Below, in pieces: positions 1-64,000 of a stretch of DNA of 64,000 bases. Within the stretch, counting starts at the first letter, position 1. Every line of letters begins with the position of its first letter. The notes under the pieces are model-generated. The model saw only the letters and a list, made by a program, of their open reading frames with translations. It was not told the origin of the DNA and ran no database searches. Position numbers and translations under genes: made by a program. This stretch comes from Turritopsis dohrnii (Eukaryota; Cnidaria; Hydrozoa; Anthoathecata; Oceaniidae), in contig BQMF02000200.1 of NCBI GenBank assembly GCA_027922465.2, positions 496,001 through 560,000 on the forward strand, in the 5' to 3' direction.

Positions 1-1829
1 AAATTACCCACTATTCACACGTTTTCTATAATGAAACACAACAAACATTCGATTATGAAATAAATCCTTTAAGTAACAAACAACCATTTCGATAACGGAG
101 ATGCATATTTACCTTCAGTTGCGTGACGGAGTCGAAAATCTGTTTTGACCAAACAGGCAGCATAAACAATTGTTAGACCAAATGGCAAACCCATGTTCTT
201 CTCCATCTCCAATCGATCACCAACCTAATTTCATTTTATGCAAGAACTCGCATAAAACAAAAAGGTTCATGAAAAAGAAAAGTATAAAGTCATGAAAAAT
301 TTAATGCCTAATTGCATTGTAATAAAGCGTCTGCTCTCTGAAATCATCTAAAACAGAAATCATTAATTCCTAGAAATGAGGTTAACCAGTTTACTCTGTA
401 AAAATGGAAAATGAATTATTCTGAAAAGATGGAAATAAACATGATCATTAACATAAACATGTCATTAGCCCTGAAATCAACCTGAAAGTGAAAGCGTTAA
501 ATCTCTGAAATGAAGAACAAGTTATTCTATGCTGAAAAGAAAAAGATAAGAAATTGAAATTAATTGCCCTTCAATACAGGAGCGCTTAGGAGCATTCCAC
601 TACTGTCTACTCCAGAAATTAGGACATGAAATATAAAAGACCTGAAATAAAAATGAATTTCGTTGTTGCAGAAGTTGTCCCTGCAAAGAAACAAATGCAT
701 TGGCAGGATGCATAATCATTTTAAAATGAGAGCATCACGTTCCTGAAAGAAATGTTTATTACAACTAGTCGTTATGAATCACTTAAACAGCATTGAAACC
801 TAAAACAAAGCAAAAAAAAAAACAATGGACCTAAAATTTTCCTCTCACTGAAAAAAAAACTTTATAGTGTTAAAGCTGCGCCACTAATTTCCAACAGAAA
901 CAATATTTTATTTGATATAAATGAATCATAAATCAAAAATGGAACACCTAGTTTAAAATACAAAACACTACTAAAACCACAATATTCAGTTCATAAACAT
1001 TAAAACACCCTAGATCCAAAATAACATAATTCCAAGGCAACTACATAACAAGCACGATAAAGTAAGTAAGGTAATAAAAGATGATACAAAAATAGAAACA
1101 AATGATAAAAAAGGCTAAAATATGATAACATAATAATAAAAAGTATACAGTAACAAATGCCATGGCAATAATAATGACTTCTAAATTTTCCTTTATATAT
1201 TTACATAAACGTTGACTTTTTGTTGATAAAATAAGAGTAAATCCACTGACACCTGACCGTTTTAACTAAACACAGAAATCCGAATTAGCAACCCGATCCA
1301 TCAAGACACCATTCAAACCGTTGTTAGTCAGATTTATAGGTTGTTATGATTCATCGTCATATGTCATTGAGTGTTCAGAAAAAGCAGCGAAGTTTTAGAG
1401 AAAATTTTTAAATAAAGAAAAACAAAACAAAAAGAAGAGAGAGAAAGACTAACAGCAGGATGTAAAAAGATCTTTCTGTTACAGAACTTTTTGCTTTCTA
1501 CCTTAATGTGTTTTTGACGGAAATAATATTAACTCCTCATGTTTAGAGCGTCTTGTTGAACAAAGATCCCGAAAGCCTTGGGTCCCGTAACTCACAGACT
1601 TGACTTCGGGCAGTGTATAGCGGTACCATCGTAAGAGCAGCAGGTTATAAGACGTCCCGATTGGGGCTATTCCGTCCTCGCTACTTCAAGAAAGCAAATC
1701 GTAGGTCAAGAGCAATCAAAAATCCAGCCAACGAAGACAATATGAATTGATGCAGCATATTTATTGATGTTTAGGTCTGCGCACCGAAACACTCTTGTGG
1801 GCCCTGGATACACGCCGTTCTCCACAAAG
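1..1829. other. AT-rich stretch without a recognisable gene
   Basis: I see no convincing reading frame here. The first 1.5 kb is A-rich, with many short A runs. From about 1560 to 1780 the composition is less AT-rich. Because a probable minus-strand terminal exon ends at 1830, the adjoining part may be its 3' untranslated region; that is inference. Confidence 0.4.
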
Positions 1830-2022
1830 CTATCCCTTTCTTCGCCGTGCAGAGTCGTTCCGAAGACACCTCTTTGCACCCAGGAGAGAAGTGCCAGTAA
1901 ACGCAGTACTGATGCAACCAGCTAACACGGCCATGACCGAGTCATACAAATGCTGCACTTTTGGGAGGAGGAATGAGATATCCAACAACTGCCCATTGTT
2001 GGAAATTCCTGATTCAAACTCA
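1830..2022 (-). CDS. Probable terminal exon of an unidentified membrane-protein gene
   Basis: On the minus strand a reading frame of 64 codons follows an AG acceptor (AG at 2023-2024) and ends in TAG at 1830-1832. Codon content is clearly less AT-rich than the surroundings. The peptide starts with acidic and polar residues (EFESGISNNGQLLDI). It then has a hydrophobic stretch rich in A, V, L, G and T, consistent with one membrane span (VMAVLAGCISTAF), and ends with a basic tail (RRRKG). I do not recognise the family. The upstream exons would lie at higher coordinates and I did not find them, so this may be an orphan or false exon. The overlapping plus-strand frame at 1795-2058 is the mirror of this region and looks less protein-like. 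Confidence 0.4.
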
Positions 2023-3399
2023 CTGTTACATAATAAACTTCATTACTCAGCGCAATAGCAGTAAATTAGGTTTGATAAATTAGTTTCATCCTTTTACATC
2101 CTTTAGTGAGCCTATTCCCAGGAAGAAAACTTCATCTGAAGACCTGTTTTTAAAGTAAGAAAAAGGAACAAGAAAAGAAGATTTCTCAAATACAAGAAGA
2201 AAAAAGGGATTTATTTACTCCAGTGAAATTTCAGAAAAAGAGACATTTGATAATCAGAAAGATGAAAAAACTCTTGGACTACCATCATCATCCTCACTCA
2301 TTGCAAACCTCAAACTCCATACAAAATCTCTAGTTCAACGCCGATGCAATTCACAAACACTGACAAAACTCTGATAAACGAGTTCAAAAAGCAACACGAA
2401 ACAACTATACATCATAAAAACATTTAAAAATAATAATATAAACATAATAATATAACTAACCTCAAAAAATAACAAAAACATATACTTGCACACACTCGAA
2501 TCATTTCTCTGCGATTTTAACAGTATTATATTTTAATCAACGTTTTCCACGTTCTTACATGAACTTTATCAATTTTTAATAATACAAGAACAGTTATCCA
2601 CAAAAGAATGAAAGACATTTGATTCACCAAGAGACCTTCAGACATCATCTGCACGGTTTTCAAGTATCCCTAATGTACTTTTTATATTTTGTCCTTGAAA
2701 TCAGTGGAACATCGTGCAATTTAACACCCACTGCACACTAAAGCACTTTAACGTTTAAAGACTTTTTATTGTATACTCTAAGGTCCAAAATCAGGGGTCC
2801 TAATAATATGCAGGTTAGTATAAAATTGGAGAAGAATCTGATAAAGGTGGGTGGGTATGTTTATACGTATAAACATACCTAATAAATATATAACTACAAA
2901 GAAAAATAATCGTTTGAAAACTATGATAGTATTCAATTTGACAATATAAAGTAGTAATCAATTTCAAAGAAATTCGAAAAGTAAAGCTTGTTTTACACTA
3001 ATTAAAATATTTTGTAAATAGTGTTAAAAAAAACGTGCGAGGTAAAAGCGAATCCAGTTGATAAAGAAACTCGAGCGTTTCTTTTTTTTCACAATGTTTA
3101 CAACTTTTTGCAATGGTTGCATTTCAGTAAAGTATTTCTTTTCAGTTTAAAGTATCAATTTGCTTAACCGTCCTCCACTTTGAGCGATTCTGCCTGTGCA
3201 TACGGACGCAGCCAGTTTAGCGTTGTTGTTGTAATAATGAATACCTCGACTTAGGGGTCTCTTACCAAAAGATGACGTCAACTTAGGGGGAGGGGGTAAA
3301 GTAAAGTTGACGCAGGTTGATTGAAGGGGAAACAAAAGGGGCACAAAAATCTTGAAAAAATTGTTGACGTCATTTGTGAACAATACAATCCCTTACAGT
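2023..3399. other. Non-coding AT-rich stretch
   Basis: No gene-like frame is supported. Short frames at 3147-3552 on the minus strand overlap repeat sequence and have no splice or domain support. Confidence 0.4.
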
Positions 3400-3513
3400 C
3401 CCAGTGGGCAAAATCGTCAAAAAATCACTGCGTCGAAGAGCACTGTTATGTAAATGTATGTGCACTTCAATAGTAATGTACACCTCTGCAGTGACTTTCC
3501 GTGAAATTGCCCT
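3400..3513. repeat. 115-bp hairpin MITE family, copy a
   Basis: Starts with CCAGTGGGCAAAATCGTC and closes with an inverted version of the same arm. At least twelve relatives occur in the window. Each has the core CACTGCG(A)AGGAGT, a central TTTCTATAGAAAT-like palindrome, and the inverse CGCAGTGA. This copy and the one at 3841 flank another MITE. Confidence 0.7.
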
Positions 3514-3613
3514 ATTTGATGCAAAAATGCTTGCTTGTGAACTTTGTCTCAACTAAACGGCACCACTCCCTTTCTGCTGAATATGATGTTTGTGTACTTT
3601 TACGTCTCTGGAG

Positions 3614-3774
3614 CAGTGGCGGATCTAGAGGTATGTTGAAATTTGTGTAGGAGAGTGCAATCTAACCATAAAAGAAAAGCGTTCAAATAATCTCATTGGT
3701 AATATAAATTGAATTCACAAATTATGTTAATGCTCTCCTACACAAATTTCGACATACTTCTAGATCCGCCACTG
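3614..3774. mobile_element. 161-bp MITE with CAGTGGCGGATCTAGA ends
   Basis: The terminal inverted repeats are about 45 bp each and nearly perfect, beginning CAGTGGCGGATCTAGA on the left and ending with its reverse complement on the right. There is no coding capacity. The CAGTGGCGGATC start resembles hAT-like elements known from many animals; the superfamily call is inference, because no 8-bp target duplication is evident. Confidence 0.75.
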
Positions 3775-3840
3775 TAGATTTACACGATTTGGTCTCTTCA
3801 AGTATGTTGATCTTAAAGTCACTAATCTCTTCCCATTAAG

Positions 3841-3952
3841 CAAATTAACTGAAAAACCACTGCGAAGGAGTACATTTCTATGGAAGTACACAAATCATTT
3901 CAATGAAAATTCCCTTCTTCGCAGTGACTTTTTGACGATTTCGCCCACTGGG
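3841..3952. repeat. 115-bp hairpin MITE family, copy b
   Basis: The best right end of the family in this part of the window: CGCAGTGACTTTTTGACGAT followed by TCGCCCACTGGG. Confidence 0.7.
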
Positions 3953-3976
3953 CTAATTCTGGCATGATACCGAGTT

Positions 3977-4115
3977 GGGATATCCGTGGTAGAAAATAAT
4001 GACCCCTTAGAATATTTAGAATATTTCCCCAGGTTAGGGTTAGTCTTAGCGTCTTAGCGTAAACCACGGGAGGTGAAAATATTCTAAGGAGTCATTATAT
4101 TCTACTACATATCCC
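3977..4115. mobile_element. 139-bp MITE with ~40-bp inverted ends
   Basis: The left end reads GGGATATCCGTGGTAGAA and continues AATAATGACCCCTTAGAATA. The right end is the inverse with a few mismatches. The AATAATGACTCC motif also occurs in the larger element that ends near 5738, so the two may be related. Confidence 0.65.
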
Positions 4116-4751
4116 TTTTCATGCTTTATTTCGTTATGTTCTCGTTGCCGAAAACATTTAAACATACGTTGACATACAGTTTGCCTGCCAATTTGAGATC
4201 ATCAATGAGTGGGGTTAGGTTCGGACTATACCTCAGTTTTTCAGACGTTTTTATAAGAATTTTCACTGAAAAGTTTGATGGTGCGCATATTTGTGTGCTT
4301 AGAAATGTCTCCGCAGTGACATCGACTCTAGTTGTTATGTTTTCATAAATGTTGCCTGCGTTTTATATTAGATACGAACACACCGAATAAAATCCAATAA
4401 AAATAAAGGAAATCTTCATGCATGTTCAATTGCAGAAGGAAACCCCTTCCGACACCCTCAACAGCTCACAATCTCTATACTTTACAAACAAAGGGATGAT
4501 AACAACAACCGCCAATCACAAGAAATACATAACAGGAGATTCCATTATTGATTAAGCATCAAGGACTTCCTCTTATCCCACGTGGTTGCAAAACGACTCA
4601 AAATAAAAGCCACAAATTTAGAATTTGTCACAACGAATCAATTGAAAACACAGAATTTCGGAAAATGTCCATTTAAAGACTTATTCTGAGAATGTCTCGG
4701 CAGCAAAATTCATAACGGCAGATTTTAAACAACTAACACATGGCTGAAGAA

Positions 4752-5738
4752 ACCGGTGTCACTGTAAATTTTAACTCCCCTAAACAATGACTTCCTAGGA
4801 AATCCCTACTCTCCTGGTTTAAAATGACTCCTCTCTAAATCTTGCTTAAAAACTTTTAAAATTCATATGGCCATTCCTTGGACGTTGAGACTTTAAAAAA
4901 TTTAAATTTTGTCTACTCATTCCTTTACCAAATACCTTATTCTCAACTTCAGTTGAGCTAGAATCTGAGAATGTCCGTGTGCCTGTCAGTCTGTGTGTCT
5001 GTCCGAAAAACTTTGGGGCAGCCTGAGAAATGGTCGGATTTGGCTGAAATTTTGCACACTTGTTCCTTGGGTGAATATCTGGGGGTGTTTTTGAAATTTT
5101 GATTTTTTGTGCCTGGGATGGGGTTTTGCGCCAAAACGAGGCTAAAACTTTGGGTCAGCCTGGAAACTTCAAAAATGGTCGGATTTGACTTTGGTATACT
5201 TGAACAACTACAATTGGGCTTTCGAGTTATAAATAATGAAGTTGAGCCCAGTGCGGTTAGCACGTTCGACTATATCATATGGTATTTTCTCAGGGTATTT
5301 TCTATAGGGTTTATAGTTAAAGATATGCACAGCAATGACTTCTTTTGATGGGTGGGGGTTATGATTAACTACAATCCCGGACAAAAATTGTGGCAAAACT
5401 GATGTTTTTCATGAAGAATTCAAATACCCCCTCCCCCAGCATCAATGTTTTGAGTTGTGTCCAGCCAGAGGTTCCAACGAACATTGATAACATTGATGGT
5501 GGGGGAAGGGGGGCCTCATGACGTGAATTTCATGCTTTTGCCACAATATTTTGTCCGGGATTGTAGTTTATTTTGACTCCATGACATTTTTCAATTCGAA
5601 ATAATGGGGAGTCATTATTTACTAAGGGAGTCATTATTTCCTAGGAAATTTCTACTCTAGGGGAGTCATTATTTCCTAGTGTATTTAAACTGGGGGAGTC
5701 ATTTTTCCCAGGGAGTTAAAATAATCCGCTACACCGGG
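4752..5738. mobile_element. Non-autonomous inverted-repeat element, ~1 kb
   Basis: The outer ends match as inverted repeats: AACCGGTGTCACTGTAAATT then TTAACTCCCC on the left, against the reverse complement of a right end reading GGGAGTTAAAATAATCCGCT then ACACCGG. Inside the right end, GGAGTCATTATTTCCTAG-like units recur four to five times between 5607 and 5700, and an inverted unit lies inside the left end. A second MITE (5368-5567) is nested inside. I see no transposase. The superfamily is not assigned. Confidence 0.5.
5368..5567. mobile_element. 200-bp Harbinger-like MITE, TTA duplication
   Basis: The inverted ends ACTACAATCCCGGACAAAAA and GGGATTGTAGT are about 30 bp long. TTA is present on both sides (5365-5367 and 5568-5570), as expected for the TWA target of PIF/Harbinger elements. 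The interior has a second, weaker fold. Confidence 0.75.
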
Positions 5739-5739
5739 T

Positions 5740-6378
5740 ATACAGAAGAAATGATAACTAAACTTTCGCAAATTGTCAATGTTAGTACCTTTATGTGTTC
5801 ATCACGCAGTGTGTCCCATGTTTGATTCGCACCTCAGCGTGCATGCCAGTTTTCAATTTATTGCACGGCTGAGCAAACTAGTAAATTCACTACCAAAATC
5901 TGTTTTTTTTTTCTCCATTAGGGATTTACGAAGGTCATTTTTTGTCACAATAAATTATGAGAGTGAACATATTTTTACGAGAATCCCCACTCAAGAGCCA
6001 TGCTATTAATAAGGTGATAGCCATAACTATTCTATGCCCTGTAGTCGCAGACATATAGCATTTTTTTTCTTTCCATTGGTTTTGAAATGTGGCTATGTGG
6101 CATCGCAGTGAAACATATGCAAATGCAAATGGTAAATGTCTGAAGCAATCTCCTTACCAGTGGTATTCCTTGCCTTCACAGTGTTATTGCTCCAGACCAA
6201 AATGCAAAAGCAAATGTTCAACTGAACAAGGCAAAGTTGGTTAAATGGTTTTGGTCAAGACGACAAATTTAACCTATGAATCAACTGTGTTATAATCTAT
6301 GCTTTAGTGTACCAAGCCCACAAAGAAACGCATTCAACCTTCCAGATCTTTGTCAATTGCAAAAAGAGCAAATAAATA
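5740..6378. other. Non-coding stretch between MITEs
   Basis: A 78-codon plus-strand frame at 5773 has no domain, splice or composition support. I see nothing else here. Confidence 0.4.
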
Positions 6379-6962
6379 CAGTTGCCCCCCGTTAACTTAA
6401 CCTCTCGCTATCTCCACACCCGCCTAATTCGACATTCGTTCGGTCCCGCCAGATTCGACGTTATTGAATGGAAATTTCCCCCACTATCTCGACATTTCTA
6501 ACTCGACACCCGCCTGTCTCGACATAAACATTTTGGTCCTTTGACAAAGAACTCGACATTTTCAAAATTTTAATTGTTGTTATTTCCTTAATTATCGTTC
6601 TGAGCTCATGCTCTGTCGCCGTCAATCAAAACCCTGTGCATTTAGGAGATGGGGAAGGGATGCAGGTTGAATGTACGCCACCTCATTGGCAAAGCAGGAT
6701 ATATAAATATTCTTAGACAGCAGTATCAAAACAGACAATCAATGAATTTTAACTTTCGGAAACTTGTTATATGATAAAAATATATTCCAAATTAAGAAAT
6801 AAATTAGTTTTTTTGTTATTTAATTCTTCTACTTACTGTCCGAACGTAACAAATACAAAATAATAGGGGTGGTAGGGGCGGTGGACAAAAATATTACATT
6901 AAAAAACTTTCCCCGCAAACTTCCCGGGCCCCCGTCGATGTCGAGTTAGCGGGAGACAACTG
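6379..6962. mobile_element. Non-autonomous Tigger/pogo-type element, 584 bp
   Basis: The ends are CAGTTGCCCCCCGTTAAC on the left and the inverse of CAGTTGTCTCCCGCTAACTC on the right. The element is flanked by TA at 6377-6378 and 6963-6964. Short TCGACA and CTCGACAT motifs recur inside both ends. CAGTTG ends with a TA target duplication are typical of pogo/Tigger elements. There is no transposase frame. Confidence 0.85.
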
Positions 6963-7628
6963 TAATGCGAAAGCAGAGTCCGAGTTATCAAATTTTATAT
7001 ATATGAAAAAATTTGAATCAAAATTTCTTGTAAGGAAAGTACACATCATTTTTTATTACAAAACATGCATTATAAGAAACACGAGGCTCAAATTCTTAAA
7101 GCTTAAGAACCTTGTACGAAATAAGACATGGTTTGAGGTAGGAATCTTCTTCCAGTGAAGCCCTTATAAGGTAAAAAGGCAAAATCTACTTGTGCTGAAC
7201 TCACTGACCGCAAGTAAACCTACATCAGCGATCAAGCAGACTTTTGGGAGGATCATTTTGAGATGCACAAGACAAAAGTCACTCAAAACAACTGAAGTTC
7301 GTGTCAAAATTGCATCTTAAACTTTGAACTTTTGAAGTAAATCCTCCGCTTCTTTGTCATAGTCGATTGCGAATTTTATTTGTTTACCACGCTTATTCGC
7401 CATTTTGATTTGAACTAAAACTCTGTCGCTCGTTCCAGACCTATTTTCTATTGTTCTAATGAGAGATTTCCACTGCTGACATCAACACAGTGCATCCTGC
7501 AGCTCTACTTATAACAGTTAATTAACTTTAAGTTCATCTTTTGAAAATAACTAGTATGTCCTAATTTGAAATGCTACACATAATATTTTTAGTGGAGATT
7601 TTGATTGCCTTTGATAGTTATTTGCTTA

Positions 7629-7823
7629 CCCAGCAGGCACCCAACGTTTATCTAACGTTAGTCTAACGTTGGTTCTAGGTTTAACGTTACCAACGTAAAA
7701 CCAACGTTATTCCAACGTTAACTACTTACGTTAGTACAACGTTAGAAAGTTACATCAGGACAACGTTAAATTTCGTTAATTTCGTTAGTGTTACGTTAGT
7801 TTTTACGTTGGGCGCCTGCTGGG
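7629..7823. mobile_element. 195-bp MITE filled with AACGTTA repeats
   Basis: Inverted ends CCCAGCAGGC and GCCTGCTGGG are flanked by TA on both sides (7627-7628 and 7824-7825). The interior is largely a degenerate array of AACGTTA/TAACGTT units, itself a palindromic word, so the whole element can fold back on itself in many registers. Confidence 0.85.
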
Positions 7824-7825
7824 TA

Positions 7826-8055
7826 GACAGTGTGTTTCAAAAAAAATCGCAACAAAAAATACTACCGCAGATTATAAAGTAAATATCTAATCATTCTTAT
7901 AAATTTTATATCGATGAAATCCTTGTCTTCTAGTCTTTCACATGATGTATTTTTTGTAGGAAATGGAAAAGTGGAAGAAATCGAAAAAATAAGTTTGGAA
8001 ATACTCATTAATTTCTAAAAGTATTTTTTGTCGCCAACTTTTTGAAACACACTTG
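7826..8055. mobile_element. 230-bp mariner-like MITE
   Basis: The left end GTGTGTTTCAAAAAAAATCGC matches the inverse of the right end GTCGCCAACTTTTTGAAACA. It directly adjoins the previous MITE and uses the TA at 7824-7825 as its left flank, with TA at 8056-8057 on the right. Confidence 0.65.
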
Positions 8056-8970
8056 TATATTTATGTCCATGTCATATTTCTTATGGTTATCAATGCACAG
8101 ACAATAATTGATGAAAGTTTTGGGAAATACATAGTCACATAGCGAATCTTGTTCGAAATTCGTGTTATATCTGGTCACGTCGTCACGTGCGGTGTTCAGT
8201 ATGTGGAAATACAGGTCCTCATTTTAAATTTAAATTTAATAATTATAAGGCCTGCTTCAGAAAACACATACAGGCTTTTGCATTACCACAGGATAGTTTC
8301 CCTGAACATCTCGCTCATGAAGAACATAATGGCCTTTGTGATTGAGGGTGAGAAAGGTCCCATTTCGCATCAGCAGAAAGCACTATAATTTGTCCGAATA
8401 ATCCGAATTTGTCCGAATTGGTCTCACGCTTATCTTAACCCTAACTCTAATCCTCACACTACCCGTAATTGCAACTGCAACCGTAACCCTAATATAATAT
8501 ATACCGATGCGGAAATGTAATTAGAACTTTCTCTCTCAGATGTACGGGAATTTCCCATACCAGTATGTCATTAGTAAAACAACAGCTGTCATTGTCATCA
8601 TTTTGATATACCTAACAACATGATGGAGATAAACATGAAAAAGAATTTAGTTTACTTTAGATTTAAACTAATGATGCTTTCAATAGGTTGTTGAAGCTAT
8701 TCATAATTAAATTCTTTTCATAAAAATAAAATCTGAGACTTGTATCAATAAATCAATAAAAAATTGGTTTCGGTTCAGTTGACACAAACAAACTTACATA
8801 TAGCTAAGCATAAGATGTTGTCATATTTATGGACTTCCCGAAAATACTTCTTTATTGTTATTACAAGCTGCAACGACGCTTCCTAGCGAATCCATATTGA
8901 ACTGGGTCTAATTCAAAGATCCCACGGTCGTTTTGTGCAGATTTGATGATCATTCATTGAAGTGTGTAAG
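8056..8970. other. Non-coding stretch
   Basis: A 79-codon frame at 8149 is not supported by motifs or splice context. A short patch of TAACCCT-like words near 8436-8490 is too irregular to call telomeric. Confidence 0.4.
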
Positions 8971-9565
8971 TAAACCCATGGCTCCTTAGGCAAATTTTCT
9001 TCTGCTCCATTCATTTTAAGTGTGAAAACCGATGGCTCCTTAGGAAAATTTTCTTCCAGGTGTTAAAGCCCACTTTGTAATAATCGTCCCACTTTGTAAT
9101 ACCTGTCCCGATTTGTAATAAAATTGTTCCTATTTGTAATAAAAAAAGCTGTCCCACTTTGTAATAAAGATTGTCCCACTTTGTAATACCAAAAAGCTGT
9201 CCCACTTTGTAATAACCAGATTTTCTACTTTGTAATACCCTAGTGGTAGTTTCTTGGTACACTACTATTAGATCCAGCTTTGTCATGAAATACATGCCTA
9301 TTTCAAAAAGATACATCAAGTATGTGCTGTATGAAATGTAAATTTCATATGTTTTTGTCCTTTGTTTTTTTATTCTTCTAAAAACTCCATTACTTGTACT
9401 ACTTAATCAATCCTTACAAAGCAGAGAACGAATTTATCACAATTCTTTGGTATTACAAAGTTATTACAAAGTGGGGCAGCCTTTTGAATGATTTTATTAC
9501 AAAGCGGGAAGGTATTACAAAGTGGGACAGTTATTACAAATTTCCTTCGCCTAAGACAACCGCTA
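8971..9565. mobile_element. Foldback element with arrays of ACTTTGTAATA
   Basis: Between 9065 and 9236 the word CCCACTTTGTAATA occurs about eight times. Between 9449 and 9540 the reverse complement (TATTACAAAGTGGG) occurs about six times. The two opposed arrays flank a unique centre of about 200 bp. Outside them, GGCTCCTTAGGCAAATTTTC is repeated twice on the left, and a degraded inverse lies on the right. The frames at 9011-9319 (-) and 9394-9612 (+) are by-products of the repeats. Confidence 0.65.
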
Positions 9566-10643
9566 GGCACAAAGTGACAATGAGAAGTGAATCTGCCGGT
9601 AGAGATGAATAGCTATAAAATTCAAGCCATCAAGAACATTAATTTTTAACACCATGTCGATCGCCATGTCGATTGCCGCTCCTTCCGCAGCAGAGAATCA
9701 ATTGCGATGGGATCGGATATGCTGGAATCTCTTGATGTTTTAGATGCTGTTATGATTATTGTATAAAAACATTATTAAACAGATTTTGGGTTCTCTGCTT
9801 CTGAAACTTCGGGGAACTTTGTTCTCAAAAGTATGTAGGAACCCTGTTCCATTGATATTGTTACACCTACCACGTGTATAGTAAATGTATCATTTTTCTT
9901 TTAAAAACACTGAACAAATACGACTTTTTTTGTTTTTTTCGTTCTTGACGATGACTTACACGGTACTCCTTTGGAATTGGTGAACACCGAGTTTTGAAAT
10001 CGAATAAAACAACTGCTTAACGACCAGAATAACACTATATAAAAGAACAGAATCACTCAGCACAGATTTCATTTCGAGATTATGAATATTTGAAAGTGTC
10101 ACAACGACTTTTTCTATGGGACCAGTTTTGTTTAATTTTGAGAAGTTTCACTAATTTACTGTTAGCAACATGAATGAAAAGAACAGCATTATGTAGAAAC
10201 TGTTATCAACATCATATGAAGATCAACATTATCAAGAAACCTTTCTGTAATAATATGATAAGAATGAGAGAAAGTAACTCGCACAACCGATCCATGACTA
10301 TAAAATATTCCTGGTCCTGTTGCCATTGCGGAATTTATCCGAAACGACAGCAGTTCGAAACCAGTCACCATTGACTCCCTTCTTATTCACGCCCGCTCCT
10401 AAGAATGTCGATATTAATGCCCACGTTCTCTTAATCCGAGCCTTTTTTCCGCATGACCGTTTTAAACAATGTACCACCATAGGCAACGCAGGAACATCCT
10501 ACTGTGCACTTCCACGAAGAAACTGTCACGAGCTTACGACGACAAGTCGTTCTTCTTCGTTCTTCTCCTGTCTTTTTTGTATACAAACAGTGATGGAAAA
10601 GGTAGGAGATATGGACTTGAGGTTGCTTGATTTTTAGCCGATG

Positions 10644-10707
10644 TTTATTTATTAATTGATTGATTTATTTTTATTTGATGTTATTTTACGTGGCTAACCT
10701 CATTCAG
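10644..10707 (-). mobile_element. 3' tail fragment of tRNA-derived SINE family A
   Basis: Read on the minus strand, GAGGTTAGCCACGTAAAATA and the AAATAAA-rich tail match the 3' end of the full SINE at 38782-39107. No tRNA-like head is present, so this is a 5'-truncated copy. Confidence 0.65.
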
Positions 10708-10856
10708 TTCCTATTTGCTTTTGCATCTGCATATGAAAACACACATCAGAATGAATAAGTCAAAAATGCCACGCATGCGTGTTTTGAAGAGCATTTCAAG
10801 GTAACTCAGGTAAGGTAATAGTTAACATCCTAAACAAAACCCAAGGGCTGCAAAGT

Positions 10857-10922
10857 GAAACCCAGTGTCTCTTACCATTTCGATATGAAAGAAGCAGCAA
10901 ACCCTGGGTTCGAAGTTGGTAT
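10857..10922. repeat. ~70-bp hairpin repeat (GGTCTC...TTCGA family)
   Basis: The left arm (ACCCAGTGTCTCTTACCATT) pairs with a right arm ending ACCCTGGGTTCGA. Relatives are at 12306, 26729, 27167, 28631 and 38200. The right arm looks like a tRNA B box (GGGTTCGA), but no tRNA fold was found. Confidence 0.5.
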
Positions 10923-11106
10923 ACTCACATGTATTTTGTTTTATTTTTTTTTGTAAGGAAACGGCGCTGTAGTTGCACTATTAACATCACAAAAACTCTT
11001 GGCTCGTTTTGAAGCTGAAAAGCACTGGCATTTATATCGTGCCCTAAAGATGGCGATGCCACAGGAGGAAATACTTGCCATACGAAATCGTCATACGCTT
11101 CTCCGT

Positions 11107-11213
11107 GCGCAAATTTGTTGAAACTCACTGCAAAGGAGTGCTAGGACCATGTACACTACTTTAATAAAAATGTTCTTCCACGCAGTGACTTTTTTGGCGA
11201 TGAACCCATTGGG
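11107..11213. repeat. 115-bp hairpin MITE family, copy c
   Basis: Occupies the same relative position upstream of MS4A-like copy 1 as copy g does upstream of copy 2, so it was present before the duplication. Confidence 0.65.
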
Positions 11214-11237
11214 TTCGAAACGAGATTAAGGCTGCAT

Positions 11238-11350
11238 TGACGTCATTTGTGACTAGATATCTTTGAAAGCATCAACATAAACGCATATGCATACTTTCTG
11301 TTATTCCATGCCACAGGCCTGACGTTAGTTATTCACAGGCCGAGTATAAG
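11238..11350 (+). promoter_or_regulatory. Candidate promoter of MS4A-like copy 1
   Basis: A perfect CRE-type palindrome, TGACGTCA (11238-11245), lies about 225 bp upstream of the start codon, and a TATAAG box (11345-11350) about 115 bp upstream. Both are kept at matching places before copy 2 (27553 and 27650) although the DNA around them has diverged. Factor identity (CREB/ATF) is inference from the motif. Confidence 0.45.
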
Positions 11351-11463
11351 AACTCACAGAAATTTAAATAGATTCTCGATGCGTCTACATCTACACCAAA
11401 TCTGTTATTTTAGTTGATAAAAAGAAATTATCTGAGGAAAACGCAAATCATACGTTATCCACG

Positions 11464-13822
11464 ATGCAGAAAACAAAGATTGCACTCGGTAAGAACTTTC
11501 GTTTGGCAGAGCTTCGACTGAGCCGAGCTTTCAGAGTAGTGACACGTTATCGGGAAGAACTTCATCAGGAAAAAATGTGTCGGGAAAAACTTTAATTAGG
11601 CAGAACTTTATTGCGGGAAAACTTCTTCAAGGAAAATTTTTGAACCTTTCCCCTTAATTACTTTCCAAATCATGCTGCATTAAATAAAATGTTTTTGTTA
11701 TCATGAGTGTTCAGAGAGATGTTTGAAGAGGTACTTTCCCCTGAGTTACATGGAACCACTGCACCTATTCTTTTCCAGGCTGGTATTTGATTGTCTTTTC
11801 TATGTACCTAGGCAACCCAAATATAAGCTAAGTGTGTGTATATTCACGACAAGAAGTTTTTCGCTTGGTTTCTGAAAAAAATTAATCGTCGAAGGTGTCT
11901 TTTAAATTGAAGATTGTTAAAACGAAATCCACACCAGGGTAAAATAAATGAAAATAAACAAATAAGCAAATGAATAACTAAATAAATAAATAAAGGCCAT
12001 GAGGTTTATTTCTTTTCAATGATCTGTTACGTGGTTGTTTTTCTAGGGATAACACAGATCGTAATTGGTTCGTTGACTGTTCTAGTCGGAGTCTATGCAG
12101 TTGGCAGAATCACCAGGAGTCCTGTCTTGCACAAAGCAGCATGGGGCGGTCTGCTGTTCGTCACAACGAGAATAATTTATTCATTTAAACCAAGCGACGA
12201 TGCCACCAACATATTGTTATATGTCCTCTCAAGTATAGTTTCTTTCTCTCTTGGGATTATGTTTGCTTTTGGAATTAGGTAAGCCAATAGTTATTATCAA
12301 TTTTATTAGGGTTCCTTTTCTTTTCGATATCCAGCGCCTGGACATTGAAAAAGGCAAAAAACTTGGGTTCGAGGTTCATATTTTTAATTACGATCAAGCA
12401 CTGGCAATTCAGTATACATACTGACAAGTTATCCTTCACTAGAGGAACCAAGTTGATGTTTAATATGTTCATATGTTAATAATCGTAATTGCTGGCGCTT
12501 TCAATGACGCGATACGTCAGTACGAAGGTGTTGAAAATGAGCTTTGAAATCGCTTTGAAGGCTTTGCGTTAAATTTGAACGAACGAAAATACGAAGATAA
12601 AAATTAAATATTTCTGTGCTATGATCGTTAGTCTGAGGGTGGCATTCAGATGGCACTTAGACTTCCAAGGACTTTGAGGTTCTGCTGCTTAGAAAAGTGG
12701 TTGCAAAAAAGGGGTGGGGTAATGCTCCGTGTATGTTTTTACTTTTAGGGGTTACAGCAACTGCTACTACCACCCTCCCCCACAATACCACAATTGCACT
12801 TCTTATTCTGACTTCTCGCAGCAGTACAATGAATGCAACTACCAAGCGGATTGTGCCAGAGGGCTTGGATACTATGGCTTTCTTGTGTTCTTGATGATAG
12901 TGGAATTGATCATCTGTTTCATCTGTGTCCGTCTCATGTGCAACACTCTTGACATGGTAGAAACTGGAGGTATACTTGTTCTTGACCCAGCAGGCAAATT
13001 CGTCAAAATGGCACCGTGAAAGCATTTTAATTGAATGAGTGCGCATATTTCCATAGACATGCACTCCCCCTCGCAGTGATATTTAAACCAATTTGCCCAG
13101 TGTTGATATTCAATTAAGCTTGCATGCTTCATGCAAGAATAAGCGCCATCTTTGGTTCACAACACTTGAAACTTTAGCATAAAAATGTGTATACTACAGA
13201 ACATTTGTTGCCTTCAGATTCCTAAATTCTGATCACATAAAACTGAAAAACACTTTAACCCAGTAGGCAAAATCGTCAATACGCACTTTGCAGAAGAAAA
13301 CTAGTTTGTATAATTCCATAGAAATGTGCTCTATCGCAGTTTTTTCAACAAATTTCCCTAAAAACTTCGTAGTGAAAATCTGATGACAAAGTATCATATC
13401 CATGAATTTCTTTATAGATTATGAACACAAGGTAATCGTAAGGTGGAGAAAAAATGTGTCAGCAGTTTTCTTATGAGATAATCTCCACGAGAGGCTCAAT
13501 CATGTTTTACTATGTTTGAGCTATGTTTTTATAAAAACAAAAGATAAATCTTTAACGTCTTTATTGTTGTGTAGACGTGCCTTTACGGAGACCGCAGCAT
13601 ACAATCTCTGCCAGTACAAATCAAGCGGATATTCCGACAGCTTCGCCCTATCCGATATCGGGCGTTGTTATGATTAATCACCAGTGCCCGCCGCCCCAGC
13701 AAACTGTTGTCGTACCAAGTTATCCATACGATCTTCCACCGTACGAATATAACAATACTAATAATTTCACTGCAGAACAATATAATGACAGTCAAGAACT
13801 TCCGCCGCCTTATAGCTTGTAA
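11464..13822 (+). CDS. MS4A/CD20-like four-pass membrane protein, copy 1
   Basis: Four exons join in frame with GT/AG ends: 11464-11488, 12047-12278, 12749-12969 and 13575-13822, giving 241 residues. Exon 2 starts with GITQIVIGSLTVLVG, the typical first span of the MS4A family, followed by WGGLLF in the second span and a third span. Exon 3 holds a tyrosine-rich loop with several cysteines, then the fourth span (GYYGFLVFLMIVELIICFI). Exon 4 is a proline- and tyrosine-rich cytoplasmic tail ending in LPPPYSL, a PPxY motif that could bind WW domains. Family members act at the plasma membrane as oligomeric adaptors or channel-like proteins; the role here is unknown. Compared with copy 2 it lacks 23 codons in exon 1 and 9 codons between spans 1 and 2, and has an arginine inside span 2, so it may be decaying or specialised. 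Confidence 0.75.
12306..12379. repeat. ~70-bp hairpin repeat in intron 2 of copy 1
   Basis: The arms are AGGGTTCCTTTTCTTTTCGA and the opposed AAAAAACTTGGGTTCGAGGT. The equivalent intron of copy 2 holds the matching repeat at 28631, so this insertion predates the duplication. Confidence 0.5.
12986..13102. repeat. 115-bp hairpin MITE family, copy d
   Basis: Lies just inside intron 3 of MS4A-like copy 1. The copy at 29526 is at the orthologous place in copy 2. Confidence 0.65.
13259..13360. repeat. 115-bp hairpin MITE family, copy e
   Basis: A more diverged member in intron 3 of copy 1. It pairs with the member at 29803 in copy 2. Confidence 0.55.
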
Positions 13823-13949
13823 AAACATGTTTGTTTTGTTTGGGATGATGGTTAGAAATATGTAGTCCAGGTAGAAAAAACAACATAAATAAAATATAGC
13901 AAAAGCTTTTCGATTTATTATGAAATCATCATCAGTGCTATGTAAAATT

Positions 13950-14036
13950 ATTATAAAAAAAATAAAAAAAATAATATTATAATATTATAATAATATTATA
14001 ATAATATTATAAAAATATTATAAAAATATGTAGTAG
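13950..14036. repeat. AT-rich low-complexity tract (ATAATATTAT)n
   Basis: An irregular run of A/T-only words just downstream of MS4A-like copy 1. No counterpart follows copy 2, so it expanded after the duplication. Confidence 0.7.
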
Positions 14037-14262
14037 TATCTCCTTATCAAGAATTCTTTTTCTTCCCCGACAAAAATTTTTTCTCTTTCTTCACAAAAAG
14101 TTTTCATAAAAAATGTGCATTTTAAGCTGAAGCTTTATGCGGAAAATGACAAAAATGTGCAAAAGCTCTCTGCAAACTGACTGGTTCACATAATCAACAG
14201 AATATTTACAGATGCAAATACGTTGGAAAAATTTTCATAAAACCAATCAGATTGGTAAAAAC

Positions 14263-14390
14263 GTTTCACAAAAACAATCAAATTTCTCAATAATTTTCAC
14301 AGAAACAATCAAATTTCTCAATAATTTTCACAAAAACAATCAAATTTCTCAATAATTTTCACAGAAACAATCAAATTGCCAAAACCTGCC
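14263..14390 (+). repeat. 31-bp tandem repeat, about 3.7 units
   Basis: The unit contains TTTTCACAGAAACAATCAAA then TTTCTCAATAA. Flanking single degenerate units are visible, and the equivalent DNA after copy 2 (near 33145) has only one such unit, so this array expanded locally. Confidence 0.8.
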
Positions 14391-15495
14391 AAAACGTCCA
14401 ATTGAAAAATGGTCATTTTTCGTCTGGTACAGGCATCTGTTTAACGTTCAAGACGATGATAACGACGCTTTTATAAAAAAGGATTTGAAAAATATGAAAT
14501 AATTGTACAATTATTTATATGGGTGAAATGATAGTTTGTAAGTATTAACTTTTGCGGCAGTAATTTTGGGGAGTAATTTTCAGTGTACTCACTTGGTTGT
14601 TTATAATGGTATTTCCAGGTACTCGGAAAGTCACGGGGAAGATCCAAAGCGTTATAGCAGTTTCCCATTAAGGTCTTCATTCATATGCACCGCTAACATT
14701 AAACAAACTATAAAAATCGCTACAATTGAACAATAGAGCAGTTACTAATTATACCAGATGAAAAAGTTTGAGTGATCGTAAATGAAACTCTTACTTATGT
14801 AGAAGATATGGGAACTACTTTACCCCTCTTACTCATCATTGGCGAGATTTCATGTTTACATTGATCATTGTTTCACTAACAGTACTGTCATTATCAGTTG
14901 CCACGTGTAAAAAGTCCACTTGGTTGCTATACTGGTAATATGAATTCCTTAATTCTGAATTTTTGAATTATTTTTTATTCTTTAAAGTATTAAAACCATT
15001 ATTTAAATCGCGTATACGCGAGGTGTTTGGAATGCAAACCGATCGTCGTCGTGAAGCCAAAAAATGTATACTTCGTGCATCAGTTTACATGAAATCAATA
15101 CATGAAGCGAAAAATTCGTACCGTGCACGTCTTCAAAATGCCAGCGCAGTAACCCACTTAGATTTCAAAGGTTCTTGGGTTTAAAAGAAATTAAAGATGA
15201 AAAAGATCGTAAAGAAGTTCTCAATATTTTGTGAACAGAGTGAAAGAGATAAGCTTTTGTTATATTTTTATTCTTGCTTTTGTTTTCTTTTATAAATGTC
15301 CGAGTGTTTGTTTGTACTGGTGTGGGTGGTTGTATTGCTTTTTAAGCCCTCCTGGATTTAGTACAGCTCAGCTCAATGTCCTTCTCAGTTCCAACATCAA
15401 GAATGTCTGTCTACTGCATCACTTATAATTGATGTTTCTCTAGCTATTTAAATGAATTTGTATGCCATCATTTGGTTAGCCCGCAGTATAATTTA

Positions 15496-15935
15496 TTTTT
15501 TTCATTGAAAACCGTTCTGTACAGCACAAGGAACATATAAATAGTCAAAAAAGATCACATTTTTTTCCAATTCACGAAAAAAATAATCATTTTGATACCT
15601 AATTTTCTCAAAGAAATGAATGTCTCAGAAAGAAAGATTATATATTTATAAAAACACGATCGAATCGCTTGTGTATCTTCCTCCGCTCTTTTGATTTTGC
15701 AGCACTCTCCGTCCAGGATGTTTTCAGATCGGGGTTAGGGTTAGGATTAGGTTTATTTCATCTTCGTGATGAAGAGCCAATAGTAAAAAAAATATGGCAG
15801 ATGCATTGTGGGGGCAAATCGGTTAATTGAACTTTTGAAATTTAACCATATTCATATCTTTAAATGTATCTTTTATTACTTTTATTACTCTTCTTCTATT
15901 TGTGTTGTGTAGAACGGTTTTCAGTGAAAAAAATA
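15496..15935. mobile_element. ~440-bp MITE ending at a G30 run
   Basis: Inverted ends: TCATTGAAAACCGTTCTGTA on the left (15501) and TAGAACGGTTTTCAGTGAAA on the right (15910). The paralogous flank at 39290-39340 has no such insert. A short GGGGTTAGGGTTAGG patch lies inside. Confidence 0.6.

Positions 15936-15965
<30 letters not shown>
15936..15965 (+). repeat. Poly-G run of 30 bases
   Basis: A single-base run directly abutting the MITE end. It can form G-quadruplex structure and its length is probably unreliable in an assembly. Confidence 0.9.
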
Positions 15966-15966
<1 letters not shown>

Positions 15967-16439
15967 GCGAAAAGGAAATAGCGCCCTTTTGGATCATCCT
16001 ATACATATATGATTTACGTATATATGTCGTAATCACTCTCATATCTGAAAGATCAGAATTAATATTATTTTTCATCCCCAAAGAAATGTTTTAGGTCTTT
16101 CAGATGAATTTTACAACATTACGTTACACCATTATTTCGTATGTATACAATCTTTCACGATACCCTGGAATGTATATGATATTAAATTAATGTTATAAAT
16201 AATTCAATCTTTTTTCGAATTTTGTATATAAAGATTTTTGATATACTGGTCTTGAATATGTCAATTCAGGTCAAGAATGTTTGTAAATATGAAACATGGT
16301 GCATGCCATATTGTAACTTATACCTTAATAACTTATAATCAAACTAAAGCACAAATGTCTGATTTCAGTTATGTTGATTTTGGTATGGGTGCATTTTGCA
16401 TCACCATATCTATATTTTCCTTTTCGCGGTTGTGATTAT

Positions 16440-18883
16440 CAGCTACAAAAATCTCTTCCAAAAAAAATGAATGCCTTTCCTCCAATCAAAAGATACACAG
16501 TTATTACAAAGTCTTTTGAAGAATTTTGTAGCCGCATTCAACAGCTAAAATTGTCACCTCAATGGAGCACATTATGTACAGACAATGAAGTAACAGTTCA
16601 ATGCTCTGATGAAAAATACGTAATTCCAAAATTTGAAATTCATGTTGACAGACACCTGCAGTTTGTTCTTCGATATTTTGGATGGACAATAAATACTGAT
16701 AACATGATTTATAAAGATACAGAAAAGTCGGTAAAAAATGTAACTATTTCAAATTTGGTTAGTGTGCTGGAAAATCAATTTACTATATACATATTCTGGT
16801 GCATCTGATAGCAGAATAACAAGAAGTTGGTTCTACATGTCATTCCAAAAAAATATTAATTTGTATGTGAAAGTGGAAATGCAAATCTCAATCAAAAAGT
16901 TATGTATCGATCACAAAACTGTGAAAGTTTAATCAAACATTCCACTGAAACTTCCATTGAAAAATGTGTACCTTGTGAAAGAAAGGGAAAAGAATTATTG
17001 AGGGTTACTGTGAAGTTATCTAAACGAAAAGCTGAAAGTATCAAAATTCCTGCTAAACCAAATGCACCAATCTCAACCACAAATCCAGAGAAGATAAAAT
17101 TAAGGATCCAAAACATAACATTGGAAAACAAAGAACTAAAGGAGCACATTGCTCAAATGCAAAAGGAAATTGCATCGTCATCTGTCCCAGTTAGTGAATC
17201 CTTAAATGGTGATCTTGTGTCAATGATGTCTAATACGAGAAATATTTCTCCTTTCATGAAATTTTTTTGGGACGAGCAACAGAAATATATCCAATCCTCA
17301 AAAAATAATGTTCGATACCATCCAGCAATAATCCGCTACATTGGCAGCTAAATCATCGAGTGTTTATGATGACATCAGGTACAATGAAAACATTGGTACT
17401 GGTTTCTTGATATTTCCAAGTCAAAGACGTTTAAGAGACTACAAGAATTACATCCGACCTCAACGTGGTTTTAATCCTAGCATAGTTAAAGAATTGAACA
17501 AAAAAGTCAGTCATTTCAGTGATGAAATGAAAATCCAAGAAAATCTTGTCTGGGATAAACACACTGGAGAACTGATAGGCTATGTAGATCTTGGTGATGT
17601 TGATTTAAATTGTGTCACCCTTCAGAAAGTCAATACCATCGCGACTCATGTATTAGTACTTCTAATACTAGTACTTCTTTTCATCTGGTACTTCTAGTAC
17701 GAAGCAACCAAATCAACCCCTTCAAATTTAGCTTGGCTAATTTTGCAGCAGTATCTGTCACAGCATCACAAATATTTCCATTGTTTTGGAATGCTGTCAG
17801 TATATTTGAGTTGACTTGTCACTTAAAAGTAGTTGCGGTGACGTGTGATGGAGCTTCACCAAACAGAAATTTTTTTCGGATGCACATGAATATGACCAGC
17901 GAGGATGACAGGAATGAAGATGTTGATGTTGTCTATAGGACAGTGAATTTGTATAGCAGTGAGTAGAGGTTCATTCAACATCTAATAAAAACTGCACGAA
18001 ACTGTTTATCCAATTCAAATGCTGGGCGACATAGTCGTATCATGTGGAATGATGGAATGTTTATTTTATGGAGTCATATTTCTGATATCTTCTATGAAGA
18101 TAGAGAATGTGGTTTACATCTTTTACCAAAGCTCACATATGAACACATAAGGTTAACACCATATTCAATCATGAATGTTAAATTGGCAGCTCAAGTGTTG
18201 AGTTCTACAGTAAGCACAATTCTCACATCCTTTGGTCCATCAGATGCAGCTGGAACAGCAAAATTTTGCCTTTTGACAGATTCCTTCTTTGATATTGTTA
18301 ACATTTCCTTTGGAAGCTCTGTATGATTGTAAACCATTCTTACTTCCATTCACATCAGTAGATGATCACAGGTTTTCTTGGCTACGAAATATTTTCCTAC
18401 AGTATTTTTAAAGACTGGTTAAATTCCATTGAGCAACGACCTGGTCAGTTCTCCAAGAGTGAAAAAAGTATGATGTTTTTGTCATGGCAGACATACGAGG
18501 GATTAAAAATCACGGTAAATTCTATAATTGAAGTTGTCCAGTTTCTTCTACATCACCAAGTCACATATGTGCTCACCGAACGTTTTTTCCAAGATCCGTT
18601 GGAAAACTATTTTAATCGACAACGTTCAATGGGAGCTCGGAAAGATAACCCTACTGTACGAGATGTTGGGTACAACGACAACACCATCAGAAATCAGAAA
18701 GTATTTCGTCCAATTCATGGTAAGTTTTTCTAAACCAATATTAGTAAACAAGTTGTAAATCCATTGTAAATCTTAATAATGAATGCAAACATTTATTTTC
18801 ATACAGGTAATGTGGTCCATAATGCTGCTGTTGAAATATCTGATGAACCAGTTCCATGTAGACGGTATAAGAAGACTGAATAA
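16440..18883 (+). pseudogene. Broken P-element/THAP9-type transposase
   Basis: Coding remnants run from about 16468 to a stop at 18881-18883, in several frames. Recognisable pieces, in order: an N-terminal region; a coiled-coil-like segment (ENKELKEHIAQMQKEI, near 17120); HPAIIRY / LAAKSSSVYDDIRY (near 17320-17380); LRDYKNYIRPQRGFN (17431); HTGELIGYVDLGD (17560); VVAVTCDGASPNRNFF (17830); and a C-terminal FFQDPLENYFNRQRS with DNPT (18590-18650). These match the catalytic order of P-element-type transposases. A final intron (GT at 18720, AG at 18806) leads to VVHNAAVEISDEPVPC. The frame breaks near 16805, 17340, 17690 and 18330, and a CTAGTACTT-rich insertion near 17650 also disrupts it, so it cannot make an intact enzyme. 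No THAP zinc finger is seen. Confidence 0.75.
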
Positions 18884-19347
18884 ACACGAGCCAGAGCATC
18901 AATATCTTGCCACAACCATAAAAAAAACATTACTTTGGTTGGTGAATCACTCTTTCAAATTTTCTTTCTGGTAGTAGTTTCAAATAAGGAAGATAATAAA
19001 GAAACACAGTTCTTCTGACAAAATTAACTTTTGAAAACATATATCCCTGTTATAAGAAGATCACACTTGTAATGTAAACAAAGTTTTGCGAAAATTTCTC
19101 TTCTATAAAGATTATTAAAGATATAAAGGTCTGCAAATTTAGGGTTTAGACATTTTATGTCTAGTGTTTACTTGGGCTGGGGAATTAAAGACAACATGCC
19201 AATTTGAATGTTTTTTTGAATATTTGTGTAGGTATGAAAAGAGCTGTTTTGAAAAAATAGGCTAATCAATGCCCTTGATCAAGAAATGATGAACTCTTCT
19301 TAATCTCTGCTTGCAGTGACCTTGCTTTCATGCTGCTGGTATTGATC
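18884..19347. other. Spacer between transposase remnant and C2H2 ORF
   Basis: AT-rich and without a reading frame. The two genes converge here, so it may carry both 3' ends. Confidence 0.4.
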
Positions 19348-20475
19348 TTATGTAACTGCTGGTATGATACCTTTAACGTCAGAAAATATTCTTACCCTAA
19401 GATATAGGGTAACAAGGTCTTCCAATAAATTGACTGCAACTTCTTTCTGAACCTCACACTTTTTTCTGATGCTCGATAGATTACATAACACCCAGGAATC
19501 TTTTATTATTGTAGATACAATTTCTGTACAATTGATTTTATGTTTTCCTGACTTTTGAATAACAGTTAAAAAATGAAGCTCAACAGCAGAGAAAATTGAA
19601 AGGACATCATCATTTACTTTCCATAATCCACCACGATCCAAGGCTGTCACAAGTTTATGTTTAGGTTCATCAACCTGGGAAACATCATCAGTCAACTTTC
19701 CAGCAAGAAGAAATTGTAAGCATGAATCATGGTAATGGTGTTTCTTTGAAAAACGAATACGTCGATACATATTTCCAAAACAATAACCAGACAGGTAAGA
19801 AATGATGGTTTTTTCTCGATCAGTAAACTGATGATTGTTCTCTCTAGAACATATAAGATCATCCTTAATGGTGGAGCCAGACAAATGGGCCAGAACAACA
19901 TTTGCAATCTCAAAGCCAAGCAAAATGTTACTGTTCCTAGAAGGCTTTGGAAATAAATCAGGAGATTCAGCTACAGATTTGTAGAATTGTGGGTAAAACT
20001 TTTCAGAATTGCCATCGTAACTTTTCACAACATCTTTCACAATATCAAAAATATGATTTGTTTCATCTAGTGTTATGACTTTAATGTTACGAAATTCCTC
20101 TAATGTTTCATCAGGGTAACATTCATCTGCAGACAATTTCCTGACACATTTTTCTACGAACGTCTTGAACAACAATGGATGGAGTATATCAAAAACTTGA
20201 TTTTCTTCATCAACACTGGAAGTTTGTGCATGTTTATGTTTAGCATTGACATGCCTCGTCAAACCACGTTTTGTCTGACATATTTTGGAACATGTGTCAC
20301 AACGAAAACCATTACTATTTTCGTTTGTTTGACCATCACTGATCATTGAAATAGCTTCAGCATTCATTTCTTCATTATTTTCCAAAATATTTTCGTCTAT
20401 AGCAGATAAAATAGCATCCAAATCATCATCGTACAAGAATTCCTCTCCACGATGATGAGCCATTTTGTAAGCCAT
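19348..20475 (-). CDS. 375-residue C2H2 protein, likely transposon-associated
   Basis: One uninterrupted frame from ATG at 20473-20475 (a second Met at residue 5 is possible) to a stop at 19348. The N-terminus is acidic. One C2H2 finger spans residues 57-80 (C59-x2-C62-x12-H75-x4-H80). The C-terminal half contains TIISYLSGYCFGNMYRRI and ALDRGGLWKVNDDV, followed by a leucine-rich end. It resembles the region that follows the catalytic core in P/THAP9-type transposases and related element proteins. It lies convergent to the dead transposase and shares its AT-rich codon style, so I infer it is a partner protein of the same element rather than a host gene. The intact frame beside a wrecked transposase is notable. 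Function unknown; DNA binding is likely from the finger. Confidence 0.7.
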   Translation of the reverse strand: MAYKMAHHRGEEFLYDDDLDAILSAIDENILENNEEMNAEAISMISDGQTNENSNGFRCDTCSKICQTKRGLTRHVNAKHKHAQTSSVDEENQVFDILHPLLFKTFVEKCVRKLSADECYPDETLEEFRNIKVITLDETNHIFDIVKDVVKSYDGNSEKFYPQFYKSVAESPDLFPKPSRNSNILLGFEIANVVLAHLSGSTIKDDLICSRENNHQFTDREKTIISYLSGYCFGNMYRRIRFSKKHHYHDSCLQFLLAGKLTDDVSQVDEPKHKLVTALDRGGLWKVNDDVLSIFSAVELHFLTVIQKSGKHKINCTEIVSTIIKDSWVLCNLSSIRKKCEVQKEVAVNLLEDLVTLYLRVRIFSDVKGIIPAVT

Positions 20476-23400
20476 TTTGGGCCACCCCTTATTGTCAGAG
20501 TACTTTATGAAAATCGGCCGGAAAACGGTAACGTCGCCAGACTATCTTTTTTCTTGTGACTATGGTTAAATCGTCCCCCTTGCTTCACTTATCCTTCGTC
20601 TGTGTATGATGTCTGAACGCTATTTCAAGACTTGTGAAACCCACAAAAAAATTAAATAACATCGCACATGCAAAACTGAAGAATCACATCCTATCGCACG
20701 TACAAACGTGATCACATGTGCGAATTGAAGCACATGCATCATTTTCTTCAGGGCAAAGCCTGATATGGGTCCTGTTGAAATTAAAAATGTTCAAATAAAA
20801 GTCAATATTAATGTTAATAAATAATTATAAATATATACAAAGATTAAAACATGACCTAGAGTCGTAAGAAATTCCAAGAGAAAGTGAAAATTAGTGAGAA
20901 AAAGGGTGAAATGAAACATGTGTAGAATTACTATGGACATAGCGAAAAACTATAAGACCTAAATGCGACTATTATTTCCCCTTAAACAACGGAATAGTCT
21001 TTGCAGAAAATCTATAAGGCAATTTTGTCATAATAAACATAAGATCATTATTCATGCTGAAGACAAGCTTCCTATCCATAAAATCACAGGTCAGATGTAA
21101 TTCAACAGAACACTTGCTTAAACTCAGATGAAACCATCTTACAAAATCATAAAATCAAATTTGTATAAAGGTTAACAAAAGATGAAAAGAAAATTGTCAA
21201 ACCTTTGGGGGTAGGCATTTTAGCAAATAATTATCAAAAGCAATCAAAAACCAATCTTTACTAAAAAATATTATGTGTAGCATTTCAAATTTGGGAAGAA
21301 AAAATTCAAATATTCAAAATAAACATCTCTGATTCAAAAAAATATGTGCACAGTATGTCATACATATATTATAATGTTATAAAACTGACTTTCATAAATC
21401 CCAAATATTTTTGTTTCGATTTGATTTAAATTACTGACGGTTATGTTGAAATGTGTTTTGATTTACGTTCGTTTTTGTAAGGAAAATTGACATATATATT
21501 ATAATTTCTACGAAATAAAATATCATATACAATATCAAAACAGTATACGTGATCATGGAATTGCATGAATATTGTTGGATTACACGGCTATCCCAGGGAG
21601 ACACATTCAACTAGATTCTTTCAAATTATTATGTCTCAATCTTGGTAGTGTATTAAAATATTTTACGTATATATATAATTGGTTTTCTGAATTTCTTTTT
21701 GCTTATACAACATCACGTTTTTACTTGAAATTCTTGTTATGTACTCCTTGTATTAACAACTGGTTGCTGTCCACCACATGTAAAAAGGGTTTCCTCATCA
21801 TCATCATAATGGTGTGTTTTCAGCAGTTGGGCTACATTATATCAGGATGTAAAATAAAAATAAGTCTTCAGCTTGGCTTTTAATGATGAACTTTCAACCT
21901 TGCACTGGAATCACAGATTCAATGCTGCTGTTCCAAGCATTTAATTACCATTTATCACAACATTGCTATCAACAAAAACAAAACGTTCGTGACATATTGA
22001 TATCTCGCTTTTTTTCTCTTTTACTTGCGTTCATTCAAAACTGTTAAAAATTTTAGAAAAACATTGAATTAAAACGTTTTATTTCCATCATTTAACGTTT
22101 GAATCTCTTGAGTCATCTCAAAAGCTGGGAGACAAAGCAAAACTCTTTCACTGCCCAACTGCACTGACTGAAAAAAAATGCCCCACTACTTCACTGAAGA
22201 CTAGCCTCTATTCTTATCTATCTTGACTAAGGAAAGTGTTTAATACTGAACCGAGACTATAAAAGTGAACGGAGAAGATGAAGGAGAAGGAAACTGCCGA
22301 TTTTAACATATACTTCGCCCTATGGGGAAATATATAAAAACTACATAATTATTTGTAAAAATTAGTACCTGAATTAAGGTTTGAAAATCATATATCATTG
22401 ATAGTCAAAGTTGAATGTGACGAGTTCATTCATTCATTCTAGGGATCGGCTAAAACAATAAAAACATCGGGGCTAAAGGGATTTTTTTAGCGAGTGACTT
22501 GATGATTGAATTTAGAGAAGTTAGATTGCTTTTTCTCTTTTACGTTTTTTGCTTCAAATAATTTTGTGTTGAAGGTGGATATGGCCTCTACCTCCATTCA
22601 TAGCTATCCTTCCTTACTTTTTTTTAAATTAAAGATTCATTCAACTTTCGTGTTTCTGTTGCTTTATTTAGATTGAAAAAGTTGTGAATTTCTGCATATT
22701 ATTCTGGAAACTATAAATACTTGAAAATTTTTTTCCCCCAGAATCACGAGAAATTAATCATGAATCTATCAGGATTCTATTTATGAATATTCTCTATAGA
22801 AACAAACATTAAAAATTAAAAATTTTCCTACCCTATTTAAATGTATAAAATATTTAATACAAATCGAAGAATAAATCAAGTAGAAAGATTGACATGAAAA
22901 ACGATATTGCTTTAAAGACACTTCAGCCGTTTGTTTGTAAAGTGCTGACACATTAAAATATTTTTTATCAATAATTATATGTCAAGATGAAGAGATCTCT
23001 CTCGATGTTACCTTTGCCTTCAAAATTTAACTGTAAAGAAATGATGGTATCTGGTTGACTTTTATGTATTAGATTCAAGACGATGTTGATACAGCCCAGA
23101 TGTCAGAAGATTTGAACCTACGTGAGTTAAAGTTGTTCCCTGTTATTCTAGAACAGCTGGTTGCCCCCCAGCGTACTCACACTTGTTTTATTAGTTACTT
23201 GGTGGCTGGTGACTGACACATCATATGTTAGTGTAGCATTTGTCAAAATGAATTAGTACAAAAAAGTTGAACTTTCTCAAAAATAAATTATTTATTATGA
23301 ATTATTTTTTTGATTCCATCCCAAGCAAAACGACTGATTTTTATTCTTCCTAGTTTCATTTTTGTGATTTTATTTTATTTGCTTTAGAATTCCAGAAATC

Positions 23401-23831
23401 ATCGCTGAGAGTTGACATAAGGTCGACGAAAAATATTATGATGAATATAAATTATTGTATACTTATAAGCAAATAAAATAAAATGACAAAAAAGAAACTA
23501 GAAAGAATAACAATTATTTATCGTAGCATTGATCTGATGCAAACTTTCTGCTTTGATATCAATGTTTAAATACATGATAATCTTTGTTGCACGATCAACG
23601 TTTCTTTGTTATCATTGCAGGTTCTCTACACTCTAATAATTGCTATCAACAAGTACTGCCATCAGAAGTTTTTCTGCACAATGAAATACAAACAAAGTTT
23701 ATCAGTTTATTATTATTCCCATGGTTAAATAGTGTCCTTTTTTTAAAGACAACTTAACAGTGAAATAGGATTTTAATAGAACTACAAACATGACTTAAGA
23801 GCTGAACGTCAAATTACAAATTTGGACAGTC

Positions 23832-23908
23832 CTGCCAGACAAACTTGTTGAAAAATCACTGGCGAGGAGTACTTTTCTATATAAAAGCGTATACTTCCAG
23901 AGTTCTTC
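23832..23908. repeat. 115-bp hairpin MITE family, copy f (truncated)
   Basis: Only the left two thirds are present (AAACTTGTTGAAAAATCACT, then GGAGTACTTTTCTATA). Confidence 0.55.
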
Positions 23909-24094
23909 CCACGTATGACCAGGAACATATTTTGACATAATGTAAAAGTGTTTGATACATGTATGAATACCATATCACTGTGGTCTCACGCTGTATAGTC
24001 GCTGTATAGCTGTATAGATTTTTTCGGTTCTGAATCGTAGTACTACAATGCCAGAAATAGATTTAGATTATGTAGGATCTTCCTTACAACCGAA

Positions 24095-24350
24095 TTTTTG
24101 CGTTGTGGTTGAGTTTTCGTTTCCTGTTCGTGAGGTTGCAGGTTCATGCTAGCGACTATAACAGTGTGAATCACTCATTTCTGCTTGGTACTCAGCAAGA
24201 GAGTAGGAATGATGTCTAGGATGGTTGTCTTGCGGAGCGGTTTTTGTCATTACAGGTTCCTTCTAGGACCTCCTTTGCAAAACCCTCATTGATAACAGTA
24301 CCTTAAGGAAGTGAAGAGGTTATCCTGGGTAAAAATTCGTAAAAAATGAA
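24095..24350 (+). mobile_element. SINE family B, copy 1
   Basis: Aligns along about 250 bp with 55428-55705. Shared features are a degenerate B-box-like GGTTGCAGGTTCATGC, a body with TGCTTGGTACTCAGCAAGAG, TCTAGGATGGTTGTCTTG, and a 3' end GTTATCCTGGGTAAAAATTC with an A-rich tail. The head is too worn to name a parent tRNA. Confidence 0.55.
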
Positions 24351-26115
24351 TAAATTGTAATTTGTCCGTGGACTCACGTTGATAACCCCTTTTCTTTAGC
24401 ATGTATCGCAGGCAATTGTTTGACTTGTTTTCTCCTGAAAGTTCTTGTATCTATGGTGATGAGTTTGTATCAGCTTCTGTATTTTTAACTGAAATTAAAT
24501 GTTAGATCTGATTATTTAACTTTCCAGTTTGTTGAAAAGAAATTTCTATTAATGAATAGATATTGAATACGTATTGAATGTGTTTTGCTGCTTGAATTGA
24601 ATCTGTACCTTCTGCCCTCAATGTTTTATATTCAGACATAAACTTTTAGATAATGATAGATATGTTGAACAAGTTCATAGTAAAGAAAGGGGATCAACTG
24701 CAGTGGTGGCAGACACTATATGAAGATAAACTGCCAAATTTTTCCTGACACGGTTGGTTCTGATGTGTAGTTTCTGTTGGAATACAACCGTGTTCTTTCA
24801 GCTGAGAATTATTACGCCATCCCTCTTTAAACGTCGCTTTTATTAAACGCCCTCCATCTAAAGAAGGCGAGAAAGTTCACTTTGGCGTAGCATTACTTTT
24901 GTGAAGAAAACCAAACAGTTTTTCCTTTTGTTTAGGTGTTTCATTAATCCATAAAATACCCACAATGCAGTACTTAGACTGTGTACATCACCAAAGTACC
25001 GAAGAAGTCTTTGTCATGTGATTCTTACAGGATGATTCATCGAGGATAGAATCCATTCAATTCAGATCACCGAGAGACGTACGAGAAGGAATGCCAGTTA
25101 CAGTTCGACAGTGACAGCTGATACATGAAGTTGGGTAAGAATTGCGAAGTATTACAGGGTTTTTTGGTGAACTAGTAAATGTAATATAAAAATTGAAGAT
25201 TTTAGGAAAACTCTTAGGAGTTATTGGGAATTATATTATAAATCAACGACATTCAACGTTGTCATGAATATTCTGTTTGATCTTTGCGTTTGAGAAGTAA
25301 GAGTTAGAGTATCGGTATCGTGCCTTGTTAAAAAGTTTATCTTTTTGCTGCTCCGCATTTTTGAAAAACTGTGAAACTGACTGTTGTGCTAATATTCAGA
25401 GAACCGCCCCTAACACCCTAAACCACCCTCACCTAATACTCTTTCTTTTCGGTGTTTTAGTATTGCTGATGACTGTAAATCTGTAAATATATGATTTAAC
25501 GCCCTAACGCTCAGTATAAAAACTATTGCAACCGAACAACAATATTCCCATTTGTTAAATGGATTTATTCGAATATGTCTTGAAAGAAGGGCGTAAAGAA
25601 GGCGTGTATTTTTAAAAGGGCGTTAAATTGACCATTTACGTTAAGGAACACAAACTGAGTATATGCACTTATCGTGGGCGTATTTATCAAGAAGTTTCAA
25701 TCATACTTAGTCAGTGAAAACTTTCAACGAATATGCTTTTGCCGAAAACATGCGGCAGTCTGTAACTATTCGATAAACTACCTGTGAAAAATATGGGGGT
25801 TTTACAACCTACGAAAAACCCGGAAAAACATTGTGGAAATTTGTTCTGAAAACTGTGCTGGAGCAGAGCTGATGATAATGGTAGACCTAATACGTGTATT
25901 GTCAATGCATATATTTATATCACTTCTTTTTCCTCGAATAGAACTAAATACGTACGACGGTTTTTTTCATTTGTGCATTCTTGACGATGACTTGCACCAT
26001 CACAGACCCTAAGTTTTGTAAAAGACAAGCAAAACTGCCTAACGACCAGAATAATTCACGCCATATAAAAGAACAGAATATTGCACTATTTTGGATTTAA
26101 TGCTATCAACATTAA

Positions 26116-26384
26116 AGGCCGATTTCAATTCATCAAAATATCCGTGCGGACGTAGATAATCCACGCTGATTGACGTAGAACGCATGCGCATGGGTATTCA
26201 TAAGCGTAAATATGTCCGCTCAGCGATCAAAAATAAAATTACAAATTTTTAACTTTTTTTTAAGCCCGCCGAGGTCCGCTGATAATTTCAGCCAATCGTG
26301 TCTTTTAATTTCCGTTTGCAGCTGTTTGGCTGCTCGGAAAATTCTACGTCCGTGCGGGAATAAGCGTTGAATGGAAATCGGCCT
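26116..26384. mobile_element. 269-bp Harbinger-like MITE, TAA duplication
   Basis: Ends AGGCCGATTTCAATTC and the inverse of AGGCCGATTTCCATTC. The arms extend about 50 bp and include CGTGCGGACGTAGA in both. TAA flanks both sides (26113-26115 and 26385-26387). The paralogous site near 10166-10180 is empty. Confidence 0.85.
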
Positions 26385-26728
26385 TAAGTAAAGAACAGCA
26401 TTATGTAGAAACTTCAAAACGCGACTGCAAGAATATAACTCGCACGATTGATTGAGCATATTCCGATCTATGGCGACAAGATGTTCCTGTTCTCATAATT
26501 CATTGTTGTATGTACCCTAAATTGAGAGCAGTTCGAAAACACCATTTTTATCCACGCCCGTTCTTAAAAAGGTCTATACCAACGCCCACTTTCTCTTAAT
26601 ACGAGCATTTTTCAGCACAATGGTTTGAAACAATCTAAAACAATTGGGCACTTACATAATGAAACTGTCATGAGCTTACGTTGCAAAGCCATGTTTTTCT
26701 GTTTTAAGTCAGTTCTTGAGCAGCTAAC

Positions 26729-26800
26729 AACCAAGCCAGGGTCTCTTGCCTTTTCGATTTACAGAAGATATAAGATATAAGAGACATGGGTCCTAGGTTG
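26729..26800. repeat. ~70-bp hairpin repeat
   Basis: Arms CCAGGGTCTCTTGCCTTTTC and GAGACATGGGTCCTAGGTTG. Confidence 0.5.
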
Positions 26801-27166
26801 CTTTTATTTGTGTGTGTGTGTGTGGTGGTGGTGGGGTTGGGGTGATATGAAAACACATATTATCAGTTTGTCCGAAAATCAAAATGCCACGAATACGTGA
26901 TGTAAGATGGGTAGTTCAGGGTAAGTCAGGAAAACATTTTCCGAGGCTAGAAAAAACAGATCATGTACAAAGTAAGATCGCAGGCATGAATTTCGGCCAA
27001 AGGTTGCCATAAAAACATTGCCTCACTATCTCTCACATCATCTTCAACACCAAACCTATATCATGATAAAGCAATCGATCGTGTATCAGCCCCACCTTCA
27101 ACTTAATACCTCTGTTCTAATTTGTGTTTCTGTTTTTATTATTAGAATTTGGTGTACTTTCCTGTT

Positions 27167-27228
27167 AGCCAAGGATCTCTTGCCTTTTCGAGATGATAGA
27201 GGCAAAAGACCCTGGGTTCAAGGTTGGC
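27167..27228. repeat. ~70-bp hairpin repeat, best-preserved copy
   Basis: AAGGATCTCTTGCCTTTTCG pairs with AGGCAAAAGACCCTGGGTTC around a short loop. Confidence 0.55.
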
Positions 27229-27430
27229 GTACTCACATATGTTTTGTTTTTAACAAGGAAGACGGCGCTGTAGTTGCGCTATTAACAACGTTTCTATTAC
27301 ATCACGAAAGCTTTTGAATCGTTTTGAAGATGATTGAAAATGACGTTTGCATCGTTCCCAAAATATGATGATGCTATAAGGAGAAATCTAGTCATAAGAA
27401 ATTGTCATTAGAATTTTCGTTATAAGGTTC

Positions 27431-27543
27431 CTAGCGGGCAAATTTGTTGAAAAATCGCTGAGAAGGAGTGTATTTGTAAAGAAATATGCGCACTGTTTCA
27501 GTAGTAAAGCTCTTTGCCACAGTGACATTTTGACGATATTACA
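27431..27543. repeat. 115-bp hairpin MITE family, copy g
   Basis: Orthologous to copy c upstream of MS4A-like copy 1. Confidence 0.65.
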
Positions 27544-27552
27544 AGGCTACAT

Positions 27553-27655
27553 TGACGTCATTCATGGCTAGATACCCGTGAAAACATCAACATAAACGCA
27601 TACGCATATTCCAATTCGCAGACCTGACATTAGACATTCGCAGCCCTAGTATAAG
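27553..27655 (+). promoter_or_regulatory. Candidate promoter of MS4A-like copy 2
   Basis: TGACGTCA at 27553-27560 and TATAAG at 27650-27655, about 215 and 115 bp upstream of the start codon, conserved with copy 1. Confidence 0.45.
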
Positions 27656-27766
27656 AACTCAAAGGAATTTTAATGAAGCTCTCGACGCGTATAATCTGCA
27701 CCTAATCTGTTATTTTAGTTGATAAAAAAATTATCTAAACAAAAAGCTAATCCTACATTATCCACG

Positions 27767-30700
27767 ATGCAGACAACTGTGGTTGCACCAGTTCAATATC
27801 AAGCAGCATCGACTGTTACTCGAAGACTGAAGCTAAACGTCTGTGCTGTGAGGGGACTCGGTAAGAGCTTTCAGTTGATACCGAGCCAGGCTTTCGGAAT
27901 AGTGATACGTCGTCGGGGAAAACTTCATCTGGAAAAAATGTATCGGGGAAATTTTAAATCGGGTGAAACTTTATTGGGGGAAAACTTCATCGAGGAAAAT
28001 TTTCGTTTATAAAAGTTTTGGTCGCTTCCCTTCATCACTCACCAAATTTTGCCGCATGAAATAAAACCATTTCTTTCGCAGAACAGCAGCCCCCTTCCCC
28101 CCACTGGTCTTTACACATTTTTGTGTCTTTGGAATATATGTACGCTATTTAGATATAAGTTAAGTGTGTGTATATTCACTTTAAGTGGTTTTTCACTTGC
28201 CTTCTGAAAAAATCGTTTTTTAATAAGAAGATCGCTCAAACGTAATCCGCATAAGAGAAAAATAAATGAAAAAATCAACAAATAAAGGCAATGAAATTTA
28301 TTTCTTTTCAATGAGAGGTCACGTGATCTTTTTTTTTAGGGATAACACAGATTGTGATTGGTTCGTTGACTTTTCTAGTTGGAATTATTGCTGTTGGCGG
28401 ACTCAGCAGCAGCTATTGGCTGAACAAAGTAGGCGGTGGCGTTTGGGGCGGTCTGCTGTTCCTCTCAGCGGGAATTGTTGGAACAATTTCTTCATTTAAA
28501 CCAACCAATACCACACTTAATGGCTTCAACATGGCGTTAAATATCTTCTCAACTATTGTTGCATTCTTTATTGGGATTTTGTTTGGCGTTGGCGCTGCGT
28601 AAGCCAATAATTATTATTAATTTTCTTACCTCGAGCCCAGGGTTCCTTGTCTTTTCGAAATGGACTGGACATTGAAAAGAGAAAATATGTTGGGTTCGTG
28701 GTTGTTAATTTTAAATACGATCAAGTACTTGCAACTCAGTGTACAATATGTACAGTGTGTCTTTCAGTGGAAGAAACAAGTTGATGCTTGATATCGTTTA
28801 TAATCGTAGTTGTTGGCGCTATCAATGGCACAATACATCAATAAGAAGGCTTTGAAAAAGGGCGTTGATAAAGTTTAATAGCCATGTGTTAGTTTGGCGA
28901 TAGCGAGTGAAGTACGAGCGATAAATCATAGAAACACTTATTGAGAGTGGAACTTTTACAGGGAATATAAATCGCCCTTAGACCATTTTATATGAAAAAA
29001 ATAAATTACTATATATATAAAAACAAAATATTTTAAGTCAGGTACTGACATAAAATACGATGACGTAAAATGCGTTGTGTTAAATTTGAACGAACGAAAA
29101 TACAAAGACCAATATTCAATGTTTCTATGTTGTAATCTTTAGTCTAAGGGTAGCACGCACTCAGCTGGCACTTAGACTTCCAGACCGGTCCAGTCAGTTC
29201 TAGTGCTTAAAGGAGTGGTTGCAAAAAAGTGTAAGGTAAAGCTCTATATATGTTTTTGCTTTTAGATTTTACAGCAACTGCAAGTTCTATTACTATTACA
29301 CTTCCGGCTATAACTACTACTATCACAGTTATTATTATGACTTCTCGCACCAGTACGACAAACACAACTGCTTCGCGGATCGTGCTAGTGGGCGTGGCTA
29401 CTACGGCTTCCTAGTGTTCTTGATGATAGTCGAATTCATTATCTCTATCATCGCTGCTGCGTATTGTTGCAATGCGGCTGCTTGTAGCTGCTGTAATGAA
29501 GAAACTGGAGGTATGTTTGTTCATGACCCAAAAGACAAAATCTTCAAATAAACACTGTGTCGAAGAGCATTCGTATTGTTTCAGTGCGTATATTTCTATA
29601 GAAATGCACTTCTTCGCAGTGATTTTTCAGCAAATTTGCCCGCTGTTGATACTCGAATAAACGCCTAGGTAGCTTGCACGCTTAATGTAGAAGTTGCGCC
29701 ATCTTTGGCTCAGTACAGTTGTTACTTTAGCAGAAGAATGTGTATTAGAACATTGTTTTCAAATTCTTAATTTCCGATGAGAATCAACTGCAAAACGCTT
29801 CAACCCAGTTGGCAAAAATCGTCAAATTGCACTTTGACGAAAAGCACTAGTTTCTATGTTTCCATAGAAATGTACTCTAACGCAGTTGTTTTCTAACAGA
29901 TTTGCAAAAATCTTCGTAATGAAAATCTGATAACAAAGCATGATCATACTCTCGATAAGTGGGACACTCAAGGGACCGAACAAAAGTGTACTACTTAGCG
30001 GGCGTCCTACTTATCCGAATTTCCTTGTAAGTAGGGTTTTCATACAAAGGCTTAATTTGTCCTAGTTATCGAGAATTATTTGTAAAACTTAGCGAACAAG
30101 AGGACTTTGAGGCTAAATTCATAAATAAGAAATGGTGATAATTGCATTTACTTTTCTATTCCATTCAATATAACATAAGATTACACTTCATTAAACGGAA
30201 AAAAATTCTGTCAAATTGCTTTGCCTGGAACCAGCTATTACTTTCGACAATTCTAGAAACTTTGATCGTAAGTGCTTTCAGTTCGGTCGTGTCAATCATC
30301 ATGGAGTAGTTCATCAAGGTATCAATGACATCGTTTAATTGAGATGTGGTTGGTTTCTCTAAAGGGCTAGCTCCATCTTGACCATTATCCTCCTCGTCTT
30401 GCATTTCCTCGACCTCATTTCCCAGAATATCCGACAAGATCTCTTCATCGGACATCAAACCTTGAGTTACAGGAACTGCGTCATCGAAAGAGGCGACATC
30501 TTTAGCAGACAAATCTTTGAAATTTTCATCCAATCTGCTCAGTTGACGGATGGTATCATTCAGCGCGCGAAACGGATCGTCGGATGATAGCGTGTTTTCA
30601 TCGATCTCAGTAAATCCAGCTTTTTGAAGCAGTTTTGAACAGTTTTCTCTGTTACCTCATCCCAAGCCAACACCAGCATCTTCATTGCATCCAAAAGAGA

Positions 30701-32921
30701 AATTTGAGGGAATTCCTTTTTCTTGTCAATTGCTTCAATCATCTTTTGGATCACTTTCACTCTGTACTTTGCTTTCAAAGTTTGGTCCATTGGCTGAAGG
30801 ACGGAGGTGGTGTTAGGAGGAAGGAAAAAAATCAATCAAAAAATATCAATATTTCTGGATGAGTTGTGCAGTTGTCAATGATGAGGGCGATCCTACGATT
30901 GTCCTTCTCCATTTGTTCATCAAGTTCCCTGACCCATTCTTCAAAGAGCGTTGAGTCCATTCAACTCTTCTTCTGGCCACGATAACGGCATGGCAATTGC
31001 TTTAAGTTTTTAAAAGATCTCGGCCTTTGCGATTTTCCGATCACGAACATAGGGAGTTTTTCCCCTTTCATGCTAGCTGCAGCTAGACCAGTCATTCTGA
31101 TGTTGCTATGTTTACCTCCGGAACATTTTTCATCTTTTAATTGAAGAGTTTTGTTTGGCAAAGATTTGAAAAATAAACCAAACTCGTCGGCGTTGTAAAT
31201 ATCCTCCTATGCATAATTTTTAAGGATGGTCATAAGTGTAGTTTCTTTCCAAGGGTCTGTCATTTCGTCCGTGACATCCTTTCCTTCACCTGAAAACAGA
31301 AGTAAAAAATGCATCCTCAAAATGATAATGAAACTACAAAAGACACTTTAATCCAAGCCTTAGTCTTTATAATTTCCTTTGCTTATAAAAATGTGTGGGC
31401 TGATTGATAGGTTCGAATCCCATTCGAATGGTTTTAAAAAAAACATTCGAATTTAAAATTTTTGCAATGTAAACATTGGACACGTGTGTTCTAATTCTTT
31501 CTCACAAACGAGTGAAAACAACATGGAAGATCTATCATATGATACGCCAATCCCAATCATTTGTGAAGCAGAAATGGAAATGAAATCATTTGTGATGGGT
31601 TTTCACGAATACAGAGTGATTTGGACACCAAAGGAAAATGATGTGTTACATGCCCACATGGAACCAGGAAACAAAAAGGACAGCTATGCTGTTGCTGTTC
31701 ACGGAGAGAAAAATGCGATAGTTGGTCACTTAATGAAAGGCAAAAGTGAAAGATTCGCAAAAACAATTTTTTATTTTTTACAAGCCAATGAACACCATGG
31801 ATGTACAGTTCGCGTTACTGGAAAAGCAGTCAACCAAGGAGATACGAAAGGCATAAAAGTCCCATGTATCTTAATGTTTAAAGGACAGCAAGAATATGTA
31901 GATGTATTAAACAAAGAACTTAAGAAATATAGTTAAAAGTACTTGATATTGTTTTGAAGGATACGTTTTTTCTTTTCTTCCAGCGATCGAGCCACCCATC
32001 TGATGCACTAAAGTCGGTCAATAGGTCTTTCGCAAAACAAATAGCTTTGGTTTTCAAAACCGAGTCAGACACAGGAATGTTCTGAGCCCTTGCATTCACC
32101 AGCCATTTGTAGGAAGCGTCATCAAGGTGTTCGTATGTTGACGGTTTAAATCTATGCCTCTTCTTTGTTGACGAATTCGAATCAACAGCTTCATAAATCT
32201 TTCTTCTGTTTAACCCAGTTTGAAACAGTTTGTTTGGACATTCCATGTTTAAGAGCAACAGATGCAAGACTTTTGCCTTTATCAATTTCGAGTATAACAT
32301 ACTTTTTGGTTATCAGTGTAGATTTCAGCTTCCTCTTTTGACCTAGCTGAGGCATGACTGCATACTTGAAGAAATAACCAATGTATAGAATAGATTTGTT
32401 GACAAGTTTTTGATTAAAATCAATGCAATGTCTTCTGTTTCAAGAAAAAAAAAGGAAATCATTCCATTGCATGTCCCACTTATCCGAAGTTTTCGCCTCA
32501 AGGGACCAAGAAAAAGTGTACTACATAGCGGGAGTCCTAGTTATCCGGTTTTGGTAGCTGTTCGTTCCCAAACCATTTCTCAATTACTCTATTTCTGCTG
32601 ATATTTAGCATTGTTCAACCCTCAACTCTACTTATAACAGCTCATTATCTTTACCGTCTTTGTTTTTGTGTAGGTGTGATATTACAGAGACCGCAGCATA
32701 TAATCTCAACCAACACAAATCAAACGTTTATTCCGACAGCTTCGCCCTATCCGATATCGGGCGTTATTACGAACAATCACCAGTACCCGCCGCCCCAGCA
32801 AACTGTTGTCGTACCAAGTTATCCATACGGTCCTGCATCGTACGGATATAACAATACCAATAATTTCACTGCAGAACAATACAATTACACTCAAGCACTT
32901 CCGCCAGCTTACAGCCAGTAA
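27767..32921 (+). CDS. MS4A/CD20-like four-pass membrane protein, copy 2
   Basis: Exons 27767-27860, 28340-28598, 29266-29510 and 32674-32921 join in frame with GT/AG ends and give 281 residues. The N-terminal tail is short (MQTTVVAPVQYQAAS). Exon 2 supplies spans 1-3: GITQIVIGSLTFLVGIIAVG, GGVWGGLLFLSAGIVGTI, then a third span ending in GILFGVGAA. Exon 3 has a loop very rich in tyrosine with two main cysteines (YSNC and HNCF) and the fourth span followed by a cysteine cluster (CCNAAACSCC) that could be palmitoylated. Exon 4 is a proline-rich tail ending LPPAYSQ, with a PPxY motif. Intron 3 is enlarged to about 3.2 kb by a Tigger-type element. No coding lesion was seen, so this is the best candidate for a working gene of the first pair. 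Confidence 0.8.
28631..28704. repeat. ~70-bp hairpin repeat in intron 2 of copy 2
   Basis: Orthologous to the repeat at 12306. The right arm has lost part of its pairing. Confidence 0.45.
29526..29644. repeat. 115-bp hairpin MITE family, copy h
   Basis: Matches copy d in the other duplication unit. It retains the TTTCTATAGAAATGCACTTC centre. Confidence 0.65.
29803..29908. repeat. 115-bp hairpin MITE family, copy i
   Basis: Matches copy e in the other duplication unit. The Tigger-type element begins about 45 bp further on. Confidence 0.55.
30165..32354 (-). pseudogene. Tigger-type transposase, broken
   Basis: Reading leftwards from 32354: an N-terminal helix-turn-helix (ASVALKHGMSKQTVSNWV), a CENP-B-type second DNA-binding domain (ASDGWLDRWKKRKNVSFKTI), then the catalytic core with DIYNADEFGLFFK (31190), GGKHSNIRMTGLAAASMKGE and RIALIIDNCTTHPE (30890). 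PPNTTSVLQPMDQ (30815) and DAMKMLVLAWDEV follow, and an acidic C-terminus ends at 30165. These are the DDE-family landmarks of Tc1/mariner-pogo enzymes. Lesions: a frame change near 32215 in the helix-turn-helix exit, a TAG just before DIYNADEF (near 31205), and a frame change between the second aspartate region and PPNTTS. A stretch of about 640 bp with an opposite-strand ORF separates the DNA-binding part from the catalytic part; an AG acceptor near 31291 suggests it is spliced as an intron. Confidence 0.75.
31523..31936 (+). CDS. HIRAN-like small protein carried by the transposon
   Basis: A 137-residue frame starting at MEDLSYD (31523); the frame is open further upstream but without an ATG. 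It has the order of conserved residues of a HIRAN-type domain: VMGFHEYRVIW, EPGNKKDSYAVAVHGE, IVGHLMKGKSERFA, then VTGKAV and IKVPCILMFKG. HIRAN domains bind DNA 3' ends in SNF2-type helicases; short stand-alone versions are common in invertebrate genomes. It lies antisense between the two halves of the Tigger transposase and is intact while the transposase is not. I infer it is transposon cargo or a late nested insertion. Family call moderate, function unknown. Confidence 0.6.
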   Translation: MEDLSYDTPIPIICEAEMEMKSFVMGFHEYRVIWTPKENDVLHAHMEPGNKKDSYAVAVHGEKNAIVGHLMKGKSERFAKTIFYFLQANEHHGCTVRVTGKAVNQGDTKGIKVPCILMFKGQQEYVDVLNKELKKYS

Positions 32922-33899
32922 AAGCATGTTTGTTTGGCGTGATGGATGGAAATATGTAGTAGTATCTCGTTATCAAGAATTTTTTTCCTTGTCACCTTTT
33001 TTTCAAAATGTTTTCATAAAAAGCATTTATTTGAAGCTGGAGCTACATGCGGAAAATGTCACTGTGCAAAAGCTCTTCACATAATCAACAAATACTTACT
33101 GAGGCAAACACGTTTTCATAGAGCAAATGAAATTGCTGACACTGTTTCACAGAACCAATCAGGTTGCTAAAACCTTTCACGCAGAGACATTAACCGTTCA
33201 GTATAGGTATCTGTTTATCTTTCAATACGATGATGGCGACTCTGTTTAAAAAGAGAATTTGAAAAACATGAAATAATTGTACAATCATTTATATGGGTGA
33301 AATGATAGTTTGTAAGTAATAACAGTTGTGGCAGCAGTTTTGGGGATTAATTTTCATTGAGAAGGGGTTGTTTATAATGGTATTTCAAGGTACTCAGAAA
33401 GTCACGGGGAAGATTTAAAGGGTTATAACAGATTCCCATTTAAGTCTTCATTCATACGCACCGCTAATATTAAACAAGCTTTAAAAATCGCTACAATTGA
33501 ACAATCGAACACTTAATAAATATGCCAGATGAAAAAGATTTGAGGGATCGTAAATGAAAGCCTTAATTATTTAGTAGAAATGGGAAGTTTCTTACCTCTC
33601 TTAATCATCATTTGCGAGGTTTCATATGTTTTTGTTGAGCATTGTTGGACTAAGAGTACTGGCATTATCGGTTGCCACGTGTAAAAAATCCACATGGTTG
33701 CTATATTGGTATTATGAATTCTTTAACTCTGAAATTTTTGAATTATTTTGTACTCTTTAATGTATGAAAGCCATGATTTATTTTTGGAAGAAAAAAATCG
33801 AATTGTAAAATGTAATATATACAAAAATTTTATCAATTGTATATAAATTATTATAAATTAGTATAAACTGGTTTGCACTTAAAAACACATTTGGTTATC

Positions 33900-34006
33900 A
33901 AGGCTGAATTACACGATTTTGAAAGGAACATTTCCTTGTTTACACCAACCTTTTCTTTTTCATCCTTAACAATGTTTCTTTTAAAAGGATCGTGTAATTC
34001 ACACTT
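33900..34006. mobile_element. 107-bp MITE
   Basis: Inverted ends AAGGCTGAATTACACGAT and ATCGTGTAATTCACACTT, separated by about 65 bp of T-rich DNA. Confidence 0.65.
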
Positions 34007-34564
34007 TAGATGTATTTTCTCAAACGCGCAATACCTCTTGTTATAGCTTGTCTGTTGTCTGTTGCAAGCTTGCTACTTGTTACAGGTATATATGTAATTC
34101 GTTCAAAGATTGCAACTACCTATCGTATAGCTTTCTTAAATCTAGGAAAGTTGTTGACACTTGAAGGAGTAAGGTATAAGGATGTTAAACATTAACTCAA
34201 TATCCTGAGTCAAATTAACAAAGTTTTTACCATGATGAACTGAGATAACAATCTGGTAGTACATATAAGATAGTGCACAAAAGTCTTTCCAAACACCCTT
34301 GTTGTAAGCAATAATTTTCCAAAACAGTAAATAGGGACGTCCTTTTAAACTAACATCTTGATAATGTTTTCAATGTTTAAGATTTGAAGATTCGAAGTTG
34401 CTTTGACCCAATGTTTTCAGGATTACTTTTTAAACCAACATCTTTTATAACGCTTTTGCTGCACAGCTCTTCAATCTTCTTAAACAGCTGGGAATTCTTT
34501 CTTTCTTTAGTTATAATAAAACTACGAATAAAAACGAATCGTGGTCAAATTTTCAGAAAAGGTC

Positions 34565-37485
34565 ATGTATCCAGTTCAAGGTCATACTGCACCAGCTGTC
34601 GTTCAACAAGGACAAACGGTTGTCACCCAGCCTGTTTATCCAGCAGCTCCAGTCGTTGTAAACACAACACCCAGTCAGTCAAGAATGAATGTAAAAGCCA
34701 TCAGAGGTTTGGGTAAGTGCTATTGACGTTCATAAATAACAACAGCTAAAGGAAAAACTCGTAACTGATTTATAAATATCAACTGAGTTTATGCAACACC
34801 AGAGAACCTGATTTGACATACTTTTTGGCATTCTGTATTACCTCAATTTTCCTGTTGCGATCATGGACAACACGATACACACTATGTACCATTACTTTTG
34901 GCATGTTTATCTTTCATAAGGAGGGATACTGTCGAATTAGTGCGCAAAGTTGTATCTCAAACATCATAATAGTTGAGATTTTGTTGTGCAGTAAAGCAGA
35001 AATTGTTATTTCTTTCTGCACCTGTTGAAGTTCTCCAAGTAGCTGTTCATTTTGAGTTAAGAAATTGAAGATTATTTACCAGATACGTTAGCAGATTATC
35101 GCCAAGATAAGTTGTTGCTTGTAGGGCATCTCAATTGCTTTGTCAAGTCATTGTGTTAATATAGTTATTTCAATCCTACAAGTGACATCATGAAGTGAAG
35201 AAAGTTCGTAGGTAGAACCATATGTAGTAATAGATTTTCATCTTATCGCGAATCTTGTTGTTATCTCCACTTATATTCAAGTTTATAATCATCTTTTATT
35301 TTAAAGGTCGCTTTCCATAATGTAGGGCCCTACGCGCGCAGTTATTCTGAACGTAATTTCCTTTTAGACAAATGCACTAATTGTTGCGCCTTTTCAGGTA
35401 TCACACAGATTGTGATTGGAAGTCTGACAGTCGTACTCGGCATTGGCGCTATTGCGGGCTTCAGTAGTGGGTACTGGCTAACAAGAACTGGTGGAGGTAT
35501 TTGGGGTGGACTGTGGATTTTGGTGACAGGTATCATTGGGGTGTTATCAGCCGGAAGGCCAGTTAACGGATGCTTAAACGGAACGCACATGGGGTTTTGC
35601 ATCCTGGCTTCCATTGTTGCATTTCTTGATGGGATCTTTTTTGCTATTGGCATTGGGTAGGTAATCGTCAGAGTAGATTTGTTCTTAGAAAATGAACAAA
35701 AGCGAAGTGGATACAAAAGTTCAACAAAACCAACCTTTTAACTATAATAGCTGTGTAATATATCATCATCATCAATTATGCCAATTGAACGAAGGGGAGA
35801 ATGAATATCATCTCAATTTCAACGAAAATTACGATGATGGTGACATGATGTTAGGTTGAACATAGAATTTGCTTCTTGATTATAAGTTGGATTACATAAA
35901 GAAACAAATTGCAACCTCTTAAGCGTGGTTCACACGAGTCATAAAGTTGTTCTAATCGTATTGCGCATAATGAAATTTCGTAAGTTTATTCCCGTGCGAA
36001 CGTCAGCAGGTATCGAATAACTTTACGAAAAGTGGTTTTAGAACAAATTTAGAACAACTTTTGCAATCAAAAAGTTTTCATTTTAAATTTTATTCTAGAA
36101 TAACTTTCATACGCAAAATGAGTTTTTGTCAATTTTTGAAGGAGAAATGTGTTTTCGGCGAGTTTTATTTTCAAGATGGAAGAAATAAAAGGCCAAAAAG
36201 GAGAAATCGTAATAATGCCAGCTGAAGGCTAAAAGCTAGCCAAAAAAGTTAGGCTTTATGAAGTTTGACCCTTCTCATAGGGAAAGAGATAAAAATGCTT
36301 GGGAATAGTTGATGATAATAGTGTCTGCAGCGCCCTCTTTCTTCAAGAATATTTCGTTCTTTGAATTTTCGATTTCATCATCACTTCGCCTTTTTCGTGA
36401 ATGAACAAGAAGAAGCTTTCCCAAAGTGACATCCTCCATTTCGCAGATAGTTGCTTTCATAAATTTACGTCTTGAAGTTTTCAATGTGAACGTCAACAGG
36501 TACTTACGAAAATTCTACTCAAATATCTATCGTAAAGTTATTCAACTAGTTTTTCACAACTTTATGACCCATGTGAACCAAGCTTTAGGATTGGTTGGTA
36601 AATAAAGCTACCTAGATAAAATTCTTATAATTTATGTAATTTTACAAACATACGCTATGCGCTATGCTGGCTATTAAGTAATATTTTTTATCTTTATTCT
36701 AACTATAAGCTTAGTACAAAAACCCACTACCCTTGAAAGTTGCAATGCAAAGTCACTTTTGCCTGTAACAGAGAAGCTTTCCACATGCACGTATATATCA
36801 GCAATCGAAGATATGCCTCCAGTATTGTTAAACAAAAAGATGAGACGATGTATTCACTCTACGATTGCATAGAACTGCACAATTGTTTACGAACAAAAGG
36901 CCATTTAACTGACATGAAGGATCAATATCGTTGTTGTTACAGGTTCTACAGCACTTGCAAATCTGAATACAGATACTACTACAGCTTCAGCTACAACTAT
37001 CACTTGGCATACTTCGACGACCGCTGTTATGATCATAGAACGGCCGGTAGCATTGTCTACTCCATCCTTTTGCTTTTAATGATTGCTGAATTTTTCGTGG
37101 CGATAGTAGCTTCCGCTTTTTGCTGCATGGCTACAAGTTGCTGTTCGTCGTCTACACCAGGTTACGGGCTTTATCTTTATAATGATACACTGTTTCAATT
37201 CTTATCCCTAAAACAGTTTAATTGTTAGAATGTTCTGTTAACGTTGTTGATGTCAATTGACTTTTAGGAGTGATATTTATGCAGCAACCAGGTCATCATG
37301 TGGTGCAGCATCAGGCGTATCCCAACCAGCAGATGGGTGTTCCAGGTTATGGGTATCCAGAACAACCGTTCCAACAAACACCTATCACTGCGCCAGCAGC
37401 AATGACTCATTATCCAAACACTGGATACACGTATCAAGATCAGGGAGACGTAGTGAAGCTCCCACCACCGCCTTCGTATGAATAG
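34565..37485 (+). CDS. MS4A/CD20-like four-pass membrane protein, copy 3
   Basis: Exons 34565-34712, 35398-35656, 36943-37160 and 37268-37485 join in frame with GT/AG ends and give 280 residues. The exon 2 donor is read as GG|GTAGGT, the same phase as the other copies. The N-terminal tail is longer than in copy 2 and rich in P, Q and V. Spans 1-3 are GITQIVIGSLTVVLGIGAI, GGIWGGLWILVTGIIGVL and a third ending in DGIFFAIGIG. The extracellular loop holds FYSTCKSEYRYYYSF and DDRCYDHRT; span 4 is followed by CCMATSCC. The tail is glutamine- and proline-rich and ends LPPPPSYE, keeping a PPxY motif. Introns are unrelated in length to copy 2 and contain two MITEs. No lesion was seen. It is paired by sequence with pseudogene copy 4. 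Confidence 0.8.
35922..36584. mobile_element. 663-bp Harbinger-like element in intron 2 of copy 3
   Basis: Left end AGCGTGGTTCACACGAGTCA then TAAAGTTGT. The right end is the inverse of AGCTTGGTTCACATGGGTCA then TAAAGTTGT. TTA lies on both sides (35919-35921 and 36585-36587). The motif GAACGTCARCAGGTA with TTACGAAAA occurs near both ends. The 73-codon frame inside it (36275-36496, minus) has no transposase motif. Confidence 0.8.
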
Positions 37486-38199
37486 TGATGGAAGCAATCT
37501 AAGGACAAATTATTAGTAAATCAACCCACTCAATATTTGAATATAGAAAAAGGACACTTCACATTTTATTAATAGGGATACTTGATGTTTATAGTTTTCT
37601 TACTCCTTTTATTATAAACGATAAGTGTTATTTCTAGCACCGGTTTTGATTGAGATTCAGACTATTAAAAAGTTTTGTTTCAAATACAGTTTGAAATGTT
37701 GAAAACCTTGGCTAAAACCTCCTCACTTAATTTCAAAAGGGTTCCTTCTATGAAGGTATAGACAATTGTATTGTAGGAGTTTGGGTTTGTCCTAAAATCT
37801 TGATAAAAATTATGAAGATGGAAGTCTACTGAAATTTTCGATAAAAAAGAATATTGTTCCTACGCCAATACAAAAGGTGATGATGATAATGTTGATGATA
37901 AAGGAAATTAAACTCAGCAGACTACTTTTCAAGAATTTCATGTATTTTTTTTCTTTTTCTAATTTTCTCGTTTTGTACTTTACTGTTTCGTTCCTTTTTT
38001 CTTCGTTTGTAAAGATTATCTAACTTAATAGTATTTAAATTTTGTTCTGAAGTTCACAGACTGATAATCAATCCATTACCGCAACAAAAACCCATCTGAT
38101 CCTAATTTTCTTTATCATCTTAGGTTCGTTTTTATACCTAGTCGGCTTGAATCTGCCACGCTAAATTCGGTCTTGGAATTTTGTCATTCAAGACCGTTT
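37486..38199. other. 3' flank of copy 3
   Basis: AT-rich with no frame. It presumably holds the 3' untranslated region and polyadenylation site, which I could not fix. Confidence 0.4.
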
Positions 38200-38262
38200 C
38201 AAGCTCTCTTGCTTTTGTCCGTATGTCGAAAAGGCAAAAGGATCTAGTTTTGAGGCTGCTTT
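38200..38262. repeat. ~70-bp hairpin repeat
   Basis: CAAGCTCTCTTGCTTTTGTC pairs with CGAAAAGGCAAAAGGATCTA. It is the only copy near the second gene pair. Confidence 0.4.
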
Positions 38263-38399
38263 GACCTAATGTTTTAAGGATTAATTTTGAAACCAACATT
38301 TTTGGATTTCTGCGCAAGCAAGAAAGCCTTTACGATCGTCTTTTTTTTTTCATCTTACTGTCCAAACCTAGCCATATTTGTTTCTCCATATTGATTGGT

Positions 38400-39897
38400 T
38401 CATACAAAAGCTGTCTTAATGTTCATTGGTGCATAAAGCGCCACTATTTCGCAAGGGTGCTAATTAACTTTAATAGCGCTGGTTTATTGGCTTGACTTTC
38501 CGCCATGTGATCATCCGCGTATTTTTCGACTTCACATTTGCACGCCGTTCGCATAATGGTAGAAGAAACCGAAGAAACCCACTTAGACTTCCACGTGTTA
38601 ATTGATCAATATCAAACAGATTTAAAAGAAAATTAAGGGAGAAGGGGAAAAATTTATAATTATCTTACAATGATTCTTCTTCATTCATTCTTTTCTAAAA
38701 ACAAGTTCTCAATGTTCCACAAAAACAGTGAGTGAAAAGGAATGCTTTTGTTTTTTTGGAAATGTCTGGGATTCTATTAATGGCGCCGTAGTATAGTGGT
38801 TATCACTCTCGTAATTCATGTGAGAGGTTGGGGTTCAATTCCCCTTGGCGGTGATTCACCATGCGCGAGTGAATGTACCATAGCGCCGGGTCAACCCATG
38901 GCATGTGAGGGAAATTGGGTAGATGATACATCGGGTGTTGCAGGAGGTCATCTAGAAGAGCACAGGCCCTTGATTAGGTTTGTGTCACTCATGAGAGTGT
39001 CAAATACTTCGGAGCCTCCAACCTAAGCCGTGGTTCGTCCTGGAAAGCAGATGAAATAGCAACTGAGTGAGGCTAGCCACGTAAAACAATACCAAATAAA
39101 TAAATTAAGCCTTTCTAAGTACAAAAGATCGTTTGTTTCATGTGTGGGCTGTAGTGCTTTTTAAGCTCTGGATACATACAGCTCAGCTCAGTTTCCTCTT
39201 CAGCTCCAACAACATACAAGGGAATGTCTTGTCTACTCTCTGCATGTGCATCATTTTATTTTTGATGTTTCTCTAGCTATTTTAGCTTATTTACTTGTAT
39301 AGTTCTTGGCTGTATTATCAATGTCCTGAATTAGGAATGGAGACTTACTATTTACGATAGCAAATTGAAACTTACCTTGATTGTCTGTAAATTCTAAATA
39401 CTGGACATCCTTTAACTCAAATTTCTGCTTTCAATTATGTTTGATAATTTTGGTAAGCTTAGGTCATAGTTTTCATAATCCTAATCTTTGTTTTCTTTTT
39501 GTGTTTGGGAAGTCTTTTCGTAATTAGGAAGATTGACCGTACATACGTAATGAGTGTGATATCTGAAAGCATATAGATTTGATGTTATTTTGTTCATTAA
39601 GTTTATTAGGAGTCAATGTAAGGTTCATATTGTGTCAGTTATGCTTTTATAATTTCCTGGCGTGTATACGTAATTAGAATTTCATTGGTTTTTAAGTTTC
39701 TGAATAAATTTTCATAATCTTTTCATGAAATTTAGTTCAGGTAATGCATGTTTCTAAATTAAAAAGATGGCAATGACATATTGTTACTCAAATTAAAGCA
39801 CAAATTTTTGTTTTCAGTTATGTATGTTGATTTTATATGTACATAGATGTATTTCGTATCATTAAAATCTACGCTTTCCTTTTTTTCCTTGTGATTT
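38400..39897. repeat. Paralogous flank matching 15.0-16.44 kb
   Basis: Shared stretches include CACTTAGAYTTCVACG-like DNA at 38578, AAGTTCTCAATRTT at 38703, CAGCTCAGCTCA at 39178, GATGTTTCTCTAGCTATTT at 39262, and the A/T-rich run into TTCAGTTATGT at 39816. A SINE interrupts it here and a different MITE interrupts the other copy. Confidence 0.6.
38782..39107 (+). mobile_element. tRNA-derived SINE, family A, full length
   Basis: The head resembles a tRNA: GGCGCCG, then the A box TAGTATAGTGGTTATCAC, an anticodon-like arm (TCTCGTAATTC), and the B box GGGTTCAATTC with CCCC closing the T arm. A unique body of about 240 bp follows, ending TAGCCACGTAAAACAATACC plus an AAATAAATAAATTAA tail. The A and B boxes are spaced as in an RNA polymerase III promoter, so it is probably transcribable. 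The acceptor stem is only partly paired, so I do not call a functional tRNA gene. Confidence 0.8.
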
Positions 39898-40573
39898 AGG
39901 AATTCTGTTAGGAAGATTGACAAGACACATTGAATTCATAAATTCAAAACATTTACATTGACTTACATGCACACACATTGTCTTATCTGAATTGACCACT
40001 GAATCTTTAATATCATTTCGTACCAACAAAGTAAAGAACATTATGTCATTCAGTATAATCAAGTTTATTGATGTTTATTTTCTAATCTGTGAACCGAAAA
40101 TAACTTCGTTTATTTACTTTTTCTAATTACTTGGAAAGGAGCAAAGAATACTATATCAACTCGAGACAGGTTTTATATTATACTTCGATAGTAGATGTCG
40201 TACCAGAACGTCGTGACTAGAACGTGTGCATAATTACAGGAATAAGTCTTATGAGTTATAAGTATTTTATCGCATAAAATGCAACTTTAACATGTACAAA
40301 GTCATCTGATAACAAATGTTGAATAGCTGTTTCTTTCTCTTTCTTTCTTTGTTGAAAACTGCTGTTCAATTACCCCGGGGTAAAAACTTTTAGAACCCCG
40401 ATGCCGAAGTGGGTGTTCAGCCTGTCTCGTTATAGAAAACTGAACTTGTTCTAAACGAAACCGTAAGGAACTGAACAGCACGTTTACAAGACTTTGTAAA
40501 TGCAGCAAGGTAGGTCTGAAAAAATATTTACAATTGACTAATATTTTACTTAGCTAAACATACACAAACTCAT

Positions 40574-40762
40574 TATCCTGATACACCCTCGCCTCGCAAG
40601 TTACATTGTCCTGATGCACCCTTGCATCACATGTTACATTATCCTGATGTACCCTCGCATCACAAGTTACATTATCCTGATGCACCCTCGCATCACATGT
40701 TATACTATCCTGATGCACCCTCGCATCACATGTTACACTATCCTGATGCACCCTCGCATCGA
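40574..40762. repeat. 33-bp minisatellite, about 5.7 units
   Basis: The unit reads TATCCTGATGCACCCTCGCA followed by TCACATGTTACAT. Because 33 is divisible by three it leaves an open minus-strand frame repeating ARVHQDNVTCD; I regard that as incidental. Confidence 0.9.
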
Positions 40763-41094
40763 AATACATTATTCTGATGTCATAAAATAATTTTAAAATA
40801 CGTTTTCTAACACAATAGGAATTAAACACTAGTTATGATTGGAAAGCCCCAAGACGCAAATTAAACGACTTTTCGATCTTCTAGTCACGAAAGTATCTAA
40901 ACGACGTGTGAATTTGACTTGAGAAATCCACCCTTTTATAAACTATGCCACGCCATGCTTAATTCACTTACACCGGTACCGAAATTCATTTCGAAATCGT
41001 AAATAGACCCATTTATTGGGATAAAGTTTTGCATAGTGACAATTATGTTTTTTCCGGATTTTTGGGGAGTACATGATCAGAAATTTAATCTTCT

Positions 41095-41236
41095 TATTAT
41101 ACTAATCCGTGTGCGTGTGCAACACATGTAACTTAGTGAGTGTTGTGTTTTTGTTTTTTTAATGGTCCAAATCTTCTTAATCATGGTCATATAGCGGCAG
41201 TTCGATCACGCAAGACACATTCACGATTAGTATAAT
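41095..41236. mobile_element. Nested ~142-bp Tc1-like MITE
   Basis: Ends TATTATACTAATCCGTGTGC and the inverse of TATTATACTAATCGTGAATG. Confidence 0.6.
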
Positions 41237-41312
41237 AGCACGGGGCATTTGACGTCAGATGTTTTTATGATCACGGGGAACCATTGCATTGCATCCCCAA
41301 TCGAACGCGACG

Positions 41313-41915
41313 TTTTTGGGGAAATATCTCGAAAACCAATAGGGATAACTGACGTTTTTAAGGGTCGGCGATACGGGTGATGGGGTTACGCAACATTTGG
41401 ACCTAAATTTTATTTGGTACTGCGGCTATGACGTCATCAAAATCTTTGATCGCTGATATCTCTGCAACGGTTGGTCGTAGCGAAACAATCCCATACATTT
41501 TTTTGCTCAGTTTTTCGAGCTCTACAACATGGGTACACTTTCCAATTCCAATTTTGTAATTAAAATTTTCGTCACGGGGTACACACACGGGAACACGTCG
41601 TATTTCTGCAGATTCTTTTGGGGAAATATCTCAAGAACCAATAGGAATAGCTGCCGTTTTTTGGGATCAGCGATACGGGTGATGGGGTGATGCATTATTT
41701 GGGCCTAAATTTCATTTGGTACTGCGGATATGACATCATGGAAATCTTTGACCAGCGATATCTCTCTAACGGTTGGTCGTAGCGAAACGATCCCATACAT
41801 TTTTTCATCAGTTTTTCAACCTCTACAACATGGTTACATTTTCCGTTTCCAATTTCTAAATTGAAATTTTCATCAAGGGGATCGTTCGCAGGGAAAGGCG
41901 ATCTTGACCCATCCT
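41313..41915 (+). repeat. 302-bp tandem repeat, two units
   Basis: Unit 1 starts TTTTTGGGGAAATATCTCGA at 41313; unit 2 starts TTTTGGGGAAATATCTCAAG at 41615. Shared words throughout include GGCGATACGGGTGATGGGGT / AGCGATACGGGTGATGGGGT and GGTTGGTCGTAGCGAAAC. The units differ by scattered substitutions, so the duplication is not recent. Confidence 0.85.
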
Positions 41916-42100
41916 CTTCGAAGTTAAGTTCGGTTAAAAGTTTTTACCCGGGATACTAGTAAATATATATTGTGGATTAAACTTTTCTTAAATTTCAAGA
42001 ATGTCGTAGTCTTTCTTCTTTCATACTTCAGCTGATTTTGCAGAAATCCTTATGCCTGCAAGGGCATCTTGTTGATAATGCTTTCTGTGCATAATTCTTT

Positions 42101-42925
42101 AATTACGGTAGCAGCGAAAGCGAATACCGTATTAAAACACCCTTGGACTCCTACTACTCCTACTACTACTACTACTACTACTCCGGCCGAAACGGCAGTT
42201 TTTAGCCTACGATTTAGACTATGCGAGTCCCCACTAAAAACTCAATATACATTCTAATGAACGAACGCAGCCTTTTGAATTTTCGAAGGTTTTCAATCAC
42301 ATACATTGAAAATACGTTTTCTTTGATATTTTATCACTTAATTGATGAAGGAATGGATATTAATCAAATAGGTCTACATAAAACTGGGACTTTTAGTTAC
42401 TTTTATGGCACTGAATCAATGAACTTTGGCACTTGAAAATAGATATGTTTTTCGTGTCAGTAAAGCACAGATCAGACTTTCTTATTACTTTCTACGTTTG
42501 TTAGCTATCTGTTATGTCTTTGAACATCAAGGTTTTCAAAAATCGAGTTAAAAAAAGGCAGTTATCTGTTTGAATTCATTTTCGGTTTCAAAAAATTATA
42601 ATTCAAAACATACATTATTTTTTCGAAGAAACGCGTTTTTTTTTCTACATAAGCTCTTATAAAAAAAACGTACGTCATAAACAGCTCATGCATGTATAAT
42701 TCTTTTGTCTTCTAATAAATTAAATTGCTGGTGTGTAGCGATTAGACCCTATTTACACGAGTTAGTAATTTTAAACATTATATTATCGTTTATGCCTGTT
42801 TTCCACCAGTAAGATATCTCAAGAAATAACGTTTACAGAACGTTTAAGAACTTTAAGTAAAATTTCAAATTTAAAAGTATTCTTGTGGCAAGTACTTTTG
42901 CTGCTACCGTTTTGCGCCATCTGGC
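42101..42925. mobile_element. ACGGTAGCAGC element, copy 1
   Basis: Begins with ACGGTAGCAGCGAAAGCGAA then TACCGT, itself a hairpin, and ends near GCTGCTACCGT followed by TTTGCGCCATCTGGCTC. A (CTA)n tract and GGCCGAAA lie near the left end. The second copy at 61287 matches along its length. The start of pseudogene copy 4 lies about 90 bp downstream. Confidence 0.6.
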
Positions 42926-43017
42926 TCTTGTTTTATTTAAAAGCTGGTAATTTTTTCTTTAGTGATCATGAAATTTAAAATAGAAAAAGAATCGCGGTCA
43001 AAGTTTTAGAACGAGGC

Positions 43018-44745
43018 ATGTATCCAGTTCAAGGTCTTACTGCACCAGCTGTTGTTCATCAATGACAAACGGTTGCCACCCAGCCTAATTATCCAGCATC
43101 TCCAGTCGTTGTAAACACAATACCCGGATCAAGAATGACAGTTATCAGGGCCTTGCGTAAGTAGATATAATAAAAAGATTATATTATACAATTATAAAGC
43201 TGTAGTTTTCAATTTATACAAATCATCATCAGTGCTACATACAAGTAAAAATCGTTTAAGAAATTCGTTTTATTAACATTTTATTTACATTTGTATCAAT
43301 CTTCTTATATATTTCTATTTGCGTATGGCTTAAGAGCTTCGTTCAAAATGCTTGGGTAAGTGTTATTGAAGTTACGTTGGCAACAACGTAACGATTCAAC
43401 GTATTCTCCATTATCTTTATTGAATCCAAACACTGGATCGGGTTGTGCTTTGTCTCTTAGAATTTCTAATGCTTCTATCCCATTTATGCTGGTGTTTATG
43501 TGAAAGAAATTTTGTCAGTATATCCTTCAAATCTTTTATTTTTCAAATAGCCCGTTGCCCTAAGGATTGGCCCATAAAAATATCTTTCTTAGATGCACAG
43601 TAAATTCGAACAGTGATGGCATATATTAACTTGAATCTTGCTGTTGATTCAGCTGTTGTCTTTTCAGGAATCATGCAAATTGTAATTGGTGCCTGGACAA
43701 TCGGATTGGGAATTAGTTCTGTCGCGGGCTTCAGCATTGATATTGGATCACAAGAATCGGTGCTGGTATTTGGGGTGGTGCATGTATTTCAGTGACAGGT
43801 ATCTTTGGAGTGTTATCATCAAGAAAACCAGATAGCGAATGCTTAAATGGTACGCTCTTAGGGCTTGCAATCCTAGCCGAAACTGTTGCATTCATGAAAG
43901 GTATCTTCTTTGCAGTTAGCATTGGGTAGGTAAACGGCGAGAGAGAGAAATTTTATACCATAAATAACGATATTGTCTTAACTTTTAGTAGAATGTCACA
44001 AGTCACGCCTGTAGCCATTAGCACAATCTTCTTCTTTGCATGTGTGTATTAACCATCGAAGTATCAACAACAAGAACATTATATCTTCATTGTTACATAA
44101 GATGAAGAGATAAAGCGATATACTTACAGATAGTGGATTGCAAGTAACATATGTAACGCTAAGAAATCACATTTTTATTGTTTCAGATTCTACAGCAATT
44201 GTCATTCTGAATACACATTATTTACTGAGTTACCATCCTCTGATGATGAGCACAGTTATGATCATAAAACAGCTGGTACCGTCGTCTACATCATCCTTTT
44301 ACTGCTAATGATCACTGAATTTTTTGTGGCGTTAGCAGCTTCTGCGTATTGCTGTTGCGAGCCAGTTGGCTCCCCGTCGTGTGCTCTGTTTATGATGACA
44401 TTGAGTTTAAAATTCTCTTGGGTGTGAAAAACGCATTCATGCAAAGGAAAAGAATTATTTTAGTTCCTATCCTTAAAATAGATTGAAATATATTATAGTA
44501 TTGTAGAATGTTCTGTTAACGTTGGTGATGTTATTTGATTTTAAGAAGTGTTATTTATGCAACAACCTAATCAACACGTGGTGCAGCAACAAGCGTTTCC
44601 CAACCAGCAACTGGGCGTTACAGGATATGGGTATCCACAACATCAGTTCCAACAAACATCTGGTATTGTTCCAGATTCAGTGGCTCCACACACAAACGCG
44701 GCATATTCGTATGACGATCAGGGTGACATGGTCAAACTTATGTAA
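43018..44745 (+). pseudogene. MS4A/CD20-like gene, copy 4, inactivated
   Basis: Exons correspond to copy 3: about 43018-43157, 43668-43926, 44187-44380 and 44546-44745. Lesions: codon 16 of exon 1 is TGA where copy 3 has GGA; exon 2 lost one base near 43740 between spans 1 and 2; the exon 3 end is altered, so the usual donor is not preserved; the exon 4 acceptor has become AAG; and the tail stops after VKLM, without the PPxY motif. Downstream of the frame break, exon 2 still reads YWITRIGAGIWGGACISVTG, and exon 3 keeps FYSNCHSEY and the fourth span. The local intron 3 sequence is close to copy 3. Clearly dead, though partial transcripts are possible. Confidence 0.8.
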
Positions 44746-46655
44746 ACAGTAACATGGATTAGAAACATCCAAGAACATCTTGAATGTAAGTAAAAGCATG
44801 CAGCGCATTATAGTAAGATGGTGTTGCAGATGGCTGTACGTGCATTAGACGTGCTATGCCTTTTCCTTCATTTGATGTGGACGATGTAACTAAGGTTGCA
44901 AGCTGGACAAAATATATAAGAAAACATTTAAGTATTACTGATGACAAATATCAAATATAAAGACTATTTTTGAATTCTATTAGCGGGATTCGGAAAAATC
45001 ATGTTCCGTTTACACAAAACTATTTTTCTATAGATTTGTAGGGAATTGTATAAAACTTAGTAGAGTTGTTCGTGAATTTTTCACTACAAAGTCATTAGAT
45101 ACTTCACATCAATACTTCAAATAAGCATGCAAAGTCATGATGTTTCTTTTGATACAACAAAAGGCTTTAAATCTCTGAAGTACCGTTTTAGTAGAACGGT
45201 TTCAAAAAAATTCCCACAAGTCATTGATTTTTTTCGCGTAACAGGCTCGTTGAGTTTACGAATCTCCCTAATGGGCAAATAGGTTTATGGCGTTTTCAAT
45301 AGCCTGATGTTTTTATTATATACATGTATATATTTTGTGCAAGAATGCATAATTTTTGAACTATTTGTAATGTAATATTTTTAATGCACAAATTTATTAA
45401 TTTCCATCAGTGAAGAAAAGCAATTTTGACAGTAACGTCGAAATAAGACAGCTGAACTTTGCCACAAATTATTCCAAACCTCGGCATTTCAACATCCGAA
45501 AATACTGCCTAAACTAAACGATAAAGTTAGTTATTTCAATCAAAACCATTGGATTACGCAAGAAAAAAAGGTAGAAAAAAAGTTTCTTGAAAATTCAAGA
45601 CAACCAAGGTAGCTAGCTAACACTGATTGACATTTTGAAATGCTTTAAATACTCCTTTATCATCTTTAGAAATTTTAGTTTCACACTTAAATGTCAGGTT
45701 AGCAATGCTCTTTCAGACCAGTGCTTTTTCTGATAATTATAGCATACTTGACATGGATTCTTGCAAAATTTGTATGTTTTTGTATGTTTGGTAAGTCATA
45801 AAACCTCTGCTACTAATAAAGCAAAACTATTCTACTAATGAAAAAGTAAGGATGGACCTAATCATAAATTACATCTTTGCACACATCACCTCCTTTCCAT
45901 GTTTATGGATTATTACGTGCTTAACCTTGATAAGAGAATTTTGTAAAACATTTTTCCGTGAGGTGTCGTTTCTCTTTGTAAACAGCACAAACGCCATTTA
46001 AATTCAGGTTGAAAACGAGACGTTTCGTGTTGTGGCGTAATTCATGAAAAGACTATCTATTCTGAAATATGAAATTGAAGCGGTTATTATTTGTTGAAAG
46101 TGTACAGGCGTCCGTTGTGTTTGTACAAAAATTTATTCAAAATGGGCTTTTCAAACAATACGTATAACATTAAAACAATATACACATAGTTTCTGTTTTT
46201 GGAATCCCCTGTGATTCTTCCAAAAGAAATATCACAAACAATCTATATGAAGTTGAAGATTTCATAGAATAGAACTTAAATATTAATAAATATTAAAATA
46301 TAACTTTAAATGTTTTTATATATGCACATTTTTTATATGCACTGATGATGGTTTTATACCAAAAAGCTTTTGCTTAATTTTAAACTTGTTGTTTTTTATT
46401 TTCTTTTATCTACGTCTAATGGCGAATCATACCGACACTTATAAAAGTATTTGCACAAATGACGATAAGCCCGAACTTTACCCTTACTAACCCAGGCACA
46501 TTTCACAATGCTTACCATAAAGCCTGATGTTTGAATCGTCATTGTTGACGAAGAGACTTTGTTGTCCTAAATTGCTTTATTCAGATCGAACTTCAAGTAA
46601 CGTTCGAGAAACTATCCAATTACACGCTGTTTAAGTAGGTTAGATTATTAGCATC
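44746..46655. other. Gene-free AT-rich stretch
   Basis: No coding frame is supported. A repeat shared with 49698 lies at 46436, and a TGATGATGGTTTTATACCAA / AAAGCTTTTGC patch near 46340 also occurs in inverted form near 13905 and 43200. Confidence 0.4.
46436..46540 (+). repeat. Dispersed repeat, pair with 49698
   Basis: Shares CACTTATAAAAGTATTTG, ACAAATGA and CTAACCCARRCACATTT with 49698-49800. Confidence 0.55.
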
Positions 46656-46757
46656 GCAGTAGGAAAAATTGTCAAGGACACTGTTATTGAAATAATGTGT
46701 ATATTTCTATAGAAATGCACTCCTTTGCAATAGTTTTTCCACTAATTCGCCCACTGG
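46656..46757. repeat. 115-bp hairpin MITE family, copy j
   Basis: Keeps ATATTTCTATAGAAATGCAC and the CGCCCACTGG terminus. Confidence 0.6.
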
Positions 46758-47133
46758 ATTAAGTACACTATTGGATTTTGTGTCACAATTGGACAAGTCT
46801 TGATCATTTTCAACTATAATATTATTTTATTTCGGACCAATATTTTTATATCTTAAAAAAAAAGACTCACAAAGTGAAAAATTTACGTTGAAGGTCACGG
46901 TGATAATAATCTGTGTCGCTGCGACATTGCCAATATGAAAAATCTGCTGCAAATGCTCATATTTTCGGGGTTGTCTGAACCATTCCAAAAGAATTGACTT
47001 GTGAACAAGACTTGGTAAGAAAACTGTATTCCAGCATGTGTTATAAATTGTGTATGCGTAACTTTCGTCGATTACTTTGAAAATACGTTATATTCATATT
47101 TGTTTTCCAATAAAGTATTAAATGAAATTAGGT

Positions 47134-50100
47134 TTACGGTGCAGTCAAATACCGCTCTGTAATGGGGTACGCCTCTTTGCTGCTAGGAAATGTTACTGCA
47201 ACAGCAAGATGGTCACCCCGAGCGTTCTCATAAAATAACACTTCGATGAAATACGGCTGATCACTTTGAAGTTTTTGCGGTGGTGACGATAGTCGATAAT
47301 CATACATACCATTCGATGTAGGCTTGTATATTATCGAATTTTTCGTGTTTTCATCACTGCCAAAGAATAATTCGCAAACATCATCACACGCGATATGAAA
47401 TGTATGTGCACCTGTCTCAGGAGATGTAAACTTGGTCCTCAATCTTCTCCCAAACTTCTCGAAGGATGTTCCGTAGTTTGGCAAGTCCAAGTTATGGTGC
47501 CATAACACTGAATCAGGTGAATTTGGAAATCTGGGGTCGTTTTTTAGTCCTTCAAAAGAGCTAACGTCATACCATATTTCTGTTTTTACTCGGCCAGGTA
47601 CTGAAGAAAAAAAAATAAAAAGATAAAGGTATGATTTTTATATTCACTGGATAAAAACAAATGAAAAGAATTTGCATTAAATCTGACATTATCAATTTGA
47701 TCTCTTACTCTGGGATATCATATCTTCACAACAGCTGCTGAAAATTTCTTAACGTGGCTTATTAAGAATCAAGCTGAACTATTCAAATGAAGAACTAAAA
47801 CTTAGTGGCATATCCAGAGGGTCTAGACTATTCTCTAGATGTACTGCTGAACAATCATTAGACATGAAATTCATGTGTGAGAGGTTTTCTACCAAATCAA
47901 AAGCAGTTAAGGGTTAATTGCTGGTGACATGTGATGCAATTAGGAAGCTTAACAAATCTGCACCGGTTGACTTACCGTGATGCTCCAGCGTATGCATCGA
48001 ATTGACAGCGCCACATCCAGTATGGTGAAGTAGAGAATTTCCTGCAGTGAGCCAACCATTGAGTGGATGAATACAACGATCCCCATAATACAAATACTTT
48101 CCTAAGAGGTGGAAAGAAATAAATGATTCAAGTTATCTGAAGTCATTACGTTGCATTATGTTGCTTATGTTGTCTTACCGAACATAAGCAACCATTTAAA
48201 CTTAGTTGAAACTTCTGGGCAGGTTCCTAAGACAATCGGTTCACCATTTCCTCGCCGACCGTGCATTGTACAGACCCTTTTGTTTGAGCAAACGTGTAGC
48301 AAATCTCCAGTTTCTGCGTTGAATTTGAAGTCATAGACAGGATTATTGTTGCACACATCATCTAGCAAAACTTTCGTTCCATCAACCGATCCGCAACCGT
48401 CCGCTGGTTTCCAACACAAGCTGCCAAGATTGATGTGTCCACCTGGGAATATAATTAAACAGTTAAAATCGGCAAGACCGCGAGACAAAAACACCGGATT
48501 TACTGGTAGCACTTGGGAAAGAGCTAACAAAGTCAGCTGCAAAAACACTTAGCATGTTTAGGAAAGTAAGTTTGATGGATCCTACTGCGTACAATCTAGC
48601 AACAATGACGTTTGAGACTATCTTCTACTGCTTTCTGTCTTGCACATAACACTGTCTTTTGTTCTATATCAAACTGAACATTTGGTGTGTTTCTAAGCAA
48701 GCCTTATCAAATAGATTTAATTTTACTTCAATTCTTCCAAAAGGATTCTAATCAATTTAGAATAGTTGGGGTCTCGCGGAACGCTCTGTTAAAACATGGA
48801 CGTATAAAAAGAGAAGGACTTACAACTTTTATAAATCTATTCAAACAAGCTCGCCTCGCTTTATTGAAATTTTGACAAAAGCAGTTTTGAAACTCCCTCA
48901 AGTGCTGTTAAAAATACATGTTTCCATTGGCCTCCACACTAGCAGCCTTTTGTTATAAACACGAAAACTGCTGAAAAACACCAAAACTAAAAGTATGATT
49001 CCTTAGGAGTTCCTAAAGCTTCAGACTTGAAACTTTCAGAAAAGATAGATAAACTATCTCTCTGTTTTGTGTAGCTTAGGCATTTTTGAGGCGCAAATAT
49101 TAACTTCATAACATGCAGAGACGCTGTGCCATGATTTTCTTCTATTTTCACTTGTAACATCTTCTAGCAAACTCACAGACATTTTAAAAATGATTAAATA
49201 TCGTCGTCTGTGGCTTTGAACAATGAATAAAAGTGTTTTGAAAGCTAATGAGTCTTAATTCCTCTGATATTTCAGTTTTCCGCGTTGGATTGGCACGTAA
49301 GTAATCGTTCGTCTCAACAAAAATCCAGTGAAATGCGAGACGCGCTTTGGTATGAAAGGGATGCCGACACAATGGATTTTAACAATAGAATTGAATAGCT
49401 ATTGAAATGAGTTGTGAGTCCTTCTCTTTTTATACGTCCATGGTTAAAATGAGGGCTTGTTTAAACCGGCTGGCTTATTTTCGGAGTTTTTTTAAACAAA
49501 AACCGGATAAGAAATAACTTTTGTGCACACGCGAAACTCTTTTCAGTTTTCAAAGATCCTGATTATGTATCCCCATGTCAATACTTCAACTAGCTGTGTG
49601 TTATTGTGAACATCAGTTTCATTCAGACGTTTTCAGTTTTCATTTGAGAGTGATAAATGATATTATATGATATTAATATCATATTAATACGTTAAAAAAC
49701 ACTTATAAAAGTATTTGAACAAATGAGGCTAACCCGGAGCCTTACCTTCGCTAACCCAAACACATTTGCTACTGTTTATATCGCAAAAATCTGATGGTAA
49801 CAACTTGTTAAACGAACATATTGTATCTGATTGCATTCCAGCAGTTTAGTGATGCGTTCTTAAATGGTCCCTGTTTAACAAAGATAACGGTCTGTTTTGG
49901 CTTTGTGTTGCCTTATGGGAGCAATAAAACATTCTACCATAATATACTTACTGCCAGAGTAGCAGTCACACACATCCCCTTCTTCTTCGATATGAATGCA
50001 TGGACACGACCCACATGGCTTACTGCAGATGATTTTATACTGGAATAATAAGTATACACATTATCAAATTGGGAATCATCGTCAATCTATCTTTTCAAAG

Positions 50101-53100
50101 AATAGATCTTAAAATTCGTTAAATTTATCAATTAAACCATTTGAATATCTCAAGTTAACCTCCAAAATTTTTGGTACTAATTATTGTATGAAAGATTTGA
50201 CCAATACGAAAATAGATCTCCATGACTTCAATCGAAAATCAATAAGAAAACGCTTTTGATATGTTAGTCGACTAATAATATCATATAAAAAAAATGTTTT
50301 TTTTTACTTAAACTTGTATCGTCACGGTGTCTACCTTCATGTAAGATATCGAATAACCGTGGTAGAAAACAGAGATTTTATACATGTGTATAAACACACA
50401 CTTTACCTTAAAGGCCAGTTATTATTTATTATTATTATTATTAAATCATATATTTGGGATCCATTAATTACAAAATGGTTCTTCTCCCTACAACTTAAAA
50501 ATAAAAATAAAAATACTAAAATATATATCTTTATTAGTATGTAAATTAAAATATCGAGATTAAAACAAACTGAATAAAATGTAGGACACAACTTGAGAAT
50601 GTCATTGATTTGAGTACGACAATAAGAAACCTTATGAAATTAAATTGAAAGAATCTTAGCCTGGATGAACTGGGCAAATAGAGGAAATATAGCAATATGC
50701 AAGCTGGCCAAGACGCACCCTCTATAGGAGATTAACTATAAATAAACCATAAATAAATGTATAAAGAGATAAAAATTTAGATTACCACATTAAATATTTC
50801 GTATTAAAAGTTTAAAAAAATTTTATGGCAGAAATAAGATGACAAAAGTACTAGTATTCACCAAACACACTTGAAAAGGGAAGAGTAGCTTCAGCAAATC
50901 AGGAAGAATATTCCAAAGTTCTATTGCAAACGCCATATAATATTATAGAGATAAAACTCTAGCAAAAGCTCTATCACTATAATATCGTTTAGCTTCCCTG
51001 TAAAATACTTTTTTATTATTAATTACTCTAATAGCTTTTGGTAAATTATTAAAAGTATTAAAAACTTGATCATTAAAGGTGCTTTTTTCACCATGTTCAA
51101 CCATCATTTCAATATCTCTTCTAGTTGTTTTCTTAGATTCTTGTAGTTTGACAGGCAGGTATTTCGGCCAGTTTCGATCGTGTAAGGCTGAGAAGCAACA
51201 ATTTGCAATAGAAAAGTTTATTAATTCACTAATAGGTAACCAACCTAATGTTCTAATCATATCAGGTTCTTTCACGTATCGACCTAATACATAGCTAGCA
51301 ACCGTATTTTGTGTTTTTTGTAGCCGTTGAATTTGATACTTTGGTAGCTGACTGTATACTACTAAGCAATATCTAATTTTGATATAATCAAAGTTTCAGC
51401 CAGAGATTTACGAACTTTATATGGTGTGAAGCGTTTAAATTGACGAAGACTTCTAAGTGTCGCATAAGAAGATTGAATTACATTATTTACGTGACATGAC
51501 CAGGATAGGTTTTCATCAAAATGAATTCCCAGAATCTTTTTTGTAGTAACTCTTTCAATACGTTTGCCATTATGCATTACTTTAAGGTTTTCGTTGATTA
51601 GATTATGTCTCTTGCTTAGTTGAGTAGTTGAGAATAGCATAAACTTTGTTTTAGGGTCATTGAAGACCAAGCTGTTATTAGAAGACCATGTTGATACAGT
51701 TCTTAGGTCAGATTCTAATTCTTCTATACATTTTGTTAGATTTTTCGGTTTTGAATGTTTGTATAGGGTGGAATCATCAGCATATTGTAAGGTGTCACAG
51801 GTAACATTCTCTGCAAGATCAATTGTTTCCAGTTCATTTCCTTATTCGTTGCGACTGAACAAACTACAGTTTAGATAAGCTTAGTAGCTTGAGTGATTTG
51901 AAATGGTAGGCAAATTAAATTGCTTCCGCCGATCATAACCCAGCTCATATGCCAGTTCATATGAACCGGAAACTTGATGAACGCAACATCAAAGGCAGAA
52001 CACAAAGTGATGAGACATTTGCATGGGTGACCTTATAAAATTTTGTCTCGGTTAACTTCCTCCAACAGACTTGGAATTAAACATTTTTAGCACTTTTCTT
52101 TTGTGTAAAGCTCATAAAATGTTCATCTTAACTGCTTGCTGTAAAAAGGTCTCGTTAGCCGCTATAACTGGGTTTTCAACAAAAATAATATATGAGGTGA
52201 TTTAGAAACAGCGGAAATCTGGGATTTCACCGAGAGGTGCCAAGGTCGCACACGAAATGTACGCCGGGTAAAGCAGTCGTGTTTTTTAGCTGTTTTGTTC
52301 AGTTGCATTCTGTTTCAGTAAATTGGCGTGTATCAAGAAATAACGAAAGTCTCCATTACAACCGCTAGCTTATCTGACATTTTCTCTTCAAACTTTTTCG
52401 TCAAAAAACAAAGCGTTTCTTGATATTCGTTTGACGCATAATAATATTAGTTCAAAATAATCTTTCCATCGTTTCTTAAAAGGTTTGAGCAACTGTTATC
52501 TTTGAATTGTTTGAAGGCAAATCTAAATATATTGTGACTCAGAAAAACTTTCATTTTCTACATTTGCTGAATTGTTCTGAAAAAATATATTTGAAAAATC
52601 TTGAAAGAAATCTTGTATCTTGGCGGGCCCTACCTGCCCTAACAGTTTCTTTAATGTGCTCCAGCTAACAAAACAAATTTCTTAAAGGTTGTGAGGTATA
52701 GGTCACTGGAGAGGACGTTGTTATTCTTATCAAACTCAAAAATTGATAACCACATCATAAAATTTTCATAATGTGTTTAACATATGTATGTACGCACACA
52801 ATATGTACTCATGGTACTTTATAAACACACAACCAAGTTTGTATGAATATGTTATTCAAAACTAACCAAATGAATAAAGTTTACGTGAATTACAAATTAT
52901 GAAGTCCTTTTGCATGACGCCATTATATCAGGTATGGAGTGTTGAAAGGGAACATTTATCATAGTTATTTGATCTCCTTAATGCATCACATAGCTACCGC
53001 AATGAAGCGAGAAAAACCATCATTTAAAATGTTTCAATGACATTCAAGAATTTCATAAATAAAATTGATATTTTCACAGCAATTTAGAACAGGGTTAAAA

Positions 53101-54284
53101 CCACCCAAAGCCAATTATTAATAGCATTGCATTGTGGTTGATTTTCAATGTATTTAAGAGATATCTTATAACAAATGTCATTAATATCAACCAGTGCCCT
53201 TTGGACTAATTTGGTTAGAAAGCTCTGCGAAGGAGTACATTTCTATATAAATGTACACACTATTTCAATGAAAATGCTCTTTGTTGTAGTGACTTTATGA
53301 CTTTGCTGTCTGCAATCTCATAACAGTACTGCTTATCTATTGGTTCAATTATATTGCGGTTACCACATTCTGCCTTCTGTCGATTAAGTATTGAAGAAGT
53401 CTCTATATGACTCCCATGGATATCTACAAATAGCCACTGAATGACAATACAAAGTGTACATCGTAACCTATAAATAATATCTCGAATCATCTCATAGGGC
53501 AAAATAGTGTCACCGAAACGTCGAGAATTTTTTACTGAAAGAACGTGCATACTTCTGTAGAGATGTACTACTTTGCAGTGATTTTTCAGAAAAAGTTGGG
53601 ATATGTTATGTCACTAATTGCGCGTTTTCAAAAGTATTTGTACAAACCACAGTGAGATATACCGAATAAATTGCTTTGTAGTTTGCTTAAAATATCTCAA
53701 ATAACATCTTCACATATTTGCGAGTTAAAAACTATAAAATCTGTAAACCTTTGTCAAAATGATGATGAAAAAATATTCTTAATATTTCAAACACAGACCT
53801 TTAGACACGATAATTTGGTCACAATGATGAGTTAAAACAAAAATTGGAGAAAGGTTTATTTACTTTCCCTTTCTGTTACTTCTTATCGAAACTGCATAGC
53901 GATACTCACCAAAGGTTTGTGTCTCCACACTTCATTGGTTAGGGTGAAACCAGTATCGTAATAAGCATATCCCCCTTTATTGACAAACTTGTCAGATTCT
54001 GATTTACTGTTTCGGTCGACATCAAGAAGTGAACATTTCTGTAAGTGGTTGTTGACGTAGAAAGACTGACAGGTCGGATTTGAAAGACACTGCCTTGCAC
54101 AACAAGATGATTCACAGTTGATATGATTTGCAATCGGTGTCTTGTTTAGTATTCGATTATTCACGATTCTCCGAAACAGCGCCCTCTTTTCCTTTTCATT
54201 TCTCGTTATTCCATACTCAGGCATTTTGATTCCGTTGGCATTTTGAATCCATAGTAGCGACACAAAAGCTGCCAAAACCTTCAT
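47134..54284 (-). CDS. Secreted PAN-EGF-lectin-PA14 multidomain protein
   Basis: Five minus-strand exons join in frame with GT/AG ends: 53910-54284, 49952-50039, 48179-48442, 47976-48101 and 47134-47600, giving 439 residues. Exon 1 encodes a signal peptide (MKVLAAFVSLLWIQNANG) and a PAN/apple-type domain (CCARQCLSNPTCQSFYV, later CSLLD and GGYAYYDTG). Exon 2 is a six-cysteine EGF-like module (CSKPCGSCPC...VCDC). Exons 3-4 form a cysteine-rich lectin-like part (LCWKPADGCGS; DRCIHPLNGW; HTGCG), perhaps half of a ricin-B-type trefoil. Exon 5 is a PA14-type domain (LRTKFTSPETGAHTFHI, CDDVCELFFGSD, YFIEVLFYEN) and ends in TAA. PAN, lectin and PA14 modules bind carbohydrate or protein outside the cell, so extracellular recognition is likely. 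The upstream Met at 54335 is possible, but the downstream one gives a clean signal peptide. Confidence 0.75.
48789..49449. mobile_element. ~660-bp inverted-repeat element in intron 2 of the PA14 gene
   Basis: TTAAAACATGGACGTATAAA then AAGAGAAGGACTTACAAC at the left, and its inverse with four mismatches at 49408-49447. It lies between EGF exon 2 and lectin exon 3. No transposase motif. Confidence 0.6.
49698..49800 (+). repeat. Dispersed repeat, pair with 46436
   Basis: Both copies flank the 3' half of the PA14 gene in the same orientation. Confidence 0.5.
50640..51860 (-). mobile_element. 5'-truncated non-LTR retrotransposon (CR1/L2-like)
   Basis: Minus-strand reverse transcriptase remains begin with LQYADDSTLYKHS near 51790, containing the catalytic YADD box. 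KKILGIHFDENLSWSCHV (near 51530), the thumb region FTPYKVRKSLAETLIISKLD, and after a frame break near 51355, TLGWLPISELINFSIANCCF and LHDRNWPKYLPV follow. This order is that of CR1/L2/Rex-type LINEs. There is no endonuclease or N-terminal part, and about 300 bp of possible 3' untranslated DNA follows. It sits in intron 1 of the PA14 gene and is inactive. Confidence 0.75.
51880..53190. other. Intron 1 remainder of the PA14 gene
   Basis: No exon-like frame or clear inverted repeat was seen. Confidence 0.35.
53191..53312. repeat. 115-bp hairpin MITE family, copy k
   Basis: Preserves CTGCGAAGGAGTACATTTCT and a mutated right arm (TGTAGTGACTTTATGACTTT). Confidence 0.55.
53521..53600. repeat. 115-bp hairpin MITE family, copy l (partial)
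   Basis: The right part only, ending TTTGCAGTGATTTTTCAG. Confidence 0.45.
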
Positions 54285-54359
54285 TTTAGTCTCTATACAA
54301 CTATCTAATATCACAACATAAAACCACAGGAACATTTTCTGATGTTATCTATTTAGTGT

Positions 54360-55427
54360 ATAAAATTATTTTGAAAAAAAAAAATTGTGAATTGTGTACT
54401 GAAGAAGTATCAATATGACTATTATTTTGGCTTTCCACAAATACCGATTGATATGATTTAGAATAACTCTCTATACAAAGCCTGTGGCAACCTGTAAGTT
54501 ATGTTGAATTAGCTATATGAATTTGTTTTTATTTCGTATCGAATATAGACCTTTACAGTCCTATACGACACTTTTGAAATTTACAAGTTTCGCCTCTTTT
54601 CGACCTGGATGATAACGATGTTTCCTTCGCATGATAAAAACACAAGTTTCAAAATGACCGCTTACCATGTATAAGTGTTCGGAACACGAAATGCCTATAT
54701 GGAATATATGTTTAAACCAGCGTGTTCCTTCTCCTTTTTCTCCGTTCTATTAGAGATACCAAGTCTAAAAAGTACTTCAATGAGGAAGAAATGAATTCCA
54801 TACATATAGTCATATAGAAACACAAGAATCGATAAATGACCCAGATATTTGTATTAAGAGACCCCCTCAACTTATTATCAGATGGTTTTCCCGCAAACTA
54901 GAAGCCTTCAGTCTTTAAAAATTTCCGTTAGAACCCTTCATGTCATACATTCTGCGTGGCTTATAAATTAATTAAAGAAACGAGTTTTTTTTAGCTTGAT
55001 TGACAGTATGGAATTGCATTTTTTTTAATCTACAGACACTGTGGATTCGATCTATGTTCCTAATTAAGAGAACTAGTGGATGGTATCTTTAAATGAGACA
55101 GCTGCAACGTGCCTTCAGTCACTGCTATTTGATGAAAAGTATACATGCTATTAAAATCGATTTTCCACAAACAAAGACTTACATAAATGAGACCTAGGTT
55201 TGTTAAAGATGTCGCCATAGCGGTGGATATTCCCTGTAGGTAGTCTCTATAAAGTCCAAACCCGCATTCAAAACAACGTTGTTGTGTAATTGATTCAGAA
55301 TTCGGTACGCACGATGGTTCCAGCGGGCGCAATTTCAAGGGTGAAAGATGTTTGGAGGAATCATCCAGGGGGTACAATTTTGCAGGCGGGAATCACCATG
55401 ACAGGATTTACTTCATACGTTGAGAAG
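54360..55427. other. Intergenic stretch upstream of the PA14 gene
   Basis: The minus-strand region 55165-55330 has a fair GTAAGT donor after LGLIY and a cysteine-containing frame (CVPNSESITQQRCFECGF), but no acceptor or partner exon, so I do not call a gene. Confidence 0.3.
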
Positions 55428-55705
55428 ATGATTTTGCAAAGATTTCGCTTTCTGTTCGGGAGATTGTTGGTTAAATCCATGACAGAGTCATGCCAGTGAC
55501 TATAAATGTATGAATACTTCCTCTCTGCTTAGCACTCAGCAAGAAACTAGAAAGTCTTGGTTGGTTGTGTTGTTGGACGTGTCCTGTCATTACATCTTTA
55601 GTTGCCCAAATGGTGAATCAAGAACCTACTTCCCCTTCCCCTTCCCCTTCCCCTTGAGGGATTGAAGAGGGCATCCTGGGTAAACAATCTAAAACAATAA
55701 TAATA
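55428..55705 (+). mobile_element. SINE family B, copy 2
   Basis: Matches 24095-24350: CTCTGCTTAGCACTCAGCAA, GTCTTGGTTGGTTGTG and GGCATCCTGGGTAAACAATC with an A-rich tail. It carries an internal (CCCCTT)n expansion at 55640-55666. Confidence 0.55.
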
Positions 55706-56960
55706 CAATCTTCCGACAAAAAAGTTGCAAAGTATTAAAAAATTGAGACAATTGATTTAGCTATATTTCAGTCGTCTGCTGGTGGCATTTTCATATTTTC
55801 AACGAGAAACGAGTGTCACATAGCGGACAAGCTCAAAATACACAGACTATAACATTGTACCAAATGCCATGCATCCTTGTATATCGATGATCTTCCAGAT
55901 TACGCCATTTTCAGCATTCTCAACAGAGTAGCGTGGAAAGTACCTCCAGTAATTGCAATACACAATTTTCACGCTATTTGCCGAAATGCTTCAGGAAATA
56001 ATCTGAACATTATGAGAAACAAAGGCTTAAATTTGTCAAAATTTTTAAAGATTGCATACATTTCTTATATTTTGAATCAGTGATTGTAATTTCTTTTCTC
56101 TACTTTTGGCGACTTTTTCGTAACATGCAAAATGCTGAGAATTAAGCGGATAACAGGTTAAGAAATTTTAAATATCCACAGGACATCATTTATTATTCTT
56201 TTTGTTGATTAAAACATTTGCCAGTATCAAGATATCAAACAAAGAAACAAGTTTTAAAGTGAAGCAGAAGCTTGTAACATAACACTGATGGTGTTGATGA
56301 TGTTCTTATTTTTGCTTTGCTTCATCTTATTGATTCATCGCAATGTTTTCCCCTCTGGCAAAGCAATACCTTTTAAATCATTTTGCATCACTATATTGAT
56401 TTTCTTTACAAACCGTACGACGTTGCAGACTGTGGTTTTTCTGAATGTCAGCAAAAACATTTCAGAACAAATAAGGATGGAATGGAAGCGCATTAGATAA
56501 AAAGGCAAATTTTCATTGACCAAGATTTAGTAATAACACCTCTGATTTATGTAAGTTTTCTTCAGTGATTTTTATTTGCATCTACCACAGCAGACACACA
56601 ATGTTACCGCAAGGTTTGGGAGTTACGTTAACATCAGTATCCAGTATCCATTACTTTTCGTTTCTTTACAAAAAATTTTCAAAACAACAAAACTAGCATG
56701 AACATGGAACTAAAAGTTACTCCTTCAAGTTACGAAAATTGACATGGCATGAGCACAGGTCCTAATAGAAAGAACGAAAACGGAAATAACGTATAAAATA
56801 AAGTGCTAACCATCAGAAAAAAAATCAGATCTAGTATTAAGTAGAGTTAGTGAGTCTTCCTTTGGCAGATGACTAATTTCTAGATTTGCACATATGAAAT
56901 TGATACCTTGGTGAAGCTTATTTATTTTACAATAGTTGAATGTTGTGTAAGTTTTCAAAA

Positions 56961-59049
56961 TTAAAGTACTTTTTTCGATTTAAGTTTCTTCATTAAATCA
57001 TTAAGGCAGTGTTCAACTGATCCCGATCTGCCTTTTGCTGTGTACTCCGTTTTGATTCCAGTGCAGATATCGAGGCATTTTCCAATGTATTTCCACTGTA
57101 TTCCCTTTACTCGGAAGGACCATTTAATCTTGCATCCTTTACCACGCTCTATCTAAATAAACATATTTGCAACCGCATTGGATCACAGATCGTATCATAA
57201 TGAGTTTTCGTATACGCTCGATATACCGATATACCGGGTGAGTCAAAAAAAGTACCGTTGTTTCACAAAACGTATCTTTCGATTGACTAATTATGAAAGC
57301 TAGTGTGTTTTATTTCTGAATAGAGGAATCATTTACCTACATTTTGGTGTATCATTTGTCATATTTGGTTGAGTAGAAAAAAAGTTATGGGCAAAAAACT
57401 GGAGGTGGTCCTTGTAAAAATTCTCGAAAATGACAAAAAAAGCTGAACAAAACTTCTCGAAACTGGAAACTGGATACATACCCAAATTCTTTGTTGTAAC
57501 GTGAGTTGTGGCATTTTTTACAAAACAGTCTTTATAAAAAACTTCATCAAGTAAAGTTTTAATAAAATTTTGAAAAAAGTTTGAACTTTTTACTTAATTT
57601 AAGCATTGGGAATTAAAAAAATAAGTTTTAGCACATTGAAGCGTGTATGAGTTTCAATCCCATACGGTTTGCAATAAGAACAGAAAATCTTGTTTGGAGA
57701 AGTTTTGTTTAGATATTTTCGTCATTTTTCGACGATTTTTACAAGGACCACCTCCAGTTTTTTGCCCATAACTTTTTTTCTACTCAACCAAATTTGATAA
57801 ATGATACACCAAAATGTAGGTAAAGGATTCCTCTATTCAGAAATAAAAAATACTAGCTTTCATAATTAGTCAATCGAAAGATACGTTTTGTGAAACAACG
57901 GCGCTTTTTTTTGACTCACCCGGTAGTGAACGTTTCAGTTCGTACTATGGAGAGTTTTATGAGGGCATTTCAAAAGGAAGTCAAGAAGAGCCTGTTGAGA
58001 CGTTCGTGAAATCGTGACTTTCCAATATTGAGACTTAATGTGATATTATGTACGGTGGAGTGCAGGAAAAGATTTAAAGGGTTGCCATTATTAGGGAGCA
58101 TTCAGGAATACGTCCTCATGACGGGCAGGTGATTTAAGGACACTGGCATAAGTAGAGTGTTACTTACATTAAAACATTATAACATAACAAAATGCAAATA
58201 GTAGGTTACCTCTCCCTCGCCATTAAGACCAGGAATGATATCTGCTATTTCTATTGCCTCTTTGTTTCTCTCCTCCAGACGTTCACTATCAGATTTTCCT
58301 TTACGAGAATGAAAATATAGAAATTGTGAAACACTCATACCTATGAAGATTATTGGCAATATTAAACAATTGGGAATAAAACGTTTTGAACACCTGATTG
58401 TATATTGGTACCGTCGCGCCCTTCACCATCATCTATCTGTTCAAAAAGAAACATATTTATAACGTAATGGATGCCAAATGGCGACCTAATGAATTTTTTT
58501 TAATACATACATTAAGCGTGTTTTCAATATACTGAACCTTTCACTGAAAGAAAACAATGACCGGTGGATGATTGAAGAACACTGGCACAAATAGAGTCTT
58601 GCAAATTCACGTAATTCACGTAATAAAAAGCAACAAAGTTGAAGATTTTACCTCTCCGTTGCCAAGAAATCCCATGATGATACTTTGAAATTTTTCTACA
58701 GTTTTATATACGTTGACAAACGTATTCAGCGATTGAAGATCTGAGTATGATCAAAGAAATGTTTCAATATTTTCCATGATTAACATTATTCATATGAAAC
58801 AATACAGATTATTTAATGTGGAACAAGCACTAGTAAGGACATTGAGTTGATGTAGCATGTTGCCTGCCAGTATGTTGTATAAGCGTCATCACAGATCAGT
58901 TGGAAACTCATAAATAAAACTTTATTTCAGTCATTGAATCCTGTAAGACCTTGCCTTTCACATGTATCAAAAACACTGAAGTACTCACGACCACATGCCA
59001 GAACAACTAATGTGTTAACCAATGTTATTAATACTTCTTTACACTGCAT
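56961..59049 (-). CDS. Small secreted protein with ALF-like C-terminal domain
   Basis: Five minus-strand exons join in frame with GT/AG ends: 58989-59049, 58652-58740, 58394-58436, 58210-58298 and 56961-57152, giving 157 residues. Exon 1 is a signal peptide (MQCKEVLITLVNTLVVLACG). Exons 2-4 are polar and end in G/E-rich words (GFLGNGE, PGLNGEGE). The last exon gives residues 95-157 with cysteines at 101, 120, 124 and 143. It contains WKYIGKC and, after a short gap, GRSGSVEHCLNDLM. The order C-x-n-WKYxGK-C-x-n-RSGxVEH is that of the anti-lipopolysaccharide factor family of arthropod host-defence peptides, where the loop between the two cysteines binds lipid A. Here two additional cysteines are present. 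A secreted microbe-binding role is inference. A 690-bp MITE lies in intron 4. Confidence 0.65.
57234..57923. mobile_element. 690-bp element with ~210-bp inverted arms
   Basis: Begins CCGGGTGAGTCAAAAAAAGT and ends with its inverse, flanked by TA (57232-57233 and 57924-57925). The arms stay nearly complementary for about 210 bp, including GGAGGTGGTCCTTGTAAAAA. A TA target and CCGGGTGAG-type ends suggest a Tc1/mariner relative. It sits in intron 4 of the ALF-like gene. Confidence 0.85.
58100..58790. repeat. Intragenic tandem duplication (exons 2-3 to exons 4-5)
   Basis: DNA left of exon 4 (58105-58209) aligns with DNA left of exon 2 (58555-58651): GGACACTGGCATAAGTAGAG against GAACACTGGCACAAATAGAG, then TTACCTCTCC in both. 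Exons 2 and 4 have equal length (89 nt). The DNA right of exon 3 (ATCTGTTCAAAAAGAAACAT then ATTT) resembles that right of exon 5 (ATCTAAATAAACATATTT). Confidence 0.7.
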
Positions 59050-61250
59050 AGTTTCTAATTAACTTTGCTCGGTAGTAATGATTTCAAAATGATACATCGC
59101 TACATATAATGGTTATTTCATTATTTATTTTTATATTTTGAACTATTTTACAATTGGGCTCCTACTGTGGAGCGACGTGTTTTGAATGATCTTTTAAATT
59201 ATTGTAAGTATTTAACTAGCTAACTCGATGAATAAATAGATAAATTTAATAGATGAATAAATAGATAAATATATAGATGAACACGAGTGTTTGTAACTGA
59301 TGATAAGAGTTCAAACTAAGAAATAAAAATATAACAAGAAAATTCGTGAATATTCGATAACAAAAAATCTAAGTGGACAAAGTAAAATAAAATAAATAAA
59401 TCTTACCAACTTGCTAGAATATATTAGTTATGAAATTTGTCCACAAAATAATGAAGTGAAGTTTGATTTGAAAAAAAACCGCTGCGACTGTGAGAGTCCA
59501 ACTTTTTAAAGAAAGATGCTCATGCTTCTCTTGACAGCCTTGTAAAAGATCTGACACACAAAAATATTGAAGGTGTTTTTAAGTAATAAAATCCCTAATG
59601 TATATTATGATAAAAGGAAACAACCTAATTGTTTTTGTGCTATTGAGTGTAATTAAAATGAGGGTCGACTTTTTTGCGCCTAGCACTCGAAGCTTGCAGT
59701 TGATGAAGAAAGCTAATCAATTTATTCCGAAATTTACTGGTCCACTGTAGATGGACTTAAAAGCAACTAAGCCAAATATTTTTATATATTATTAGGAGAA
59801 CATTAAGGAGAAGAATTATTTGCTAAATATGCTTGAGGAAGAAGGAAATGAAGGTTTAGTTAAAAGTAAAACTCTGCTATGAAAAATTTTCAACATCCGG
59901 ACAAAAGTATTTGTCCAGTAGATCTTAGCATCAATCAAGAAAAAATTTATATAAAAACGTATTATATACCGTTGGAAACATAATTTTACCATCTTCTTGA
60001 TGGTGAGTAGAGTCAAATTTTTATCTTCGAGCAAAACAAGTTATGAACAAAAGAGTAAACGGGTGTAAAAACCCAAAATTGTGAAAAATAGGAAATTTAA
60101 GATTTTGAAAATTGCTTAATAATTCAGAATGAGAACATGCTCTAACCTTTAAACTTTGTGCAAAACTGATAAATACAATAAGGAATCAGATGTGAAATAA
60201 AAAAAATGAAATACTAAAAAATTGCTGACGTCTGTAAAAAATCTCTAAAATGTTAAACTTTCAAACAAAATGAAGCATCATTTTGATTTAACGTCATTAC
60301 CCCGGAGACTGTGCAAAATGAATTGATCTTGTAACATTATTTAACAAGCGAATGAAAGTTTCATTACTACAATGAACGTCTCTAAAAATATCACGTGACG
60401 ATGATGATACAGAAGATTATATCGGGTTGAAGTGTGTGTCATTTGATCTGAAAATATATACTTGTTTGCATTGCTTAAAAAAATTGGTTTTCATAATTCC
60501 ATAAGAACCATGTAAGAATATTTTAGGCTCATATTGACTGAATCATTAAGAATCATTAAGGCTTGGCTCGATTTATGTAAATCTTGTAAATAAGAAAGAG
60601 TGTACAAATGGTGAGTGTGGAGCCCGAAAACCTATTTTTTTAAGATTGAGCCAATATTGATTGAGTGATTCTGTATGACATAAAGAAAAAACTAGTCTTT
60701 GGACTGTCCGCTATTGTGCAGCTGTGGCTATGTCAAACGCTTTCCTTAATGCTGCTATATTATTAAAGAGAAGTTCTGGCCTAAAAATAAACAACTAGAA
60801 TTGGACAGAATATAGTAAATTTATAATGGAGCTCAGAAGATTATTTTGTGTTTATAAATAATTAGGTGTGGACAGAAAAACCTTGACTGAATGATCAAAT
60901 GAAAATTCCGCAAGAAGATAATGTAATGTTGTGCTATATGTAATCAACATTTTTCTAATAGACTGTTATCTTTATTAATTATTGATAGTATTGTTAGTAA
61001 ATATGTTAATGATCTATATGTACTTCTAATCACGCTAACTTCACTCATTTGATGGGCTGAAATGATTTATTATGGCTGTATTCCAACTTTAATTAAGAAT
61101 ACATCAGCCTACAACTGTGAACTCAACAAAAAATGGGCCAGGAGTTGGAAATGCATCGACATGAACAAGAGCTATTTAACTATATTTGCGTAAGTGTGTC
61201 ATCTTGTAACGTCTTGAAGCTCCAATTAGTATAAAAAGACAATGTGGCGT
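59050..61250. other. Gene-free AT-rich stretch
   Basis: Presumed upstream region of the ALF-like gene followed by unannotated DNA. A GATAAAT(A) tract lies near 59230-59275. No coding frame is supported. Confidence 0.4.
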
Positions 61251-61326
61251 TCATTTCTCATTTGGTAAGCTAAAATGTTATTATTACGGTAGCAGCGAAA
61301 GCGAATACCGTATTAAAACACCCGTG

Positions 61327-61327
61327 G

Positions 61328-61393
<66 letters not shown>
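61327..61393. repeat. (CTA)n microsatellite, about 22 units
   Basis: A pure CTA run. The equivalent place in copy 1 has only about eight units with interruptions. Confidence 0.9.
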
Positions 61394-61394
<1 letters not shown>

Positions 61395-61755
61395 CTCCTC
61401 CGGCCGAAATGGCAATTAGTCTGCGATTTAGAGTCTGCGGGACTCTATCAAAAACGCAATGTAAATTCTAATGAAGGAACGCAGCCTTTGTAATTTGGAA
61501 GCTTTTTCATATCGAACATTTAAAAGTAGATTACCTTTTATTTTAAAAGTACATAACCTGATATTTTATAACTTAATCCACGAAATTAGAATTCATTCGA
61601 ATTCTAATCAAATAGGCGTACATAAAAATGGGACTTTTAGTTCATTACGCTAACTGAAAATATATACTTGATATGCTGCTTTTCTTGTTAGTAAAGCTTA
61701 TTAATTTCTTATTACCTCCTTTGGTTTGTTAGCTATTACACTATGTTTGTTTATT

Positions 61756-61998
61756 CAGGGGCGTAGCAAGACATTTTGAGTTGGGGGGGGTTTGGGGGGG
61801 CTCAATAAATCTCTATTGTTGAAAGAGGCCCCACCATGGTTGGGGCCGATGCGCCAAGAAAATGTTTGAAAAATACTACCTCTAGATTGCCTATAAAAGC
61901 ACTCAAAATCTATAATTTCAACATGATTTTCAATTTTTAGGAAAGGCAAAAACAAATTTCTCATATTTGACAAAAAAGTTGGGGGGGGGGGGCTCAAG

Positions 61999-62033
<35 letters not shown>

Positions 62034-62044
62034 TTCTACGTCCT
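61756..62044. mobile_element. MITE with CAGGGGCGTAGC end and G/C runs
   Basis: The left end CAGGGGCGTAGCAAGACA is typical of animal hAT-type MITEs. The right end (ATTCTACGTCCTTG) is a worn inverse. Inside the right end a G12 run, CTCAAG and a C32 run (61999-62030) form a potential long hairpin. Confidence 0.55.
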
Positions 62045-62444
62045 TGTTATTAAAGTTTTCAAAGATCTAGTTCAAAAAGGCAGTTTATTTGTTGGAATTC
62101 AATTTTGGTTTCGTCAGAAATTATCATTATTATAAACAAACTTTTTTTTTTCTACATAAGCTCTTACGAAAAAATTTCTTATAAAAAAAACACACAGCTC
62201 ACACATGTATAATTCTTTTGTCTTTAAATAAATTGTTGCTGCTGTTTTTGGTTAGACCCTATTTACACTAATTAATCATTTTCATCGAATTTATCGTTAA
62301 TGCCTGTTTTCCACCAGTGAGATATCTTAGAAAACATCCAGTAAAGAAGTTTTTAGTACTTAAAGTAAAATTTCGAAAGCATTTGCGTGAAAAGTAAACT
62401 TGCTGCTACCGTTTTGCGCCATCTGGCTCTTGTTATGTTTGTAT

Positions 62445-63903
62445 TCCAATTGTAGTGAAAAAAATAACATCATATATACTTAACAGAAATTCGCCACTAT
62501 ATCCTTTTATACCACCAATTGCTGGTTTGAGCACATTACAATGGAAACTATAAATCCTCACAAACTTTTTTTGTGTTGCCAAAACAAATAATTTACAATG
62601 TGTTTAGCATTGATCAGTTCCAAAAAGGTTAACCGTGGAACGAAAACACAAACGACGTTTTACGGTGAAATTGGTATACTCTCTAGTTGGATACAGACTT
62701 ATCTTTAATAAAATATTTCTACAGTCAAGCACGGAGGCTGTTCCAAATGTTTCAGAGAGAGTGCTACGTTATGCAGCATTCGTTGTTAATTGTTTACTAT
62801 GGTAAAAGCTACCATTCAATTAATACCATTCAATATTCAAGAGATGAAAGAAGTAACAAAATGTAAAAGACATATTCGGAAAAAAAATAACAGCTGTCTA
62901 ACTTGGGAGTGATATGAGAAGTCAAACTGAATTCATCCTAGGCAGAACATTGTTAAAGAAACGAAATGATTTGAAGTCAGTTATATCGCCATAATAATAT
63001 TAATATCAACATAATAATAAAATGAAATCAAAAAGTGCAATTTCTAAAAATTTGTAATGGGGGCCCTGGCTGTCACCTGATTAATATATAAGTACTATGA
63101 CAGCCGGTCAGCTCGTATTTTCAAAATTATTAATGGCTCTGGTTTCAAACTCGTAGAAATACTTATTTTAGGGTAGAACAATATTCTGAAACTTGTAAAA
63201 GTTGATACATTTGAAAACTAAATTCAATGAAATATTTTGAAAGAATTCAGTGGAATGTTTTGAGTGTGTAACAGCTTTGTGAATTTGTACCTATTAAAAG
63301 AAACTGAAAGTTTAGAAATTCCAGGTGTTTCCCACTTGCTGCGCACAAAGAAGCAAAAAGAAATGAAACCGCGCCATTTTGTGTCAAAAAAAATTAGTAT
63401 CATTTTGAAAGTTTCTTGTATATTGTGAAAATGGCTAGTAGCAACCACAAAACAAAATCGTACTTGCAATCTAAAGTTAGACCAAAGTTCTCAAGAAGAA
63501 GTAGAAAAAATATTTCGTACCATAGCATTTCAAATTTATCTTCTTCTTAAACATTAGTAAGTCTTGAAAGTGCGCAGCTGCGTCTATTTTTTCTTAAAAG
63601 ATTTCAGATTTTCCGGCATAAGTTGAGACAAATATAGTTCACAAAGTCACGTTCAAATTTTAATGTTCTGTGTCTCCTGTTAACAAAAAGACCGCTTACT
63701 TGAAACTTAAGCCGTTTTTGCTAGAAATCGTTTTTTCTATGATTTACAAAACAAAAACTCTGCCGAAGACTACACGTTTATACGCAAAAAGTAAGTAAGT
63801 AAGTTAGTGAGTTAGTACGTAACCGAGAATTTTGAGTCCTTGGACTTCCATTTGTAATGGTTGCTTCTTCTGCCCGCCGATTTGCAACCAGTAGTTGACT
63901 TAC
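62445..63903. other. Non-coding stretch at the right end
   Basis: Nothing gene-like until the last 100 bases. A short inverted pair GGCTGTCA / TGACAGCC lies at 63068-63106, and AAGTAAGTAAGT at 63790. Confidence 0.35.
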
Positions 63904-64000
63904 CGCAAAAGATACGTATAGCATTGCTCTAACTTGCTCGAAGGCCAGCGTGCAGTCAGTCGAAGACTCCTAATGGACCGGCGCGCTGCTTTTAAAATGT
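63904..64000 (-). CDS. Possible exon of a minus-strand gene, cut by the window
   Basis: A strong donor (GCG|GTAAGT, exon end at 63904) follows a less AT-rich stretch. One minus-strand frame is open across it (SLRLTARWPSSKLEQC), and alternatively an ATG at 63922 could start a short first exon (MLYVSFA). I cannot choose between coding exon and 5' untranslated exon. Confidence 0.25.

Follow-up and report, generated by a model that had tools for sequence, protein, structure and literature searches.

The anti-lipopolysaccharide factors (ALFs) of Limulus, crabs and shrimps (Pfam family PF11630; shrimp structure 2job) are basic proteins in which a cationic hairpin is bracketed by two cysteines, joined in one disulfide, and in which a four-stranded sheet is accompanied by an N-terminal helix and by two C-terminal helices. 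In the Limulus form the characteristic motifs read WKYKGK and RSGAVEH. ALFs are described as immune peptides of arthropods in a review (PMC11767717), and according to a second paper one gene of the bdelloid rotifer Adineta vaga carries a PF11630 annotation (PMC12220480); the family is thus not confined to arthropods in annotation. Scygonadin and the other SCY proteins of the mud crab share the family model PF11630; according to the paper describing these relatives of ALF, most SCY genes have three exons and two introns and the proteins are anionic, with pI values of 4.9-6.9 (PMC10053787).

The medusozoan antimicrobial peptides aurelin and arminins are also defence peptides, of jellyfish and Hydra. 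In the first review aurelin is described as a six-cysteine, two-helix peptide and arminins are alpha-helical (PMC11767717), both unlike the protein described here. No ALF from a cnidarian or a bivalve was named in titles or abstract starts among the literature matches listed.

We analysed a stretch of 64,000 nucleotides from the jellyfish Turritopsis dohrnii (hereafter the window), in which a minus-strand gene probably encodes, as judged from its sequence, an ALF-like, four-cysteine, secreted protein of a cnidarian. Our main reading, to which we assign a probability of about 0.6, is by analogy that of a secreted antibacterial host-defence protein homologous to ALFs, made with one helix exon at a time. 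The gene differs from those of ALFs in its cnidarian host, in a duplicated helix exon and in a score below the PF11630 cut-off.

Gene architecture and the duplicated helix exon

The features of the locus are given below, with exon joins predicted from reading frames and splice sites in the genomic sequence alone.

58989..59049, minus strand: exon 1, with the start codon; signal-peptide-like MQCKEVLITLVNTLVVLACG; phase 1 at its end, donor gtgagt
58652..58740, minus strand: exon 2, helix exon copy A, HLQSLNTFVNVYKTVEKFQSIIMGFLGNGE; 89 nt, phase 1 in, phase 0 out
58394..58436, minus strand: doubtful 43-nt micro-exon 3; its inclusion would keep 1-2-3-4-5 in frame
58210..58298, minus strand: exon 4, helix exon copy B, (R)KSDSERLEERNKEAIEIADIIPGLNGEGE; 89 nt, phase 1 in, phase 0 out
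57232..57925, no strand assigned: inverted-repeat element in the last intron; arms of 186 nt, 95% complementary, flanked by TA
56961..57152, minus strand: exon 5, ALF-like four-cysteine core and stop codon; four strands and a C-terminal helix (predicted)
57063..57134, minus strand: cationic hairpin from C7 to C30, net charge +5; proposed counterpart of the ALF LPS-binding loop
57009..57011, minus strand: codon of C48, the extra cysteine, within the C-terminal helix; C26 (57077-57075) is its proposed partner
56921..56926, minus strand: AATAAA polyadenylation signal, starting at 56926, about 35 bases past the stop codon

Exon 5 is preceded by the consensus acceptor tttatttag and its translation, IERGKGCKIKWSFRVKGIQWKYIGKCLDICTGIKTEYTAKGRSGSVEHCLNDLMKKLKSKKVL, comprises 63 residues followed by a stop codon. 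The initial annotation had placed in the last exon a core consisting of WKYxGK, a cysteine and RSGSVEH behind a signal peptide. The core was found at 57152-56961 as WKYIGK, C and RSGSVEH, within the motifs WKYIGKC and GRSGSVEHC, and the exon at 59049-58989 offers a plausible signal-peptide-like start: its first 20 residues are hydrophobic (GRAVY 1.45), a judgement made by the hydrophobic run only. Counterparts of exon 1 read MQCKEALRLVIALAFLARG in the closely similar copy on contig C147 (locus L013), MQENKHLRFLICFIVLAILSG at the paralogous locus L017 and MQENKHLSFLICFIVVAILSG at L019, and the donor at L017 has the same phase as that of the window exon.

Two candidate N-terminal-helix exons, absent from the initial annotation, lie between these ends at 58740-58652 (splice sites cag and gtaaaa) and 58298-58210. 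By alignment, the N-terminal-helix exon is duplicated in the window gene. The 3' end of exon 2 and its downstream intron align to the same part of exon 4 and its intron with a local score of 52, against 33 for the best of 500 dinucleotide shuffles, and the sequence following exon 2 in the C147 copy matches that following window exon 4 over 67 nt at 82% identity (E 1.9e-12). As both copies have an entry phase of 1 and an exit phase of 0, splicing would use one or the other: the 1-2-5 and 1-4-5 joins are each open and yield a 113-residue protein, the 1-2-4-5 splice is out of frame, and the reading frames therefore favour the use of one helix exon at a time. A main model with exons 2 and 4 in series was rejected, as their direct join shifts the frame and only the doubtful exon 3 restores it. 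This micro-exon is probably not used, because it falls mostly within a stretch of 140 alignment columns present in the window and missing from L013. The stretch (58295-58440), which lies where exon 4 starts and carries GTGAA at each end, may be an insertion in the window copy or a deletion in the C147 copy.

The predicted helices differ in character, with GRAVY 0.08 and charge 0 for exon 2 and GRAVY -1.17 and charge -4 for exon 4; the N-terminal part of the shrimp ALFPm3 gave GRAVY 0.00 and charge 0.

Relation of the core to anti-lipopolysaccharide factors

The family assignment proposed by the initial annotation was evaluated with the ALF profile. PF11630 was the sole Pfam match of the window model up to E 1, with 21.9 bits (E 2e-4) for the 1-2-5 form, 21.4 bits for 1-4-5 and 20.4 bits for exon 5 alone, all below the gathering cut-off of 25 bits. 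None of five paralog models matched, and two of nine homologs gave weak matches, P0018 from Saccostrea (E 0.013) and P0025 (E 0.0017), which fall in the part of the profile that the window protein also matches. A search of the Turritopsis genome with PF11630 returned no match at E <= 0.001; the same held for 14 control genomes, so that this search is uninformative.

We then used a hidden Markov model of the family itself, built from 28 sequences pooled from alignments A5, A7 and A2 after removal of duplicates and of rows shorter than 55 residues. The sequence tested against it was a Limulus ALF core, to which Pfam gives 77 bits for PF11630. This core scored 29.7 bits, against 18.8 for the best of 10,000 shuffles (5,000 of each of two ALF sequences). 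After removal of the three window-derived rows it still scored 28.4 bits against a best shuffle of 19.1, so the link to ALF belongs to the family and not only to the window copy. The shrimp ALFPm3 was not detected by this model. Alignment of a two-row ALF profile to A5 by hhalign returned a probability of 55% (P 1.2e-4).

The predicted structure of the core (pLDDT 89.6) superposes on shrimp ALF (2job) with 1.6 A over 62 residues. Three helices packed on a four-stranded sheet had been anticipated; the sheet and the superposition on ALF were recovered, and the predicted topology, EEEE-H for exon 5 and H-EEEE-H for the relative P0002, contains one C-terminal helix only, where ALFs have two. Foldseek alone gave no match at E <= 1e-3, and neither the family profile nor the window model found an ALF when the PDB was searched by sequence. 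Double-stranded RNA-binding domains obtained a structural score slightly above that of shrimp ALF. That the core is a secreted offshoot of such a domain, or of another alpha/beta fold, and its likeness to ALF convergent, we consider very improbable: among the structure matches of exon 5 the identity is 23% for ALF against 5-18% for the other 49 rows, no dsRNA-binding Pfam family appeared up to E 1 while PF11630 was reported, and the sequence-profile link to ALF is independent of the fold.

Homology to ALFs, our preferred reading of the core, is thus well supported by profiles and predicted structure, at a level below the formal Pfam cut-off. The proposal of an ALF family branch holds as regards profile and fold kinship and the existence of relatives in the genome and in bivalves; by the Pfam cut-off and by the number of cysteines the protein is not formally an ALF.

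The four cysteines, as annotated, are residues 7, 26, 30 and 48 of exon 5 (C1 to C4), instead of the two of ALFs. The strands of the hairpin are predicted at residues 7-16 and 21-28, which would place residue 7 opposite residue 30 if the hairpin is symmetric; in this model C1-C3 (C7-C30) is probably the ALF disulfide. C2-C4 (C26-C48) is probably the extra disulfide, a pairing suggested by which cysteines disappear together among relatives. In alignment A7 (19 rows, with the truncated P0023 and P0025 set aside) 17 rows cover C1 and C3; both are present in 4/17 and neither in 13/17. Four of the latter keep C2 and C4, and nine lack C1, C3 and C4, with C2 retained in 8/9 and P0026 free of cysteine; the rows are related, so that these counts are not independent and one or two losses may explain them. 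The hairpin cysteines are separated by 24 residues in each of three paralogs, by 22 in the window protein and by 20 in ALFPm3, and these even steps keep the hairpin register.

Relatives in the Turritopsis genome and in bivalves

The Turritopsis genome contains at least ten core exons, the same ten from two different queries: one on the window contig (C200), one on C147, three each on C124 and C183 and two on C640. One of these searches recovered nine relatives with E values from 8.6e-31 to 1.1e-5. Weaker matches on C93 (E 0.48) and C52 (E 1.3) were excluded from the count; the former (L022:3135-3266, genome-wide E 0.48) looks decayed, with several stops, and is perhaps an old dead copy. The existence of relatives in this genome and in databases indicates that exon 5 is not a chance open reading frame. 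Contamination was set aside, as the contig measures 705 kb and the ten core exons lie on five contigs.

Helix exons were located at six paralog loci (L014, L016, L017, L018, L019 and L020) and not at L015 and L021. Signal exons were located for L017 and L019, and an extra candidate at L019:1159-1100 may belong to the L020 gene. A complete paralog gene, as read from L017, has three exons: signal, one helix and core. Among the copies on C124, C183 and C640 there are similar pairs, with longest matching pieces 87-98% identical, and for this reason some may be alleles; one C124 copy carries a stop inside the match.

The C147 copy matches the window across 59228-55652, with gaps, and its exon 2 counterpart is 76% identical across 29 residues. 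This sister copy is disrupted twice: a TGA interrupts its core exon, and 5 nt are deleted close to the end of exon 2. The window copy has itself received an inverted-repeat element in its last intron (57232-57925), by its sequence a MITE-like insertion and absent from the C147 copy, and has extra sequence at exon 4. These features would fit a dying or dead, unexpressed duplicate, an explanation we regard as improbable given that window exons 1, 2, 4 and 5 have open frames, GT-AG splice sites and in-frame joins (1-2-5, 1-4-5), and that a polyadenylation signal is present. The core exon also differs slightly less between the copies (12/191 bases) than the introns do (69/822), a difference that is not significant (Fisher p 0.38). 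Exons 1, 2 and 4 differ at 30/219 aligned bases against the same 69/822 in introns (Fisher p 0.027), possibly reflecting fast change of the N-terminal part, with small counts and a comparison copy that is broken.

In protein databases, a single-sequence search with the window model gave two candidates, neither at E <= 1; alignments that included paralogs were needed to reach the family. From 3,378 candidates the family profile returned 28 proteins with E <= 10, 25 of them with E <= 1e-12. The profile query itself contained six of the 28 as rows (P0001-P0005 and P0010), and such a search detects only relatives sharing short words. The named matches were all from bivalves (Mytilus, Ostrea, Crassostrea, Magallana and Saccostrea), with no cnidarian named. 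In bacterial and archaeal genomes none of 35 pattern matches was confirmed, so no bacterial source was seen.

The Saccostrea echinata protein P0018 (LOC133188844, uncharacterized) shares the four cysteines, the hydrophobic start and a core 52% identical to that of the window. Its cysteine spacing, 20-3-18, is like that of the Turritopsis paralogs, compared with 18-3-18 in the window. C1 and C3 are absent from all the other named bivalve members in A7, as is C4 from some of them. Four bivalve proteins (P0001, P0004, P0013 and P0015) start at a methionine without a signal peptide and have a single cysteine; in this sub-branch the fold may have become intracellular, unless the models miss a first exon. 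The predictions P0009, P0021 and P0022 (bivalve or unnamed) cease to resemble the family immediately upstream of the core, at (I/F)DRG, suggesting a shared intron position.

In a tree of 18 cores the two ALFs were split from the rest at 100/100. The Turritopsis rows were not shown as one clade (36% of 200 bootstrap trees), and long branches led to the window row (0.69), ALFPm3 and P0026. The branch to which the window gene seems to belong, also present in oysters and mussels, is little noticed, and a few of the bivalve relatives have the same four cysteines.

Proposed function and surroundings of the locus

Charge and pI were computed on the chain after residue 20, an assumed cleavage site. 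The 1-2-5 form carries +11 (pI 9.8) and the 1-4-5 form +7 (pI 9.4), unlike the anionic mature SCY proteins, and ALFPm3 gave +9 (pI 10.0) for comparison. Relatives are near neutral, with +2, +3 and 0 for three Turritopsis paralogs, +3 for P0002 and +2 for Saccostrea P0018, which in this respect is unlike the basic window protein; the window copy is the most cationic among those measured.

By analogy with ALFs, the window protein is most likely antibacterial. In the mechanism we propose, lysines and arginines of the C7-C30 hairpin, closed by the counterpart of the ALF-type disulfide, would bind the phosphates of bacterial lipid A, and the amphipathic N-terminal helix and aromatic residues would then disturb the membrane. 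The second disulfide, C26-C48, would pin the helix to the sheet. Splicing would pick one helix exon, giving either the +11 form with the more hydrophobic helix or the +7 form with the acidic, hydrophilic helix.

A secreted ALF-fold protein with another role, e.g. structural, signalling or symbiont-managing, and with an incidental charge, is in our view rather unlikely. The near-neutral paralogs (0 to +3) would fit it, as would the signal-less, single-cysteine bivalve members, whose first exon may be missing; on these grounds the family overall is not clearly bound to secretion or to LPS. The window copy itself is strongly basic, also in its hairpin (+5), and sits on a long branch (0.69), as expected of a diverging defence effector.

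Beyond the antibacterial reading of the single gene, ALF could be, rather than an arthropod invention, one branch of an old animal secreted fold with a second, four-cysteine branch in cnidarians and bivalves, and one locus of this jellyfish could have become an LPS-binding antibiotic made in two mutually exclusive helix versions; we put this forward as a possible but doubtful extension. If true, the occurrence of homologous four-cysteine proteins in a hydrozoan and in bivalves would point to an older origin of the fold, or to transfer, and the family would possibly offer an LPS-binding scaffold with more cross-links. For long-read RNA data a clear prediction follows from the duplicated helix exon, and in T. 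dohrnii, a jellyfish known for life-cycle reversal, antibacterial defences during reversal become testable.

Other loci were recorded in the window and the assembly. A PAN domain (E 2.8e-6, above the cut-off) is encoded by a neighbouring minus-strand open reading frame (53883-54344) whose start is signal-like. Matches below their cut-offs were a weak PA14 domain at 47134-47637 (E 1.1e-4), a CD20-like open reading frame at 35289-35660 (E 3.3e-4) and reverse-transcriptase remains at 51362-51841 (E 4.5e-5).

Elsewhere in the assembly, the first 7,500 bases of contig C880 (G000:C880:1-7500, L035) begin with some 3.7 kb of a telomere-like CCCTAA array, in which the word CCTAAC occurs 619 times within the first 3,720 bases; the array runs directly into a mitochondrial-type nad4-cob-cox1 stretch, followed by mobile-element-like open reading frames. 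The gene order is medusozoan, and the stretch reads well in genetic code 4, with arginines at AGR codons that would be serines under code 5. Its cox1 shifts frame internally. Since this is the only cox1 match in the assembly, the stretch is probably a piece of mitochondrial DNA that was captured at the end of a chromosome.
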